Assembly: GCA_950295325.1 (NCBI GenBank)
Contig: OX485806.1
Span: forward strand, 48,109,169-48,173,168
Direction: 5' to 3'
DNA from: Polytrichum commune
Taxonomy: Eukaryota; Streptophyta; Polytrichopsida; Polytrichales; Polytrichaceae
DNA length: 64,000 bases
Each line of letters begins with the position of its first letter. Position 1 is the first letter of the stretch. Shown here piece by piece: positions 1 through 64,000 of this stretch. The notes below the pieces were generated by a model. That model saw only the letters and a program-made list of their open reading frames with translations. It was not told where the DNA came from and did no database searches. The position numbers and the translations under genes were made by a program.

Positions 1-196
1 TAAGAAATTAGAAGAAAAACCAACATTGAAAGTGTTATTGATGTGAATTTGAGCATGTTGGTCCTTCTTTGTTTGAAAGTTTTTTTGGTACAAGGGAGGG
101 TTTACTACTTACCTTATGATAGGAGGCTTTGATTAATATTAGGTAAGGTTATTTAGTTGGTTTTTTTTCTTAAGGGAGAATCTTTATAATAGGTAT
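1..196. other. left flank of the large CACTA element
   Basis: AT-rich sequence without a recognisable gene. Its last three bases (TAT, 194-196) are the left copy of the CACTA target duplication. Before the insertion it would have been continuous with 17165-17260. Confidence 0.6.
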
Positions 197-660
197 CACT
201 AGAACAAAACGCACATTTTATGACTGCAATTTATGACTGCTTTAAGTCATAAAATCCCAAAATATGACTGACGAGGCTCCGGATGAGGATGACGCGCGCG
301 GTGACTGGGTCTAGTCATTACCGACGAATCACTTAGGACATGAGTCACATGAATATTTACGGTTGTGGGGGCGTATAAAAGGACAAAATCTACGATCCCC
401 ACAACACGTGGGGCATACCTTGACTAGCCTTGGAGTCTGTGCCCTTCTTTGACTTGCCCGGGCAGAAAAAGTACCAATCCGACGTGGCATGTGACTCCAT
501 GTAGTCATGTTTTCTGTTGACATGTAATATGATTTGCCTGTGGTATAATTTTGCCGACGTGGCAGGCCACGTGGAATGTGACTGCTAGTTTTTTGACTGT
601 TTATAGTTAGGTTTTTTGGGGCGTTAGTCGCATTTTCTGCGAGGATGACATTATTATATG
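197..660. repeat. left subterminal repeat region of the CACTA element
   Basis: Tightly spaced copies of TATGACTG and AGTCATAAAAT in both orientations follow the CACTA end (for example near 219-275, 480-520 and 575-685). In the family such motifs bind the TNPA-type protein; that function is inferred here. Confidence 0.6.
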
Positions 661-1015
661 ACGTCCTATAGTCATATTCTTAGTAACATGTGATGCACAA
701 TATGACATGATGGAGTGATATTCTCTGAGATGGAGAGTCACATTACGTAGTTCTTTGTGCATGGTTGTAATTGTATTGAGTTATATTCGTATTACTTGCA
801 ATTCTGAATGTCAGTCACATTTTTGGGCACATTCTAAGCAATGACGACACATTCAAGTCATGCGCCACATGACTGAGCCAAATGCCAAATTAAACACACA
901 AATTGAACATATAAATATAAATAACTTGAATGATATTATGTAGTCCATATCTCCAAACATATCCAAATGTGTTCATCTTTGCCACATTTTCCATAAATGC
1001 GTAAACTACTGAATT

Positions 1016-1390
1016 CTAAGAGGCTTGTTGAGGTTCCTCCGGGATAGCCTTCAGTGCTTCTATTGGCCACTTGGTGATGGACTTCAGTGCATCGTCCAAA
1101 CGCAATATCGGCGGATCATCGTCGTTATTGCCATCGTACAGCAACACGGATTCTGCTCCCGCCTCGATTGAGGACACGCAAACTGATACGTTGTCCTCCT
1201 CAATGAACCGCCCGTGGAGTATGCCTCCTGCAAGGCTCACGATGATGCCTTGCGCCACTATGTTCGCCTTGGCCTTGTTATCCTCGTCCAAGTCAAACAA
1301 TTTGACATTGGACCCCGTGGCCAACGGCAAAAGTGCGTCCTCCACCAATGCATTAGCCGTCTCCGACAATACGGGAGTGACTTCCTGTGC
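1016..1390 (-). pseudogene. exon 9: TNP1/En/Spm C-terminal domain
   Basis: After the acceptor GTAGACGCAG, 124 codons run to TAG without a break. The sequence has the pattern of the TNP1/En/Spm transposase domain (PF03017): a short hydrophobic block GSNVKLFD, then VAQGIIVSLAGGILHG, VSVCVSSIEAGAESVLL and a terminal ITKWP. It is the best-preserved part of the gene and fixes the orientation and 3-prime end of the transcription unit. Confidence 0.65.
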
Positions 1391-1803
1391 CTGCGTCTAC
1401 ATTCGAAGACGTAATTGTCAACAAACAAAATAATCCGCATGGAGTTACAACTGCTTCGATGCTCAATATATAACCTCACAGTAGGCTATGATTGCATAAT
1501 ATGATAGGACATACTCATATGATACACCAGAGTCATAATATATGACAACAATGAGTAATATAATTGCAACATATAACTGACCATAGTCATATTACTGGAC
1601 ATAGTCATATTGTATGATTACAATAAGTAACATATTCACCTAGGGTTCTGATATTACTTCGTGGAGTGACATACCTATGCGGACATATGTTATCAATATT
1701 TTCTCTGTCTGCGATTGGAGTGAGAACCAAATAGAAACAAAAAATATCCAAGAGCAACTTTAATGTGTAGTTGTTCTCAAAAGTGGGATGTCGATGAACC
1801 TAC

Positions 1804-2582
1804 CAAGTTCGCAGGTACCAACGCTAGACCAAACTCCTTGGTCATATACGCCACGTAATATTTAATGTCAGATTGTTTACGGGCCAATGCTTTGAATGGC
1901 CCGAAGATTCTGCGGAGGAAATCATCGTTAGGATTTAGGGGATCCCATTGCGGAACGTTTAGGACATTTGAGGGGGGGAACCATGCCATCACCGTTGCAT
2001 CGCAATCGAATTGGAGACATCGTGTTGCATCGTGGGTGGGATCCAGAATCATACTAAATAAATAGATTGCGAAGGTCTCTTATTGGGTTCTGGAGGGGGT
2101 AGGACCTCTCCCACAAAAAACTCCAATGAGTTGTTATTCCCTCTGCAAGAAACGCAACTACAATTTCTAGTACGGTCTGCTCTACGGGCGACCATATCCC
2201 GACATCAAAATTAGAGCACAACATCGACAAAAACTTGTCGCAGTCGATTTATTTATTTATTTTTACATTCAGATCCTTAGCGTGGTGGATCACTAGATCC
2301 GGGCCCCACTCTCTCCTATCGTGCAGAGATCTGATATCGCAAAGAAGTCCTACGACATTCAACACTATAATTTTCCTACGCCCGGAGTCCGACACTCTTA
2401 CCGAGGGGACCTTCACGGCTAACGGCTGGATCTTCGGAGCATTGGCAGTCTTCTTCTTCTTCTTCCTGTGGAATGCTTCCTTTATGTGCCCGTTTCCCCG
2501 CCCTCTTCATCGCAGGCTCCTCGTGGTCCTTGTCCTCCTCCAATTCCACGAGTTGTTCCTGATTCACTCCAGACGTCATAAC
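1804..2582 (-). pseudogene. exon 7/8: FCP1/NIF-like (HAD) domain, frame-broken
   Basis: After an acidic Lys/Glu-rich start, a one-base frame change near 2400 leads into RRKIIVLNVVGLLCDI, then CDKFLSMLCSNFDVGIWS, THWSFLWERS, and DPLNPNDDFLRRIFG. These correspond in order to the first HAD motif, the Phe-rich FDVGVWS core, the FCWDQS-like segment and the C-terminal part of plant NIF/SCP-type phosphatase domains. The first catalytic Asp of that motif is Asn here, so even an intact form would probably lack phosphatase activity. An (AAAT) microsatellite at 2246-2268 adds a stop and shifts the frame; another break lies near 2050. The last frame ends at TTG/GTAGGT (1804), phase 0 to exon 9. Family resemblance is by eye. 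Confidence 0.6.
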
Positions 2583-2876
2583 CTGGAGCGCCACGACCCA
2601 GTAACACAAACACAAAAAATTATGACTCGGCCCTATCATACATGACTACTTGTGATAACCTCATGTCATGTTATATGACTGCTATTTGTCATGTTATATG
2701 ATTGCTTAAAATCATATTATATGATTGCCTAGAGTCATATTATATGACTGCCTACAACCATATTATGTGACATAGTCATATGACTGTCCAATGTTGAGGC
2801 CAAATCTAAGACATGAAACTTGCGAGTAAGTATAACTACCAGACAAGTATGATGAGCATATGGCAGGAAGGCCAAC

Positions 2877-3080
2877 CTCTTTCTGTCGAGCCATTGCACG
2901 TCGGGAAGGCCGTGCGTTCCGGTCCGCCAATAGCTTCTCCGCTTCGCCCTTCCTCTTCTTGGCAATGGGTTTCTCCTTTCGAATGTCGGGTTGGCTGAAT
3001 ATATCTGCTAGGGTGTTACGCAGGGGCTCCGATGTAGCAGTCGACCCAATATGCCTGGATTCCACCGACTTCCCAGTTGC
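2877..3080 (-). pseudogene. exon 6: basic linker
   Basis: Flanked by an acceptor (ACATGCAG at 3088-3081) and a donor (AAAGAG/GTTGGC). The 68 codons include two basic clusters (PIAKKRKGEAEK and RPSRRAMARQKE) that look like nuclear localisation signals. Phase 0 on both sides. Confidence 0.5.
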
Positions 3081-3211
3081 CTGCATGTCTTAATGATCCA
3101 CATGAGGCGTGTATTAGTGAACGATCTTTCTACATGACATACAACATTGTTGTAACAAAGGTGTTCCAGGCATGTACTCGAAGCGAGTACTAGAGGCGAT
3201 GCAGACGCAAC

Positions 3212-3523
3212 CTTCTCGGCGGTTACTTGGATCACGTCGACTCCCACTTCTGCCATGGCACGCGGTTCCAAGGGCCCCGTCGTTCGCTTCTGCACCTCCT
3301 GCAGCAGTTGCTTCACCATAGCCTTCACATCCTCCAACTCCCCCTTCATGTTATCCAGGAAGTCGTGCAGCTCGCTCTGCGTAACTGCGAGGCCTCTATA
3401 TCCCGCTCTTGCATTTGGGAGTGGCCCTCTGGACGATGACGACCGGCCCCATCCTGATTTACCGGGTGTCGCAAGCTCGGTTTCCACCTCCAGCTGCGTC
3501 GGGGGCTGCTCTAAATCTGCGGC
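3212..3523 (-). pseudogene. exon 5: coiled-coil linker
   Basis: Begins after a textbook acceptor (TTGCTCCTTTCACAG) and ends at AAG/GTTGCG, phase 0 on both sides. It encodes about 104 residues: a Ser/Gly/Arg-rich stretch, then a long amphipathic helix (SELHDFLDNMKGELEDVKAM and onward to VQKRT) typical of a coiled coil. In plant En/Spm proteins such a helix often lies between the Ptta-like and TNP1-like domains, matching the order seen here. Confidence 0.55.
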
Positions 3524-3741
3524 CTGTGAAAGGAGCAACTCTGGATCCATGAAATATGAGTAAACATACCAAAACCGTCCAATATATGACTGTGAAGTTT
3601 AGTGTATTCATATGACTCAAAATATGACTAGGTGAAGTCATATGACGATAACATATGACTATGTAAAGTCATATAATTCATTGTATGACTGTAGGTTGTC
3701 ACATATTCATTCACGAATGTCTTGCACACAAAATTACTTAC

Positions 3742-3951
3742 AAGTCTAGAGCGCACCTCCCCCTCGGACCTTCCGGAATAAGACAATGTCTGCATGGTTT
3801 GCCGTGCGGCTTTCATGCGCGTGGCTTCCGCGATTTTATCTGTCCGGGAAATTAACCGCTTGAAGTTGTCCACGTGCGCCTTCTTCACGTACGGTGGGAG
3901 TGGGCCACCGCTCTCTATTAGTTTTTTCATGTTGGACCTGCGAGTTCGCAT
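3742..3951 (-). pseudogene. exon 4 of the TNP1-like gene
   Basis: Open segment reading MRTRRSNMKKLIESGG and continuing through a Lys/Arg-rich helix (RTDKIAEATRMKAARQ) to a strong donor (CTT/GTAAGT). The Arg/Lys-rich helix and the following SYSGRSEGE fit the end of a Ptta/En/Spm-type domain. It joins exon 5 in phase 0. The intervening intron (3741-3524) is full of TATGACT-type repeats. Confidence 0.5.
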
Positions 3952-3978
3952 CTACTGGCGTAAAATCTAGAAAAATAC

Positions 3979-4590
3979 CGCTTCAAGCACGTCTCTGAGT
4001 CCACCACGGTACTCGAACTGTGCGGCCATCATGTCTTTAATTGCTAACAACAAGGGCCGTGGGTGTGCCATGAAGTTGTCGACGCTCCAATCGAGGTTGC
4101 GAGAGTACCCGCGTAGTCGCGTTAGCCAGTTAGGCTTGTGGATCCCTGTCGGGCACCCGGCCTCGTTGACGTTGACCCACGAACGTTGACCGCTTGTGGA
4201 AGTGTGCAGCTCGTCACTCTTCTTCAACGACCGCCGTAGGTTCTTCAACTTCGACTGTCGATGGCTCGCGCATCCGTCACCGCCTTCAACCTTTGCCGTC
4301 CGGCCGAGGCGACGCACCCTCTCGCGAAGTTGTGTCGGATCGGCTCCCTTTTTAGCCATACGCCGCAAAATGCTTACCTCTCGGAGCTCCAGCTCGTCAA
4401 GGAGCCCGTTGTAGTACCCTGTGCCATCCTCTTCCTCCTCGGTGTCCGCCGATGCTTTGTTGGTGTCCATCTCACAAGCTCGGAGAGTATCTTGCATGTC
4501 TTGGGATAGCAGGATATCCTCCTCATCGGCCGCCTTGCCCTTCTTTCCGCTAGATTGCAGCGGCCATGACTTGGGTTCATTTGCATTTTC
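3979..4590 (-). pseudogene. exon 3: Ptta/En/Spm-like transposase region
   Basis: About 204 open codons follow a TGGATGTGTAG acceptor. Features are an acidic run (EEEED), a helical segment with many Arg residues, and a Trp-rich segment (SWVNVNE, KPNWLTRLRGYSRNLDW). This pattern and its place before a coiled coil resemble the plant Ptta/En/Spm transposase domain (PF03004), although no single diagnostic residue settles it. The exon ends at a G/GTATTT donor, but the next coding block starts only 27 bases on, too short for a plant intron. The gap, which contains two TAG triplets, may instead be a damaged exon junction. Confidence 0.55.
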
Positions 4591-4965
4591 CTACACATCC
4601 AGACATGCAAGCCACTATATGACTGCATGGAGTCACCCTACATGACTATACTAAGTTACACGATTGCATCGAATCACCCTATATGACCGAGTGGAAGAAT
4701 AAGATTGCATAATATGACTGGACAGAGTCATATGACTACCTATAGTCATATTACATGACTGCACTAAGTATCATATTTGGGGTGAGTCCGAATATGACCT
4801 CATGGAGTGATATGCATATGCGGACATATGTTATCAACATTTTTCCTATATGTGATTGGAATGAGACCCAAGTAACGCGAACGACTGAATGCGTCTACAA
4901 ATACAAGAGACTACGGGGAAAGTCAGTACCACTTGAAAAATGGCGTGAAAGATTTATGTTTGCAC

Positions 4966-5332
4966 CTTCCGCCTCCTTGGTTTTGGCCGCTCGTCCTCGG
5001 ATGTCTCCTCTTCGTCCTCTTCGTCCTCGTCATCATCGATATCCGTTTCAGCAAGTTCTTTTTTTCCCTTCGCTCGGGTGGTCACACCCTAGCCACCACC
5101 CTGCTCTAGAGATGGGCCCGGCTCTCCTAGAGACATGCCACAGCTGATCTCAAAAACACGCGCAAGCTCATTCGAAGTCATTTCCAAAACCGACAATGAA
5201 ATTGGTGGAAAACTAGCAATTGTGCGAAATACTTCCACTTGCATGCCATCAGGCAGATTAGCTATTATTCTTATCAAATTGACTAGTACATTGTTCATTT
5301 CGGTGGAAATGGAGGAAGTCGCAGAAACCACA
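4966..5332 (-). pseudogene. exon 2 of the TNP1-like gene, with an in-frame TAG
   Basis: Follows a good acceptor (TTTGTACTGAACAG) and ends at an AAG/GTGCAA donor. The first part encodes a hydrophobic and polar segment. An in-frame TAG lies at 5089-5091, after which the same frame continues with TTRAKGKKELAET, an acidic run of about 11 D/E residues and RPKPRRRK. The continuation in frame across the stop indicates a recent point mutation. The frame needs one base fewer than the acceptor supplies, so a small indel near the start is also likely. Confidence 0.6.
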
Positions 5333-5570
5333 CTGTTCAGTACAAACAGGAGTTAATAGACGAACATTACATCTCACAAAAATTATGACTCCAATGAGTG
5401 ACAATGCTAAAACATGACTCAAATGAGTCACAATGTCTCCATATTTGTATGACTCCAAGGAATCATAATCATGCAAATGTGACTGGAGTGCGTCATAATG
5501 ATTCTAAACTATGACTACAGGGAGCATAATATTTTGAACTTGACAATAGCTTGAGGGAGTCACACTGCTC

Positions 5571-5969
5571 AAGACATTACTCACACATATATAAATATGC
5601 ACATACATTTTCATTCACACTTTCTTTCTCTTTCACACACACACCTTTGTCAATGGATTTGGTGAAGATATTGGGTTACACACTCCAAGTTCCTAACTTT
5701 TGTATAATCACTTATACCTACATTAACAGACTTATTCTTACACTCACATATATATTCTCACTCACATACACATTCTTACTTATATTCATATACATATTAT
5801 CATTCACACTCTCTCACACACACATACACACATCTTTGTCAATAGTTTTGGTAAAGATATTGGGTCACACACATACACGCGCGCATTTTCATTTATACAA
5901 ATATACACACATACCTTTGTCAATGCATTTGGTGAAGACATTGGGTTACACATTCCAAACCCTAACCTT
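5571..5969 (-). repeat. exon-derived minisatellite, left block
   Basis: Units contain, on the minus strand, the end of exon 1 (LGV-CNP-SSPN-LTK), a donor-like AAG/GTRTGT and (CA)-rich intron sequence. Copies lie at 5646-5693, 5832-5866 (partial) and 5919-5966. The 5646-5693 copy is a 48-base exon-like block with AG before it and GTGTGT after it, reading ELGVCNPISSPNPLTK in phase 0. The block is interrupted by the nested CACTA at 5970. Confidence 0.75.
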
Positions 5970-6229
5970 CACTACAAGAGAAATAAAGGTTTTTAGTACA
6001 GTGTTTTAGCAAGCATGTGCTTATTGGACCAACACTTTATGAAAAAAAAGAAATCGACATGTTTCTAGTATAAGTGTTGGAAAATAGTCATTGTAGACAC
6101 ATTGACGCCCCGATGTTGTTTATAGGACGACTCACATCGTTTTATAAACAATCAGATAATTTGCCCAATAGATTGTGTGTATTATAGTCGGGAATTTTTA
6201 GGGCGTATGTGGAAAATCATGTACACAGT

Positions 6230-6960
6230 AAATAGTAGACAATTTCCAGTATATAATAAATAAAATTCCGTTAATAATAAAATAATATACTATAAATAGT
6301 AAATAAGAATAGCACATCATTAATAGAACTAATATAATAATATTAAAAAATCAAACCGTAAATAGTAAATAATATACTACATACAGTAGATAAGAATAAC
6401 ATACTGAAAATAATAAATAATATACTATATAAATTAGATAATAATAAAATACTATAAATAATAAATAGAAGACCATTAATAGTACTAATATACTATGAAT
6501 ATTGAAAATTAAATATTAGACTATAAATAGTAAAGAATATACTATATACAGTAGATAATAATAATATACTGAAAATAATAAAGACTAAAGAATAATAAAC
6601 ATCAGACCATGAATAGTAATAGTATACTATAAATATTAAATATTAAATATCATACCATAAATAATAAATACTATACTATATACAATAGATAATAATAACA
6701 TATTATAAATTATAAATGATTAAATGCTATAAATAATAAATAATAAATAATGAATAATGAATATTAGGCAGTACATAGTAAATATGATAATATAAACAGT
6801 AAATACGAGGCAGTAAATAGAAAATACGAGACACTTAATAATAAATAATAGGCAGCATACAAAAAATATTGGATAATAAATTATAAGAAATAAATAATAT
6901 ATGCCGTACATAGTTGATATTATATTGTATACAGTAAATAAAAAATAAAAAATAACTTGG
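6230..6960. repeat. AT-rich degenerate tandem repeat
   Basis: Repeated variants of ATAAATAGTAAATAATATAC and TACAGTAGATAATAATAACA follow one another with irregular spacing. The array lies inside the nested CACTA. No coding is supported; short open frames here are low-complexity. Confidence 0.7.
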
Positions 6961-7009
6961 GGTCTCTATATACAAATATTTTAAATACTTCTAATATATC
7001 ATGCGCGGA

Positions 7010-7193
7010 ATGGTGGCTTAGTGGCTAAGGCCTCTATGTGGGAGCCAAGAGGTTCAAGGATCAAATCCCTTGGCCCCCGCCCGTGGCTTAGCCTACTAGG
7101 TAAGTGGCTAGGCACTTAGAACTATAGGTGCTTATAGATGGCAAGGCTCGAGAGGTGAGGATTGGACTTACTAATGATGGATATCTTTTTTAA
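7010..7193 (+). mobile_element. tRNA-related SINE-like segment
   Basis: TGGCTTAGTGGCTAAGG resembles a Pol III A box, and about 30 bases on GGATCAAATCC resembles a B box (GGTTCGAATCC), the order and spacing of a tRNA head. A tRNA-unrelated body of about 110 bases ends in TTTTTT (7187-7192), a Pol III terminator and T-rich SINE tail. No clear target duplication is visible and no functional tRNA can be folded, so a SINE inside the nested CACTA is the better reading. Confidence 0.45.
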
Positions 7194-7518
7194 ATGACAC
7201 TCATTTGTTAAAAAATAGGACCACTCACTATTCAACATATCAAGCAATGATAGCCCTACACATGCATGCATGTTTTAACGTTAAGTAATAATTTAATTTG
7301 GAGCCCGTAAAACTTTTAGTATATTTTGACATCATAAGCAATGAGCCTAAACATATTGGTTATGTCCAAATAGACGATCCATGGGGTGTAGGGCATGGTC
7401 CCCCAAGACATGTCGTAGACAACACACTTTCTAGTAATATATGCTATTAGGTCACGTCTTTGTTTACTTCAATAAATGTCTTGTTACATGTCTAGATTGT
7501 ACACAATTTCTAGTAGTG

Positions 7519-8350
7519 CTTTGGATTATTTCTCATATCCACACTAAGACTCTTATCATTACACTCACATATATATTCACACACACACACACACACATAT
7601 TTTCATTCATACAAATATACACACATACCTTTGTCAATGCATTTGGTGAAGACATTAGGTTACACATTCCAAACCCTAACATTTGGAGTATTTTTCATAT
7701 CCACACTAACATTCTTATCATTACACTCACACACACAAACTTTTGTCAATGCATTCAGTGAAGACATTAGGTTACACATTCCAAACCCTAACATTTGGAT
7801 TATTTCTCATGTCCACACTAACACTCTTATCATTACATTCACACATATATTAACACACACACACGCACATTTCCATTCACACAAATATATAAACATACCT
7901 TTGTCATTAGATTTAGTGAAGACATGGGGTTGCATACTCCAAATCTTATATCCACACTAGCACTCTCATACTCATACACACATTCTCATTTATTCTCTCA
8001 CACATTTATGGTAAACCCTAATATTGCAAATATTGGGTTCCATACTCTAAGTTCCTCACTTTTGGTTTATCTCTCATATCCACACTTACACTTCTATTCT
8101 CACACTCACAACTACATTCTCACTCCTACCTACATACACATTCTTACTCACATTCTTACACTAACAGACACATTGTCACATATTTTCATTTACACTCTCA
8201 CACTCTCATACTCACACACATACATTGTCATTCACACTCTCAAACACATTCTCATTCATACTTTCACATACTCCCTCACACTTACACACACTCACACACT
8301 CATACACACTAACACTTACACACACATCCTCATTCTCACACTCTCACACT
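7519..8350 (-). repeat. exon-derived minisatellite, right block, grading into (CACACT)-type DNA
   Basis: Continuation of the left block: copies of the exon 1 end at about 7629-7676, 7743-7790 and 7899-7944 (minus strand), separated by CA-rich intron sequence, then CACTCTCACACA-type low-complexity DNA to about 8350. The copies ending ACAAAG/GTATGT keep the donor; some have lost one base after the AG and no longer hold frame. Plus-strand open frames across this block are artefacts of the simple repeat. Confidence 0.75.
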
Positions 8351-8364
8351 TACATAAAATCCTA

Positions 8365-9080
8365 AAACTATTGATATATTGTCTGAACACAAATTTGCGA
8401 ATTTTTTAGATTTTTTTGGAATTTTCGGGCATTCTTTATAAAAATTTTTGGGAAGGGGGGATCAATATATTTTTTAAAGTGGCATTTCGGATCCGAGATG
8501 TCACTTTCAAAATAATATTCGATCCCCCTTGTTCATAAGGTTTCATAATCAATTTTAAAAAATCCATAATTATTGAGCTAGTGTGGGAGGACAAATTTCT
8601 GAATTTTGTGGAATTGTTTGGAACAAATTATGAAACTTTTCGGGCAAGGGAGATCATTTGTCCTTTTGAAAGGGGCATCTCGGATCCGAGATGCCACATT
8701 AAAAAAAAACATCTACATCCCATAATCGTTTACAAATAATTCGAAGAAATTTCAAAGAAATCCAAAAAATCCAAAAAAATCACACAATCTGAAACTATTG
8801 ATATATTGTATGAACACAATTTTTGGAATTTTGCGGCATTAGTTATGAAACTTTTTGGGAAGGGGGAACAATATATTTTTTAAAGTGGCATTTCGGATCC
8901 GAGATGCCACTTTCAAAATGATAATCGATCCCCCTTGCCCATAAGGTTTCATAACCAATTTTTAAAAATCCATAATTATTGAGCTGATGTGGGAGGACAA
9001 ATTTTTGAGGTGCCACTTAGAAATTAAACATCCATCCCCTTTATATAAATGTTTACAGAGAATTCAAGAAAATTTAGAGA
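8365..9080. repeat. 427-bp tandem duplication with GGATCC-centred palindromes
   Basis: The segment starting AAACTATTGATATATTGT at 8365 recurs at 8792, an offset of 427 bases. Three near-perfect palindromes centred on GGATCC (arms TGGCATCTC/GAGATGCCA, some with a T/C difference) lie at about 8480-8505, 8673-8698 and 8886-8911. It forms part of intron 1 of the minus-strand gene. No coding is seen. Confidence 0.7.
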
Positions 9081-9216
9081 AAATTTCAAATATTCAATAA
9101 TCTGTTACATTAACATACACTTGATGCAAGATCTCAAAAAATGGACATGGAGAGTCATACACATCCACATTTGAAACTTCCAAAATATGCATACACATGC
9201 TGAAAGGTTGTATGAA

Positions 9217-9221
9217 TGTGA

Positions 9222-9255
<34 letters not shown>
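9217..9255. repeat. (GT)n/(GA)n microsatellite
   Basis: A GT run continues into a GA run just inside intron 1 of the TNP1-like gene. Confidence 0.85.
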
Positions 9256-9346
9256 CTTATTGTTGAATCTAACTTCTATCACACATGCGCACACATGTAC
9301 ACACATACGCACACAATCTTTCTAACATAGACAAACATAAACATAC

Positions 9347-9559
9347 CTTGGTCATTGGATTTGGTCGATACATTGGGTCGTTCACTCCAAGTTCTTTGTT
9401 TTTGGGTCCTCTTTCATCGTTCCTCTCCTCTTCGGATTGAGTCTGCGATTCGGTGTTTTGGGTATGTGCTTCAAGCTCCTGGCTTGTTGCCTCTACTATA
9501 TTCTCCTTGGTTTTCCTTCCTCTCCTGCCTCCCTTCTCCCGGCCTCTTCCTCGCACCAT
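9347..9559 (-). pseudogene. exon 1 of the TNP1-like gene
   Basis: Starts with ATG at 9559 and encodes about 71 residues beginning MVRGRGREKGGRRGRK, whose repeated RGR motifs resemble AT-hook or nuclear basic sequences. A polar E/Q/T/R-rich part follows, ending NDPMYRPNPMTK. The coding sequence stops exactly at a good splice donor, AAG followed by GTATGT (9346 down). The last 48 bases of this exon plus the donor were copied several times into intron 1. The region is more GC-rich than the AT-rich intron. The start is the only ATG in a suitable place; expression is not shown. Confidence 0.6.
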
Positions 9560-9794
9560 CGCGCATAGCCTTTGTTGTTCTCCCTCCGCCCAATGTCCAG
9601 GGCTCGCATATGCTCGCTTGTGATTGCTGGCTCGTAGCTTGCATCTGGATGTTGCAACCTACGGAGGCTCCCTCTTCTCCCTCCAACCTTCTACCTCCAA
9701 CATTTGTCCTTCGAACTCGCTCTTGGTTAGGGTTTACATGGGTGTTAGAGTGTAGGGTCATTTAGGTGGGTTAGTTGTGCTAGCTGGGGTTTCT

Positions 9795-10060
9795 ATTTTA
9801 ATACCGGGGGGTATTGGTGAGACCGCCAATAACCCTGGGGCTTTCATACATGTTTTCATTTTAATGGCCGGGTGGTATTCGCGGCACCGGCAATACCCCC
9901 GGGGGCCTTCATACGTGTCTCCCCTATCATACACGGGGGGGGGGGGGGGGGGAATTGGCGGTGGCGCTAATACCCTTGGGGCCCTCCTATGTATTTTCAC
10001 TCTCATACCCGAAAGGGTATTGGCGACACCTCCAATATCCCTTGGGTCCTCATATACCTT
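9795..10060. repeat. minisatellite of about 65-bp units with internal inverted repeats
   Basis: Four units each contain a variant of GGTATTGGCG facing CGCCAATACC, followed by a CCTTGGGGCCTTCATAC-like stretch. One unit carries an 18-base G run (9935-9952). It lies upstream of exon 1 of the minus-strand gene, between the two CACTA genes. Confidence 0.75.
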
Positions 10061-10158
10061 CAACAAATGAATATAAGTGTGAGGAAAATGATTTTAGACA
10101 TCCACCTGTGGATGCGAGTAGTCCAAACAGACTGATGTTAAGGTCCACACTAACCGGG

Positions 10159-11424
10159 TGTGAGGCCAAACCACCCACCCTTATGCGTCCTAGTCCGGGT
10201 GAAGGAATGGGGATCACATTCATGTTTAAATAACTCCCTCTTCCAAACGTCGTACCAATCCATCACATGTTCCATCAACTTTGGCACACCGATTTATTTC
10301 ATGACATGAGTACAAGTGTTGACAAATGCTCTTCTCTATTATCACATTCCTAACACACCCTATTGCGACCCTACAATCACTCGCATCAAAATTCACCCCT
10401 AATCCCACCATCTAGTGTCCCGTGGTTCCTTAACTTGCTATTGAACTAATTATCTAAATTAACATTATGTATTAATCTAATTACTAAACTATAACTTAGT
10501 CTAGTGTGACCCTATTAGCTACCTCCCTTATATCACTTCGGTTCCAACCACCTGGCTAATGCCGCATCCCAACCAGCTTCGCTGGACTTACTGTCGCAAC
10601 TCCCAACTAGCTTAGCTTGGCTACTGCCGCAAATCCTCAACCAGCTTAGCTGGGCTTACTGTCGCAGCTCCCAACCAGCTTAGCTCGTCTACTGCCGCAA
10701 ATCCTCAACCAGCTTAGTTGGGCTTACTGTCACAACTCCTCAACCAGCTTAGCTGGGCTTACTGTCGCAACTCCCAAACCAGCTTAGCTTGGCTACTGTC
10801 GCAACTCCCAAACCAGCTTAGCTTGGCTACTGCCGCAAATCCTCAACCAGCTTAGCTTGGCTCACTGCCACAATTCCCAACCAGCCTAGCTGGGCTTTTG
10901 CCACAACTCCTCAACCAGCTTAGCTTGGCTACTGCCGCAAATCCTCAACCAGCTTAGTTGGGCTTACTGTCGCAACTCCCAAACCAGCTTAGCTTGAAAA
11001 CCCCCTCTCTCAAAGTTCATGAGAAAGCTCCCACTAGGACCCCCGCTCCACACATAAAAATAAAAAATAAAAAACCCAAAAAACAAGAGAGCTTAACCCC
11101 TCACCTCTCTCCTACTTAGTAGGACCTCATCCTATCCACTAAACCCTCACCTCCTAAACCAACACGATAGGTCCTAATTCAAACACTTAAACCCCGAGGC
11201 CCTTCCCCTTACTTAATACACATACTATCAACTTAATTAACCCAATCCCCTAATGCCACTCATCCTTTAATTAACCACACCAAATAAGCCTAAGGCCTAA
11301 AACATAAATCCACATCAAGACTCACTCTTTTTAATCTTTTTTGAGATTCCAATAATGACTTCAAATGCAATTCTAAGTAAATTCTAAACATAAAACAAAT
11401 ATGAGCAACCATTTTGGGCTCATA
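10159..11424 (+). mobile_element. R2 family solo LTR (copy C)
   Basis: Starts TGTGAGGCCAAACC and ends TTTTGGGCTCATA (a mutated TG...CA pair). The 5-bp sequence CCGGG lies directly outside both ends (10154-10158 and 11425-11429). The first 50 bases (ACCCTTATGCGTCCTAGTCC) and the last 100 match the other R2 copies. No internal retrotransposon sequence follows, so this is a solo LTR left by recombination. Confidence 0.85.
10545..11000 (+). repeat. minisatellite of about 35-bp units inside R2 copy C
   Basis: Roughly 12-13 tandem units of the type AACCAGCTTAGCTGGGCTTA then CTGTCGCAACTCCC. Each unit contains AGCTTAGCT, so single strands can fold locally. The other R2 copies lack this array, so it expanded after this copy diverged. 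Confidence 0.85.
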
Positions 11425-11689
11425 CCGGGGTTCGAATCTGGTTCGTTACATTGACAGGTGCTATCCCCTAATGAGCTAGTGGTTAGGCAGGAAATAAAGT
11501 AGGTTGGAGACATAGAAGGTTTTTCTATGCAAGTGTGTGTAGATCCTTCTTATTGATTTTTAATGAAATTATCTACTTTCAACAAACTAGTGTGCGTAGT
11601 CAACCATCTGGCTGATTATTGCTCTCATTAAATTGCAATTCCAATAACATTTGTGTTATGTCAAATATGTGTTATTTTCTATGAGATGC

Positions 11690-12110
11690 TCAAAAGATAA
11701 TAAATATAAGGGCAATACTTATGCAAAAAAATTCGTCTTCATCTTCATCTTCATCTTCTTCATTTTCGTGCGGGAAGTTGTTATCATCTTCTTCATACAT
11801 CTTGATGTGTCTTTTTTCTTCCTCTTCATCATCATCGTGGACTTCAATCTTATCTGCAGTATTGTTGTATACATCCCGATCAACCTCTTCTCTTGCCTCT
11901 TCACTTTCTTCGTCCAAATCGTTCAAATTTATACTCTTTTATGTTTCTGCTAAATCATCTATATATTTTTGCACTACAATGTTAGATTTTCTCCTCATAC
12001 TGCTTACTCGTTCTCGAACTCTCTTTGTTGTAAAGTACACTCATTTTCGTTTCTTCCTTCTTCCACTCAATTGTGTACTAGTCTCATGTTGATCTACCTC
12101 TTGCATCTGT
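11690..12110 (-). pseudogene. acidic coding-like segment, unidentified
   Basis: On the minus strand a frame reads from a basic part (SGRRKKRK, TKRVRERVSSMRRKS) through NLNDLDEESEEAREEVDRDV to acidic runs (HDDDEEEEK and a GAAGAT repeat giving EEDEDEDEDE). Two stops break it upstream. The composition suggests a nuclear protein segment, possibly part of a CACTA gene, but it could be a GAAGAT microsatellite in a chance frame. No family is recognised. Confidence 0.25.
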
Positions 12111-12983
12111 GATAGTAATTCTAAACGCTATACAACTCAGTCTCTAGAACACTCACATGAGGTTTGGTGCATACTCCTACATATATATATTGAATCTTAT
12201 CAACGCGTGGTTCTATTACATTGATTAGAATATTTATTTTGAAATATACTAACACCATATATTTTCCTTGTTATTTTTTTTCGAATGTCGCTGGTTTCAT
12301 AAATAGGTCCATAGGATGCAAAGAAATAGGAAATGTGTTGCCAAAACCTTGGAACAAATAGGAATAGGGGTACGTAATCACCATAGCCACAAAAGACATG
12401 TTGGTCGGAGAAGAGCTGTATGCACACTACTGTTTGAACCCGCACACCGCATTGTAGGCTGACACCCAGTAGTCCATATTAGGAATGACTACACTGCGTC
12501 ATGTGTTCGCTAACATGACTACACCAAGTCATGTTTTGGTTTGACAAAATTTTGTATACATGTCCTAACCACGGTATACATGTATACGTGGAACATGACA
12601 ATTTTTCCACATCCATTGTTTGTATTTGTGTGTTGCATGGGAGTTAATGTTCCTAACACACTCCACTCTTCATAATCTGTGGACATCCTCCCCACGCATG
12701 TTACACGTTCATATTATATTTGGTGTTTTATGATTGTCCCTTGTTAGATACAGCGGACATTTTATAACACAATCCCGTAACACAGAACTCACAAATTTAT
12801 GACTCATCCATGTGATACAAGACTACTTGTGATTGTTCCTTGTCGTTTTCATACATTTGTATATAACTAGACCATGTTATATACAATCCATGTTTTATGA
12901 ATGACATTGTTATAAGTCCTTGTCGTATGTTTCGGCCAAAGCGAATATATATAACGTGCATACAAATTTATCACTCTCTGCAG

Positions 12984-15900
12984 GACGAGTACAACTCGAT
13001 TGACTTGTTCTCCCATGCATCGAGGAGTGGTAAAAGAAGTCAGACATACCCTAATACAAACGATGGACAAGATGGAGAAGTTGAGGTTCTACGTATGGTG
13101 TCAGAGTGCTTTGGCAAGTACGATAGCCTCAATTTTGACGGACACGAAACCGAAGGCACTATACATGACGGACTCGGTGATGCATTGGTTGGAGACCCTA
13201 AAGGGGAGGATGGTTTCACAACGAACGACAGTGAAGGCAACGACGAGGAAAGGAAAGAAATGAATGACCCCATGGAAACTGGAGGGAGTACCATGAACAG
13301 CAAGGACCCCAGTGGGATAGACCACGAGATTCTCTTACACGAAGCTAGAACTCCACTTTATGAGGGAAGCCCCTCGAACATCAACATTATAGTGTTGCAC
13401 GACCTTCGCCGTACCAAACAATTTTGTGGATGAGTTGTTGAAGTTGTTGAAGGAAACAATTTTACCCAAGGACAATACACTACCGAAACCATTATACGAG
13501 GCGAAAGGCTTGTTGATAAAGTTGGGGTTGTCCTACAACTCAATACATGCGTGTAGAGATGGATGTTGTTTGTTTCGGAAAGAATTGGAGGATGCAACGG
13601 AATGCCCAAGATGCCACAAATCGCGGTACGTAGAGAACTCCAAAACAATTCCAGTCAAAGTTTTGAGGCATTTTCCATTGATTCCTCGTTTGCGAAGGAT
13701 GTACAACTGCACAAGGCTAGCGAAGCTCATGAAGTGGCATGTAGGCGGGAAAAGTTTGGACAAGGTGATGAGGTTTGTGGTGGACTCGAAGGCTTGGGAC
13801 CACGTAAATAATAGGTGGCCATGGTTTGCGGAAGAGAAACGGTACCTTAGGCTTGGCCTTGCACTAGACGGCGTAAATCCGTTTAGGAACCAAAGTTTCA
13901 GCCACTCCACTTGGCCCGTGGTCATGCTGAACTACAATCTCCCCCCTTGGTTAGTGACCAAAGACTTCTTCATGATGTTTGCGCTAATCATACCAGGAAA
14001 ATAGAGTGTTACAGACAAGAACGTGGATGTGTACCTGGCACTATTGATTGAGGAGCTCCAAGAGCTTTGGAAAGGGATCGACTGCTTGGACGGATCGCAA
14101 GGAAATTCTAGGGAGAAAACATTCAAGCTACATGGCATGCTTTTGTGGACGGTGAATGACTTTCCGGCGTACGGATTGATTTCCGGGCAAGTAACAAAAG
14201 GACATAGGGCTTATCCCGTGTATGGCCCCAACGTGGCAACACGGCTTTCCAAAGCATTGAAAGAATGTTTACCTTGGGCATAGACGACAACTGCCAATGA
14301 CCCACGAATGGAGACGACAGAGGTCCATTTTTGATGGGCAGCCCGAGATGAGACCACCGCCAAGAAGGATGAGTGGTCGAGAGCAATTGCGATATACAAA
14401 CGAGCGAGAAGAGTGGATGAAAAAACACTGCACGCACCAAGGTGGACAGACAAAAGACCCCGTACACGAACACGGAGTGAAGAGGAGGACATGTCTATAT
14501 GACCTTCCATACTGGAAAGTACGTGTATGTTATTATGAGAATTATGTGAGTAGACATAGTCACATGATTGCACGTAGTAATATTATTTATGAGAATTATG
14601 TGAATGGATATTGTCATGTACAGCCACATGATGGCACGTAGTGATATTGTGATTCGCACCGTCAAATTTTTGACTGGATCGAGTTATTGTGCAGGATCTT
14701 CTAATTCGACACACATTAGATGTTATGCACTGTAAAAAAAACATCGCTGAAAATATCATGAAAACCATTTTTGGAGAGAAGGACACATTTGGAGTTCGTC
14801 TCGACATGAAGGAGGCGGGTATACGTAAGCATCTTTGGCCCGTACCAAGAAAGAAACCAGGCAACGTTATTTTACCTCGGTCCTTGTACGTTCTAACGAA
14901 AGAAGAACACGAAGTCTTTGTAGAGCAAGTGCGTGCATTGCGAACCCCCACCCACTATGTGGGTTAGTTGAAGAAGCGCGTAAACGTGGATGGGCACATA
15001 AAAGGCTTGAAATCCCATGACTACCATATCCTCATGCAGCAAATGTTGCCACTATGTGTGCGCTGCACAATGGAAAAGGAAGTTCGGACATAAATAATAA
15101 TGTTGAGCCGTGTATTGAGTAGGGTATGTGCTAAGTCCATTGATCCCACAGCAATACAGGAGATGAGGGGTGAAGCGGCCATAGCACTATGCATGTTGGA
15201 AAAAGAATTCCCGCCATCATTTTTTGACATCATGAGCCATCTGGTTCTGCACCTCGTGGAGGAAGTGGAAATTTGCGGACCCGTACATACACGTTGGATG
15301 TACCCTATAGAGAGGTACCTCAAGACTCTAAAATAATACGTCCGAAACCGTGCTCGACCAGAGGGTTGCATGGCTGAAGGCTATGTCATAGTAGAGGCAT
15401 TGGAATTTTGTACAAAGTATATGCAAGAATATACAGTCACCACTCAAAGAGTGTGGGATGACAAAGAAGACCCATCAATGTACGATGCGCGTCATCTCCC
15501 ACTCGACCTTCGACAATGGATACACGAGTTCGTGGTGTACAATGCGACACCACTAGAGGAGTGGAGGAAGTGAGTTCACGTTAGGGGGGAAGAACTTTAT
15601 GTGCACCCCCTCTCTTACAACAACACTCAAGTCCATATAGACTACAACAAAACACATATTTTATGACCATATTTTATGATTGCACTCAGTCATATTTTGG
15701 GATTTATGATTGAGTGCAATCATAAAATGTAGTCATAAAACATCAATTTTGTTGTACGTACCCTATGACTACGGTTGTATGCAATTATGACTGCCCTTAG
15801 TGATTTCAGCCCGTCACGGGCAATGATGCGATGGGCCATATCCAAAATCTCCGGGAAATGTAGATTTTGCCGTAAGTTCGAGAAGTTGACCAAAGCGGTC

Positions 15901-16531
15901 GCGCTGAAAGTTGACTTCTACAAGAACATGTACTTGTCAAATAACTAGTTTAACATGCAGGAAACACGAGGATGACATGTCACGACGCGAATGTGAGCGG
16001 CACGAGTACAGGGTTGGAGTACGTGGGCTGGGTGGAGGAAATCCTATCCGTACACTATGGATTGTTTGAGGTGGTGGTCCTCTATTGTAATTGGGTGGTT
16101 GCAAACATGAAAGGAGATGGGGCCACCATGAAACGCGATGACTATGGTTTCACCATTGTAAACTTTGACAGATTGATTTCTTACTTTGCACAATCATTTG
16201 CCTTTCCTCTCCACATCGAACAAGTTTTATTTGCACCCGACGTAGCCAAGTGTGGATGGGAAGTTGTTTTGCACAAGGAACCGAGAGGCGTTCGGGTATT
16301 CTCCAAACAACAGAGAACGGATGAAGTACAATGCATAGCACTGGGCAAGACTTCAGATTTTCCGGATTGCAAATGACAAGCTTATATGACGATCTCGTAC
16401 CGAAGACACCCATATTGGGCGATACAGTGGAAGTGGGGCCAAGAGTGGTTGCTAAAGCATTAGAATGTCTAGAGGGACCGGACGACACATCGGTAGATGA
16501 TTTAGAGTATTGCGACTCGGACGGTGATTGA
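12984..16531 (+). pseudogene. TNP2-like CACTA transposase, broken
   Basis: The large transposase of CACTA elements, which with the TNPA-type protein excises the element. Three exons are supported: 12984-14518 (acceptor CTCTCTGCAG, donor AAA/GTACGT), 14695-15569 (acceptor TTATTGTGCAG, donor GTGAGT) and 15961-16531 (acceptor ACATGCAG). The TNP2 domain (PF02992) runs from about 13415 (VDELLKLLKE) through CRDGCCLFRKELEDATECPRC, VKVLRHFPLIPRLRRM, LGLALDGVNPF and WTVNDFPAYGLISG to DVMHCKKNIAENI at the start of exon 2. DUF4218 follows (FPPSFFDIMSHL, RWMYPIERYLKTLK), then DUF4216 in exon 3 (DDYGFTIVNFDRL). The usual N-terminus is not recognisable. Damage: frameshifts near 13405, 14270 and 15090, and stops at 14002-14004, 14965-14967 and 15334-15336. 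Confidence 0.92.
15644..15755. mobile_element. palindromic CACTA-derived MITE-like segment in a TNP2 intron
   Basis: The outer arms start ACAACAAAACACATATTTTA and end with a near complement (AAAACATCAATTTTGTTGT). Inner arms of about 24 bases (15670-15693 and 15705-15728) differ at one position around a 10-base centre. The outer sequence resembles the host CACTA terminus (CACTAGAACAAAACGCACAT), suggesting a tiny deletion derivative of the same family. It lies wholly within the intron between TNP2 exons 2 and 3. Confidence 0.55.
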
Positions 16532-16894
16532 CTCCCCGTCCGAGCAAGAAGTTGTATAAATGAAACTTAGGTGGGTATATATTTAAGTTCAATTATATAC
16601 ATGTTCAATTAGTCTCTTGGCAATAGTCAATTTCAAATTTCCTCCCCAATTTCCCCCCTATATTCCCTAAAACATCAATCAATTAATTATTCAATAAATA
16701 AACATGGGCCATTCCCAATTTTCATTGCCGTTCATACTATAACACACAAAGTACTTAATTTTGACCAAAATTTGTCATTATTAAGTAAATACTCCAAACC
16801 ATAATACTAGATAATGAGTCATGGGGCAAAAACACAAGCAGCTCGTCTAGGGCAACCTGAATTTCCAAGGGCTGCCCAAAAAAAGGAAAAAAAT

Positions 16895-17164
16895 GGTCCT
16901 CGTCAGAATGTGACTGAAGAATATGACTCACAGAAAAATGTGACTGCCACATATGATTGGGCGTCCACCAGACACGTTCCCCGTCGTTCCCATATGCCGT
17001 ATACAGTACATTTGCTAAATACGACAGTAAAATATGACTGCGAGTCATATTTTTGAATTTCATCCCCCCCAAAGGTCAAGGCCTGGCCAAATGTGACACC
17101 CTGTAGTCACCAGTCATCCCAAGTCACATTTCCTTAGTCACAAAATACCCAATCTATTGTAGTG
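16895..17164. repeat. right subterminal repeat region of the CACTA element
   Basis: TATGACTG, TATGACTCA and GTAGTCAC motifs in both orientations lead into the terminal TTGTAGTG. It mirrors the left end at 197-660. Confidence 0.6.
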
Positions 17165-17260
17165 TATAACACCAAGACGCAATTTACTTAAGAGCTTATT
17201 TTCTAGTTTTTTTAGAATGAGGTGTGTGAGGTATTTTATGGTAATTTTGTTGTATATTTT

Positions 17261-20099
17261 TGTGAACCCTTTGAGTGGTCCACCACTCTGCGGGATCACT
17301 TTTAGTTAAAATGTTAGCATTAAAAGTTAGAATTGATAGGGAATTTAGGGAAAATTAGTTCATTTAGCATTTAGCCTAGAAGAAGGAAGGTCAAAATGAA
17401 ACTAAGTAGTGCTAGAAGATAGCAAAGTAGAAAAAATGTGCTAGCTAGTAAAAACAACTAGCTAAGCAAATATTAGTAGATGCTAGCTATTAAGCAAATG
17501 TTAGTAAATGCTAGCTAAGCAAGTGTTAGTTTATTAGTTAGTGTGAGGCACACAAGACTATTAGAGGTGGTTTAGGTAAGAAGATAAAATCGGCGTGAAG
17601 ACTTTTGAAGACAAAAAAGAAAGAGAGCAAGGGGGATACTTGCCCACTTGCCCCCTTGCCAACTCGATGGTGGAAAAATTAGAAAGATTTCTAAAGGTTT
17701 TTTGTCGGAGCCACCTCGGCGAGAGGGTGGCAACCTCAACCGGGAAAACCCCCGAGCCAAAATTTCGGGAAAGGGTTTGAAAAATGGATCCGGTGGAGGA
17801 GGGGTCCAACCCTTTTGTGAGAGGGTTTAAAAACCCCTCCTTCCACCTTGTAGCTCTCTCTCTTTCTCTAGTTTTTGGGCGAAGCCCTGCTTCAATGTAG
17901 TTAGGAAAAAATCCTTTAGCATGTATTCTCAATGGTCTAAAAGAAAGGCTTGAGAACCTCCTCTACTCTCTCTCTCCTAGTTAGGTTGTGTGTTTATTAA
18001 CACACCAACAAAATTATTCCTTCTTTTGTAGAGGTAGGTTGGATGGTAGAGTTTTGAGTAGAGGCATTATAGACCTCATCTGCCAATGCCCTGAAGGCTT
18101 AGTTCAAAAGCTAGAACAAGATACTTATCATTTTTCTCTTAGAGAGATTTCATATAGCTATCCATAGCCGTTTCCCATTTGTGATTTGGTTGAGATGACA
18201 ATTAGTTATGGATTTTCAAAGATGGAGTAGAAAAACTGGGTGGTCTTGTGGGTAGCGGCTGCTGGATCAGACCTGCGAGCCCAATAGGAATTTTAATTCC
18301 AAGAAATTATATTTTTCCCAAGTAGAACTTTTGTGTAGCTTTCCAAAATGGCTTAGAACATTTGATTTGAGCATGATTTGAATTAGATATGAATTGTGCA
18401 AGATGGGACACATAGTTTGAGAACTTTTGGTTGACTGCTGCATTACAGAGGACCTGCTGGGTTCACTTCGGCTTACCTTTCTAATCACATATTTTTATCA
18501 AATACACCTTTTTAATATCTCTCCAGGGTCATATAGAACGTTTGATTTGACTAAGATTTGAATTAGATATGAATTGTTGAAGGCGAGATACATAGTTCAA
18601 GCCTTCTTGATTGACTGCTGTGTTACAAGGAGTCCGCTGAATTTCTATTAGCTTAACCTGCTGATGTCATAATTTTTCTAGTTAGAGCTTGTTCATAGCT
18701 TTCCAATGGTATAAGGAAAGCCTAGATCCAAGTAGTAAGGAATGTGCTATGAATTTTTGAAGTTAGAAGGTAGATAGGTGGGTTGGAAGGGTCGGTTGAA
18801 TCGACCTCACACTTCCAACCCTCATAACTTTTGCATTTCTTATCCGATTAGAGTGATTTTTAGATCATTGGAAAGATAATTTGGTGCACTAAGTATAAAT
18901 ATTATGCTTAGGATTAAATTACAGGGCAGAATAACACTTTATATTTTAATTGTTAACTAAGGTACGCTTACTACCAAACTAGTTACAAAGAAGGAGGCAA
19001 GGTCGACGCTCGGAAAGTGGAGCAAGGAAGGAGGTAGCGGCTCGGCCTACATCAAGCCCAAATCAACCGAGGAAAATTGAGGTAAATTAACTAACCTTAA
19101 GCCTTCCATTTAGGATTGGAGGGAGCACGGCTAAGGTACGCATCTCTAAACCCACTCACCTATCTCGTAAGGTCAAGTGGCTTGACCACTTGACCGCCAA
19201 GGGAGTACCCAATTCCATTGTTTTCGGGGCCCTTGGTATGTTTTGTGGTAGTAGCTTCATTTATTAGCAAGTTTCGTGTGTGGTAAGTCGGATTAATCAC
19301 CGACACGACCACTCTGAATGTTGTTGGTGGAAAGGTGGGGTTAATGACCCGCGAATCCACTATTATGTTGTTGGCCCCATAGATTGGGAGTAATGGCCCC
19401 AATTTATGAAGATTGCGCAACAGGTTGAACCTACAGGTCGCCCGTCACCCTGGTCCCATTGAGTTGCATTTCGTGGTCTATCCAGTGTAAACACATTTAA
19501 CAATCAAAACATACCAAATAAATCGTAAACCCTTGTTGGCAAGAGACCCGAGGTAAGGGGTGATGCCTAATATGTTAATGTAGTAAGTTAGGACGTGCAA
19601 ACAAAAGTAAGTAATTAAGAAGGAATTTGTGTGAAGGGTGGGACTTAGGCCAAGTTCCCCCGCTTAGAAAACTAAATAGAACTAAATAAAGAAATAGGAA
19701 GAATTGAATGGTCCATCAAATTGTCGTTATTCCGTTCGTTGAGTTAGGGTGGTATGAGTCACACCCGGTTGGGTGTATCAGAACCATCCCAATTCACAAA
19801 TTAGGATTGCCTTGGTTTCAAGGCTGGTGCGTCTGCGCGTAGAATAGGTTGTAGGTTAAGGTTAGAACTAGATATGAAATTGGTTGGTGGAGTTTAAAGC
19901 CACACTAGTAAAAAACTAAGGCCTAACCTCCGGAGGTACTACGACGCATATTTAATCTCCCTTAAAAATCTAACTACTCACGTTATACACCTATCATCCG
20001 GGTTCAGCTTGGGCGCCTGCAAATGCAGGCCACCTTCACCGAAGGGCTTGTGTGATACTTTTAGGCTCCCTCGAAAGGGGGTGGCCCAAAAGTACCACA
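17261..20099 (+). mobile_element. R1 family solo LTR, 2839 bp (copy 1)
   Basis: Begins TGTGAACCCTTTGAGTGGTC and ends GGCCCAAAAGTACCACA; ATTTT is repeated at 17256-17260 and 20100-20104. TG...CA ends with a 5-bp duplication and no internal region identify a solo LTR. Copies at 32886 (direct) and 36247 (inverted, more divergent) share long stretches, including the CTCCCTCGAAAGGGGGTGGC end region and the block around AACCACTCTGAATGTTGTTG. Short open frames inside it look non-coding. Confidence 0.88.
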
Positions 20100-20104
20100 A
20101 TTTT

Positions 20105-23100
20105 TCATGGTTTTTTTATTGAGGATTTTGATGAGGTCTATAGGTGGTTCCTTTACAAATAAACTAGGAAGATTCATAGTGGATCATGTTAATTTATAAT
20201 CGCTTGAGAAACTACCGTGCCTCATCAATGCATTTGGTTAAGCCCTTAATAAATTGTTAACCTCATTTCTTTTTTGATTTGAATATAATTATTTTGTAAG
20301 TAAGAGATCTCAATCTTAATTATTGTCACTCTCAATGTAAGGCTCATTGATTGTGAAAAATAACTAAGATGGAACGAACTCTTGGAGGTTATCAAAATCA
20401 TAAAGTTCCATTCATATCATATAAAGAGTAATCACTTTAATCAAAATCGGTAATTGTTGATGACAAAAGATTTCTCCAAGGTCCCAATTAAGTTTCCCAA
20501 AGAAGGTCAAGCTCTAAGTTCACTTTATCGCTTCTGTAATAGTATAAGCTTTACAATATCTATTCATGCATATAGGTACTTGCATCAATTCACAAAATCA
20601 ACCCTTACTTTCATTATAATAGTATGATAGTTTGTGTATTACCAAATCACTTTATTGATAAGCTATAGTAGTAGTGAATATTGAATATTAATATATGAAA
20701 TGATAGAAAATACATGTTCTTGTGTTTTTCTTCTTTTAACTCAAGTGTTGGCACTTAGTGTATATGTATGATATGTGTTTGTGTGTGTGATGCTTATGAC
20801 GTGTTAGTTATACAATTCCACAAGAACCTTACGTGTGATTCAAAGATGAAATAAGACTTCCGTACTCTCTTAAGTATTAAACTCCGCAATGCACTACAAT
20901 TTAGAGTACATAAATTCTAATAATTAAGATATTCATTTGTTAATACTTATTTTATAATAGTTTCAATACAAAAGACGAGAAGAATTGACTTGATCGCTTA
21001 ATCTCTCAAGCCTCAATATGTATTGAGGTTAATTCGATTATCATGTTGATTCAAAATGCTAATCATTCTCCAAAATGTCAAACGTTTGTATGTCACTTTC
21101 ATATTCCTTTCTTGAGTGTTTTCTCAAAAGAGATTACTCTCCTCTCAATTGCTAACTCACTTAATTATTATGATACCCAACAACTCACAAAGGGATTTGA
21201 GAGAGAAAGAAAGATCACACTTTTTAGTAGAAAAACAATTGTAAGTATAATTTGAAAGTGGGGTTTTAAGAGGAGAAATACAAAGTAAACTCAAATATAG
21301 TTTAACACTCAATCCTAAGATAACTTTGTTGTTATGAAGAATGTGTCTCCCAAAAACATCTCTCATTAATAATTGCATTAGGCCCATCCCTTGCAAATTG
21401 TGAATGAACACTTCATCTCTTCTGACAACCCTATACCCTCAAACAAGCAACACCTAATGAACCTCACCGCATGCATCGATACCTTGGGATCCAAATAAAT
21501 TAATTTCCCTACCAAAGCCCCACAAGGAGGCCATACTTGTGTTATTGTGTTCAATTACATCACATGAACACAACCACCCCTTCCTCAACACCCCGTCCTA
21601 CCAAAACTACAACAAAATTTTCCTTCTATACTATCATACACCCCAACTGGAGATAACAATCTATAACAAACACCTTTTTTTGGGGAGGGGATCACTCCTT
21701 TGTATATGATGGAAACTTGTGACAACACAAAGGTATTATATTGGAAATCTTGAATATTGTGGACACTATTATTATGTAATTTTCTAACATTCATTATTTT
21801 TGAGGACCCTATGGGTTGATTAACTTGGTGTTTATTTTTCTTTTACAGGGCATATAGTAGGTATAAATTTGATTTTTTGTTAATATAATATAAAGTCTAA
21901 GTCTTAGACATGCAAGGTCAAAATTCCCACATAAACAAATGAACACAACTTGCACACAATTTAGTTTCCTATTATGCACTCTATTGATTCAATACATGCA
22001 CACATGGAAATGGTGATAAAATGTTTGTGTTTGAGAAAATGCAAATGCTATTAAGATTTGAGGTTAAGTCTACAATTGCAAACATACATGTAGCACTAGA
22101 ACACGACCAACCAACACCAATTATAACATTTGTTTGGGGTTCACACATTTGGATATAAAGCAATTTTTATCATTGTTCAAGTTCAAGTGGTTAAAACCAA
22201 TCAATACACAACATCTGGTTTTTTGTGCTCAAAACATCATGTCCAATACCAAATTCTAACCCCAATGCTCCAAACTACACAATCTACCAAATACATTGCC
22301 ACAACTTCTACCTAAAATTCTAACCAAAATAATTTGATGAGCAATTGGAGTCTTTGTAATCCTGCATTTTCTTAGACAAAAAAAGTTCACCTCCACATTA
22401 TAATAAAAATCACATAGGGCATTCTTGAGAAGTTTTTACTTAATGACATTCTAATGAGCTAATGGCTTAGACAACAACCACAAATTTGAGTCGCCTCTAG
22501 CGGCTCATCTTCAACCAACCCATGTTCTACACATATTAGTTGTTTACGTATTCATTTGTTGTCACCCACAATGCCCCTCAATTGTACATCGGATCCCCAA
22601 CCGGATTTGACCTTGAAGAGGTCACTTCCCCTTATATTTTGTAACCACGTGCATTAATTACGTATTTGTTTGGGGGGGGGGGTATTAACCTAGTAATTAT
22701 GATTTTAAGAGGCCTTTTAGTAGAAAATTTCTATTTGGTCTTAATTTCTAGCACTGTATAGGTAATTCTAAGTCCAAATGTAGCCTAATTGTTGGCATGC
22801 TTTAGTACTTATAAAACTTAGGCATTTGGTCATATGGACATTAAGGTTTTAGGACAAGTATTTGGCATGGACATATGCAATGTACATGAACATATTTGAA
22901 CCAAACTAGAGCAACATAAAACAAACGAGCATATCAATTAAGTAACCATTCAAATCATAGATCATGGGAGAGAAGCCACCGATAACCCTAAACCCTAAAC
23001 CGATTTGAAAATGGACCAATAATTCTAGCCCACGGGAAAAAATTTCCCCCCCTACACCTGTGATATGAATTAGTGATGATTTCATCACTATATTGTACTA

Positions 23101-26100
23101 AAATTTTATGATTTTCCATATGTCTATTATAAGGAATTGGGATTATACTCATCTTAATATTAAAAAAAATCTCCCATGATTTTATTCATACTAATTTAAA
23201 TCTACTACTGAAAAAATGAAGGTTTTTCCAATACCTTACTTTACATATAACAACGTTTCAAGCATTAATTGAAGGCTATGGTAGATCCAAGTCTTATATT
23301 AAATTTTCCTCCAATGAATAAAATGAACCCTATAGTTTAACTCACATGGTTTATTACTTTTTGTAGGGTGACCTCCCTGAGGAGTTGACTTCTTTCGATT
23401 TCAAATCCCCAACTAGAGATGGTTTTTTCTTATATTTGGCACTAATTTCATTCATTGCATTTAGTGCCTTCAGCCACTAATACTTGATGGTTAGTTGTGG
23501 TTAAGACAATACATTTTCCTTGGGAAGCTTGTTATTGGGGACGATATGTAAAGTAAACTTCCTTTCTTCGGCATCAATTTTGAATATGTATGTTAAACAT
23601 AAGGTGGTTTTTGAATAAATTGGCAAAGAGGTCGTGGATTTTGTGCTTGGAATGATCTTAAGTGGTGGATCAAAACTCTTTACAACATTCCACATAATAC
23701 ACCTTTACTACATCCATTGAATTCTAGTTCATAGACCTTAAATGCCATTGGTGATCCTCCAAGTTTATTAATTTCACAACTTTCCTAGGTTTCTCTTTGG
23801 CTAGCAAATATCTAGTTGTATCCTTCACACTCACTAATGTGGATTTCAAGTTAGATGCCACATGGTCAATGTTCTCACCACTAACTCTAGAATCAACTTG
23901 TGAAAGCAATGGGTGGTCAAAGTTATCAAGAGGGGTAAATTTGGATTTTAGCCTCATCTGCTATGTACTTTAGAGTTTGTTGGGATTCAATGACAAAATC
24001 TAGGTCAACCACATGCATGCATTTTTTGGAATCAAGGTTGGAATCGGCTAGTATTAGACGGGGAGTGTTATGTTGTGAGCAATGAGTGATGAACGCTAAT
24101 TTGTGAGTGATGAGGAAGGCAAAATATTTGATAATACGCCCAATGGTATCCTATAACCAAGGTATTTTGGCATGAAAATAAACGATTTTAGGATTTGATA
24201 AAAATAAGAGTGGGGATGATAAACAACATGAATGCTAGATTGTGAGAAATAAACATTGAGTAATGAACAACGAGAAAATAAAAATATTTACATGATTATG
24301 GGCTAATATATATTTATCACATACATTTTCTCATAGTTGTATGCATGCCCTATGACATCTTGAATATTATTATCATTGACATTCATAGTATGAACAATTT
24401 AAATAATGAAACAAAACATACTGCAAAAGATACTTAATTTTGTAATAGGTCAATGATACAACAAAAATATACAGAGTGCAAAGAAGATAGAATTGGGCAC
24501 AAAACATGTGTAACTCCAAGGTATGCCATGAGTTATATATATTAAAGAAGTGATGCTAATAATGAAACCTTACATAATGATAGTTGAACACATGCTAACA
24601 AAAAATAAACATCATTATAAATTGTAGTGATGAATGTTGAACATGATTTGGACGCTAATTTTATGAAGTCCAAAATCCGCCAATCACAATGTCTAGTTTT
24701 TCTATGTTGTGAAGGGGTAGGTTGAGCAACAAGAACAAAAATCACAATATCTGCATAGATAAGGAGGCCTCATGAGTGTGATGAACTTGCTAAAAAACTT
24801 GGATCTTTAAAACTAGGCGCCAACGTCCACAACATTGTGGTATCACATTGTTGGCACATAACGTAAATGTTTTAATAATGATTGATGATTCCATTAAAAT
24901 TCAAAAAATTATGTATACAATATGTTTTAAGAAAAAAAATTACAAAACCAACCATATCAAACATTTAAATAAAAATAAAAGCTTACAAAACAAATCGACG
25001 GCCTAGCAATGAAGAATTGGATAATCATCCAGAATTGGTGTCTTTGGCAATAGCTAAAGGGGATTATATAACCGAAGGCTTCAAAATGAAATCCAAAACA
25101 TCTTTGTCACCTTCCAATGTCAAGAGGTGACGCTTTAAAATGAAGAAAACATGTATGGAGGGCCCTATCAAAGAGATTATAGTTTCTATGAATAGAATAA
25201 TCAAGGAGAGCATGTTAATTGATATTGACATCATATTCAAAAAAATTATCAAATTAAAAAAAAAATTATACATGTGGATGCAGTGAGGTTTGTAACTCAT
25301 AAGAACAATGAATTTTTTTTTCATGGGCCCTTCCAAGGTGTGACATCATCATCTTTCATAAGTTAAGAAGTAACATCTGTGAAGTTGTGTAAAACATCAT
25401 CACCCAAATTCATACCATTCTCCAAAAGATCTTTGTTGATATTTATTTGAAAATACAAAGGCATGCATTTGAATCCAAAAATATTGCGAAAGGAACGAAC
25501 ATACAAGAGTATTGTTAGTTTGATTGTCTGCAAAACAAATGAAAAAAAATTAAACTGAAAAGCCGACCAAAATGTAATGTAAACAAACAAAAATGATTCA
25601 TGAAAAAAATTGGAAGATCAATTGTTTTGTTTGGATTGCAAGGATTGGCCAAATAGAGTGGGTTTACACAAGTCCAAGGTTCATGATTGTAGTTAGGATT
25701 TTACATACAAAAAAAACTTGGAAAACACTCAGGGAAGACTTCAAAGGTGATTATTATATCATCTAGGTGTCTCATATAAATTTTATTAAGAAATTCATAT
25801 GATTATCTTAAGTAGTTTTGGTTTAAACTAGCATTTGGATGATGATTTATAAGGTGAAGTCTTACAAACTCTCACAAAATTACATGCAATTATGATTATC
25901 TCTCAACTCACATTATTTACCAATGCAATAATTTGGCAATGGATTCATTTGAATTGGACCAAAAATGGTGGTACACAAGTATAGGCATAACCATAATCAA
26001 CAGTCTTGCAAATAATACCTCGTTTTTGTTTCTTTACCAAAGCCAAAGGCACTTTGGTGTTATCGATAATCTTGTGTTAATTAAATCCTTTTAATTTAAC

Positions 26101-26890
26101 TTGGAAAGTCAATGTCGTTATCCTTTTAATTCAATGAGTCTAAGTTATCAAGTTTTTAACATGAACCAAATCATATTTAATTCCTTGCATATTTATTTCA
26201 TTCCATTATCATTCTTCATATCATAATGATTCTTGAACCTACAATCTCTAAAACTCCAAATTGTGATTGATTGCCTAAGGAAAAAAATACAACAAGTGAT
26301 ATGAATATAAATATATTGGCAAAGCTGTGTATTGTAATATTTCCATTCTAAAAATAAATTGTGGCTATTACACCTAAACTATCATAGAATTAAGAATTGT
26401 ACTAAAAATAAACGACAATATATTTATAACTAGTTTCAAGGTGCAATGACTACAATACCATGGTTATTTATAGCCAAATTATCATAAATTAAGAAGATGC
26501 ACTATAATCCATTTATAGTTGAGATTGTAATACAATTAATCTAAATGTGATAAAAATAGATTGTATCACATATAATTGTGATTCCAAAATACTAAATGTT
26601 AATAGTATGTGAAGGGAATTATCTTAGAAAAGAAATTGGAAATTAAGAGAAGATACTAAGTTTGAGAGAATGACTCAAAGATGCTTCTTTAAGAGTTGAT
26701 AAGAAATTGGGAGGTTGATAGAGGCATTATCATAAGTATAGAGAGAAAATCTCCTCTATATGGTAAAAAAAATTCTAATAACAACTTGATTATTATTAAA
26801 CTAATTTCTACATATGTTTCATCAGAAAGAGGTTCCAATAACGAAGACCAACGATTAGGAGACTAGGAAAAAAAGTCAAGAACGAGTTTT
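20105..26890. other. AT-rich intergenic DNA, no recognised gene
   Basis: No transposon end, domain or splice structure could be supported. Notable local features are a G10 run at about 22673 and two telomere-like CCCTAAA units near 22985-23000. On the minus strand at 23957-23501, open frames have coding-like composition (for example DHVASNLKSTLVSVKDTT) but are broken and match no family I know. Confidence 0.5.
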
Positions 26891-26899
26891 TTTTTGGAA

Positions 26900-27370
26900 T
26901 GAAAGGTTGTTTGGTTACTTGGCTATTTAGCAATCTAGAAAAAAAATTAACTTTTTACTTGGCTACTTGGACACTTAGCTATTTCCCACAAAAGATAAAG
27001 GGTATTTGGTTACTTGGCTATTTTGATACTTAAAAAAAAAACACATTTAGTTACATGGACAATTAATTACTTGCTATGAAGGAAAAAAAAATTTGTTACT
27101 TGGTTATTTGGACACTTGAATGCTTGCTACAAAGGAGAAAGTTACTTTACAATTTGGTTACTTGAGATATTGAGATTATTGTAAGAGAAGTGGGAACTTA
27201 TTACTTGGCAACTTGGTTATTCAAGATATTTAGACAAGAGGAAGAAACTTCTTACTTGGCTACTTGATCACTTGGTTAACTCATAAGAGAGTTATTTGAT
27301 ACTTGTTACTTGAATATTTGGTTACTTAAGATACTTAGCTACTCGGAGAAAAAATTAACTAGCTACTTGA
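26900..27370. repeat. degenerate TTACTTGG repeat
   Basis: Dense variants of GGTTACTTGGCTACTTGG at irregular spacing. A-rich spacers separate the units. No protein reading is supported. Confidence 0.6.
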
Positions 27371-29485
27371 GAAGAAGAAAAAACAACTACGGCACATGAA
27401 GAAGTTACAACACTTTGACTTACGAGGGGAAAATTAACATGATCTAGAATAATACTTAGAAAGAACACTTGAGCTTAAAAAAATGATTGCGATACATGAA
27501 GAAGTCACAACATTATGGAAAAAATATACAAAAAATCAAATTAATAGATTAAGAATAACATTTAGTTGGACGCGACTACTTGAAGATGTATCATCAAGAA
27601 AATAGTTTATTACTACAAAAAATGATTTTTAATTTAGACTTGAAGTCCATCATGATGAACACAAGGAAGAGGAGTTTTAAAAAAAAAATCAAAGATACCA
27701 TAGCAAAGGAAGCCATCCTAGGAACTAAAGGAAAACATCAACAAATGTCAAGGATATTAGGTAGTTTAGTCATCTTAATCCAAACAACGCTCTAAGTCAC
27801 TATGACACAATCAACTTTAAGAACAAATGAAGGTAGTTGAGCTCTACAAAGGTCATGGCAAGATTCTTTAATTTATTCATTTTTTATTTGGAATTGAATG
27901 TATGATCTTGTTCCTTTTCTCCATAGTTTTTTTTGATGTTCATTCCATTTCTTATGTCCCAAAACTATTGGCTATTGTGTTCATTTATTATATCTTGATT
28001 AATTCAAGGTTAGCACTCTAGCATATTATAACGATTTCACTTAGGAACATCCAATGAAAGCACAAAACTTATTAGAATTCCAACTATCAAATTCTCTTTC
28101 CTTCTTGGCCTTTTTACAACCAATGATCTCGGATCATTGTTTGTTCAAACTTTTTGTTATGCCATTAATCACAAAAAACAACCGGGGTACCAAATATTCA
28201 CTATACTATTGCGCTTTGACATCCAAACATTCATCTCCTCTTGTTTTTATTGCTTTTGCATTCAGACTACATTACTCACATATCACAACAATATCATTTT
28301 TAAAGACAACCGCTAATTTCTTGATGTCTAAAACACCATAGTTTTTACCAAACCATAGTTTTTATATTAAATATTTCTATGATTCATATTAATAAATTAA
28401 TTCTTTGATTAATTTCAATTATCTCAACAACTCAAAATATTCATTCTAGACAATGGTTCTCAATGAGATCTTCATGGATCTTCATAATTATTAAGGATTT
28501 TTATATGAAAGAAGAATTTATCTTTTTTTTCCCCTATTTGTCCCACAACATGATGTATAACTATATCACACAATCAGACAATTGCCTCTCACATACAAAA
28601 CCACAACAACGTGAATAGGTAATCACCCCCATTAATTCCATCCTTTGCAAATCCCAAAATTTTATTGGCTTTAGGGTTTAAAATTGGGTATAATGTTCTA
28701 TTAGACTATTGGCTAGTAGGTTATATATTTGTAATTAAAAATTCACTTCATCTGATAGCTATTACAACTATTATTTGTTTTAGTCCCAATAAAAAGTGCA
28801 AATTAATCACAATAACTCATTCATGGCTAACAGAAACAACCTTTCTTGTTGTCCTTAATTTATTCATTTAACAGACAATTTATCCAACTTCTTTGTTGTA
28901 GAAATCCAACTCACACATAATGTAGGTCAAAGACCATTGACTTTTACATAATTTTTTTTTCACAATTTCAACAAAATTCGTTCCAAAATAAAGTCCTCAA
29001 CCGTACACAAAAACAATCAGAGAATGATTCTTTGTCCAACAAAACCACTAGCCTTCAGGGTGCATTTCATTCACAAAGGATCAATCTTTGATCCTAATAT
29101 TATCACAAATTTTTTTAACAAGTCAATTGTCATTCCATCAGGGATTTGATGTAGATAAAATTATGGTCTAAGGCCCTTTCTTGAGAAATTCATAGCCAAT
29201 ATATAACAAAAACAATGCATGGGTTGATTTTGCATGGTGGTGATTACTCCTATCAAACTATAGCCTTGTATAATTTTTATTCCTTCAAATCTCTTAGTTT
29301 ATGGCTTGATTTACCACATGCTAATTAGATGTCTTATTTTAATTAGATTATAAAATAATCTAATTAAAGAAATTACTTAAATTTTTTGACTTTACAATGA
29401 CCAACTTTGAAATAGTAATCTAAAAAACAAGAAGACTAATTTTTGGTCCAATTTTTAGGATAAATTATCTACAAAACACCATTGT
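27371..29485. other. AT-rich DNA, no recognised gene
   Basis: Nothing beyond short random frames is seen. The right boundary is set by the start of an R3 LTR at 29486. Confidence 0.5.
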
Positions 29486-29935
29486 TGTCGCAAACCTTGC
29501 TAGAGTCCCTTAACAATCTTGAGCATTTTCAAATTCTAGCAAGGGTCACGAGCACTAACCCTTAAAAATCTTGAGCATTATCAAATTCTAGTAGGGATCA
29601 TGAGTGCTAACCCTTTGCATTCCACCATGCGAATGGTTGGCTCCCCATATCGCGGACCTTTTAACTTATAGGTGGGGGACCAACCCTCCAACACTTGCAT
29701 TTGGGATTCACCCTTTTACCGATAACCAATGGTTAGATTTGGGTTTCTATCTACGAAATCTCAATCTCAAGTTGATCATAGCATTGCTGGAGCAACACTA
29801 TAACAACCCGAACCATACTAGGCAGTTATGCCCCCACTTTGGACCAATGCCCGTAGAGGTTGTACCGTTCGGCCTCAGGTGGGTTTGGTCGGCCACGTTG
29901 CCTCTTCCATATAAGCCTCTAGGACTTTGGGGAAG
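29486..29935 (+). mobile_element. R3 family LTR, 5-prime fragment (copy 3)
   Basis: Starts TGTCGCAAACCTTGCTAGAG and follows the full R3 copies at 49639 and 54570 through GCAACACTATAACAACCCGA and AAGCCTCTAGGACTTTG, about 450 bases. It then gives way to copia LTR sequence, so the R3 3-prime half is missing. The first part contains an extra internal duplication of the AATCTTGAGCATT segment. Confidence 0.75.
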
Positions 29936-30118
29936 GCCCTATTGGGAAATGAGAGAAGAAAGCAAAGAGACCAACGTAGGAAAGTAGAACACAATGCACA
30001 AGGAATGCATACAATGGAGAGAGTGTTTAGCTCCTCCCCTTATGCGTTTATTTATATGTATGGCTTAAGACCAGCGTTGACAACCTATATGGAACAATGT
30101 CGCTGATGCAACCTAACA
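29936..30118 (-). mobile_element. Ty1/copia 3-prime LTR, partial
   Basis: On the minus strand the LTR begins TGTTAGGTTGCATCAGCG immediately after the pol stop codon (TAA at 30121-30119). A TATA-like ATATAAATA lies at about 30048-30057, as expected for an LTR promoter. Its far end is cut off at the R3 fragment. Confidence 0.65.
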
Positions 30119-30431
30119 TTATCCTCTAATACTCTCACTTTGCGAGGTAGCATTGTACTCCAATCCCATTATCTCACTTAACAACTCATGCTTATCACTT
30201 GCTAATGCCTTTGTTAGAATATCCGCTACCATATATTGCGTTGTACAATATTCTAGCTCTACAATTTTGTTTTCAACATTTTCTTTAATAAAATGATGTT
30301 GCACATCTATATACTTCGACCTATTACGGTTGGTGGGGTTTCTGGCGAGTGCCATAGAGCCTTGGTTGTCGCACATGATGGTCGTGGCCTCCTATTGTAC
30401 ACAACCTACGTCCTCCATTAGTTGCCCTAAG
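30119..30431 (-). pseudogene. Ty1/copia RNase H, C-terminal part
   Basis: Reads MCDNQGSMALARNPTNRNRS, KYIDVQHHFIKENV and YMVADILTKALASDKHELL, the classical end of copia RNase H: CDN, the KHID-type motif and ADILTK. One upstream codon is TAG (VQ-stop-EATTI). At 30432 copia coding is abruptly replaced by an R2 LTR end; the reverse transcriptase and most of RNase H are missing. Confidence 0.9.
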
Positions 30432-31549
30432 TGTGAGCCAGGATCACCCCCACCCTTAGGTGCGTCGTAGTCCAGGTGAGGGATCCCCCTTCCACAAGTT
30501 TTACCAGCTACTTACAAAGGCATGTGGCATCTTCTCATTTCACTAATGGACTGGTACACTCAACACCTTTTCTTTATTATGTTCAGACCTCAAGTATTAA
30601 CAAATACTCGAGTAACACATCCACACAAGGAAAAGAAACACTTAAAATTTGTCTATGCTTTGAGAAAGCCTAATCTAGTTGCCACATTCTAATTCTACTA
30701 TTAATTCTAATTTCACCACACTACTGGCTAATACATAGGCACACCCAATAACTGCAATTCGATACCCAGCTCAAGGCCATTGAGGCCTAACCTAATCACT
30801 ACCTTGCCTCCCTGCCTCTTCACTTAAATCACAACAACCATTGTTTTTTGATGACCACCATTATCCTCCTCCAGCAGTGTTGAGGTTAACTCTGGCTTAA
30901 GCCATGCGGAGACCAAACTCCCTCGACAGATTGCTCGCAACCCTTGCTTGAGCTGGTCTATTAGCCCCTGCCATCACTTTTCTTTTTGCTGCACGTGTCC
31001 ACCTCCCTCACCTCGACTGTGAATCCAGCAAGAGCTCGGGTGTGGAAGTCCCCGAATCTGCACCAGTCTTGTTCATGCGTCTGCCGCTAGTGCTACCCTG
31101 CATTGCTCCCATAGAACCCTGAAGTTGACACCTTTGCTACATTGATCTGACGACTTGGCTTCAAGCCTCTCCGACCACATCTCACCACCCTGCTTGATCC
31201 CTTGACTCCTCACTGATGAGCCTCCGAAGACGACGAGTGGCTTCGGTAGTATCTAGGAGCAAGCATGAGAGGTTGACTTTTGTAGCAGATCCAAACTGGT
31301 ACTTCCACCGACATGTGCTTGATAGCTAACTTCCAGAGTGTAATCCCGTTGCGATTTTGGAGATCCCAGTCTGGTTTGTGAGATCCCGACATGTCTCTCA
31401 CTGACTAATCTCTGTGTCGCTCTTTCTTTACGCTCCCCTTCCGATCCAGCCGCCTCGACATTGACGTGGCAGCTCCTACCCCCGAGATTAGAGATTCAAC
31501 TAGCACTTCAACTATTCATCCTCCAACATACTCTTTTCTTGAACCAGCG
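30432..31549 (+). mobile_element. R2 family LTR (copy D), lying in copia
   Basis: Starts TGTGAGCCAGGATCACCCCC and continues CACCCTTAGGTGCGTCGTAG, the conserved R2 5-prime end. A 3-prime end in the same orientation is not found. Instead an inverted R2 3-prime end begins at 31550. No matching 5-bp duplication could be identified. Confidence 0.65.
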
Positions 31550-31680
31550 TGTGAGCCCAATATCGTGCCCACATGTGTTTTTAATCTTTAAAATCATTAA
31601 AATCTTAGGCTTTGGATTTACATTGAATATTCAAAAAGATAAAAAGAGTGAGGTTTTAAGTTTAGGTTTGAGTTGACTTT
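31550..31680 (-). mobile_element. inverted R2 3-prime terminal fragment (copy E)
   Basis: TGTGAGCCCAATATCGTGCC at 31550 is the complement of the R2 3-prime end in copy B. About 130 bases (through AAAAAGATAAAAAGAGTGAG and AGGTTTGAGTTGAC) correspond to the last part of copy B in reverse. It stops where copia integrase coding resumes. It may be an inverted end of copy D or a second truncated LTR. Confidence 0.6.
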
Positions 31681-31689
31681 AAAGACTAG

Positions 31690-32885
31690 TGTAAGAGTTA
31701 CTTTGGGCAATCCTCCAAATGCGTTTTGTCTTCGAAAAACACCACGTCCGGACTCTTAATGATTTTTTTTCGTTTCCAAGCAAATGAGGCGATACACCTA
31801 AGTGTTTTTGCAGTATCCAAGAAACAAACATTTGACGTCCTTCGCGTCCAACTTTGTTCGCCTTTGATCCGACATCTTCGCATAAGCCACACAACCGAAA
31901 ACGCGCATGTGGGAGATGTGCGGTATCCTCCCGCTCCACGCCTCCTCGGGTGTCTTACCGTCCACGGCCTTGGTTGGATACCGGTTGCACACGTACACGG
32001 CATTGCACACCGCCTCCGCCCAAAATTCATGGCCGAGGCGTTGGGCATGAATCATGGACCGCGCCATCTTCACGATGGTTCGGTTGGCTCACTCCGCCAC
32101 ACCATTTTGTTGTGGCGTGTAAGGTGATGAGGTTTGCCATGCAATGCCATGTTTGCTCAAAAAATCGTTAAATGCCTTTAACACATATTCTCCACCGTTG
32201 TTCGTCCTAAGAACCTTCACTATGTGCTCTCCACCAAGATTTTCCATTCTTTGAACCTTGCCAAAACCTCGCTTTTGGACTTGAGCACGTACACTCAAAT
32301 CTTGCGCGAAAAATCGTCAATGAAGACGAGAAAATTCCTTGCGCTCCCCATGGACGGCATTTTCATCGGCCCACATACGTTGGAATGCTCAAACTCCAAG
32401 ACCTTGGTGGCGCGGGTACCTCCATCCGTGGGGAATGGTTGCCTCGCTTGTTTGCCCTCCACACATCCTTCGCATGCGAAGTAATGTGCATCACCTTGCG
32501 CCGCTCCCACATCCATTCCGTTCACCATTCAAGCATTTTCACGCTATTGGCGTTGAGATGCTCCAACTTTTTCTGCCAAAACTGTAAAGAATGCGAGTTC
32601 CCATCCAAATGTGCCAAAGACCTCGTTTCGGTCCCATTCGTCACATTCATGTCCAATTGGTACAACTTGGACTCCAACGATGCAATGGCCAACATCTCCC
32701 CGTTCTTGCCCTCACCACGTATCCCAACGACTTAAAATGTACCTTCAAACCCCTCGAAATGAGTTTGCTCACCGAAAGCAAGTTAGAATGCATTTTTGGC
32801 ATATGAAGCACGCCATGCATTCTAATGCTCTGCACACGACCTTTCACACGTGTTTTCACTAGTATAGAGCCTTTGCCTACGGCCT
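31690..32885 (-). pseudogene. Ty1/copia GAG-pre-integrase and integrase
   Basis: On the minus strand the remnant starts near 32885 (MVYKAVGKGSILVKTRVKG, then VLHMPKMHSNLLSVSKLIS), passes the pre-integrase zinc segment (FACEGCVEGKQARQPFP) and the integrase core (GPMKMPSMGSARNFLVFIDD, NNGGEY, YTPQQNGVAE, MRVFGCVAYAK, KCLFLGYC). The first two catalytic Asp residues are Asn (HSNVCGP, RTNNGGEY). A TGA follows VAE where CGA is expected, a CpG-decay change. Frames change several times. The 5-prime part is cut off by an R1 LTR at 32886; the C-terminal part ends at R2 sequence. Confidence 0.93.
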
Positions 32886-35402
32886 TGTAAACCATTAGAG
32901 TGGTCCAACACCCCGCGGGATTAGTTTTAGTTAGAATGCTAGCATTAAAATTTAGAATTGATAGGAAATTTAGGAAAAAGTAATTCATTTAGCATTTAGC
33001 CTAGAAGAAGGAAGGTAAATTACCGAGGACTTCAGGCCTTCAACTGGAAGAAACAAAAATCTAGATAAAGATAAGGTTGGCCAAAATGAAAACTAAGTTG
33101 TGCTAGAAAAAACATGCTAGCTAGTAAAAACAACTAGTTAAGATTTAAATTAGTAATTGTTAGCTAAACAAATATTAGTTTATTAGTTAATATAAGCCAC
33201 ACAAGACAATTGGAGGTGTTTGGAGTAAGAAGGCGAAATCGGCATGAAATTTTTTTTTTTTAAAAACAAGGGTCTCCCGTTGGAGCCACCTTGGCGAGAG
33301 CCACCACACCGAGTCAAAATTTTGGGAAAGGATTTGATGAATGGAGCCGATGGCAGAGGGATCCAACCTTTTTTTGAGAGGGTTTCAAAATCCCTTCTTT
33401 CCACTTTGGACGATCTTTCTTCTTTACATTGCTTGGGCAAAACCCTGTTTCTTTGTACTTAAGAAAAAACTTCTATTTTTCCTTCTCAATGGCCTAATAG
33501 TAAGGCTTGAGAAAATCCTCTACTATATCTCTTAATTAGGATATATGTTTGTTAACACACAAAAAATTCTTTCTCTCTTTTGTACAGGTAGGTTAGATTG
33601 TATGAATGCAAATGGATGCATTGTAGACCTTAGCCGCCGATGGCCTTAACACTTAATTCATGATTTAGAAAAACAAAATTATTATTTTTCTTTTATAAAT
33701 ATTTTTTATAGCTATATGTAGTCAATTTCTATTTGTGATTTGATTAACGTATCAGTTAGTTATAAATTTTCAAAGATGGAATAGAAAAACAAGGTGTTCC
33801 TCTAGGTAGCGGCTGTTGGATCAGACCTGATAGCCCAATAAAAATTTTAATCTTAAAAATTTATATTTTTTCCAAGTAGATATTTTGTCTAGCTTTCCAA
33901 GGTTGTTTAGAATGTTTAATTTGAATAAGAAATGAATTAGATACAAATTTCTAAAGACAGGATACGTTGTTGAAAACTTCCTAGTTGACTACTGTATTAC
34001 AAGGAATGTGCTGGATTCAGCTTGGCTTAATTTACTGATAGCATATTTTTTTCAAATAGACTGTTTTAAAGCTTTCCAATGGTGTATGAAAATACTAGAT
34101 CCAAGTAATAATGAATGTACTATAAATTTTTTAAGTTGGAAGTTGGATAGCTACAAGGAAAAAGACAAGGTCAACATCCGGGAAGTGGAGCAAGGAAGGA
34201 GGTAGCGGCTCAACCTACATTGAGCCTCATCAACCAAGGAGAATTGAGGTAAACTAACTAACCCTAGCATTCCATTTAGGGTTGGAGGAAGCGCGGCCAA
34301 GGTATGCATCCCTAAACCCACTCGCCTATCTCATAAGGTCAAATGGTTTGACCACTTGACCGCCAAAGGGGCACGCAACACCATCGTTCTCGGGCTTCTT
34401 GGTGTGTTTGTGGTTGTAACTTTATTTATTAGCAAATTTCATATGTGGTAAGTCGGATTAAGTATCAACACAACCACTCTGAATGTTGTTGGTGGAAAGG
34501 GAAAATTAATGACCCGTGAATCCATTACTATGTTGTTGGCGTCGTGAATTGAGAGTAATGGCCCAAATTTATGAAGATTGCGCAACATGTTGAACCTACA
34601 GTTTGTTTGTCACCCTAGTCCCATTCAGTTGCATTTCTTGGTCTATCCAATGTAAACACACCTAATAATTAAAAACATACAAAACAAATCCTAAACCCTT
34701 GTTGACAAGAAACCCGAATCGAAAACTTAACTCAATAGGGTGATACTGGCCTTCGGACCGTTGAAATCCGAAGGGTTTGAGATCTTTCTTGACCTTCAAA
34801 GGACCCGCACAAGGCCTTAAAAGGTTCCGAGCTAAGGGATGCACCAACTAGATAAGGTGTGATGCCTAATATATGAATGTAGGAAGGTAGAATGTGTAAA
34901 CAAAATTAACTAAATAAAAAAGAATTTATGTAAAGGGTGGGACTTAGGCCAAGTTCCCTTGCTTAGGAAATTAAATATAACTAAATAAAGAAATAATAAA
35001 GAATTGAATGGTCCATCAAATCGTCGTTATTCCGTTTATTGAACTAGGGGTGGTACGAGTCACACCCGGTTGGTGTGTATCAGAGCCATCTCAATTCACA
35101 AGTTAGGATTGTCTTGGTTCCAAGGCTGGTGCGTTTGTGCTTAGAATAGGTTGTAGGTTAAGGTTAAAACTAGATATGAAATTGATTAGTGGGGTTTAGA
35201 GCCATAATAGTAAAAAATGAAGGTCCAACCTCCGGAGGTACTACAACGCATATTTAATTTCTTTCCAAAAATCTAGGTATCCACGTTATACACCTATCAT
35301 CCGGGTTCCACTATGGCACCTCCAAGTGCAAGCCACCTTCACCAAAGGGTTTGTGTGATACGTTTAGGCTCCCTCATAAGGGGGTGGCCCAAAAGCACCA
35401 TA
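32886..35402 (+). mobile_element. R1 family LTR (copy 2), lying in copia
   Basis: Starts TGTAAACCATTAGAGTGGTC and ends AAAAGCACCATA, matching R1 copy 1 along its length apart from indels; copy 2 is about 320 bases shorter. No flanking 5-bp duplication was found (GGCCT against CATTA). Copia does not resume on the right. It may therefore be one end of a larger rearranged element rather than a simple solo LTR. Confidence 0.75.
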
Positions 35403-36246
35403 CATTAAAATATCGATCTTTTAACATTAAACCAGTAGAAGTATCCGATGAGGCTTTTGAACCTGCCACAACATGGGGGACTACCACTCAATCCCATTTT
35501 TAGGGTGGAAACCTTTGATGATATGAAGGACAAGATGTGACCATTTCCTTATAAGACTAGAAAATCCTATTTGGGACATGGATAAAGGAAAAATGTCAAC
35601 GCAATACTAGTTTTATTGATTTGTATGCGTTTGAGGTTATCTCCAATATTAAGAATACGAAGCATTCCAAAGCACTAATAATATGCTCATTGAATCGGGG
35701 TGCACCAAGTGGAGCAGTATTGGGATATTCAAGTGGTATTCGTTTCCGTATAGTTCCTTGGTCCCTTTCGTGATTAAGTTGGAAACATTAGAGGGTGTAT
35801 TTGTATTGAGTGTGGAGCCAACCATCCCTGGTGAACCTAAATATAAGGTTCCAGCTTACACATCCGCGAGTACGTTAAGTCTGATCATTTCATTTTTCCA
35901 TTTTGCCCAAGCTACCCGGGCGCCTTTAGCTTCTTTAAGGATTCCGCCAGTTTTTGAGCTTTTGCAGACATTCATTCTGCAGCTAGAAGAGGAATACAAA
36001 GGATTTCATTGAGATCATATGCAGCGGATACAAGATTTCAAGTGGAAGATGGGCAATACACTTCGTATCATGTATACAAGGTTCGCAAGGTTTTTCAAAA
36101 AGTCTAGAGGTGTTTTCGCAAAAAAATTGTTGATATAGGTTTTTTGTCAAAAATTGACAAACTTTTTCTTGACTTAGCGTTGCCTTAAATCATTATGAAT
36201 AATGATGGTGGGGCGACACTTGCAGAGGAATTTGCCATTATGGTAC
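35403..36246 (+). pseudogene. segment between two R1 LTRs with an unidentified open frame
   Basis: A 109-codon frame at 35683-36012 (KWSSIGIFKWYSFPYSSLVP, PVFELLQTFILQLEEEYKG) continues past a stop with DHMQRIQDFKWKMGNTLRIM. Position between oppositely oriented R1 LTRs and general character suggest the gag/ORF1-like part of a Ty3/gypsy element of Athila or Tat type, but no diagnostic motif is visible. No primer-binding site could be recognised at either LTR boundary. Confidence 0.3.
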
Positions 36247-38735
36247 TGTGGTGCTTTTGGGCACCCCCCTCCGAGGGAGCCTAAAAGTACCGCACAAGCC
36301 CTTCGGTGAGGGTGGCCTGCCTTGGTAGGTGCCCAAGCCGAACCCGGGTGTTATGATATTTAATATGTGTTTTGTGTTTGTGGAGGGATTTGATAATTAC
36401 GTCGTGTCCTTCTGATAGGTTGTGCCTAGATTTTAAGTGCCTAGGATAATTATCACGTTCCCTAACCTAATGCCTAATGCCCTAACGCTCAGACGCAGCA
36501 ACCTCATCCTTGCCGTCCGAAGGATAGTCTTAATCCTCCGAGTTAAGTTTCCGGTTGGTTCTTGCCCACGGGGGTCATACAAATTGTATTGGTTATTAAT
36601 TATTGTTTAACACAGTTTTACCACGAAAATTCAACTTGATGGGACCGGGGAATAAGACAATATGTGTGTTCAACCTGTTGCACAATCGTCAAGGGTTGGG
36701 GCCATCACCTCCAACCCTTGAGGCCAACAACATGGTGGTGGTTTCGTGGGTCATTACTCCCACTTTACCACCTACAAACATACAGAGTGGTCATGCCGGT
36801 GATTAACCCGGCTTCACCACACACGAACGAGTTATAAATGGAAAGCTACTACCACAACACTTCACCGAAAGGCTCCGTACACATGGGAGTTGGAATTCCC
36901 CTCGGCGGCTAGGTAAGTGATGCCCCCTTAGCCTTACATGGATAGTTGGATTGGGGTGAGAATTTACCTTTACCGCGCTTCTTCCATTCCTAAATTGAAG
37001 GGTGTAGAGTTGAAAAGCTTACCGATTGATTTCCATATTGGTTTGGCGATGGTTGGTGTGGAACCCCTACTCCAACGCTTGGCTGCCCACAATACCAACT
37101 CGTACACGCCAACCTTGGATGGACGAACCTCTTCTCGTAAGGCAGTAGACACCCCTTCGCTTAAGCGGCCACAACTTTTCCTCACAAGCTTCAATTGGAA
37201 CAATTATTAGTAATCTAGAAAGCTAACAAAAAGAACTACCAGTCATGCACTTATCAAGGCAATTGCATGTATTTTCTTAAAGATATGAGCTTACAAAGTC
37301 AGCTTTTAGAATTCAAGAGACAGCTGGGATACCTTCATTCAAACATACATAACTTTTCCTTATTAACAACCTTAGATTTTCTAGAAACCTTAAAATTAGA
37401 TCTACAATTGTCCCAAATATCAAAACAACTGCATGTTTCCTCATGCGGGTATGAGCTTACAAAGTCAGTTCTTATATTTTAGGAGGTAGCTAGGATATTT
37501 TCATTCAAACATTCATAAGTCTCAGTCCTTACTTTTTATTGTATCAAACTTATACTTTCTAGAAAACTAACAACAAGAACTATAAGTCATTTAAATATGA
37601 AAGCAAATAGATCATTTTTCTGTTAGTTATGCACTTGCAAAGTCAGTACTTGTAGTTTAAGAGGTAGCTAAAACATCTTCAATAAAACACTCTTAACTTT
37701 CACACATCAGATTAGATTCTAGCATGCTTACACATTCTAGTAAACTAACAATAAAACTTATAGCACGCTTAAATACCAAAGAAATTGAATGATTTTTCTT
37801 TTAGTTATGCGTTTGCAAAGTCAACGCTTGTAATTTAAGAGGCAGCTGAGACACCTTCATTCAAACACTCATAACGGTTACTCCCTAAATCAAATTCTTA
37901 CAATTTTAGGTTTTTTGGAAAACTTATATACAGGCTACATTCACTTAGAATCTGAAGGCTACATTGTAATTTTTGTGTCCACTACACTTGCTTGGAAGTG
38001 GCACAACTACTTAGGGGTGTGTTCAAAAACACTCTACCTTCTTTCAAGAGTTCTTACTATAAGAATTCTAACTTATACCTATATTGAATAAATGAGAATG
38101 TTTTTTCTCCTTCTTACGACAATTCTAGAGGGCTCCGCCGTGCAAAAAATGAAAATGTGGAGAGATGATTGAAATGAGAAGAATGGGTTTTTTTATCACC
38201 CTTCAAATAAAGGGTTGGGCCCCTTCTCCCTTTCGTTTACCGAGGGGTCCCGTTCCTTGAACGGTGGCAACCAAGGCCTCGGAGGAAAATAGGGGTGAAG
38301 GATGTCATCTCGCACCCCACTTGCTCAAGCCTTTAGGAAGGTTTTTCATTTCCGTTTGAAATTTGTTTTAGGTTGGCAAGGGTGGCAACATGGCCCCCTT
38401 GCCCTAGTTGGCAAAATCCCTTACGCTCGTAGTTGTCATTTTTTCTTTCTTTCTTGGCCGCTTTCGGAATTATCCTTGTTTTACCGTCGCTTGACTTTTG
38501 TTTGTTTGATTTGATTGTTCCTAACTAAACCTACCTACTTACTAGCCCACTACTTTTATACTCCCGATTTGGATAAAAGGCATGTCCCTTTTACCCCAAA
38601 GGTAAAACACCCCTAGCTAACCTACCTTAATCTAAAATATTTTTTGCTAAATTTCTTTATTACTAATCTAATGATTTTGCTAAAATACCTCAATTGTGAG
38701 CCAAATTGTTGTTGGGGGCAATTTTGACGCTCACA
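36247..38735 (-). mobile_element. R1-related LTR in inverted orientation (copy 3)
   Basis: On the minus strand it runs from TGTGAGCGTCAAAATTGCCC (38735) to GGGTGCCCAAAAGCACCACA (36247). The 3-prime 700 bases match R1 copies 1 and 2 closely; the 5-prime part is divergent and contains repeated GAGCTTACAAAGTCAG-like blocks about 170 bases apart (37285-37880). Flanking pentamers do not match. Confidence 0.6.
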
Positions 38736-39199
38736 TGTATAGTATAATCATGCATTGTGTCTATACAATGCCACAAATGGCGGTTGCAGGATTGGTGGCG
38801 GAAGTGGACAAGACCTTATATTGGTGATTTTGTGGGGAGTCGGGCCACACTAAGAAATAATATTCATTTAAACAAAAGAAAACCCAATTGTAAGAAACTG
38901 AAGCGGGAGACAAGTTTCTCTACTAAGAAACATGTAGGATTTTGGAAATGAAAATATTTTTGTCTTCTTTGGCCGTGGCAGGCTACTGCAAACATCCTTG
39001 CCTTTGAGGATCTCTAAAAAGTGGCCAAAACAGCGAGCGAGGTTTGCCGCGGAGGCCATTGCGTCTTGTGATGCACACACCTTAGATGATGGGGGCCCTC
39101 CAGATCTTATGACTCACGTGTATTTGCAAAAGTAGCTTACCTGTTCGATGTAGTTGCTAGACATGCTTGCGAGTATCAATGTATTCGACCAGATATTGT

Positions 39200-39744
39200 A
39201 TGTAAAGTGAATTTTGGTAATCAATTGGACTGGGCGCAACATTACTCGGGTTGCTTCCCGTTGTGATAATGAATTTGTGGCCACAAATAGTTATAATTGG
39301 CGTGAGGCTTGCCCAGGAGTTGGGATTGAAGGCTGAGGACTTGCCCATTCACCATCGTTACATCCATTGGCCATGTGGAATGAGCCATTGGTTATATTGG
39401 GAGCCATTACAGTTTAGTTTCCAAGTGCATCACGAAGATCCAACTGGACCTCTTTTTTTCAGGTGTGCGGTAACGAATGCGACCAACTATGACATTTTAG
39501 TTGGTTAGCATGCACTCTACACCCTCGGTTTTGGTTTACACAATTGGATTGAGGAGGCGTGGATCCGACCAAGATGGCCAAAGGGAGCTTATTCTTGTGG
39601 CGCTCAAAGCAGCCACGACCATAGCTCCAGTAACTATGGTTTTCGATGTGATGCTATTATAAACACATTGCCTTGTGGTTCTACCTTATTGAAGAAGACA
39701 CTCATGGAAAATATTGTGGATCAACGGGAAATGACACCTAAGGG
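39200..39744 (+). pseudogene. gypsy retropepsin-like and downstream region
   Basis: Frames read RLAQELGLKAEDLPIHHR and CAVTNATNYDILVG, then a stop and HALYTLGFGLHNWIEEAWIR. YDILVG followed by an aliphatic segment fits the C-terminal half of a retroviral-type aspartic protease (usual form YDhhLG). The catalytic DTG/DSG is not seen. The last 186 bases (39559-39744) are repeated to the right of the R2 insertion. Assignment depends on position before the methyltransferase and RT. Confidence 0.5.
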
Positions 39745-41763
39745 TGTAAGCCCTAAACCCCCACCCCTTTGCATCGTAGTCCGGGTGGGAGCCTGGGACT
39801 CACATGTAATCATTCGACACCATTGCTTCTTATGAGTTAGTTGTTGGATTGTGCAAGTGCAATCATGCAATACCCAACTTTTTATTTAATGCCACAAGGT
39901 TCCGAGTATTTAGAAATACTCCGATTACTCATGGTCATCCTAGAACAATAAATCCACATTCACACACAAGGTGAGCCAATGTACTATCCTAACTTAGCCC
40001 AATAAATTAGAGGTAGCACCACCATAACAATTGGTTGGCTTCCACTTGTTTCCCCACTTTGACTAATGCCCCAATGACGTCTTCCCAACCTCCCACATAC
40101 AACTCCAATCTACAGCCACCCCTAACCTCTAATTATCGTGGCTTCTGGCCTAATTTCCTACTGGCACTTAACCCCCAACTACTCTCTCAATTAATCCCCC
40201 CGTCCGACATTGCTGAATTCACTTCTGTTCCAGCAACACTGGGCTTATATCCAGCAGCCCACTGTTGATGTTGTCTTCATCCTCGGCAGCTGGAATCCCT
40301 CAGAGTTACATGAGCCCATACCCACTTACGTCCCAGCCTCGTCTCAGGCTACTTCCCCTCAGACCCTCTCCCGGATTCTTACTACTGCGGAACCACTCCG
40401 CTGGCACCCAGAGACTGAATGCTTGAATGTCTTGGCAGTCCCCTCCTTCTGATACCTACTGCAACAACAAACACGGCATTTCCCGTTCCTTGCCCGTGAA
40501 GGACCGAATCCTTGAGTTCGTCCGTGGAATCCTGAGCTCTTGATGAGGTTAGTCTTTGAGTGTTTGATTCTGACAGGTGCTACATTCTCTCCCCCCCTGC
40601 TCAATTCGGGATGAATCTAATGGCAATGTCTCCGAATGCCGTCCACGCTCCTCCGAATTGAGTTCCGAACCTTGCCCAGCTGAACTGAATGTGCTGGCCA
40701 TTACTCCCCCTAGGCTCAACCCAATGTCGCCCTTACTACGGTTCATCGCCTTCACCCCTTCCCTCTGATGCTCCCACAGGGTACCCCTTTTTCCCTCCTC
40801 CTTGATTTCCCAGGCACCTCCCATTCTGTAGTTGCTCCTAGCAGTCCCGCCTCACCTCCTGGCTGCCGACGCCATTACCCATAGTCACATTCTCTAGTTT
40901 TTTTCCCAGGCAACCCCTTGTGAAGCAATTACCCACCGAATCCAGAAGGAGGTGTTCTCGAACTCTCCACAGCGCCTTGCCCCCTCCTCCTTGCGGCAGC
41001 TCCCAGCCACCTGTGTGTGTCTCCCCTCCGAGGTCAACTGGCTGATAGTCGGCATTGCTATAGCTCATTCACGTGCAGCCACCGAGTCCTCCAAAGGGCC
41101 TAGTGCCCTTTCCCGAATGCCTCACCTCCTCCCGATGAGCCAGGTCTCACTTCGGTTGCAAGAGATTGGTTGCTAACCAAAATGGTTCTCTGTTTTGACC
41201 TCCCAGCTGCGTGCATTGATCTCTCAACTCCATGCCTGATTCTTGTGCTCGATTTGCTGCCATTCCTGTGGCGGCAATCCTAATGCGAACCTCACATGGC
41301 CCTTGTTGCGGCTCAATCTTGCATCACGCCGCTGGTGGCATCTGCTCTTGGCCGCTTCCTCTCTTCACCATGCTGTCCCGTAACCAAAAATCCAGAACCC
41401 CTAGAGCCACCGAGAGTCCACTGTTCGGAGTTGGGAAGGTTATCCGGATCTCAGTGACCCACCCCCTAATTCAAACACTAATTTATCCTAAAACCCTTAA
41501 CTCGACCCCCCAACTAACTTATTACCATCTAAATTGGCTCCAAACAGATCTTAACTCTCCCTAATCAATCAATTAATTCCCAACTAATTCGTCAAGACTG
41601 GAGTTACCCAAGTCATCTCCACGCCAGTTCTTAACTCAACTCAAACCTAAACACGAAAGCTTAACTCTTTTTATCCTTTTGAATATTTCAACATCAATCT
41701 AAAGCCTAAGTTTCCAATGAATTAAAGGTCAAAACCATATGTGGGCCTAACATTGGGCTCACA
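39745..41763 (+). mobile_element. R2 family LTR (copy B) inserted in the gypsy polyprotein
   Basis: Starts TGTAAGCCCTAAACCCCCAC and ends ACATTGGGCTCACA, with the R2-specific TTTGCATCGTAGTCCGGGTG after the start. Instead of a 5-bp duplication, the flanks share about 185 bases (39559-39744 and 41765-41947). Short open frames inside it are not considered coding. Confidence 0.8.
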
Positions 41764-41947
41764 GGTGGATCCGACCAGGATCTTCTGTCGGGGACTACGA
41801 CCATAGCCACGACCATAGCACCGTTATCTATGGTTTTTTTAATGTGATGTTATTGTAAACACATTGCCTTCTGGCTCCGCCTTATTGAAAGACACATTGG
41901 CACTCATGGAAAATATTGAGGTCCAATGGAAGATGACACCTAAAGGT
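41764..41947 (+). repeat. second copy of the 185-bp gypsy segment flanking R2 copy B
   Basis: Direct repeat of 39559-39744: shared blocks are GTGGATCCGACCA, GCCACGACCATAGC, AACACATTGCCTT and GACACCTAA. The two copies differ by many substitutions and small indels, so they are not a recent target duplication. Confidence 0.8.
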
Positions 41948-42059
41948 GCATTGGTGTGCCATCCCAAGGGTCATCTTCTTCCTTAGCGTGATTCTGCGGA
42001 GCTACTCCGAAGATGTGATGACATTGTCCTCTTTCTACGTTCTACGATACTAGTCATAC

Positions 42060-43077
42060 TAGATACCCCATTGCCGTTAGCATATTTCATTCCATGGAGG
42101 CCGCTAGACGAGGGGATCATTTTGGTGTAACTGTTAGGTAACATCAACATAGGATTGGCGGTTATGTTGGAGGTTGGCCTCATGGTTTGACAGTATGTTT
42201 ATGTCCACCCGTGTGGCTCATCACCATTTACACCAATTTATGGTGTTGTACCCATAGTAGTTAAACTCAACTACAATCCGTGGGTGATTTGGACGACTTC
42301 CACATAATATTACACATATCAATGAGGAAGACTTGTGAAGGTTGGATCACATGGATCTGGTGATTGCGGGATGGCCATGCTAGGGCCACTCATGTGCTGG
42401 AGCAGGCCAAGGTTTAGTGGATCCCATGTCTAGTCTTTTCAAAGACCTCATCTAGCTCATGGAGTGGTGGTTTGTCCACCAACCTTTCCCTCCTGGGTAC
42501 ATATTTGAAAATGTACCATTGTTAGGAGATTTAGTGTTGGAAAGAAAAAATTATGTTTGTGAATACCTTGGAAATTCCAATTTTTGTGGATGCCGCAAGA
42601 TTTGGTTCGTATTCCCACCGTCCTCAATGATTCTAGACCAACCTCGCACCGCTATCCACTTTAGCTGCAACAATTTTTGTGGTTTCTTCACCTTTTGATT
42701 AGAAGGTGGATGACATCTTGGATCCAAACCGGACCTCTTTGTTGGTTGTTGAGATGATTTACCCCATTGGCATTGGTCAACAAAGTAGGGGCACCATGGA
42801 GGGTTTTTTCAACCTTTATGATTTTTCACAATCAGTTGCATTCCACAATCTGGGGCCTGGTATGATGTGGGATGCTCAGACTAAAATCCACTGTGAACCC
42901 CTTGCCGATGAACGTAAATGTCCTATGGGATTCCAGACTAGAACCACAGTAACTCCTGGCTTTTCATATGCTAACGGCGGTTTGGGTTGGGCCAAGCCAT
43001 GGATCTTAACACCATGGTGTGGATTGTTGGTTTATGCATTGCATTGCAAAGGCATCGTGGTGACTACTTGTTTTTAG
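42060..43077 (+). pseudogene. DNA (cytosine-5) methyltransferase domain, Dnmt3-like, in gypsy pol
   Basis: Catalyses transfer of a methyl group from S-adenosylmethionine to cytosine C5 in intact relatives. Motif I: ILV-stop-LLGNINIGLAVMLEVGL at 42116-42171, matching the LFDGIxTGL plan, then QYVYV. Motif IV: DLVIAGWPC with the catalytic PC at 42375-42380, TAG where CAG (Gln) is expected, then GHSCAGAGQGL and SSLF. Motif VI: FENV (GAA AAT GTA at 42507-42515). Motif VIII: DAARFGSYSHRPQ, then F and TNLAP at 42589-42654, resembling the HRARYFWGNL segment of Dnmt3. Motif IX: ADERKCPMGF at 42904-42933. Motif X: RRFGLGQAMDLNTMVW at 42975-43022. Several frame changes and stops make it inactive. RT follows in the same orientation, so it is part of the retroelement. 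Dnmt3 affinity is a judgement from motifs I and VIII. Confidence 0.85.
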
Positions 43078-43407
43078 GGACAGAGGACTTTGGTAGGGGG
43101 CATAGCGGTCCACATTCATGGAAAAGGGAATTGAAACCATTGTTGTAGAAACCCCAAAAATCTCTCAATCAAGCAGCAAGTGATGGAGGAGCTTTGAGCT
43201 CAACAATTTTATGTTGCTTTGGTTTCCAAGTTATAGAGAAATGAGGCACAAAGTATATATGCATGAATGGTTTCATTTTATTCTCTGCATTCGGTGGTGG
43301 CTTCATCATCACATGTTATTGGTGATGAAGGGAGGCCAAATTCTACTACTAGCATTAAGGTTGGGGGCATGGTTAATGCGCCCTCCTCTTAGTCGCAGTT
43401 AAAGTTT

Positions 43408-44430
43408 GTGCCAACATCAGGTGGTTCTCCTTTGGTGGAAAGCGTGACTACAAAGTTTGATGAGTGGCCATTGGAATTAGGCATTCATCTCATTAGTGTT
43501 GGGACACAAAAAATACGAGCATTCATTTGCTCCTACTGTAGGTGTCTTACTTTAAGCTTTCAAGATGTTGAAGCCTACAAAGGAAAATCCATCCACATTC
43601 AATTGGAGGAGGACCAACCTATTTTTTGGAAACCTTAATAGGCTTGTTGCCGAGAGCTTTGGGCAACAAGGTTGATCAAATTTCTCAATGGAAAGTATGG
43701 TTGGGCTACAGTTATGCCATCAAACAATAATATACTATGCAATTGGACAGAGAAACGGATGTGCAGGAATTACCATCTAGTTAACCAAAAGACCAAGTCG
43801 AATTGATATCCCGTGCCAATCTCAAAGGAGTTGTTCAATATCATCGAATTTTTTGAGTCTTTAGCACCCTACCCTAGACTTGAGATCCCACTATCGCCAG
43901 CTCCCATTACTTGTGGGAGATCTTGCGGAAAATTATATTTTGGAAATTCATTATGATGGAAAGGATAAACTATATCATTGGAAGTTTCTTCCATTTGGCT
44001 TGAAGAATTCACCTACTAAGTTTTAGAGAGTGATGGTATTTTCTCGCTTGCTCTTTGCTCGGTGTTACATTGATGATGTGATCATTTTCAATAAGACACC
44101 ATAAGAGCATGTGAGGCATCTCCAAGTCATTTTTGTACGATTGTAGCGTTGGGGATTGCGTTTGCACCATGGCATGTGCAAGTTTTTCCATGATTGACTA
44201 GCATGCCTTGGGCATATGATTATCCCAAGAGGTCTTGGGGTGCAACAAGTTAAGGTGGACGCTTTGCAAAATATTATGACACCGGTCAATGTGCTGAGAC
44301 TTCATGCTTTTTTGGGCTTGGCAAATTATTAGCGTCAATCTTTCAAGAACTTTAGCTTCATCGCTAGGCCTCTTACCATTCTCACAAGCAAGGACCTTGA
44401 ACTTGGAGTTATGGGCAACAACATGCATTT
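43408..44430 (+). pseudogene. Ty3/gypsy reverse transcriptase
   Basis: The N-terminal part reads VEAYKGKSIHIQLEEDQPIF and, in another frame, NGKYGWATVMPS and NWTEKRMCRNY. The core reads YHWKFLPFGLKNSPTKF (43973-44023) and the catalytic RCYIDDVIIF with YIDD at 44066-44077 intact. The connection region reads LHHGMCKFF, LGHMIIPRGLGVQQ and AFLGLANY. Stops occur at several Gln, Glu and Tyr positions. It lies about 330 bases downstream of the methyltransferase. Confidence 0.92.
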
Positions 44431-44439
44431 GAGACATTA

Positions 44440-44954
44440 AAGCATAGACTGGGTGTGGCTCCACTGCTTAGACGTCCATATGTTTCCAAATATTTTGAGT
44501 TGCATACAAACTAGAGTTCGTTGGATTTGAGAACAATTCTCACTCAGATGGATGATTATGGCCGGGAGTATGTTGTTGCTTAAGCTTCGCGGGGTAACAA
44601 CACTACGGAAGCCAATTATTCGTGTTATGAGAGAAAACATTGGCAGAGGTGTAGGCTATTGACCATTTCCAGCCATATCTCTATGGTCAGCGTTTTAATT
44701 TGGTGACTGACCATCAACCTTTACGGTGGCTCATGGAGTCGGATAAGCTTACTGGCAAGTTTGCCATGTTCGTTTTATTCCTCCAAGAGTACAACTTTGA
44801 GGTGGTACACCGTGTCGGTGTTACCAACTTGGATGCAAATGGATTCTCATGCAATCCAAGCCCTTCGAACGAGGAGTTGGAGCCCATCAATGTGCGATTT
44901 GAAAAAAATGAGTTGCATGAAATAAATGAGGTGGTGTTGCATGTGACCTTATAG
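44440..44954 (+). pseudogene. Ty3/gypsy RNase H
   Basis: LVTDHQPLRWLMESDKLTG, LQEYNFEVVHRVGVTNLDAN and FSCNPSPSNEELE are the typical C-terminal half of gypsy RNase H. Upstream, frames show REYVVA and ANYSCYE-like pieces broken by stops. It continues directly from the RT. The frame ends at a TAG at 44952-44954; no integrase coding follows. Confidence 0.88.
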
Positions 44955-45480
44955 TGTGATACATTAAAGTTTTTGGTGATTTCACATTATGTGAAATCGA
45001 TGAGGTGCACCTCATTTTGGAGGACACCTTCGTTGAAATTCACACGGTAAATGTGATGCGCAAGTCGATGCGGTTGTGGTGTGCCATGATGGCAAATAAA
45101 ATATTGAGTTTGAAATTGACAAAGACTCCTATGGTAGGGGGAGCCAAATCGAATGTGATTTTAATGGACCAAATAAATAATGTACAATTAGTGGTCCTGG
45201 TTTGATTAGAGCAACTCCAAATAACTCATGGGGAGGCTAGGAAAGATGGGTCTCCCTTTAAACACATTTTTGGGGTTTTGACAAGGTACGAAGATGTACT
45301 CACCAAAGGGTTGCTCAAAAACTTGCGTATTATTTCCAATTATCGATCTCCAATTATTGCGGCTCAACGTCATTTTTAGGCATCGCTAGAAACCTCCTCA
45401 ATGCCCCAAAACTTCTCGTAATCCATGTATTGTTGGTCATGTGAAGAGGCTCAAGATTATTTGAAAGGTCGCGAAGCAAG

Positions 45481-47463
45481 CCATTGATTGAACCTCGTAG
45501 TCTCCAAATCCTTGTTTTTCTCAGCCCTAGGGGGGTCGGGAAAACAATACAGAGAGAAAACAGAAAGAATTTTTCTCATGCAATTCCAGCTCACTGCAAT
45601 TGAACCATGATCTCCAATTTTTATTAAACAATGCATTATACTAGAAAGGAAAATTCATAAGTTGTAAAAAAACCCATTTTCTTTTCACTACATCAAAATA
45701 CTTCCTCACAATTTGCGATGCTCTACAACTAGGAAATGGAATTTTGATCCACTACCTTGTGATTCAACCCTACTCAATTTCCACAACCCTTTGCAACCGT
45801 AGTGCTGCACACAACTCGGCCCTTGTCAACAAACATCATCTCCAACACGGCACCCATATCTTCCTCCCCTGATCTTGTTTCAAAATCTCACCATGTGCTA
45901 AGACCTCCGATCCAAGGCCCCAATCTCTACAACAAAAAAAATTGCCCCCAAGAGATCCAACACAAGTAAGAGGACAATTCATCACCCATGTTTATTCTAG
46001 TCTTTGTATTGGAAACTCCCCTCCGAACATGATTTTGACGTGCCTTTAGCTCCTTTCAATTTTCCTACTAGAGATAGCCACCCTTGAGGCCACACCCAAA
46101 ATCCTTTTTCTCCTCTCCCAAAAGAACAATATCTTCAAGCTCGCATACCAGATTATGTAATGGAGTTGCTTGAAACTTCATAAAACTTCCCAATGCAACA
46201 ATGCTTCTTCTTGCTGCCTCTCTTTCTCCTTCTCCCCTTCCTTGCCTAATAAGCCTCTCCAATTCCATTTTTTTCCCGCGTTTCCAGGTGTTTCGAGGCA
46301 GACCGAAGGGAAAAAATGAATTTTTATTTTACTTATTTTATTCTCTTAATTCCTTTTAATTTCACTTAATTTAACTCAATTTATTCTTAACTTTGGTCAT
46401 TCCAAGCTTTCAAAATTATTCAAGTTTTTAATTGTAATTTCACCTCCAACATTGCATTGTCTTGTGTTAATTAAGCATGGGGGCACAATCTTGGGCTCCA
46501 TAAAAACCTCAAAAAAATTAGTGTCAATAACAAATTGGATAGGTTTTAATGACATCATAGGTTGATGTGGCAGGTGAAAATGAGTTCGAGGTTGAGGTTG
46601 AACTTGTGTTCTTAAACAAACGTTATCATGTGTTGTGTTTGAAGGGGTTGCATGTTCCTATGGAGTGTTTTCATGTGAAAAACCACCACAATCATTGTTT
46701 GGCATGTTGATCCTCCTTGGAACAACTTTAAAATCTAGTTTGCATCTTTCAAAATATAACAAGTGTGCTTCACTAGTAGGGGCAATGCCTTGGAGTGAAA
46801 TTCGTAAAAAACATTTATGTCAAATCTTTACATCATTTGGCGTCATAGTTATATTTTCCTTTGGCATCCATATTTCTTTTAATATTTTCACTATCATCTT
46901 CTTTATATTTTTTTAAACGTCTTCCACGTCACTTATTATCTCGTCCTCCTCAACTTGTCCATGTGTTGGCACATTTGCCATTAGTTTTTTTCCTTTTGGG
47001 AACAACAATTTATTCCTCAATTTTGAGAGGTATGTATTGTTTATATTTACCACAATATTTTGGGCCATGCTAGCAAGGTTGTTGATTGATTGTGGCATTC
47101 CCTCATCCTCAAGTAATTCCTACAAAGTAACTAGAACACGGGGTGGCAAACGTTGTAATTAAACAACAAAAAATTATTTTATTGAGGAACAAAATCTCAT
47201 CAACTTCATCAAATGTTTGGGCATCCCCATCCTTTGGGAACAAGATCGGACAAAAGTCTCAAAGATTAGGTTTTTTGGAGTTCTCAACCATTGTTTGGAA
47301 TGTGGCAAAGAGTTGTTTGTTGGCTTTTAGCATATGCAGGAACCACAAAGATTCATCATAAATCAATGCAACAAAACCAAAAAAAATGACTTCAAAATAT
47401 AAATACATGTGGATCTATAGGAATTTACCAACACATTTTCATAGGAAAGATATCTCGGGAAAG
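45481..47463. other. AT-rich DNA with unidentified minus-strand frames
   Basis: On the minus strand, frames at 47361-46913 (for example LASMAQNIVVNINNTYLSKL) and 46268-46068 have coding-like composition but are broken and match no family I recognise. No LTR ends are evident. Confidence 0.35.
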
Positions 47464-47628
47464 CGCCCCACTCAAATTGCCATATCTCCCCCACCTATAA
47501 ACTAAGAGGTTTGCAGTATGGGGAACTTACCATTACCATGGTGGAATGCAAAGAATTAGCACTTGTGACCCTTGCTAGAATTGAAAAGTGGTCAAGATAA
47601 TTAAGGGGAGCTAGCAAAGGTTGTGACA
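47464..47628 (-). mobile_element. R3 LTR fragment (copy 4)
   Basis: From about 47497 to 47628 the sequence matches the first 130 bases of R3 in reverse, ending GGTTGTGACA (R3 5-prime end with CpG decay). Just before it, GCGCCCCACTCAAATTGCCA (47464-47483) is an internal R3 segment in the opposite orientation, so the fragment is rearranged. Confidence 0.65.
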
Positions 47629-48194
47629 TGTGGTATCAAAGCAGGGTTTCAACTTTTTAGCTAGTAGATTGAAAAAGAAATGGCTAACAAATTTGTTGGT
47701 GGTGATGGTGAGCCCACGGGTTTCTAAAAGATTGTGATGCTCAAAATGGAACAAAGATCATGTCTAGGTGGATTTTGACTACACCATTGACTTTAATGGC
47801 AATGGTGGGGTTCATGGTAGATTTGGTGGGGAAATGGAAGAGTCCTTTGGAAAGGGCTTCGGCAAACCTTAAAGAGAATTTGGGGCTAGATTACTGAATG
47901 CACATAAGAATTTGGAAAATAATGATATTGAATTGAAACGCCTTTTCTTAGGTGGGGTTCAAATGTGGGTGGTGAATGCCATGTTCAAGATCCCAAAGTT
48001 TCTCGACGACGTGGCGGGAATCATCAAGATTGCCAAGCATTGAAACCGCTTACCTCGGAAAAATATCGGGTGGCACCTCACCACAAAATGGCTTGAGCCA
48101 AAGAACATAAGAAGTTTGGGCCATTATACCAACACAATAGACAAGCCAAAAACACAACTTCCAACGATGGAAATGTTGGAAGAAGGCCACCTAA

Positions 48195-48520
48195 AGTTGG
48201 AAAAAGAATATAGCTTTGTGATACCAAGGCAAATCATGTTGATACCACGAACATAATGTAACAAGGTATCTTTGTAGGACCAAGGCAAATCATGTTGGTG
48301 CCATGGACGGAGTGTAAGAAGGCGGCTTTGTAGTACCAAAGCAAATATTGCACGTGGCGTGGACAGAATGTAAAAGGTGGTTTGTCGTACTAAGTCAACG
48401 CATGTTTGTGTAGTGGACAAAATGTTGCAAAATGGCCTTGTAAAACCAATGCAAATCATGCCGTTGTCGCGAACCAAATGATAGACAGTGGCGTTGTCGC
48501 CAAGGCAAAGATTTTTATAC
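48195..48520. repeat. minisatellite of about 60-65-bp units
   Basis: About five units of the type TACCAAGGCAAATCATGTTG then GTGCCATGGACAGAATGTAA. Copies diverge by substitutions and small indels. It lies between the gag-like and RT parts of the second gypsy remnant. Confidence 0.65.
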
Positions 48521-49079
48521 CTAGACGCTCAAATGAATGGAAGAAATGTCTCATGGGTTGGTGAAGAGGAAACACACTCCTCCATAAGCCTAAAGCTCAT
48601 AAATGGGTTGGGGTTTGCCAACGCGTAGAGTGGGCAAGCCCATCAAGATACAGTTTGCAAATAGCAAACCGCGTGAGACAAAAAAATGGCGACGCATGTA
48701 ACATTCTAATGTGGGACATTGGAATTTGTGGAGATTTTGTACTATGTGAAGTGGATGAGGTGCCCTCATTCTAGAAGACGCATTTTTTAAATTCGCATGG
48801 TAGATGTGAGGCGCAAGCTGGTGTGCTTGTGAAGTGCCATCATGGCAAAAACAATGAGTTTGAAATTGAGAAGGGCTCCCATTTTTACTCCAAGGAACTC
48901 ATGGGGCGGCTAGGAAATATGAGCCTCCCCCGAACCACATTCGTGACGTGTTGGCAAGGTACAAGGATGTACTCACCAATGGGTTGCTCAAAAAGTTACC
49001 GCCAATGAGTAGAAAGGAAGTTTGCCCAACGAGAGATTGAGTTTTTTAGCTCTGTGGTGAAAAATGAGATTGATGGACA

Positions 49080-49560
49080 AACATGAAGAAGGTCAAGGCA
49101 ATCCTAGAGAGGAAGTGGCCCTTGACCCAAAAAGGGCTTAGGTCATTGCTTGCCTAGCCAACTACTACCGTGTTTTATTTAAGAATTTTTTAAGTTTGCT
49201 AGGACCTTGTCCAATTTGTTGAAAATATGGCTATCCCAAGGGTGGGATGAGCCTAGTCTCGAATCCTTTGGGGAGCTCAAGAGCAAGTTGACTTTACCAC
49301 ATATGCTCAAATTCGTGGATTTTCACAACCCATTTGAGATGCATACAGAGGCGAGGGACTTTGCCATTGGTGGGTGTTGATACAGATGGGCAACCATTGC
49401 ATATGAAAGCATGAAGCTTGATGGTTGTTAAAAAAGACGGCCAACTCATGAGAAATAACTCTTTGCCATAGTGCATTGCTTAAGGACGTGGCAACACTAT
49501 TCGGAGTTGCAAAAGACCTTGGGGTGTACACAAACATTATGTCCCTTATGAATTTGGGGA
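49080..49560 (+). pseudogene. Ty3/gypsy RT C-terminus and RNase H, second remnant
   Basis: Frame pieces read KKVKAILERKWPLTQKGLRS, a Gly-Trp-Asp-Glu block followed by FGELKSKLTLPHMLKFVDF-like text, a part corresponding to AIGGVLMQDGHPVAYES in intact elements, and LKDVATLFGVAKDLGVYTN, the usual QHYLxGxxxxVYTDN region. Many stops and frame changes are present. The order and spacing fit the RT connection and RNase H of a gypsy element different from the methyltransferase-bearing one. Confidence 0.7.
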
Positions 49561-49638
49561 CTCAAACACAAGTGAGCTCCAAGCCATTGCGGTGGCATGA
49601 TATTTGTGCTTATGAAGGTGGATTTCATCCACAAAACG

Positions 49639-50611
49639 TGTCGCAACCCTTGCTAGCCCCCCTAGCAATCTTGCCAATTTTCCTTTCAAGCAAAGGTTAC
49701 GAGCGCTAACCCTTCGTATACCGCCATGCTAATGGTTAGCTCCTCCTACCCCAGACCATATAGTTCATAGGAGGGAACCAACCCTCCTACTTTGCTTTCG
49801 GGACTCACCCCTTAATCGGTAACCCATTTCTTCGATGTGGACTTCCATCCATGGAAGTCCAATCCTATGTTGATCATCGCATTGCCGAAGCAACACTACA
49901 ACAACCCGAAGCATACTAGGCAACTATGGCCTCACAATGGGCCAAAGCCCATGAAGGCCGTGCCGTTAGGCCTCGGGTGGGTGAGGCCACACCACCTCAC
50001 CCATGTAAGCCTCTAGGACTCTACGCGGGGCCCCTACCCCACCGTCAAGAGACCTCTTGTCTCTCTCCCAAGAGTTGGGGCCAAGTAGACACTTTCCTTT
50101 AGCTGCTGGGCCTGGAAGCCCCTAGCAGCTTCAGACCATCATAACTTCCTTGTATGAAGTCTGATGCTAACAAGCGACCACTCCATCTTCATCTACGCTT
50201 CACGTAGATACCGATGGACTCCTCACTTGCCCCATTCAGGCAAGTCTTAAGGAAGTTATGCTTGTTTGAACCTTGGCAGTCCCGGGAATCACTCCCAGGC
50301 ACTGCTGTACCAGGGCGCTGTCCCTGGACAGCGCCCCACTCAAATTGCCATCACTCCTAGCTCACACCTCCGATTGAGGTGTTCTTGAGCATTCTAGAAT
50401 CACCACGCCATGCGCTACGCATAGCTCATGGCCTCACCCTTGTGCCTCCTAGTCTATGTGGGTGGGAGGCGTTATCAACGCCCGGGGCCCTCACCCACAC
50501 TAGGATCACTTGGGCCCTCTCACCAACGGCGCCACAAGTCCCGGGTGTCACTCCGGGGTTCCCCTTGTGCCCATGGTGTTTCGGGCACTCCTCATGGAGA
50601 GGTGCGCGACA
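49639..50611 (+). mobile_element. R3 family solo LTR, 973 bp (copy 1)
   Basis: Starts TGTCGCAACCCTTGCTAGCC and ends GAGAGGTGCGCGACA. Flanking pentamers are AAACG (49634-49638) and AAATG (50612-50616), identical except for one CpG-decay change. It is more GC-rich than its surroundings. Four hairpin-forming sequences lie at 49839-49860, 50190-50209, 50313-50336 and 50408-50431. No internal retroelement region is attached. Open frames inside it are not considered coding. Confidence 0.88.
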
Positions 50612-52469
50612 AAATGGGTCTTTGCAATGTGGTGTCAGACTCGCTAAGTAAACGGAAAGAATACTAAGCAAGGAGCAAAATCCAAATCTTGTGTCTAATG
50701 TTGATTGATGAAGGAAACTTGTGATGCAAGATAAGGTAGGGCAAAGCGCTCAAAGAATAAAACTTGTGATGCAAAAACTTAAATGAGTTACAAGTTCATC
50801 TTGATAAAGACAAACTTGGTATTAAAACAATTGCAACTACACTTGAAGTAATGTACTTACATACCATTGTTTAGCATGGGCAATTTAGGCCCTTTGAATA
50901 GTTTAGCCTAATTCTTCATGGGCATCAAGTGTTAGGTTAGACCTTTTTAAGGTTGACAGGTATCTCTAACCATGATGACACCCATTAATACATTTTTTAA
51001 AACCTATTAAGCAAAGAAATAGTCTAATCATCCATTTGTCCTATGTTGCAAAAGCAATGTAAGAAACAAATTTTTTTCTTGGTGTCCTCATTGTAGATGG
51101 ATGTGTAATAATATAGTTGGATGCCATGATGGTTTGTTGCCCACTAATGACGATAAGTTTCTTCCTCTTTATCTAATTCCATTCACGCAATTTTGGTCAC
51201 ACCTCCCTAGGCTTGAAGTTGGGCATTATACAAAGGCGGTAGTTGGTCTAAGTTTTTTCTACTTGGGAAAGAGTATTTATGACCTTCTCAAAACAATTTT
51301 TTTTCTACTACCTAAAGTTGGAAAAAAACACATCAATTCTTGAAGATCGATAGGAGATTCTCACATAAAACCAAAGGCTTATAAACATCAAGTGGTATTG
51401 CCTAAGTAAATTTTCATTTCATCAATGTACTTAAATAAATTTAAGGAAAAAATCCATTCCATATATATACATTTTTCCAAAGGTATTTTCAAAGACTTTG
51501 TTGTTATTTCGCACGGTATCCAAGTCTTTGGACTTGGATTTATATCCTTTGCCATTTTATTTTCTTTTGGGGATGACACATGCATTCACATGCATCCGCA
51601 CAAGCTTGCCTCTCCCTTGTTTATTTTCTTCATGCACAATTCTGGATCTACATCCTCGTTTATATCTTCATTCACCTCTTTTTCCAACACTTTGTCATCA
51701 TCCATTTGAATGATCTTGACTACTATTGGTTTCTTACGTTGTTTCTTTTAACAACATATTCAATAATTGAAATAAGAGCCATAGGAATAATTTTATGTGT
51801 TACCTTGTGTACATGTAAAAAACTACCAACTATGGTATTTGATCTATAGTTATGTTCCTCAATGCCTAGTCACCCACCATCCGTTTTGGTCAGTGTTGAG
51901 CTTCTCCCGATAGCATTTGAAGTGAATGTGATCTTTACTCTTATGATCAACAACTGCAAGTTTGGCATGAGAGTTTGGAGATAATTTTTAGCATTGTCAT
52001 TAGATTCAAGTATTGAATATGTTTAAGAGTATACTCTAGAGTTCATGTAGGTTTGAGAAATAAATTGATGGAGGAGAAGCATAAATTTGGGAATCAAATT
52101 TTAATAAATATATGGAAGTACAAAAAAAAATCACTCACACACATCAATGCCCACAAGGTGATGAGTTCATTTAATGTAGTCCATGTAGAGCCATAACTAC
52201 CGTATTGTCTTCCATTCCTTTTTCTGGTCACTAATTTGTTCAATACACTCTTTTGCCTTGACATCTACAACTAGTAAGATGCAACGATGACAACCCGATG
52301 ACCTACTACAATGTGATGGTATTCTAGTTGGATCCACACCTATAGACATCCAATACTGTCAACACTTTGGAATCCGCATTGGAAGGTGGAGCCTTCTCGG
52401 ATTCGTCACAATGTCCCAAAGCTCCATTAAAGCAAAAACCTTCTCCATGTTGAATTTCCAAAGTATTAC
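50612..52469. other. AT-rich DNA, no recognised gene
   Basis: No domain or repeat family could be recognised. Short open frames on both strands lack coherent context. Confidence 0.5.
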
Positions 52470-53085
52470 GCTCCTCTCCATGAGAAATGCCCACAACACC
52501 ATGGAGAGAAGGGAAACCCTAGAGTGACATTGTAGACTTGTGACGCCATAGGTGAGAGGGCCCAAGTGATCCTAGTGTGGTTGAGGGCCCCGGGCATTGA
52601 GAGTGCCTCCCACCCACAAAGATTAGCAATCACTAGGATAAGGCCATCAACATGGAGTACCTTATGGCGTCCAAATTTTAGAATGTTCAAGGACTCCTTC
52701 ATTCAAATGTGTGAGCTAGCATATATGGCATTTTGAGTGGGGCGCTGCCAAGGAGCAACCCCCTAGAACAACAATGACCTGTGAATGGCATCCATGACTG
52801 CAAAGGTTAGAACAACCATAACTTCCTTAAAACTTGTTTGAATAGGGCAAGCAATTAGTCTATCAACGTCTACGCAAAGAGTAGATATTGATGGAGTGGT
52901 TGCTTGATAGAATAAAAGGTTTGACAACAAAAGTATGGAGGTTTGTAGTTGCAAGGTGACTCCAACCCCAGCCGCTAAGAGAAAATATCTACTTCACCTC
53001 AATTCTTTGAAGAAAAACAAAAGGTTACTTGAAAGTGGGATAAAGGCCCTGTCCAAAGTCCTAAAGGCTTTGCCAAATGTGATGA
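52470..53085 (-). mobile_element. degenerate R3 LTR fragment (copy 5)
   Basis: CTCCTCTCCATGAGAAATGC, GGGCCCAAGTGATCCTAGTG and GAGTGGGGCGCTGCC follow the order of R3 copy 2 in the same orientation, with about 20 percent differences by eye and loss of most hairpin arms. Ends are not preserved. Confidence 0.75.
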
Positions 53086-53174
53086 CAATTGTTTCTCCAA
53101 GCAAAGTTACAACCCACAAGATTGGCCGCATGGGTGTACTAGTCTAGTGCTTCCAAGCAATGATCTTCTAATTT

Positions 53175-53580
53175 CTACAATGAAAAATATTAATGTAAAA
53201 TTTAATACAGAGGATTAATGCATAACATTTATGTAAAACATGCAAAACGTTAATGTAGATCATACAGAAGACTAATGGAGAATATGCAAAATATTAATGT
53301 AAAACACGCAAAACACTAATGCATAACACGCATAACATCAATGCAGAACACGAATGCAAAATACTAATGCAGAGTCTAATGCAAAATATTATTGTAGGGC
53401 CTAATACAAAACCTAATGCAGATGAATAATGCAGAACATAGTGCATGATAGTAATGTTAAAGATTGATGCATGAGACTAATGCATAACGTAATGCAAAAA
53501 ACTCAGATAGAATATTAATGCAAATGAATGATGCAGAATATAATATAGAAGACTAATTCGGAGGCTGATAAATTAGTATA
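53175..53580. repeat. AATGCA-type short-unit repeat
   Basis: Many variants of AATGCAAAACACTAATGCA and AATGCAGAACATAATG follow one another with unit lengths of roughly 15-25 bases. The complementary pattern returns at 63850-64000. Confidence 0.7.
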
Positions 53581-54564
53581 TACATTAAGACATGAACTAA
53601 TGGAACATGAAATTAAGCAACAGCTTATACATCCAATAATTTAGGATCTCAAAGCAAATTCAACTAGGCAATAACACCCTTCTTCTAAAGGGTTCAGAAG
53701 TATTTTTATTCAACATTCATAAGATTCATAAACCTTTTTGTTCAACATTCTTATTTTTTATTAAATAATTATTTGCATCTACCTACATAGAGAGGGGAGA
53801 GAGAGAGAGGAGTATTCTTAACCGCGAGAGTGAGAATGATAGATGAACCATTACGAACCCTTCGGCAGACTACCCCTTCCAACCATAAAGCCTTCTCAGC
53901 CATAGATTTAGTCGAACCTACATCTAACGGTTAGCATTTACATTCGTCACCACCCTAGCCGCCATTATCTAAACCCCTTAGATCCAACGGTCTTGGTTTC
54001 CAAACCGATTGATCCAGCGGCTTTCATCTACTCAACTTCATCCGCTTAGCATCATCCTTTATTCGTTATTATCATATGTTTATGCCTTTATCCAACAAAC
54101 TCCAATAGCCATGAACACTTGACATAGAACATCACATAGAACATTAACACGCTACATATTAGTATATCAAACCTTGAAGCTATACTAAATACTCATAACT
54201 CATTCAATTTGATTCTTCCATATAACCAAAATTCCCAACAATCAAAACACCTAATACCTTGACAAGTTATACATAGATGGACACATTTCTTCACGAACTA
54301 CCTTTACCAATGCCAATTAAGCTATACACATACATAAATAAAAATTATGCTAGGCATACACTGCAAACACCACACCAAATCCCAACTTAACCACCTTAAA
54401 ATCACCCCATATATGCAGATTATACTCCTTCACAATAAAGACACACACCATCCTTTGTAATTATACATACATATATATGGCATCCCACCCCTTAGATTGA
54501 CCTTCATATCCTTAATCCACAATGCTATCCAAAAAACCATACACCAATTCTAAATTACATCACT
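53581..54564. other. AT-rich DNA, no recognised gene
   Basis: Contains a short GA-rich run near 53790-53810. Nothing else is supported up to the target duplication of the R3 copy that follows. Confidence 0.5.
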
Positions 54565-54569
54565 ATTTT

Positions 54570-55544
54570 TGTCGCGCACCTCTCCATGAGGAGTGCCCGA
54601 AACACCATGGACACAAAGGGGACCCCGGAGTGACACCCGGGACTTGTGGCGCCGTTGGTGAGAGGGCCCAAGTGATCCTAGTGTGGGCGAGGGCCCCGGG
54701 CGTTGGGAACGCCTCCCACCCATGGAGACTAAGAGGCACAAGGGTAAGGCCATGAGCTATGCGTAGCTCATGGCGTGGTGATTCTAGAATGCTCAAGAAC
54801 ACCTCAATCGGATGTGTGAGCTAGGAGTTATGGCAATTTGAGTGGGGCGCTGTCCCAGGACAGCGCCCTGGTACAGCAGTGCCTGGGAGTGATTCCCGGG
54901 ACTGCCAAGGTTCAAACAGGCATAACTTCCCCAAGACTTGCTCGAATGGGGCAAGTGAGGAGTCCATCGGCATCTACGTAAAGCGTAGATGAGGATGGAG
55001 TGGTTGGTCGTTGGAATTAGACATCATACAAGGAAGTTATGATGGTCTGAAGCTGCTGGGGGCTTCTAGGCCCAGCGGCTAAAGGAAAATGTCCACTTGG
55101 TCCCAACTCTTGGTAGAGAGACAAGAGGTTGGTTCACGGTGGGGTAGGGGCCCCGCGTAAAGTCCTAGAGGCTTATATGGGTGAGGTGGTGTGGCCTCAC
55201 CCACCCGAGGCCGAACGGCAAGGCCTCCATGGGCATTGGCCCATTGTGAAGCCATAGTTGCCTAGTATGGTTCGGGTTGTTGTAGTGTTGCTCCGGCAAT
55301 GCGATGATCAACATGGGATTGGACTTCCATGGATGGAAGTCCACATCGAAGGAATGGGTTACCGATTAAGGGGTGAGTCCCGAAAGCAAAGTAGGAGGGT
55401 TGGTTCCGTCCTATGAACTATAAGGTCCGGGGTAGGAGGAGCTAACCATTAGCATGGCGGAATGCGAGTGGTTAGCGCTCGTAACCTTTGCTAGAATTGA
55501 AAATTGGCAAGATTGTTAAGGGGGGCTAGCAAGGGTTGCGACAA
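54570..55544 (-). mobile_element. R3 family solo LTR, 975 bp, inverted (copy 2)
   Basis: Runs from TGTCGCGCACCTCTCC to AGCAAGGGTTGCGACA, with ATTTT repeated exactly at 54565-54569 and 55545-55549. It aligns with copy 1 in reverse along the whole length. Hairpin positions are 54750-54773, 54845-54868, 54878-54903, 54971-54991 and 55321-55342. The intact duplication and few differences from copy 1 suggest the youngest insertion in this part of the window. Confidence 0.93.
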
Positions 55545-56778
55545 TTTTGGCTAGTGACTTTAATAGAGACCTTCCCCTTAAAGGTTGCCATTTACGTCAC
55601 CAATCCACCCCCCCCCCCCCACCATCGACATATAATGAACCCAATTCACAAACCAACTAAAACTTGAATATATCTCCATTAATTTTATCTTCACACAACA
55701 ACCCGGAAATTAAATATCCACAGGCCTAATAAATGAATTTTACATCCACAACCAAAACCAAAACTCCCTCCTAGATAATGTTAGATCTAGATGCTTAAAG
55801 GTGAAATAGGTTAGAAAAAATTGTCAAAAAATTCAAACAACAAAAAGATAGAGTCACAACAACAGAGTGGCAATAACGGAACAACACCAACTTAGCAACA
55901 ACAACAACAACAACAATAGAAGACAACAGGAGGTCAAGGGTAAGCAACCACCGACCAAGTAATGGCCAAACGGCACCCTGGTACCCTGAGAGTATCATCT
56001 AGCCTCAAGCAAGGCCTATCATGGGTAACCCGAGGATATAACGGAGTATTTACAATGGAAAAGGGTCACTTAGATGTAAGTGATTCACATTAAAAATTGT
56101 ATGGACCACTTATTGAGAAAGTTTATTTATATTAGCAAGGTGATTTAAACTTAACAAGGCAAATTATAATTAATGAACCACTTTGAACTAATTACTTATT
56201 TTTGAAGGCAAGTAAATTTTTTGTAAAAGAAAAACCACATAGCAAAGCACTTAGGATTACTGTATTTCATGTGATTAAATACCATTTTGGCCACATAGGT
56301 GAGGGAATTGAAGGTGGAAAAGGATGAAAGCCAAGAAACGACTTCTTGAATTAAACTTCCATGTACCTAGATAGTATTAGGTAGATCCTAGGACATAATC
56401 TACCACACTATGGATGTAAAAGAAAATTGAAGGGATATGATTTTTTTAGGATATTTAAGGAACATTTTTCATCTTCTTGGATATAAATAAAACAAATATA
56501 TATCTAGGCGGGCGACACATGTGAGGTGTCATTTTCCACTATATATAGAGTCAGGATTTGTATTAGGATACCTTTATTCACAACAATAGGCTACACAAGA
56601 GCTAGGTCCTTTGTATCTTTACCATTATAAATACAAAAGTTTCAAGTTTCAACCTTCTTCTTAGTTATTTAAGGTAGAAGCAAAGTGATTGATTAAGAGA
56701 TTTGATGAATGCTATGAATAGAAACTCATATGAGGCTAGATAGTCATATGAGTTTGAAGTTGAGTGTTATTGAGAAAT
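55545..56778. other. AT-rich DNA with simple repeats, no recognised gene
   Basis: A C14 run lies near 55607-55620 and a (CAA) run at 55893-55917. No gene or transposon end is supported up to the R2 start at 56779. Confidence 0.5.
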
Positions 56779-58062
56779 TGTGAGCCCAAAACCTCCACCC
56801 TTAAGTGCGTCTGTGTCCGGGTGAAGGCTCAGAGTTCACATGTACCAAATCTCACACCTTTCCCCCTCAGTCATTACAATGCACCATTTAGTGAGTTGAT
56901 ATGCAAACACACTTTATCATGAACAACGACCTTACAATAGCATTAATCAATGCTTTTGGTCAAGTCACCATCCATCTAATCAACACTACTAACACCCTAA
57001 TTCTCCACTTCCCCACAAGTGGGGAAGGAATCCATCCCTACTTAACCCTTCCAACTAATCGCAACATCAACCTGCCCAATGGCCTCCTAATTGCATTAAA
57101 GGTCAGCTTATTAGCATCACAGTGCCTGATGTGGCAATGTCGGCCCAACAACTCTCTGCAGACAGGGCAACATCACCCTCGTACCGTTTCAGGAACCACT
57201 GTGCCGAATCGGAGTCCATTTAGAGCTGCCCGAATCCCCTGCCTTGACAGTGCCAACTGCCGCATGGTAGCAACCCCTTCTCCGTGGGCTCACCCTCTTC
57301 TGTTCCGACTAAGCTGGTTACTTGCTGGTCCTGGTTGTGACCTCTCCTCATTAACGAATCAGCCTCTTCATTGCCCTCTTACTTAAATTGGCTCCCAGTT
57401 CGGCCCAGCCATCGCCGGGTTAATCCCATCCAGCACATTGACTCTACCCTCCCCCTGAATCTGACTTCTTGGCCAATTTGGTAGTTGACTGTCATTCAAT
57501 GAGGAGATCTCATCCCTCTTCTCCGATTCATTACCACCTCAAAGCAGTGCCAAATAATCACCTCGCCAGAATGCTCCCTCTGTGCCAATTCGGCAGTCAC
57601 CAGTGGACAACACCAGAAAAAAAATGCCATCCTCAAGCACTGCATTAAGAAAAACCACAAATCACAAGGAACCTCAAAAATTCTTCGAACAATGTCTGTG
57701 GTCTTTGCCTCATCATCAACATTCTCACAGTGTGACCATTTACCCGAGAGTGAATACTCAAACTTTGTGCACCCTGAATCCGCGACTTGGCCTCGAAGGG
57801 TACTGGTGGCCGGTGATTGGTGAGGGATTCAGCCTTACTGCATCTTTTTCCCCCTCTCACCTCTGGTTATTCTCATTTTCCTTCAAGAGCACACTTCCTG
57901 TCATCCCCCCTAGCTCTCCCCTCTGTCCCGGCGAGGTGGTTTTAACCCTTCCGAGGGCAATCTTGGCGTTCCCGCATCCGTGGCGGCGCAGCTGGCATTT
58001 TCTTATTCTTCGCCCCTTAAAAAAAAAAAAAAAAAAAAAAAAAAACCAGAAGGGGCCGACCC
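56779..58062 (+). mobile_element. R2 family LTR, 3-prime end not found (copy A1)
   Basis: Starts TGTGAGCCCAAAACCTCCAC and TTAAGTGCGTCTGTGTCCGG, the conserved R2 5-prime end. The R2 3-prime end is absent; the segment ends in a 27-base A run (58019-58045) and the target site of copy A2. Part of it may be unrelated DNA, for instance a retroposed fragment ending in the A run. Open frames inside it lack context. Confidence 0.6.
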
Positions 58063-58067
58063 CTTCA

Positions 58068-59528
58068 TGTGAGCCCGAATTCATGCTCACAATTCACGTT
58101 AAACTTTATAAAACACTAAAACATGAGAATTAGTATGTCTTGAGTCAGTTGAGGATTAGATGGGGTTGTTGTTTCCCTTATTAGACTGTTGTTTTGTTAA
58201 GCTATTGGCTTGAGTTTTTAAGTGCGAAAAAGTAAAAATTAGTTAATTAAGTTGGTTAGAGTTAAGGGATGCCATGCTCAAACGGCGTTAGGGTAGGGAT
58301 GTGGTGTGTGTTAGAAGAATATTGGTCGTTTAGTGTTAGGACTCTATTCGTTTTGGGATGGGGGTCCAGGTGTCCACCGGGCCCTAGAGTTTTCCGGCTC
58401 CTTGGAAGACTGGGCTAGCGGTTGAGCAAGGAGGTTTGGAAGCAGCAGAAAAGAGTGTGGCAACTGGAGCGCAGAGCTCTGCCGCATCGGGTTGTAGGGT
58501 GCGAAGTTGGTGATTACACAAGGCTACTGCCGACAAGGCTGCAATTCGGGGAAAGAGAGAGCGGGCTGGGTGTGAAGTCATGCAAGGGGTTGTTGCTGAT
58601 TGGAATCCACAAGGCTGGAGGGGAAAGCCACCCTCGAGGGGAGGAGTTGTGGAAGAAAGAAAGGATGGCGGCAGAGCCCAATAACTTCCTCGAGATGCAG
58701 CCATAAGGGAGGAAACTAATGAATTAGTAGCTACAGGCGTAGATTTTTGAGGAGAGGTGGCTCGCTGATCAGTTGTAGGAGGCGCTGAGGAGCTGGTCTC
58801 AACACACCGCAACCAGCACACCGAACTGACAAATCATAAATTCTTACTGTTACTTACCTAATGGGTCGCAATGCAGGGAAGGGGCTAAGGGAGAGGCAAA
58901 ATCTGCCCAAGGCAGTGGGATGAATTGCTGAGGTGCCGGCTATGGAGCTAGGCCTTTGGGTTCAGTGACTACACCTGGGGCTCAAAGGCGAATGCGTGGG
59001 AAGCAGAACTAACGGAATGCGGCAGGGGTCTTGAGCTATCAACCGCGGGTGGATTGGGTTGAGTCCAGGGGGTTCGGCCGAAGGAAGAAGTGGGTGGTGT
59101 CATCACCCATGGACTTAGGAAGCTGCTCAGTGGGCCCAAAAGCGGAGGGAACCAAGGATGGACCAGTGTTAGGCACACTGTAGTATTGAGTCTAGTGTTA
59201 AAGTTCAGTGGGTGGGCATGTCTAAGTGAGGCTTATTCAAGTGGTGAACCTCAGTGAGAGGCATCACGTGATCAAGGCACTTGGGTTAGAATTTCTTAGA
59301 TCACGACGTAGATTTGAATTGTTTTCATTTGTGTGCAAGTGAGGCCTAAGTATTTGCGAATGCTTGGCACCTCTATGTATTGAATAAAAGGATTAGTGTT
59401 TTCTAGTTATATCATTGGATTAATGGGAAAGGATTATAAGATTCTGGGAGGGTTCAAGTAAAGGAGCATCTGAGCATTGGGCCTCCACCCGGACTACAAT
59501 GCATAAGGGTGGGGGTTTAGGGCTGACA
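58068..59528 (-). mobile_element. R2 family solo LTR, inverted (copy A2)
   Basis: Runs from TGTGAGCCCGAATTC to GGGTTTAGGGCTGACA; CTTCA is repeated exactly at 58063-58067 and 59529-59533. The right end, read on the minus strand, is the conserved R2 start (TGTCAGCCCTAAACCCCCAC). Open frames inside are not coding in character. Confidence 0.88.
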
Positions 59529-59533
59529 CTTCA

Positions 59534-62500
59534 ACCAAACATGTAGCCTACCCTTTCGACAACAAACATCAGGATCTCCACTTCAAAAAAGTTCCGTACC
59601 CCATTTTTTCAAAAACTCTAAGCACAACATCTTCACATCTATTATTCCACACAAAAAAATCACTTAATATACTACACTAATGTTGTAAACCCCCATATCA
59701 TTTTTTTCCTCCCAGAACCAATACTTAATCATAATTAGTAACCCAATGCAAGATCCGCCCAATGAAAAACCTAAAAAATCACAGAGAAACAAATACAAAT
59801 GTAACCAAAGCTATCCAACATTGGTACCATTTTTTGACACCAAGCCTTGACTCTAAAAGCATGCGCATAATCAACACCTTTGAAGCTACTAATTGCGAGT
59901 TTGTGCTCCACGAACAACTCTTTGCTCACTATTTGCATGACATAGCCGAAGAATTTTCACCAAAGATACCACTATATTGAAATGACACTAAAACCTTATT
60001 GTGTACATCCCTCAACATATATACCTCCACTTGCACATGTACTGTCCACCAATATCCATGGCACAACGTCAAAAGATTCACACTAAAAAACAAATTCCCC
60101 CAAGACACCCAAATGGAAGATTTTTGAAAAAAAATGTATATGATACATATCTTTGCCAACTCACATCTTGTTGTCATCTTGCAATGCAAAATGCAAAATG
60201 GTTGCTTTCACATCCCGATTACACCAACCAACATCAAACGTTTTAATACAATCAAACACCAATTAAACCTTGGCCATGAGATGCAATTGCATTTGTAAAT
60301 CTTGTGATAGGGATTGGACAACGTCTTTGCATCGTGCTCATAATCCTAATTTTCATTATACCAATGCTTAATAATGGGGAGTAAGTCTACCCAATTGGGA
60401 CCAAAGCCTGGTGAACAATTGGCAATGCTATCGCACTATACAATGTGCTGGGACTTTCAATTTCCAAGCACAAACCCGACACTCAAGAAATCAAATTCAC
60501 CACAATGACCACCTACAAGAAACCCATGAAGAAAGGAGTGTGTCCCAAAATCATCAAAACGGGCAATTAAAATCATAACTTAACTACACCAAGTAACAAG
60601 AGAAATTGGCCCACTTCCCAATTGCTAGGAATTGAAAAGGGGCAAGTAGCCAAACATTCCTTAATCGGTTAGCTTCAAAATTTGAATTTACTCTTGATTT
60701 GGCTCGGCCCCTAAATTTGAGAACACTTTTGATTAGTTTACTATTGCATTTCAAAGACCCAATCTAATTTTCCATTTTTTTCTTGATTCCGTCTCTCAAA
60801 CATCATGTCTCTCCCTCCTACCACTACCAAGTCCCGCCAAACCAACAAACCAAAGGATTGAGTCCCTTGCCTCACAACCTTTTCAACCCACAATAGTTCA
60901 TCCAACTCTCTATTCACATAACCTCTCCCACTCAAAAACCCAACCCACATAAAATTAATGGAAAAAAAATTCGTCAAGAATTTACTTACTCATGTAATTC
61001 ATGCAAAGGATCAAATCCAAAATAAAACATCTAACTTAAATTCCTCAATAATTCAAATCAAATAAAACACATATAAATAATGGGAGTATAGAAAAAATCA
61101 CCAACTATCACAGTAATTGTTTTATCATGACTTGTAAATCGTTCAAAAAATTCACACCAATACCATCTATACAGTCTTGATCCGCACCACCACTACCTTT
61201 TTCCAACAACATGGCAAGACACACCAGATACTCAATAACAACCATGAAATACTCAACAAATACCATAATACCAATTGTCAAATCCAAATGATATTTTCCA
61301 CATTGGAAGATGGTAAACTTATCCACCAAGCTTTATACATCTTAAATATTGATTATGAAAACATTTTTGGTTCCATATACACCTATGCATACTAGCCTTT
61401 ATGGAATATTTAGCTAACTCATCCATGCCATAAACCTCACTAGGATCATCTATATAAGGGTTTTTACCACTTTAGTGGGTTTTACTTTGGAAAAAACCAA
61501 CCCGTACCCATAGCAAGAGGAACCACATGAGGGCACCATTAATCCCTAGTTATTCTTAATTTCTCTCGAACCGGTATTTTGTTGGATTGCGCAAAATACC
61601 TACGGATAACACTTCAACATCGTTGACATGCAAACTAGCTTCACCGCACATGCAGACAACGTAACCTTTTTACCCAACACCTTCCCCACTCATAATCCTT
61701 AATCACCAAATTGAAATGATACAATGAATGAGTCAACATAGAATTTAGCATCTCAAAGCGAGCCCTCTCGTATTCCCCACACAAAACCAATCTCAAACCA
61801 TGGACATTTACAACCTGATTGAACCACTACAACCTCACATACAGAAAACAAACATTCCTTACATTTTCACGAAATAAAACCTATGTAACTATGGAATCCA
61901 ATTATTCCCTTATTTAAAATGGTCCATTCAACAAATTGGAACTCCCCACAAAATCAAGACCAAAGCCAACATCCTAATCCAATCGCCTAGAAATCCACAT
62001 AATAATACCATCATTTGCCTTATAGTACTATATACATTTTGCACAACACGATTCCCAATACTTACAAAAAATTCATACAATTAACAACAAATATACAGAA
62101 TTTTGACTTCCACCTCCTGAAATAATTGTTTAGCATTGATGTTTACTCGTCCTTCAAGCATATACAGGCACCCTAGCTTTAAAATGTATGACGCCCTCAA
62201 CGATTGTAGTTGCTTTGGTTTCATTTACAACGGATTCACTTGCCATAAAGCTTATTAACTTGGTGGCCTCAAAACACTTCCAATACTCACATTACAAGCC
62301 GGTATAGGAAACCGGGGAGGAAACCGGTAGAGCTCCAAGAACATAACCGGAAAGTCAAGCTAGGGAGGCCCCACACCACGAGTCCTTCCAAATGATACAA
62401 ACATTGAATATGCATTTAAAACGAACATATTTGATTTCCTATACCGCTTATACCGCCCTAAACAAATTTTGAACCACCATAATTCCATCGTTTGTTTGTA

Positions 62501-63850
62501 AAAATTTAATAAATGTCACACCCAAAATTCCTCAAGATCTTTTTTGTAATGCCTCATCATATTTTCAAGTATATTCAATTTTTTATGCATGCAAATCATG
62601 ACCCCATAAAATTTTAAATTCTCAAATGGAAAATGAAATAACTTAGCCAACAAGTGCATCACACATGCCCAGAAATGTTTTACATACCACAAATGCAATA
62701 TCCATGTGAGCCACCCCAACCACTCGAGGTCTGAATTAAGGCCCATCGCCTAGTTTAAAAATTAAATAAATTGTTTGAACCTAGATTTTAATTAATAAAT
62801 CAACATTATTAGATGAGTAAATAATATTTGAAGACTTGAAAAATATGTGCAAGTGAAAACGTGTGGGGATTTTGACGAAGGTCATTGGTCCAAGAGGGCA
62901 CTGAATGAAGATCGTTGGATTATGATTTAGAAAAAAATAGGTAGTGGAAAGTCGGCCGTAGATGCTTACAATTAATAGTTAGTGATAAAGTTAGTTGCTA
63001 AAGCTAGTGCTAAAACTCTAGTTTTAGCCTTAACTAGAGTGTGGGAGTATTGGTTTGGAGGGTGGCAAAAGGTCATTCATCCAAGTATTATCCCTTGGAA
63101 AGGTGGTTTAACACTCAATCTTTCTCACGACTTGGCCAACCCAACTAAGGTTGGGTGGTGTGGAAATTGATGGAAGTTAGGTACCTTGAGCCAACCCCCC
63201 TTTGCGATAATGAGTATATAAAAAATTTCCAAATGATTTTATTAAGTGTTTGTAATTTAATATCTACATTTCAATAGCTTAGTGACAATACCTTACACAC
63301 CTAATTCATAGCTCAAATGAATTAGGAGGAGTTTTTGAAGTTGTGTCTAAGAATTATTATTAAGATAATGTTTATCCGTAGTCTAGCCTTGTTATTTTTT
63401 CCAAATTTTGGTATTATTTATTTAAATTTCTTCTTGAGTGGTCTTTATCAAGAGCTCTCTAATGGTATTTTACACATCCAATTTGAATAAATGACTAAGG
63501 AGATATAAATTTATAACCAAAATTATTGTATGTCATAGTAAATTCTTTGAATGAAACCAAACTGTTAATGATTAAACAACGGTGAGGTGGATAGATTGGT
63601 TGATCTTGCATGATCTACTAGATGAATGTATTGATTATGATCAATAAAATTTAGATGAAGTTTGAATGATTTATGTTGGACAAAAAGCAGTTTTACAAGG
63701 GATGATAAGTTGGACTTAGAATGTAATTAACGTGGTATGCATGGATGAAGAATAATAAGATCAATGTGTTGTATTTGCATGATTATAAGATATAGAAAAT
63801 CATTTTTTGGAAGCACTAAGGTAGTCCACTCATTCGACCAATCTAGTGGG
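59534..63850. other. AT-rich DNA, no recognised gene
   Basis: Short open frames are scattered over both strands. The minus strand between about 62750 and 60740 has some Trp/Phe-rich frames but stops are frequent and no family is recognised. No transposon ends could be supported. Confidence 0.45.
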
Positions 63851-64000
63851 TTGTTACCTTGATTGCATTAGTGTTTTGCATTAGTATTCTTCATATGTCT
63901 TTTTCATTAGTCTTCAACATTGGTTTTTGCATTAGATTTTGTGTGAGGCCATGCATTAGTGTCTTGCATTGCTCATTTGAATATGTTATAAGTTAATCTT
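63850..64000. repeat. AATGCA-type repeat, inverted relative to 53175-53580
   Basis: GCATTAGTGTTTTGCATTAG and related units are the complement of the AATGCAAAACACTAATGC repeat at 53.2-53.6 kb. The array reaches the end of the window. Confidence 0.65.

Follow-up and report, generated by a model that had tools for sequence, protein, structure and literature searches.

The window analysed here, a stretch of 64,000 nucleotides from the moss Polytrichum commune, encodes a broken C5-cytosine methyltransferase (MTase) on its + strand at 42020-43079. As a first reading of the letters had proposed, the MTase motifs lie in order on one strand, where they are spread across three frames: the motif I region LLGNINIGLAV (42131-42163), RLDHMDLV (42339-42362) with IAGWPC immediately after, YIFENV (42498-42515), FVDAARF (42583-42603) followed by GSYSHRPQ, and GLGQAMD (42984-43004), all on the + strand. 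A single unstitched frame matches the family PF00145 with 28.2 bits (E 1.6e-6) and alone clears the curated cut-off of 22 bits, so the match is beyond chance. A read-through translation with X at the stops scores 29.3 bits, and the other two frames match no family at E<=10 in a Pfam-type profile search. Homology to a family of retroelements extends beyond 42060-43077 on both sides, from 35300 to 44879 (tblastn and blastn). This region is almost certainly an old and defunct member of a plant retroelement family that carries a Dnmt3-type MTase together with a Ty3/Gypsy-type pol.

The sequence-only reading named Dnmt3 as the closest family, and profile and homology searches agree with this assignment. 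At E<=1 the window MTase matches 40 PDB sequences, 29 of DNMT3A/B/C and 11 of HhaI, and DNMT3A/B/C are the closest relatives of known structure. Among proteins, 61 of 1807 candidates match at E<=1e-3, the best with E 1.7e-94 and 56% identity across 86% of the query. Motifs I, IV, VI, VIII, IX and X stand in unrearranged order, as in animal DNMT3A/B and plant DNMT3, which also give the best sequence and fold matches. Unlike these enzymes, the element MTase is encoded by a mobile element, is accompanied by no ADD or PWWP match in its open reading frame, and carries GWPCQ as motif IV and GQAMDL as motif X, where human DNMT3A has SPCN and GRSW. Plant DRM enzymes have a related catalytic half, but their motifs are rearranged, as is seen in a host gene of the window's genome, and a DRM identity is ruled out by the unrearranged order in the element. 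The same genome contains an intron-split DNMT3 gene in plain motif order. Flowering plants are not known to have a true DNMT3. Taken with the seven large contigs of the genome, the two genes suggest a bryophyte, perhaps a moss; Polytrichaceae have n=7.

The window copy is collinear with better-preserved relatives elsewhere in the genome. The nearest is L022, with 75-78% DNA identity over the MTase and reverse transcriptase (RT) parts and tree support of 100/97 for the two MTases. All coding parts lie on the + strand. Remains of Gag, the N-terminal part of ORF1, occupy 35300-36242 (tblastn pieces with ORF1 of L022, L024, L008 and L037; best E 1.4e-28). They are separated by an interruption (36243-38779) from remains of the Gag C-terminal linker and aspartic protease (38780-39763), where residues 722-901 of L022 ORF1 match 39263-39763 (E 5.7e-34) and blastn identities are 75% over 38780-38856 and 72.9% over 38962-39746. 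Between the protease and MTase parts lies a 2-kb stretch (39747-41804) that is missing from the better-preserved relatives. Its borders carry a duplicated piece of element sequence, 144 bp long (39611-39746 and 41805-41948; 79.9% over 144 columns when the window is compared with itself), and residues 856-901 of L022 ORF1 match both of its sides (tblastn). The C-terminal part of ORF1, consisting of linker, MTase domain and tail, follows in three frames at 41837-43389 (tblastn, L022 ORF1 856-1365), with 74.8% identity to L022 over 41805-43226 (blastn). RT and RNase H (ORF2 residues 1-507) fill 43396-44879 (tblastn with L022 ORF2, E 6.1e-175), and identity to L022 over 43293-44879 is 78.5% (blastn).

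Homology ends at 44879, and no integrase or PHD part of the window copy is found by tblastn at E<=1e-3. Upstream, 32885-35400 (+ strand) is a probable leader or 5' part, similar to window positions 17260-20097. The A1 repeat described below is unrecognised in the window copy, which has no convincing match to the A1 or leader of L022, L024 and L037, and a search for its A and B repeats and its ends found none. Another such 5' piece lies at 17260-20099 (73-86% identity to 32885-35400), so the window contains parts of at least two related copies. It also holds an inverted pair with 93% identity (49639-50614 and 54567-55543) and a third relative of this pair at 52469-53070.

Stops and frame shifts run all through the window copy, which is dead, as had been supposed. 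It differs at 355 of 2060 sites where L022, L032 and L024 agree. Changes of C>T or G>A affect 47 of 159 sites in CG context, 59 of 171 in CHG and 82 of 678 in CHH. Judged from these substitutions, the excess in CG and CHG is the footprint of 5-methylcytosine decay in plant contexts and shows that the dead copy was methylated. The footprint does not name the author of this methylation; the host alone can methylate both contexts.

The genome searched comprises 408 Mb in 64 contigs, seven of which total 406 Mb, and yields at least 123 scored PF00145 matches among 353 candidates. The 20 copies analysed are the MTase matches with the longest open frames. They were selected via the MTase and for intactness, so its presence in all 20 is an effect of selection and the evidence lies in their common order. 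ORF1 encodes Gag, protease and, as its C-terminal part, the MTase; ORF2, which follows a UAG codon, encodes RT, RNase H, a DDE integrase and a PHD finger. In 18 of the 20 copies, a Gag zinc-knuckle, a protease motif and both MTase motifs are read in one frame, in keeping with the earlier expectation that better-preserved relatives exist. The exceptions are L037, whose MTase part contains a stop, and L039, with an altered motif. Pfam searches of L022, L024 and L008, the last of which is filed under a bacterial name (see below), recover two domains in ORF1, the MTase (E 5.7e-12 to 8.8e-12) and, under its cut-off, the protease. In ORF2 they recover RT, RNase H, the zinc-binding and core (PF00665) integrase domains and the PHD finger (E 1.4e-10 to 4.3e-10). 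The same searches of these three copies give no ADD or PWWP match in ORF1 and no chromodomain or recombinase match in ORF2. Three subfamilies of this genome and L008, although saturated at synonymous sites, have an identical order. The predicted succession of protease, MTase and RT is therefore that of the relatives, and the window copy shares it apart from its 2-kb stretch. The proposal of an MTase inside a Ty3/gypsy polyprotein holds in that the domain is the C-terminal part of ORF1; it fails in that a conserved UAG separates the RT, and in that the element is no ordinary LTR element.

An in-frame UAG followed by CARYYA stands between MTase and RT in all 20 copies and in L008. The second codon after the UAG varies (TTA, TCA, CCA) while the RNA pattern is constant. 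UAG-CARYYA is the type I leaky-stop pattern of the TMV class, and its conservation suggests that ribosomes occasionally read through the site. In the window copy, the corresponding site (43388-43401, + strand, aligned by eye) has TCG at the stop position of the relatives (43393-43395) and then CAGTTA (CTTAGTCGCAGTTA, compared with CATTAGCAATTA in L022). Intact copies would thus make a Gag-protease-MTase product, to which occasional read-through would add RT, RNase H, integrase and PHD finger. Because the MTase is in ORF1 before the putative leaky UAG, it would be made in Gag-like amounts and could enter the particle.

Proteins P0083 of the liverwort Marchantia and P0081 of Calypogeia likewise terminate after the MTase. 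Gag-like amounts are not general in the wider family, however, because other arrangements exist. MTase and RT share one frame in P0091 and P0101, and the gene model of Marchantia P0087 continues from MTase into RT, without motif IV. In a second layout, the MTase is placed after RNase H and before the integrase, which a PHD finger follows; P0094 and P0102 show this order, as does P0097 by profile position. P0095 and P0098, in which integrase and PHD come after the MTase, group with these proteins. With P0103 included, the second-layout MTases make up a single clade (99/98), and three of their RTs share a group with 100/99 support; both the MTase and RT trees set the second-layout rows apart. 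P0091, P0101 and the relatives with the second layout are probably algal.

A methyltransferase that accompanies the particle would most likely act on newly made cDNA of its own element, methylating it before or during integration. The methylated cDNA might then escape treatment as foreign DNA, enter a tolerated chromatin state, or both, and the PHD finger of the integrase product would probably read histone tails at the target. That self-methylation of cDNA is the main role of the MTase has about an even chance of being right. The enzyme could instead act on host DNA, on rival DNA or on RNA, or it could spare the host by slowing down the element itself. In the accessible text, de Mendoza et al. 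2018 (PMC5890265) leave open whether element MTases methylate RNA, give protection or lower the rate of the element, and the CG and CHG decay of the dead window copy reflects methylation that the host can do alone. Against such targets, the frame order would place the MTase in the Gag-side product, in the particle where cDNA is made, which leaves them rather unlikely as a main role.

The repeats of the element point to an unusual route of integration. In 15 of the 20 copies, split direct repeats are arranged as A1-ORFs-B1-A2-B2. B1 and B2 are present in L040, for which the upstream stretch is not included, and no repeat pair occurs in the sequence retrieved around L021, L023, L031 and L039. 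The A repeats match across 300-567 bp and the B repeats across 105-233 bp. Of 40 A2-B2 matches scored for one subfamily, out of 1075 candidates, 38 adjoin B1, and a palindrome at the B|A junction occurs 145 times in the genome, the reversed pattern never. A2-B2 without B1, possibly a solo A-B remnant, is found at G000:C7:29069919-29070358 and G000:C2:22220678-22221116. Target duplications of 4 bp flank the start of A1 and the end of B2 in all 14 copies that are readable on both sides. Thirteen were scored by script and L036 by eye, as its duplication is itself TGTC; the fifteenth copy, L028, is excluded from this count since its left start was not located.

The domain order protease-RT-RNase H-integrase, the DDE integrase and the short target duplication are features of Metaviridae (Ty3/Gypsy). 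The two full terminal LTRs of that family are absent, the element having A1 on the left and B1-A2-B2 on the right. DIRS/PAT-type elements share split direct repeats and use a tyrosine recombinase. The element has instead a DDE integrase and target duplications, and assignment to the DIRS/YR elements, with their recombinase and duplication-free target, is rejected in view of these duplications and of the lack of any recombinase match in ORF2 of L008, L022 and L024. With its split repeats, self-priming signature and PHD finger, it is no ordinary Ty3/Gypsy LTR element.

Directly after A1, all 15 copies have a stretch of 12-15 nt that is complementary to the central part of A; no match of equal length turned up in 300 control windows for each copy. 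The site varies by subfamily, each version fitting its own A (three in the genome, the fourth in L008). Tf1/sushi-type Gypsy elements prime themselves, and a site after their repeat is complementary to their own 5' region. By analogy, the complementarity after A1 suggests a self-priming element, although the RNA 5' end is here a predicted one. Unlike Tf1/sushi-type elements, this one has a PHD finger, no chromodomain match, permuted repeats and a putative leaky UAG. A G-rich tract immediately precedes B1. Reverse transcription would probably be primed by the element's own RNA, folded onto the site after A1, and plus strands would begin at the G-rich tract. Given these two sites, the cDNA should end at the start of B and the end of A, yielding a linear molecule with B-A at both ends.

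These predicted cDNA ends are not the ends of the integrated copies. The start of B and the end of A are dissimilar between subfamilies, whereas the start of A (TGTCA) and the end of B (CACGACA) are alike and carry the target duplications. The two cDNA ends would be closed into a circle, creating an A2|B joint, and the DDE integrase would open this circle at the internal B|A palindrome and insert it while duplicating 4 bp of the target, so that the integrated form reads A1-body-B1-A2-B2. In all but one of the 15 copies, the A2|B2 joint is what the two cDNA ends add up to: 11 are exact, L033 and L035 have one nearby substitution, and L037 fits once the site is placed one base later. L030 is the sole copy whose joint is missing about 21 bp, at a CTTG repeat; this may be a trace of end joining or a later deletion.

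Repeats within a copy resemble each other closely. A1 and A2 have 0-3 differences, averaging 0.4% and 0.1% in two subfamilies, compared with 1.5% and 0.9% between copies (12 of the 15 copies compared). For B1 and B2, the values within and between copies are 0.6 and 0.9% in the first subfamily, a weak difference, and 0 and 1.8% in the second, a clear one. Such low divergence indicates young insertions. The circle step is moderately probable. Two observations weigh against it: small indels would be expected at many joints if cDNA ends were joined, but all except one of the 15 are precise, and the likeness of B1 and B2 within copies is weak in one subfamily.

Alternatively, the split repeats could be maintained if an RNA running through B2 were copied, or if a tyrosine recombinase acted as it does in DIRS/PAT elements. 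PAT-like elements have the same repeat layout. The layout of a Klebsormidium nitens element was termed DIRS-like in 2018 (PMC5890265, accessible text). This alternative is unlikely in view of the PF00665 integrase without a recombinase match in ORF2 of L008, L022 and L024, the target duplications in 14 of 14 copies, and repeats that are closer within than between copies for A and, clearly in one of two subfamilies, for B. The shortened L030 joint also looks like a product of end joining, if it is not a later deletion.

Sequence conservation argues that the MTase is highly likely to be active in intact copies. Among L008, L022 and L024 its 343 codons align without a gap (pS 0.70-0.74, pN 0.21-0.25). 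Ratios of dN/dS between subfamilies are 0.12, 0.15 and 0.20, with synonymous sites near saturation. Within subfamilies, the values are 0.17 for L022-L036 and 0.76 for L024-L027, a near-identical pair with very few changes. Of seven pairs, two, both between subfamilies, give no value as dS is saturated, and four of the five computable ones fall at 0.12-0.20. For comparison, dN/dS among L008, L022 and L024 is 0.03-0.05 for RT and integrase (one integrase value is missing) and 0.34-0.65 for the ORF1 tail. The motif I of one subfamily has the form IFGGIG. That the domain is a structural relic without catalysis would fit the variation of motif IV among relatives, which is GWEC in five proteins and AGPEC or AGFEC in three (P0085, P0091, P0092, P0100 and P0101; P0094, P0097 and P0098), and the gene model of P0087 that lacks this motif. 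The cysteine is retained in these variants and in all 20 copies, the dN/dS values are low over a gapless alignment, and a structure model is DNMT3-like, which together make a relic improbable.

Two further readings fare worse. An ordinary LTR element primed by a tRNA, with A as its LTR, is very improbable and is rejected: one subfamily has TGGCAAGAATGC after A1, which could pass as a tRNA site, but the other three lack TGG there (ACTTGACAACAAT, TACTTGTAAAAGAT, ACTTGACAAAGAT) and all four sites match their own A. An independent insertion of the MTase segment, as a piece of a host gene or another element, into an ordinary Gypsy element might be read from the 2-kb stretch with its flanking duplication just upstream and from the host DRM and DNMT3 genes, but it has practically no probability and is rejected, since the stretch falls outside the MTase, the tree joins the window MTase to that of L022 and keeps element MTases apart from host DNMT3, and one order, albeit in copies found via the MTase, is common to the 20 copies of three divergent subfamilies, L008 and relatives in Marchantia, Calypogeia and elsewhere.

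Named relatives come from Marchantia polymorpha (P0083, P0086-P0089), Calypogeia fissa (P0081) and, weakly, Closterium (P0099); P0083 and P0081 are encoded on chromosome-sized contigs. No named match to Klebsormidium is among the protein relatives found. In one tree, 15 element rows and two DNMT3 rows stand together, apart from four bacterial rows, at 100/100, with few DNMT3 rows and long branches. When host and human DNMT3 are included, support is 82/96 for the elements as one side of the tree and 96/95 for the pair of DNMT3. Element MTases are thus no young copies of host DNMT3, because the tree keeps both apart.

That the MTase came from phages or bacteria is not favoured. The 98 phage records that match do so weakly (34-55% coverage and 24-32% identity for the best 15 of 98), and predicted structures of phage and giant-virus C5-MTases have the same fold (best match at E 3e-14, with TM 0.55 of the query and 21% identity). 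Scans with an MTase profile find seven loci in viral contigs, as partial matches of 25-58% identity, and L008 plus four Streptomyces loci in genome contigs. L008 (1-9285) is filed as uncultured Synechococcales MAG81, has the whole gene set of the element, and its ends overlap by 127 bp. P0005, labelled an Obscuribacterales MAG protein, is the same element MTase, and scans of viral and genome contigs with it give no locus. The bacterial labels of L008 and P0005 appear to reflect contamination.

Among described elements, KnitGypsy-Dnmt3 from the alga Klebsormidium nitens (de Mendoza et al. 2018, PMC5890265) comes closest. According to the accessible text, it combines Gypsy domains with DIRS-like repeats, and its MTase has Ka/Ks under 0.2; retroelement DNMTs perform CG methylation, and the Dnmt3 of a dinoflagellate element acts de novo. 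The sequence-only reading had mentioned such algal cases, from charophytes and dinoflagellates. The moss element, also of Gypsy type, likewise includes a Dnmt3-type MTase in its coding part; it has split repeats beside Gypsy domains, and its MTase is under purifying selection at comparable values, though one pair is at 0.20. It differs in its hosts (a moss, with liverwort relatives) and in having the MTase in ORF1 before a conserved UAG. Compared by description only, its PHD finger, self-priming signature and 4-bp duplications go unmentioned in the accessible text for KnitGypsy-Dnmt3. Morozov et al. 2019, as far as accessible, state that MTase-bearing retroelements are absent from land plants, such as tracheophytes, and the accessible part of a 2025 paper restates the streptophyte and dinoflagellate cases. 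In line with the earlier remark that no land-plant family is well described, a literature search, largely without subscription papers, found no paper describing one. The paper listed for a PHD finger in such elements concerns endogenous retroviruses.

Taken as a whole, an account of the window as a dead copy of an element with a leaky UAG, self-priming, a circular intermediate and cDNA methylation is quite likely. More tentatively, and with somewhat less than even confidence, the family may represent a class of retroelements that integrates from a circle by a DDE cut at the internal B|A junction, so that the integrated form is circularly permuted. Its particle would combine a Dnmt3 writer, delivered on the Gag side, with a PHD reader that comes with the integrase; its copies could arrive methylated, and the class would range from charophyte algae to bryophytes, with recent activity in the window's host.

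The Marchantia polymorpha and Calypogeia fissa proteins on chromosome-sized contigs speak against an absence from land plants, as far as bryophytes are concerned. The circle model gives a simple reason why DIRS-like repeats can arise with a DDE integrase; such repeats in the K. nitens element were noted in 2018 without explanation in the accessible text (PMC5890265). With its MTase tied to Gag by a probable leaky stop, the element provides a many-copy system for testing self-methylation by a parasite. If the proposed cycle is true, each new copy could arrive already methylated.
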